Positions 1 to 8,023 of a stretch of DNA of 8,023 nt are shown here, piece after piece (position 1 is the stretch's first letter; each line of letters starts with the position of its first letter). The position numbers and the translations under genes are program-made. This DNA is from Collinsella sp. Lineage in GTDB: Bacteria > Actinomycetota > Coriobacteriia > Coriobacteriales > Coriobacteriaceae. The stretch is taken from assembly GCA_022728415.1 (NCBI GenBank), contig JAIJJM010000085.1:1-8023 (forward strand). The letters are read 5' to 3'. The notes beneath the pieces were generated by a model. That model saw only the letters and a program-made list of their open reading frames with translations. It was not told where the DNA came from and searched no databases.

Positions 1-5
1 GTTTG

Positions 6-60
6 TCTCAATCTGTAACATCTAGCAGTGAAAACGGGGTCTACGTGTTACAGATCGAGA
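6..60. repeat. 55-bp inverted-repeat element, single pair
   Basis: Left arm TCTCAATCTGTAACA (6-20) and right arm TGTTACAGATCGAGA (46-60) are inverted copies with one difference (A opposite C at arm position 5), separated by exactly 25 bp. The complementarity extends one more base outward (G5 with C61). The geometry and sequence match the six-unit array at 2334-2548, so this is a second locus of the same family. It lies 28 bp beyond the mntH stop codon, so mntH mRNA could carry it as a 3' hairpin. No U-tract follows on the mntH strand, so a terminator role is weak. The pentamer GTTTG lies just left (1-5) and just right (62-66) of it. The window edge prevents seeing whether further units lie upstream. 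Confidence 0.9.
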
Positions 61-88
61 CGTTTGCCTGGGTAGGTATCCCGCCCCA

Positions 89-1345
89 TTACATCCCGGT
101 CAACAACACGACATCGAGAGTCGTCACGATGATACCGATCCCTACGAGCAGCGCATTGAGTGGGCGCGAGTTGGCGTATTTGCCCATGACGCGGCGTGAG
201 CTGGTGAGCCGTATGAGCACAAAGACCGTAATCGGCAGCTGAAGCGACAGCAGTGCCTGACTCCAGATAAGCCCCTCAAAGGGGTTTGGGACGACAAGGC
301 ACGATGCGACGGCACCGGCGAAGCAGGCCGCCACGCCGATCGAGGAATGTCGGTCGTGGATATCGTATTCCTCGTCGAACATGCCCGCGGTGATGGTGCC
401 CGCCGCCATGCCCGCCGTCACGCTGCTCGATAGTCCCGCGAACAGCAGCGCTACCGCAAAGATGGTCGAGCTTGCCGTGCCCAGAATGGGGGAGAGCGTG
501 GCCGCCGCGACGGCGAGGTCGTCTACGACAATGCCATGCGCAAAGAAGGTCGTCGCGGCCAGGATGACCATGGCCGAGTTGATTGCCCAGCCCACGCCCA
601 TCGAAAAGAGCGTGTCGAAGAGCTCGTAGCGCAAACGTTCTTCGATAACTTGCTCGCCTTGGCCTTCGAAGTGCATGGATTGGATGACCTCGGAGTGCAG
701 GAAGAGGTTGTGGGGCATAACGACCGCGCCCAGGACACTTACGATAATCGCGGCAGAGCCAGTGGGCATACCGGGCGTGATCCAGCTTGCGGCGGCCTGC
801 GGCCAGTCGACCTTGACTAGTGCAAGCTCGGCCAAAAACGAGAGTCCTACCACGCCTACGAAAGCGATGATCCAGCGTTCGGCACGCTTGTAGGAGCTCG
901 TCATGAGCATCGCCATCGACACTGCCGCCACGATGACGCAGCCCGCGCGCACGGGCAGCCCAAAGAGCATTTGAAGGGCAATTGCACCACCCAGGACTTC
1001 GGCCATGGCGGTGGCGATGGTCGCGAGATAGGCACTGGCGAGCACCGCGCGCCCACCGAAGCGGGGGAGGTAGCGTGTCGTGGCCTCGGCAAGACAGGCG
1101 CCCGTGGCGATACCCAGGTGTGCCGCGTTGTGCTGCAGCACAATGAGCATAATCGTGGACAGTGTGACGATCCACAGCAGCGCGTAGCCAAACTGCGAGC
1201 CCGCGGCCATATTGGAAGCCCAGTTGCCCGGGTCGATAAAGCCGACGGTCACGAGCAGCCCGGGACCGATGCGCCGCGCAATGTCTAGGCCTCCGTGACC
1301 ACCGGTGCGTCGGGAGCCAAAGTGTTGTTTGAGGTGGTTGATCAT
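89..1345 (-). CDS. mntH: Nramp-family divalent metal (Mn2+/Fe2+) transporter MntH
   Basis: An integral membrane importer expected to move Mn2+ or Fe2+ into the cytoplasm by proton symport. Numbered from the start chosen here (418 residues), the TM1 signature GFIDPGNW has DPGN at 38-41, and the TM6 signature MPHNLFLHS begins at 210, with A207 and M210 in the metal-binding positions. In Nramp structures the Asp and Asn of DPGN plus the TM6 Ala and Met coordinate the ion. The TM6 Met is typical of transition-metal rather than Mg2+ transporters. Hydrophobic segments run through the whole protein and fit the usual 10-11 helices, and the length is normal. An in-frame ATG five codons upstream (1360) lacks a ribosome site, whereas this ATG has AGGA seven bases before it. 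gpmA lies just upstream on the same strand with no clear promoter between, so cotranscription is likely. No manganese riboswitch is visible in the short leader. Confidence 0.93.
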   Translation of the reverse strand: MINHLKQHFGSRRTGGHGGLDIARRIGPGLLVTVGFIDPGNWASNMAAGSQFGYALLWIVTLSTIMLIVLQHNAAHLGIATGACLAEATTRYLPRFGGRAVLASAYLATIATAMAEVLGGAIALQMLFGLPVRAGCVIVAAVSMAMLMTSSYKRAERWIIAFVGVVGLSFLAELALVKVDWPQAAASWITPGMPTGSAAIIVSVLGAVVMPHNLFLHSEVIQSMHFEGQGEQVIEERLRYELFDTLFSMGVGWAINSAMVILAATTFFAHGIVVDDLAVAAATLSPILGTASSTIFAVALLFAGLSSSVTAGMAAGTITAGMFDEEYDIHDRHSSIGVAACFAGAVASCLVVPNPFEGLIWSQALLSLQLPITVFVLIRLTSSRRVMGKYANSRPLNALLVGIGIIVTTLDVVLLTGM

Positions 1346-1352
1346 GGTCGGT

Positions 1353-1356
1353 TCCT
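1353..1356 (-). promoter_or_regulatory. Shine-Dalgarno site deciding the mntH start
   Basis: On the minus strand AGGA lies seven bases before the ATG at 1345. The ATG at 1360 is preceded by GCTGCCCCT, with no purine-rich site, and the AGGA would lie inside that longer reading frame. The shorter start is therefore preferred, moderately strongly. Confidence 0.6.
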
Positions 1357-1367
1357 GCATAGGGGCA

Positions 1368-1402
1368 GCGCGGCGCCGCGCTTGGGTTATGCGGCGCCGC
1401 GC
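1368..1402 (-). repeat. GC-only 12-bp-stem hairpin between gpmA and mntH
   Basis: GCGCGGCGCCGC (1368-1379) and GCGGCGCCGCGC (1391-1402) are perfect inverted copies around an 11-nt loop. Each arm is itself nearly self-complementary, so the two also read as an approximate 21-bp tandem repeat sharing GCGGCGCCGCGC (1370-1381 and 1391-1402). It begins 18 bp past the gpmA stop and ends 22 bp before the mntH start. No U-run follows on the minus strand, so a classic intrinsic terminator is not supported. A role as an mRNA-stabilising, attenuating or pausing structure between the two genes is inference. Confidence 0.7.
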
Positions 1403-1420
1403 GCTCGGTTTAGGTTGGGG

Positions 1421-2194
1421 TTACTTGCGCGCCTTGCCCTGGTTGGCCACGGCGTCAATCTTGGCGGCGATGGTCGCCGGGTCGCCGATGTAGCGCTTGT
1501 CGAGGACGTTGAAATCGGTGTCGAAGGTGTAGACGAGCGGCACGCCGGTGGGGATGTTGACCTTGAGGATCTCCTCGGGCGTGAGGTGCTCGAACTTCAT
1601 GACGAGAGAGCGCAGGGAGTTGCCGTGTGCGGCGATGAGTACGCGCTTGCCGGCGAGTATCTGGGGGCGAATCTCGTCTTCGAAATAAGGCCAGGCGCGG
1701 GCGATCGTATCCTTGAGGCACTCGGTATAGGGCAGCTGATCGGGTGCGACGTCGCGGTATTGCTCCTGGGTGTGGGGATCGCGCGCATCGTCCGGCTCGA
1801 GTGCCGGTGGGCACACGTCGAAGGAGCGGCGCCAGATGAGCACCTGTTCGTCGCCGTGCTCTGCCGCGGCATCGGCCTTGTTGAGGCCCTGCAACGCGCC
1901 GTAGTGGCGCTCGTTGAGCTTCCAGGATTTGATGACGGGCAGCCACTCGCGATCCATTTGGCCGAGCACGATGTTGAGGGTGTGGATCGCGCGCTTGAGG
2001 CGCGAAGTGTAGCAGACGTCAAAGTCGAAACCGGCTTCTTTGAGGGCTTGACCGCCTGCGGCGGCTTCTTCGCGGCCCGTGTCGGTGAGCTCAACATCGG
2101 TCCAACCGGTGAACAGGTTGAGTTTGTTCCACTCGGATTCTCCGTGACGGATAAGGACAAGTTGCATCGTCTGCTGGTCTGCTTGGTGTGCCAT
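1421..2194 (-). CDS. gpmA: 2,3-bisphosphoglycerate-dependent phosphoglycerate mutase
   Basis: A cytoplasmic glycolytic enzyme that interconverts 3- and 2-phosphoglycerate through a phosphohistidine. It has 257 residues, near the usual 230-255 of cofactor-dependent mutases. The RHGES motif at 16-20 gives the phosphorylated His17. FTGWTDVELTDTG (28-40), TSRLKRAIHT (63-72) and LNERHYGALQG (93-103) are the substrate and cofactor loops, and AAHGNSLRSLV (188-198) carries the second active-site His190. The start is set by AAGGAGG (2200-2206) five bases upstream. The internal ATG at residue 10, where many homologues begin, has no ribosome site. A candidate promoter lies at 2247-2275. mntH follows on the same strand after a GC hairpin. 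Nothing looks damaged, and confidence in the family is very high. Confidence 0.96.
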   Translation of the reverse strand: MAHQADQQTMQLVLIRHGESEWNKLNLFTGWTDVELTDTGREEAAAGGQALKEAGFDFDVCYTSRLKRAIHTLNIVLGQMDREWLPVIKSWKLNERHYGALQGLNKADAAAEHGDEQVLIWRRSFDVCPPALEPDDARDPHTQEQYRDVAPDQLPYTECLKDTIARAWPYFEDEIRPQILAGKRVLIAAHGNSLRSLVMKFEHLTPEEILKVNIPTGVPLVYTFDTDFNVLDKRYIGDPATIAAKIDAVANQGKARK

Positions 2195-2246
2195 AGGGGC
2201 CTCCTTGATTTGGCACGGTGTGCGTGCCGTTTGCTTGACGCCGCAA

Positions 2247-2275
2247 AGGATACCCGTTTTAGGCTTAAAAGTTAA
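2247..2275 (-). promoter_or_regulatory. Candidate sigma-70-type promoter for gpmA (and mntH)
   Basis: On the minus strand a -35-like TTAACT (2275-2270) and a -10-like TATCCT (2252-2247) are separated by 17 bp, each matching four of six consensus bases. Transcription would start near 2240, giving a leader of about 45 nt before the gpmA ATG. It was picked by eye from an AT-rich stretch (2250-2305), so alternatives are possible. Confidence 0.35.
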
Positions 2276-2331
2276 CCAAGACTAACAAAATAGTTGTATT
2301 TGAATGGGATGGTGAAAGGGGGCTGCCGAAA

Positions 2332-2550
2332 TGTCTCGATCTGTAACAACTAGGGATGGAAATTGGGCCGAGGTGTTACAGATCGAGACAGGAAGAAATG
2401 GTCCTATGGAAAATCTCGATCTGTAACAGCTGACCGCCAAAACCGGCCCTTCGTGTTACAGATTGAGACATTCGGAACCGTCTCCCAAAAGCATCTCAAT
2501 CTGTAACAGTTAGGCGTCGAAATATGGTCTTCCTGTTACAGATTGAGATG
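2332..2550. repeat. Six-unit alternating inverted-repeat array, 40-bp period
   Basis: Six copies of a 15-bp unit start at 2334, 2374, 2414, 2454, 2494 and 2534. Odd copies read TCTC[GA]ATCTGTAACA and even copies are its reverse complement, TGTTACAGAT[CT]GAGA. Every gap (2349-2373, 2389-2413, 2429-2453, 2469-2493, 2509-2533) is exactly 25 bp and differs in sequence. The first and third pairs extend to perfect 17-bp arms (2332-2348 with 2374-2390, and 2492-2508 with 2534-2550). Only arm position 5 varies among the units. Each arm can pair with the neighbour on either side, giving two alternative hairpin registers. The array begins 15 bp past the sulfotransferase stop, and all of it lies upstream of the gpmA promoter. 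Minus-strand TTTT runs follow the second and third hairpins, so termination or 3'-end protection of the sulfotransferase mRNA is possible. Function is unknown. Confidence 0.95.
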
Positions 2551-2565
2551 TTTGAAGCGGTGAGC

Positions 2566-4083
2566 TTATAGGTCGAACTTGGGGCCCTTGTTGTCGCCCT
2601 TGAGGTCGGCGGTGTCCAGGCGCATCATGCAAAAGTCCGCATGGCCCTCGTCGGATTCCTCGTCCTCGGCATTCATGCCGGTCAGAGCGGTCTGGTAGGG
2701 GTCGATGCCATCGACCACGGTCACGTTGAACTTCTCGCTCGAAGCGCCCGGCACGCGGAAGGTGGCGTTGTCGATGGGCTCGATCGACACCTCGGGCGCG
2801 TGCTCTACCTGAGGCACCCACTCATAGGGCGCACGGTAGGCGCGGTAGACCATGTTGGAGCTAAAGCCGGGCGCCGGTGCCTTGAAGTAGGGGCTCAGAT
2901 ACTCCCAGACAATCTCGTGCTCGGGCGTGACCTCGATCAGATGACCGTCGGAGCCCTCGGTGATAAGCGTGTTGCCGTTGGGCAGACGCTGGGCAGAGCT
3001 GATGAACGGCGAGTAGAAGCGGCTGCCGTCGGCAAAGGGGAGCCAGCCGGCTTCGAGCGGGGTGTACTGCCACGTGATCTCGAGCGTGATGGGGTTGAAC
3101 TGCAGGATGCGCGAGTAGTCGCGGTGGACGGCGTTGGTGCCGTCGGGCGCGATGGCGTTGGGCGCGTCGTATCCCGCGGCACCGCCGTTATCGAAGACCA
3201 ACAGATCGCCCTCGCCGGGAAGGCCCTTGGGGATCATATGAAAGTGATGCTGGCCGATAATCCAGCCGATCTTTTTCTCGGCATCGCTGCCGTCGAAGCG
3301 CGGGCCGAGCTTCCAGACGATCTTGCCCGTCTTTTTGGAGATGATGGCCAGGATATTGGCGTTGCGGCAGTCGAAGATGAGGTTTTCGGGGGCAAAGCGC
3401 TCGTCACCGCGGTCGTACCACTTGTTGGGGCCGAGCTCCGAGACGCAGTTGATGTGCAGCCAGTCGCCGCCGGCTTCGCCGCGCATGGAGGGATTGTTGT
3501 AGAGCGACTTTTTGGCTGCCTCGTCAAAGCCGAACTCTTCAAAATGCTCCGACGCGCGCCACTCCCAGACGACCTCGCCGTCCCAGGTGACCTCGATGAC
3601 CTTGTCGTCGATCAGGAGCTTGTCGCTGATCTCGGGGTGATAGCTGTTCTCGTGCGTGAGGATGATGGTGTTGCCGCCGTCCGTGCGCGGCTCTAGGCCG
3701 GGCGCATAATAGCCCACGGGCGAGCCTTCGCGCTGGTAGTCGTGGTGCTGACGCGCCTGCCAGGTGGGGTCCTTGCCCTCGTCGGCCACGAGTTCGGTAT
3801 GGTCCCATTTCCACACAATATTGCCGTCCCAGTCGACTTGCAACAGGTCGAGCTGGTCCTGATAGGCTGCCGCGCCGCCGCGTGCGCCCGAGGTGCCAAA
3901 GACTTGGCCGCCCGGCAGCAGCTTGTTGGGGAAGCCGCCCAGACCCGCCCAGCGGTTGACCTCGCGGCCGTTCATGTCGATGAGCAGCGCGCCGCCCGGG
4001 GTGGGGAAGATGGTGTAGCCGTTATAGGCACGCTCTTTGTCGTAGATGAGTGTGCCGGTGGGATGAATGCTCGGATAGCCCAT
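2566..4083 (-). CDS. Arylsulfotransferase (ASST)-family beta-propeller protein
   Basis: Probably an aryl-sulfate sulfotransferase, which moves sulfate from a phenolic sulfate ester to another phenol without PAPS. It has 505 residues. The repeated blade-edge pattern W-x-G-x-[IV]-V-W-x-[WLY] occurs near 85-93, 167-175, 252-259 and 386-395, with ITWQY at 336-340, as in a beta-propeller. Motifs resembling ASST are GGDWLHIN (205-212), GQHHFH (277-282) followed by LLVFDNGG (294-301), YSRILQF (323-329) and AQRLPNGNTLI (364-374). His210, His279/280 and Arg325 are candidate active-site residues, and the sulfated histidine cannot be assigned by eye. The N-terminus is hydrophilic, with no signal peptide or lipobox, so it is likely cytosolic, unlike the periplasmic enterobacterial enzyme. 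The start has AGGAG (4090-4094) six bases upstream. The acidic segment 471-482 (NAEDEESDEGHA) near the C-terminus is unassigned. It is divergent from gltB. Substrate is unknown. Confidence 0.82.
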   Translation of the reverse strand: MGYPSIHPTGTLIYDKERAYNGYTIFPTPGGALLIDMNGREVNRWAGLGGFPNKLLPGGQVFGTSGARGGAAAYQDQLDLLQVDWDGNIVWKWDHTELVADEGKDPTWQARQHHDYQREGSPVGYYAPGLEPRTDGGNTIILTHENSYHPEISDKLLIDDKVIEVTWDGEVVWEWRASEHFEEFGFDEAAKKSLYNNPSMRGEAGGDWLHINCVSELGPNKWYDRGDERFAPENLIFDCRNANILAIISKKTGKIVWKLGPRFDGSDAEKKIGWIIGQHHFHMIPKGLPGEGDLLVFDNGGAAGYDAPNAIAPDGTNAVHRDYSRILQFNPITLEITWQYTPLEAGWLPFADGSRFYSPFISSAQRLPNGNTLITEGSDGHLIEVTPEHEIVWEYLSPYFKAPAPGFSSNMVYRAYRAPYEWVPQVEHAPEVSIEPIDNATFRVPGASSEKFNVTVVDGIDPYQTALTGMNAEDEESDEGHADFCMMRLDTADLKGDNKGPKFDL

Positions 4084-4183
4084 GAGTGACTCCTGTCTGC
4101 ACGGTTTCGGTTCCCGATAGTCTACAACCTACTAAACATATATGAATATATGGAATTGAGGTACTCGGGTATCGCTTTTTCAG
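4084..4183. other. AT-rich start of the divergent intergenic region
   Basis: This is the sulfotransferase-proximal third of the 298-bp divergent region before gltB. It contains AGGAG for the leftward gene, an AT-rich stretch with a direct repeat (ATATATGA then ATATATGG, 4138-4153) and a T5 run at 4176-4180. The leftward promoter is probably in the AT-rich part, but no convincing -35/-10 pair could be picked. No gene was seen. Confidence 0.4.
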
Positions 4184-4271
4184 AATGACCCCTTGGGGAG
4201 GGAGGAAACGGATTACTCAGGGGGTCAGTCAGACTAAGTGATCCGTTTCCCTCCGTCCCTAAGGGATCATT
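4184..4271. repeat. 88-bp palindromic intergenic element (MITE/REP-like)
   Basis: The left arm at 4184-4217 and right arm at 4237-4271 pair over almost their whole length around a 19-nt centre (4218-4236). Inner pairs AAACGGAT..ACT with AGT.ATCCGTTT are complete, with one G-T. Outward come a single-base bulge at 4251, a G-G mismatch (4200/4255), a G-T (4195/4260), a run to 4190/4265, one C-A mismatch (4189/4266) and five more pairs. The arms differ at only about five positions. It sits about 110 bp upstream of the gltB ATG. If gltB were transcribed from the left of it, it would form a very stable leader hairpin. The compact, near-symmetric form suggests a dispersed mobile-type palindrome, and no transposase is present. 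Confidence 0.85.
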
Positions 4272-4273
4272 TG

Positions 4274-4302
4274 TTGCGTGCGTTACGCAATTGTTTCGAA
4301 AC
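4274..4302. promoter_or_regulatory. Two small palindromes, possible operators of gltB
   Basis: TTGCGT and ACGCAA (4274-4279 and 4285-4290) are inverted around GCGTT, and the perfect 10-bp palindrome GTTTCGAAAC follows at 4293-4302. Both lie immediately next to the candidate gltB promoter, where a repressor or nitrogen regulator could act. No regulator family is recognised from the sequence. Confidence 0.35.
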
Positions 4303-4318
4303 GGGCAGGAAACATAAC
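4291..4318 (+). promoter_or_regulatory. Candidate gltB promoter
   Basis: TTGTTT (4291-4296) and CATAAC (4313-4318) are separated by 16 bp and would start transcription near 4325, giving a leader of about 55 nt. A competing -10-like TAGTAT (4335-4340) lacks a good -35. This is a by-eye choice and weak. Confidence 0.28.
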
Positions 4319-4381
4319 GGATCGGCGATACTTCTAGTATGCCTATTCAACTGACTGTCTAACACCAAGGGGAGGATCGCG

Positions 4382-7300
4382 ATGCAGGCAGATTCCGCTC
4401 AGCAGCAGGGCCTTTATCGCCCCGAATTCGACCACGATGCATGTGGCATCGGCGCGCTTGCCGATATCAACGGTGAGCGCCATCACCAGATTCTGGACGA
4501 TGCACTGTCCATTCTGGTCAACTTGGAGCACCGCGGCGGCACGGGACTCGAGAAGAACACCGGCGACGGCGCTGGCATCCTGTTCCAGGTTCCGCATCAC
4601 TTTTTCCGTAAAGAGGCTCAAAAGTGCGGCCAGATTCTGCCGGCAGAGGGCGACTATGGCGTGGCCATGCTGTTCTTCCCGCAGGATGACAAGGGCGTGG
4701 AGGATGCCCGCCGCGTGTTCGAGGAGGGCTGCGCCGAGGCCGGCGTGCCGCTGCTCTTTTGGCGCGAGGTGCCGGTCGACCCGCACGACCTGGGCGAGAC
4801 GGCCCGCGCCTGCATGCCTACTATCCTGCAGGCCTTCCTGGGCCGTCCGGACGACACGCCCGCCGGCGATGCCTTTGAGCGTCGCCTGTACGTGTGCCGC
4901 CGCACCATCGAAAAAAAGGCCGACGCCGAGTTTGCCCTGCGCGACAAGATCTTCTATGTGTGCTCCATGAGCTCGCGCACCATCGTGTACAAGGGCATGC
5001 TGGTCGCCACGCAGATGCGCCGCTTCTTCATCGATCTCAACGACGCCGCTGTCAAGACGGCCGTAGCACTCGTCCACTCGCGGTACTCCACCAACACCAC
5101 GCCCAGCTGGGAGCGCGCGCACCCCAACCGCTTTATCATCCACAACGGCGAGATCAACACCCTCAAGGGCAACGTCAACTGGATCCGCGCCCGCGAACCC
5201 AACCTGTACAGCCCCGTGCTGCAGCACGATCTTGAGCGCGTGATGCCCATCATCAACCGCGAGGGCTCCGACTCCGCGATTCTGGACAATGTGCTTGAGT
5301 TCCTGGTCATGAACGGTCGCCCGCTTACGCGTGCCGCGTCCATGTTGCTGCCCGAGCCGTGGGACCACAACGACAGCTTGAGCGAGGAGCGCCGCGCCTA
5401 CGACGCTTACCAGTCCATGCTCATGGAGCCGTGGGATGGCCCGGCGGCCATCGCCTTTACCGACGGTCGCACGCTGGGCGCCGCCCTCGACCGTAACGGC
5501 CTGCGTCCCGCCCGCTACTATGTGACGCGCGACGGCCGCTTTATGCTGGCAAGCGAGGTGGGCACCATCGAGGTGCGCCCCGAGAACATCCTGACGAGCG
5601 GCTGTCTGGGGCCGGGCCAGATGCTCGAGGTCGACTTTGCCCGCGGGCGCGTCATCTACAACGATGAGCTGCGTGCCCGTTACGCCAAGGAAAAGCCCTA
5701 CCGTGATTGGATTGCCGAGGAGACGCTGACCGTCGACGCGCTCGATAGGCCTGCCGCGGCGACGCCCGCCGAGGACGCCGAGGTGCCCGCCGCCGTGCGC
5801 ATGGCTAAGCTCGGGTATCACTGGGATGATGTTGACGAGGTCGTGCGTCCCATGGCCCAGCAGGGCAAGGCGCCGCTCGCCTCGATGGGCATTGATGCGC
5901 CGCTGGCCTGCCTGTCCAAGAAGACGCGCTCCTTCTACGACTATTTCTATCAGCTGTTCGCTCAGGTCACGAACCCGCCCATCGACGCCCTTCGCGAGCA
6001 TATGGTCACCTCGACCACGCTCTACCTGGGCAACCACGGCAACCTGCTCGAGGACTCACGCACGGCCTGCCAGCTGGTTCGCTTGGAGCGCCCGTTGCTC
6101 AACGAGGAGGAGTTCGAGCGTATCTGCGCCATCGACCGCGTGGGCTTTAAGACCCGTCGTTTCCGTGCTGTGTACCGCCGCGATGCCGGCGAGGGCGCGC
6201 TGCAGGCTGCGCTCAAGCAGCTTGCAGAGGACGTTGAGACTGCGGTCCGCGACGGCGTGAACATCGTGGTGTTGAGCGATCGTGCCGCTGCGGGCGAGGT
6301 GCCCGTGCCGTCGCTGCTCGCCGTGGGCTGCGTGCACAACCACCTGATCCGCGCCGGCGTGCGCACCTTTGCCGACATCGTGGTGGAGTGCGGCGACGCC
6401 GTGTCCCCGCACGACTTTGCGGCACTGGTGGGCTACTCCGCGAGCGGCATCTATCCGTACAACGCACATGCGTGCATCCGCGATCTGGCGGCACGCGGCG
6501 ACCTGGACGTGACGGCCGAGCAGGGCATCGCCAACTACAACAAGGCTGCGACCGCCGGCATCGTCTCCATCATGTCCAAGATGGGCATCTCCACGGTGCA
6601 GAGCTACCATTCGGCGCAGATCTTCGAGGCCGTGGGCTTTACGCCGGAGTTCGTCAACGCGTACTTCGCCGGCACGGTGAGCCGTGTGGGCGGTATGGGT
6701 GTCGAGGACGTCGAGCGCGAGCAAAACGAGCGCTACGACGCCGCGCTCGCTATCCTTAAGAGCCCGGCTCCCGATCAGCTGCCCACGCTGGGTTTGACCA
6801 AGTGGCGTCCGCTCGGCGGCGAGGATCACCTCATCGATCCGCAGACTGTCTACTTGCTGCAGACCGCCTGCCGTGAGGACAGCTATGACACCTTTAAGGA
6901 GTACAGCGCCCGCCTGCACCGCACCGGCCGTGCCGTGCGCCTGCGCGACTTGCTGGACTTTGATGCCAGCGGCCGCACTCCGGTGGCACTCGACGAGGTC
7001 GAGCCCGCGCTCAACATCGTCCGCCGCTTTAACACCGGTGCCATGTCGTATGGCTCTATTAGCAAAGAGGCGCACGAGTGCATGGCCATCGCCATGAATC
7101 GCCTGCACGGCCGTTCCAATTCCGGCGAGGGCGGCGAGGATCCGCGTCGCGAGACCCCGCTGGCTAACGGTGACTCCAAGAACTCCGCCATCAAGCAGGT
7201 GGCAAGCGCGCGCTTTGGCGTGACGAGCCGCTACCTGTGCAGTGCCTTCGAGATTCAGATCAAGATGGCCCAGGGCGCCAAGCCCGGCGAGGGTGGCCAC

Positions 7301-7990
7301 CTGCCCGGCAAGAAGGTCTACCCCTGGATCGCCGAGGTCCGTCAGTCCACGCCCGGCATCGGCCTGATCTCGCCTCCGCCGCACCACGACATTTACTCTA
7401 TCGAGGACCTGGCAGAGCTGATCTTTGACCTTAAGAACGCCAACCCCGGCGCGCGCGTGTCGGTCAAGCTGGTCAGCGAGGCCGGCGTCGGCACCATCGC
7501 CACCGGTGTGGCCAAGGGCGCTGCCGACAAGATCTTGATCAGCGGCCACAACGGCGGCTCGGGTGCCGCGGCGCGCGACTCTATCTGGCATGCGGGTCTG
7601 CCGCTGGAGCTTGGCCTTGCCGAGGCTCAGCAGACGCTGCTGCAAAACGGCCTGCGCTCACGCGTGGTGCTCGAGGCCGACGGCAAGCTCATGGACGGCA
7701 CCGATGTTGCCGTCGCCTGCCTGTTGGGCGCCGAGGAGTTTGGTTTTGCGACCATGCCGCTCATCTCCATGGGCTGCCTCATGCAACGCGACTGCCAGCA
7801 GGACACCTGCCCGGCCGGTATCGCTACGCAAAACTGCCGCCTGCGTCGCGGCTTCCGCGGCAAGCCCGCCCCGGCGGAGCCCGCCAGCTTTGAGGACCGG
7901 CTCAAGCAGTTCATGGCCGCCTCGGACAGCAAGCTGTCCGAGCTGCGCCAGTCGGAGCGCCGCAGCTCCCGCCGCGGCGGCCGCAAGTAA
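4382..7990 (+). CDS. gltB: Glutamate synthase large subunit lacking the GXGXG domain
   Basis: Forms glutamate from 2-oxoglutarate and glutamine-derived ammonia. GGAGG (4371-4375) lies six bases before the ATG. The class II glutaminase domain runs from the nucleophile Cys21 (FDHDACGIG, so a 20-residue propeptide would be cleaved) to about 440, with HNGEINTLKGN from 254 and DRNGLRPARY from 370. The central domain covers about 475-790. The FMN synthase domain follows, with NTGAMSYGSISKEAHE from 884, GEGGHLPGKK near 970, SPPPHHDIYS near 1000, and Cys1132, Cys1138 and Cys1143 (C-x5-C-x4-C-PAGIATQ) for the [3Fe-4S] cluster. After RGFRGKP (to about 1162) only a 40-residue tail remains, ending in a basic RRSSRRGGRK. 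Typical GltB proteins continue for about 300 more residues with the GXGXG beta-helix, so 1202 residues is short of about 1500. No frameshift is evident. No gltD is in view, so the electron donor (NADPH via GltD, or ferredoxin) is unknown. Confidence 0.94.
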   Translation: MQADSAQQQGLYRPEFDHDACGIGALADINGERHHQILDDALSILVNLEHRGGTGLEKNTGDGAGILFQVPHHFFRKEAQKCGQILPAEGDYGVAMLFFPQDDKGVEDARRVFEEGCAEAGVPLLFWREVPVDPHDLGETARACMPTILQAFLGRPDDTPAGDAFERRLYVCRRTIEKKADAEFALRDKIFYVCSMSSRTIVYKGMLVATQMRRFFIDLNDAAVKTAVALVHSRYSTNTTPSWERAHPNRFIIHNGEINTLKGNVNWIRAREPNLYSPVLQHDLERVMPIINREGSDSAILDNVLEFLVMNGRPLTRAASMLLPEPWDHNDSLSEERRAYDAYQSMLMEPWDGPAAIAFTDGRTLGAALDRNGLRPARYYVTRDGRFMLASEVGTIEVRPENILTSGCLGPGQMLEVDFARGRVIYNDELRARYAKEKPYRDWIAEETLTVDALDRPAAATPAEDAEVPAAVRMAKLGYHWDDVDEVVRPMAQQGKAPLASMGIDAPLACLSKKTRSFYDYFYQLFAQVTNPPIDALREHMVTSTTLYLGNHGNLLEDSRTACQLVRLERPLLNEEEFERICAIDRVGFKTRRFRAVYRRDAGEGALQAALKQLAEDVETAVRDGVNIVVLSDRAAAGEVPVPSLLAVGCVHNHLIRAGVRTFADIVVECGDAVSPHDFAALVGYSASGIYPYNAHACIRDLAARGDLDVTAEQGIANYNKAATAGIVSIMSKMGISTVQSYHSAQIFEAVGFTPEFVNAYFAGTVSRVGGMGVEDVEREQNERYDAALAILKSPAPDQLPTLGLTKWRPLGGEDHLIDPQTVYLLQTACREDSYDTFKEYSARLHRTGRAVRLRDLLDFDASGRTPVALDEVEPALNIVRRFNTGAMSYGSISKEAHECMAIAMNRLHGRSNSGEGGEDPRRETPLANGDSKNSAIKQVASARFGVTSRYLCSAFEIQIKMAQGAKPGEGGHLPGKKVYPWIAEVRQSTPGIGLISPPPHHDIYSIEDLAELIFDLKNANPGARVSVKLVSEAGVGTIATGVAKGAADKILISGHNGGSGAAARDSIWHAGLPLELGLAEAQQTLLQNGLRSRVVLEADGKLMDGTDVAVACLLGAEEFGFATMPLISMGCLMQRDCQQDTCPAGIATQNCRLRRGFRGKPAPAEPASFEDRLKQFMAASDSKLSELRQSERRSSRRGGRK

Positions 7991-7995
7991 GCCAC

Positions 7996-8023
7996 AAAAA
8001 ACAGCCCTCCCATATATGGGAGG
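7996..8023 (+). terminator. Likely intrinsic terminator after gltB, cut by window edge
   Basis: An A6 run (7996-8001) precedes the perfect 18-bp palindrome CCTCCCATATATGGGAGG (8006-8023), starting 15 bp past the gltB stop. The window ends exactly at the palindrome. The ACAGCC before it suggests that the stem continues and that a T-run follows, giving a bidirectional terminator, but those bases are not visible. If real, gltB is terminated here and not cotranscribed with whatever follows. Confidence 0.72.

Follow-up and report, generated by a model that had tools for sequence, protein, structure and literature searches.

A clade-restricted family of alternating 15-bp repeat arrays in Collinsella: candidate sites for a DNA-bending protein

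The array in the window and its surroundings

The window, by which we mean the whole 8,023-nt stretch of DNA analysed here, carries a gene for an Nramp-family metal transporter (PF01566; called mntH; 89..1360, minus strand), a histidine-phosphatase superfamily gene that we take to be gpmA-like (PF00300; 1421..2194, minus strand), an arylsulfotransferase-like gene (PF05935; 2566..4083, minus strand) and a 1202-aa frame for the large subunit of glutamate synthase (PF00310, PF04898 and PF01645; 4382..7990, plus strand). The last of these ends early in the window when set beside the 1565 aa found in genome G010 (locus L247) and the 4698-bp gltB of NZ_OY725717.1; upstream of it, at 4189-4265, lies a 32-nt inverted repeat that is 75% complementary.

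Six zero-mismatch copies of the 15-bp word TCTCRATCTGTAACA occupy 2334-2548 at an exact 40-bp period, with the strand alternating at every step, just as an earlier note on this DNA had described. Calling the plus-strand arms F and the minus-strand arms R, these are F1 (TCTCGATCTGTAACA; 2334..2348), R1 (2374..2388), F2 (2414..2428), R2 (2454..2468), F3 (2494..2508) and R3 (2534..2548), with R3 sitting 17 bp past the stop codon of the arylsulfotransferase-like gene. Three ‘inner’ spacers separate F from R, namely S1 (ACTAGGGATGGAAATTGGGCCGAGG, with the TAG and central AAA of the family code set out below; 2349..2373), S2 (2429..2453) and S3 (2509..2533), and two linkers separate R from the following F (L1, 2389..2413; L2, 2469..2493). 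The same note had described all five as 25 bp long and different in sequence, and so they are, but S1, S2 and S3 do share some sequence: compared on the same strand they match at 10, 13 and 13 of 25 positions, where shuffling gives a mean of 6.2 and a 95th percentile of 10. A further exact pair, absent from that note's list, begins at 6 (plus) and 46 (minus) and forms a second array of the same family, a single F-25-R unit at 6..60, 3′ of the Nramp gene (ortholog group 11). At up to three mismatches the window holds eight matches to TCTCRATCTGTAACA, where 0.16 are expected, and none of 200 shuffles reached eight.

Geometry and distribution of the family

Pooled over 120 loci, which hold 794 arms with up to two mismatches, the F-to-R gap in 379 non-overlapping pairs is 25 bp in 374, 26 bp in four and 24 bp in one, and the R-to-F gap (n = 247) is 25 bp in 136, 26 bp in 102, 24 bp in eight and 23 bp in one. 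No other F/R gap was seen up to 300 bp in these loci, beyond eight F/R overlaps of −7 bp that we take to be artefacts of the TGTWACA dyad within the arm; same-strand neighbours are separated by 17 bp in eight cases, and by 65 and 140 bp in one case each. Because the loci were chosen by an exact pair, single arms are under-sampled among them. The nearly complete genome G010 (98.1% read) is free of that selection bias, and here 87 of the 89 arms with up to one mismatch sit inside 18 arrays, with inner gaps of 25 bp in 43 of 44 cases (26 bp in the other) and linkers of 25 bp (18), 26 bp (9) or 24 bp (1; n = 28); the arms outside arrays amount to two exact copies and two with two mismatches.

Of 150 arrays grouped by position, 148 alternate in strand; the two exceptions read FRFF, and since a 17-bp same-strand gap recurs with the −7-bp overlaps, we read them as overlap artefacts. 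Variable gaps and a non-alternating order were both sought, and what we found were gaps that shift by 1-2 bp only together with this near-constant alternation. The direct-repeat arrangement of CRISPR is not seen in the 148. The earlier note took one arm plus one spacer as the building unit, but the unit is the inward-facing F-25-R pair, repeated with an 80/81-bp period, because 165 of 171 distinct arrays (chained by requiring alternation and gaps of 23-27 bp; one to eight pairs per array) begin with F and finish with R, because a fixed length of 25 bp is kept in the inner spacer but the linker can measure 25 or 26 bp, and because a central A-tract is found in the inner spacer only.

The family is restricted to one clade, that of Collinsella aerofaciens. 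A search of the genome and of related Coriobacteriia, suggested at the outset, covered 395 Coriobacteriales genomes (43 of the genus Collinsella and 352 others) and found an exact F-24..26-R pair in 23, every one of them among the 43: at least ten exact pairs are present in 22 and a single pair in G037, with none in the 352 genomes of other genera and zero throughout the survey for a reversed-pattern control. With the gap left free between 10 and 40 bp, exact arm pairs occur in at least 120 stretches of GTDB contigs, and all 120 listed are titled Collinsella. We also built a sequence-only profile from 45 units drawn from 200 arrays (one per array, up to one mismatch per arm, different spacers, window excluded), and it gave 54-126 matches per array genome, both strands counted, across all 22, whereas four other Collinsella genomes (G020, G029, G037 and G038) each had a lone unit or two; this search over the 43 genomes used stricter filters, under which weak matches are lost. 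There are about twenty arrays in each array-bearing genome.

As to a phage or plasmid origin, no viral contig carries an exact pair and no phage record was found; the 86 viral stretches that match a single arm are taken as chance, since no viral contig has the exact pair. NZ_OY725717.1, which is 900 kb long and entered as plasmid 6 of C. aerofaciens, has gltB, smpB and seven matches to the array query, and is probably chromosomal DNA under a plasmid label. A de novo search for inverted repeats at a fixed gap found no such array in 400 kb of G020, with 400 kb of G010, chosen to include arrays, as the positive control.

Arms that vary independently and a coded spacer

Among 764 distinct arms with up to three mismatches, positions 1-3 and 11-14 are 99.2-99.7% invariant and positions 7, 9 and 10 are 97-98% invariant, and the only dyad that the 15-bp arm contains is the 7-bp TGTWACA. 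One idea, resting mainly on T3 and G5 of the spacer, is that each arm might be a single pseudo-palindromic site with a weak inner half. The full palindrome TCTCRATCTGTWACAGATYGAGA was considered as a stand-alone operator and set aside: it has matches in at least 22 of the 43 Collinsella genomes at up to three mismatches, and many of the listed places coincide with known array arms.

A switchable RNA with two hairpin registers had been put forward for the array, and the independent variation of the arms speaks against it. At position 5 the two arms of a pair (n = 402) read GG in 118, AA in 89, AG in 94 and GA in 101 (odds ratio 1.1, p 0.62), and across the linker the same position is anti-correlated (odds ratio 0.35, p 8e-5); at the other arm positions there are 273 one-arm-only changes and 18 joint changes, with 13.1 expected. 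For the 45 profile units, 497 of 500 shuffles had a covariation score at least as high, and all 500 had at least as large a share of paired cells. The spacers, too, avoid pairing: their mirror positions form Watson-Crick matches less often than expected (z −8.6 at 8/18 and −12.3 at 12/14), and inner spacers fold more weakly than column-shuffled ones; a two-orientation mixture of asymmetric spacers would contribute to this signal, which might also arise if long unstable palindromes are avoided. Arms that do not covary and spacers that avoid self-complementarity contradict a hairpin or cruciform function. We find it scarcely credible, then, that the arrays act as RNA hairpins or switches, as transcription terminators or as mRNA-stabilising 3′ structures: a 15-bp stem could form from any adjacent pair, the window array begins 17 bp past a stop codon and pairs changed on both sides slightly exceed shuffles in the 45 units (10 versus 8.4, with 64 of 500 shuffles reaching 10), but the covariation results above run the other way, a terminator scan (which permits loops of 3-8 only) finds no terminator in the window array, and Rfam yields nothing beyond sub-threshold matches of microRNA type.

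The inner spacer follows a code, consisting of TAG, a GC block, a central AAA or TTT, a second GC block and CTA. Over the 327 distinct inner spacers analysed, A/T stands at position 3 in 99%, positions 4-5 are mostly AG and 21-23 mostly CTA, positions 12-14 are A/T in 96-98%, and positions 7-10 and 16-19 are G/C in 73-86%. The central triplet at 12-14 is AAA in 124, TTT in 123, ATT in 25 and AAT in 21, together 293 of the 327, and triplets containing a TpA step number eight in total. Variation between related spacers, measured in the 36 of 141 clusters with at least three members, comes to 0.13 variants per site per cluster at 12-14 and 0.38 at 3-5, rising to 0.51 in the GC blocks and to 0.65 at the ends; because it is least at 12-14, the A-tract is held within related spacers and the GC blocks only loosely. 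Units of one array have different inner spacers, which are no more alike than those of different arrays (p 0.11), and linkers of one array are slightly more alike than between arrays (p 0.045).

The linkers mostly open and close with A/T-rich triplets and, over 438 distinct dyads, A-tract triplets outside the arms peak at 0, 30 and 50 bp from the dyad, with a best period of 10.1 bp and a resultant of 0.58 at 10.0 bp, where 20 shuffles gave a mean of 0.15 and a maximum of 0.19. Phased A-tracts of this kind are typical of DNA bent round protein, as is familiar from nucleosome and A-tract work. In phased A-tract, nucleosome-like and Lrp/HU/gyrase wrapping sequences A/T and G/C alternate at ~10 bp, and the Collinsella arrays resemble them in showing this alternation on both sides of a dyad; they differ in that their code goes together with exact 15-bp sites and recurs every 80/81 bp.

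Genomic placement, competing explanations and a proposed role

All 18 arrays of G010 lie between called genes (one overlaps a called start by 27 bp), seven of them with convergent, seven with co-directional and four with divergent neighbours, the genes being called by a simple hexamer caller that under-calls (1617 genes). Convergent placement is mildly enriched in G010 (7 of 18 arrays, compared with 122 of 641 gaps of at least 150 bp; p 0.04). In the fetched loci, where the 124 arrays with both neighbours were counted and 26 at locus edges left out, one array lies inside a called gene and 47 are convergent, compared with 102 of 551 neighbour pairs overall, a baseline unmatched for gap length.

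Could each array instead be a multi-site operator, through which a transcription factor controls the adjacent genes? The arms do resemble high-information protein sites, two of the four divergent G010 arrays lie 89-185 bp from both called gene starts, and G020 has a lone unit ~100 bp upstream of a TetR-family gene. However, seven of the 18 G010 arrays lie between convergent genes, no shared function of the neighbour genes is evident (one representative per 23 ortholog groups, with unsystematic annotation), the arms outside arrays in G010 are limited to the four mentioned above, and the TetR gene of G020 lacks a close match in G010, all of which makes this explanation unlikely in our judgement. 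In the G020 locus concerned (L278, 17730-18441) the TetR-family gene adjoins an MCRA-family gene, presumably oleate hydratase-like, and neither has a close match in G010; for want of one, the TetR protein is not taken as the binder.

The distribution of G010 arrays relative to the origin is not significantly biased (KS p 0.09, or 0.18 with merged loci). An exclusion from the terminus, in the style of nucleoid occlusion, was suspected from gaps between the G010 arrays and dropped, given this result and an array at 468 kb: the skew maximum, at 660 kb, is 192 kb away from it, and the skew minimum, at 1750 kb (with parB at 1744 kb), is 1.02 Mb away. The chromosome-marking sites of SlmA and Noc are single sites, depleted near the terminus; the arrays resemble them in being dispersed in number over one chromosome, and differ in that one G010 array lies 1.02 Mb from the origin. 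A Noc-like second ParB was also discarded as a candidate, since extra weak ParB_N matches do not track arrays: more than one ParB_N match is present in nine of the 22 array genomes and in six of the 21 others, and a strong ParB in 42 of the 43.

The 200 arrays, some of which are overlapping cuts of one genome, fall into 23 ortholog groups. Arrays are syntenic across species; between orthologous ones the phase is preserved, and what is gained or lost is entire units and blocks of spacer. The window array belongs to group 5, and its mntH/gltB site holds an array in all 22 array genomes (three units in 15, two in four and one in three) and none in G029. The array of G010 sits directly between mntH and gltB, and that of the window is flanked by the gpmA-like and arylsulfotransferase-like genes; at this site the gpmA-like gene is present in eight of the 22 array genomes (seven whole, one partial), and one genome has a 40-residue remnant of the arylsulfotransferase. 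In G008:C34 (45-61 kb) and G009:C1 (1392-1402 kb), neighbouring arrays are separated by about 5 kb.

A second site, beside a gene that we take from our own reading to be thiD, was read in 21 of the 22 array genomes and is occupied in 12 and empty in nine, six of the empty ones having both flanks alignable; the array of G001, one of the 12, lies about 1.3 kb off the usual place, beyond masked letters, and none of the nine array-poor genomes read has an array here. As six array-bearing genomes without the thiD array keep both flanks, a single array is dispensable. When occupied, the site has a terminator-like hairpin on each side of the array and, when empty, a single hairpin, so that in a comparison with MITEs the two alleles differ by the array plus a second hairpin; insertion with duplication and deletion between the hairpins are therefore both possible.

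Occupied and empty alleles of this kind are also what a mobile repeat would leave, and we regard it as possible, though distinctly on the doubtful side, that the arrays are non-autonomous elements akin to REPINs or BIMEs, in which the F-25-R pair is recognised by some transposase or recombinase; the repeat would spread slowly to intergenic sites, recombination between arms would change array size, and selection would be for mobility. Besides the thiD alleles, this would accommodate the lone units (one or two) in four of the 21 genus genomes without arrays, the range of one to three units at the mntH/gltB site over 22 genomes, and the likeness of G010 inner spacers across loci, where 16 pairs reach at least 18/25 identity against 2.5 expected and a maximum of 6 in 50 column shuffles. 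Set against it are the synteny of arrays across species, the different inner spacers carried by the units of one array, and the transposases themselves: G010 has two Y1_Tnp frames, for which the nearest array is 170 and 291 kb away and nothing arm-like (fewer than five mismatches) lies within 2.5 kb, Y1_Tnp is also present in 14 of the 20 Collinsella genomes that lack an exact pair, and over the 43 Collinsella genomes its presence does not track arrays. No RAYT-like gene flanked by arms was found around the two G010 frames or the IS200 tnpA of locus L451, and the earlier suggestion of a RAYT-mobilised, REPIN-like repeat thus gains nothing where flanks were read. The L451 gene, an IS200/IS605 tnpA at 6983-7441, stands in the place of the group-11 array with an arm on one side only, and looks like an insertion into an array.

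Site-specific recombination in the manner of a shufflon, with the arms as crossover sites and the spacers as shuffled cassettes, would explain the cassette-style replacement of spacer blocks between orthologous arrays with phase kept; ordinary slippage and conversion at 15-bp repeats would yield the same pattern, however, and segments of 25-40 bp encode nothing, and we consider it very unlikely.

Among known systems, the arrays are most usefully compared with BIMEs and REPINs. BIMEs, in the excerpted account of PMC2817692, are intergenic, with regularly spaced, alternating repeats, and are described as binding gyrase or IHF. The Collinsella arrays are likewise extragenic and of high copy number, and in their regular alternating spacing and about 100 repeat copies per genome they recall BIME-2 especially (PMC2817692, same excerpt). 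The earlier note had set the array apart from BIME clusters as the more regular; since that excerpt calls BIMEs both alternating and regularly spaced, alternation alone does not separate the two (PMC2817692). The differences lie elsewhere: the Collinsella unit is a 15-bp arm without sign of pairing selection, having only its 7-bp dyad and arms that do not covary where a REP has a maintained stem-loop palindrome; neighbouring units differ in their inner spacer, whose length stays at 25 bp and whose sequence follows a bend-like code; no cognate RAYT between inverted repeats was found in the flanks of the G010 Y1_Tnp frames and the L451 tnpA; and BIMEs are described in enterics, another phylum. 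REPINs, as an excerpt of PMC3116915 presents them, are mostly single, predicted hairpins whose ordered clusters consist of nearly identical copies. Two conserved inverted ends at a set distance and an intergenic position are shared with them (PMC3116915, same excerpt), but in Collinsella clusters are the rule and pairing is not maintained. On the REPIN trait of a doublet that replicates into near-identical copies the signs are mixed: the doublet is the unit and similar spacers recur across loci, yet the units inside an array differ in their spacers. Because neither a maintained palindrome nor, in the flanks read, a repeat-flanked RAYT was found, we class the arrays as a BIME-like array family, not as BIMEs or REPINs. 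A literature search of open-licence papers gave no description of this repeat among the best-ranked matches; bacterial repeat arrays are known, and the strict coded spacing looks new.

With middling confidence, we propose that the arrays are DNA-level arrays of binding sites for a putative, sequence-specific bending or wrapping protein of the C. aerofaciens clade. A phased protein-binding array had been among the initial suggestions and is supported as the best reading, with fixed spacing and alternation holding family-wide; strict spacing, independent arms, a held A-tract and 10-bp phasing make bending or wrapping sites a better fit than RNA or cruciform structures. Each arm would serve as one site, two sites facing each other across a 25-bp spacer that appears coded for bending, with an A-tract at the dyad, flanking GC blocks, TA steps ~10 bp out and further A-tracts ~30 and 50 bp out. 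Putative proteins bound there may bend or wrap each pair, and adjoining pairs might then stack at 80/81 bp, such that 2-16 sites would build one intergenic particle or filament. Its job would most likely be architectural or topological, as a loop anchor, a supercoil sink or an insulator of neighbouring genes, and perhaps comparable to the role thought to be played by gyrase- or IHF-binding BIMEs in enterics. Protein binding, DNA bending or wrapping and the architectural role are what we infer from the sequence pattern; the loosely held GC blocks, the lack of an evident neighbour function, the non-significant origin bias, the merely mild convergent enrichment in G010 and the dispensable thiD array count against them. 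Selection could act for the host (through architecture or topology) or for the repeat (through mobility), and what is conserved in the arms could be of use to a mobility enzyme and not to the host. Going further, we speculate, and rate it as rather improbable, that a dedicated protein evolved in this clade reads the paired 15-bp arms and wraps the coded 25-bp spacers at ~10 bp per turn, with arrays of one to eight pairs marking ~20 intergenic chromosome anchors in a bacterial analogue of a positioned nucleosome array.

To our knowledge, the nucleoid proteins of Collinsella have been little studied. In a genus common in the human gut, the arrays mark about 20 positions on the chromosome, naturally occurring and bound to one clade, that share an exact geometric code; one of these loci also has natural empty alleles. 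If a wrapping or architectural protein reads them, the code makes the geometry of that protein directly testable; if they are mobile, they would represent a REPIN-like family without visible RAYT support.

Other dispersed repeats, in two families, were seen in G020, a genome without arrays, and two words of each family are absent from the 98% of G010 read. One is an inverted pair with the core CGTCATTATCTGGCAGATTTGTCC (L282, L287, L291, L292 and L295), flanked by AGGGGGTT and AACCCCC blocks, in which the distance between the two copies is 158 bp in three cases and 21 bp more, 179 bp, in a fourth. The second is a palindromic family of about 75 bp, comprising GTGCCAAAAGGGACGTACCCTAACGGCAC and its inverse (L281, L282, L290, L292 and L293).
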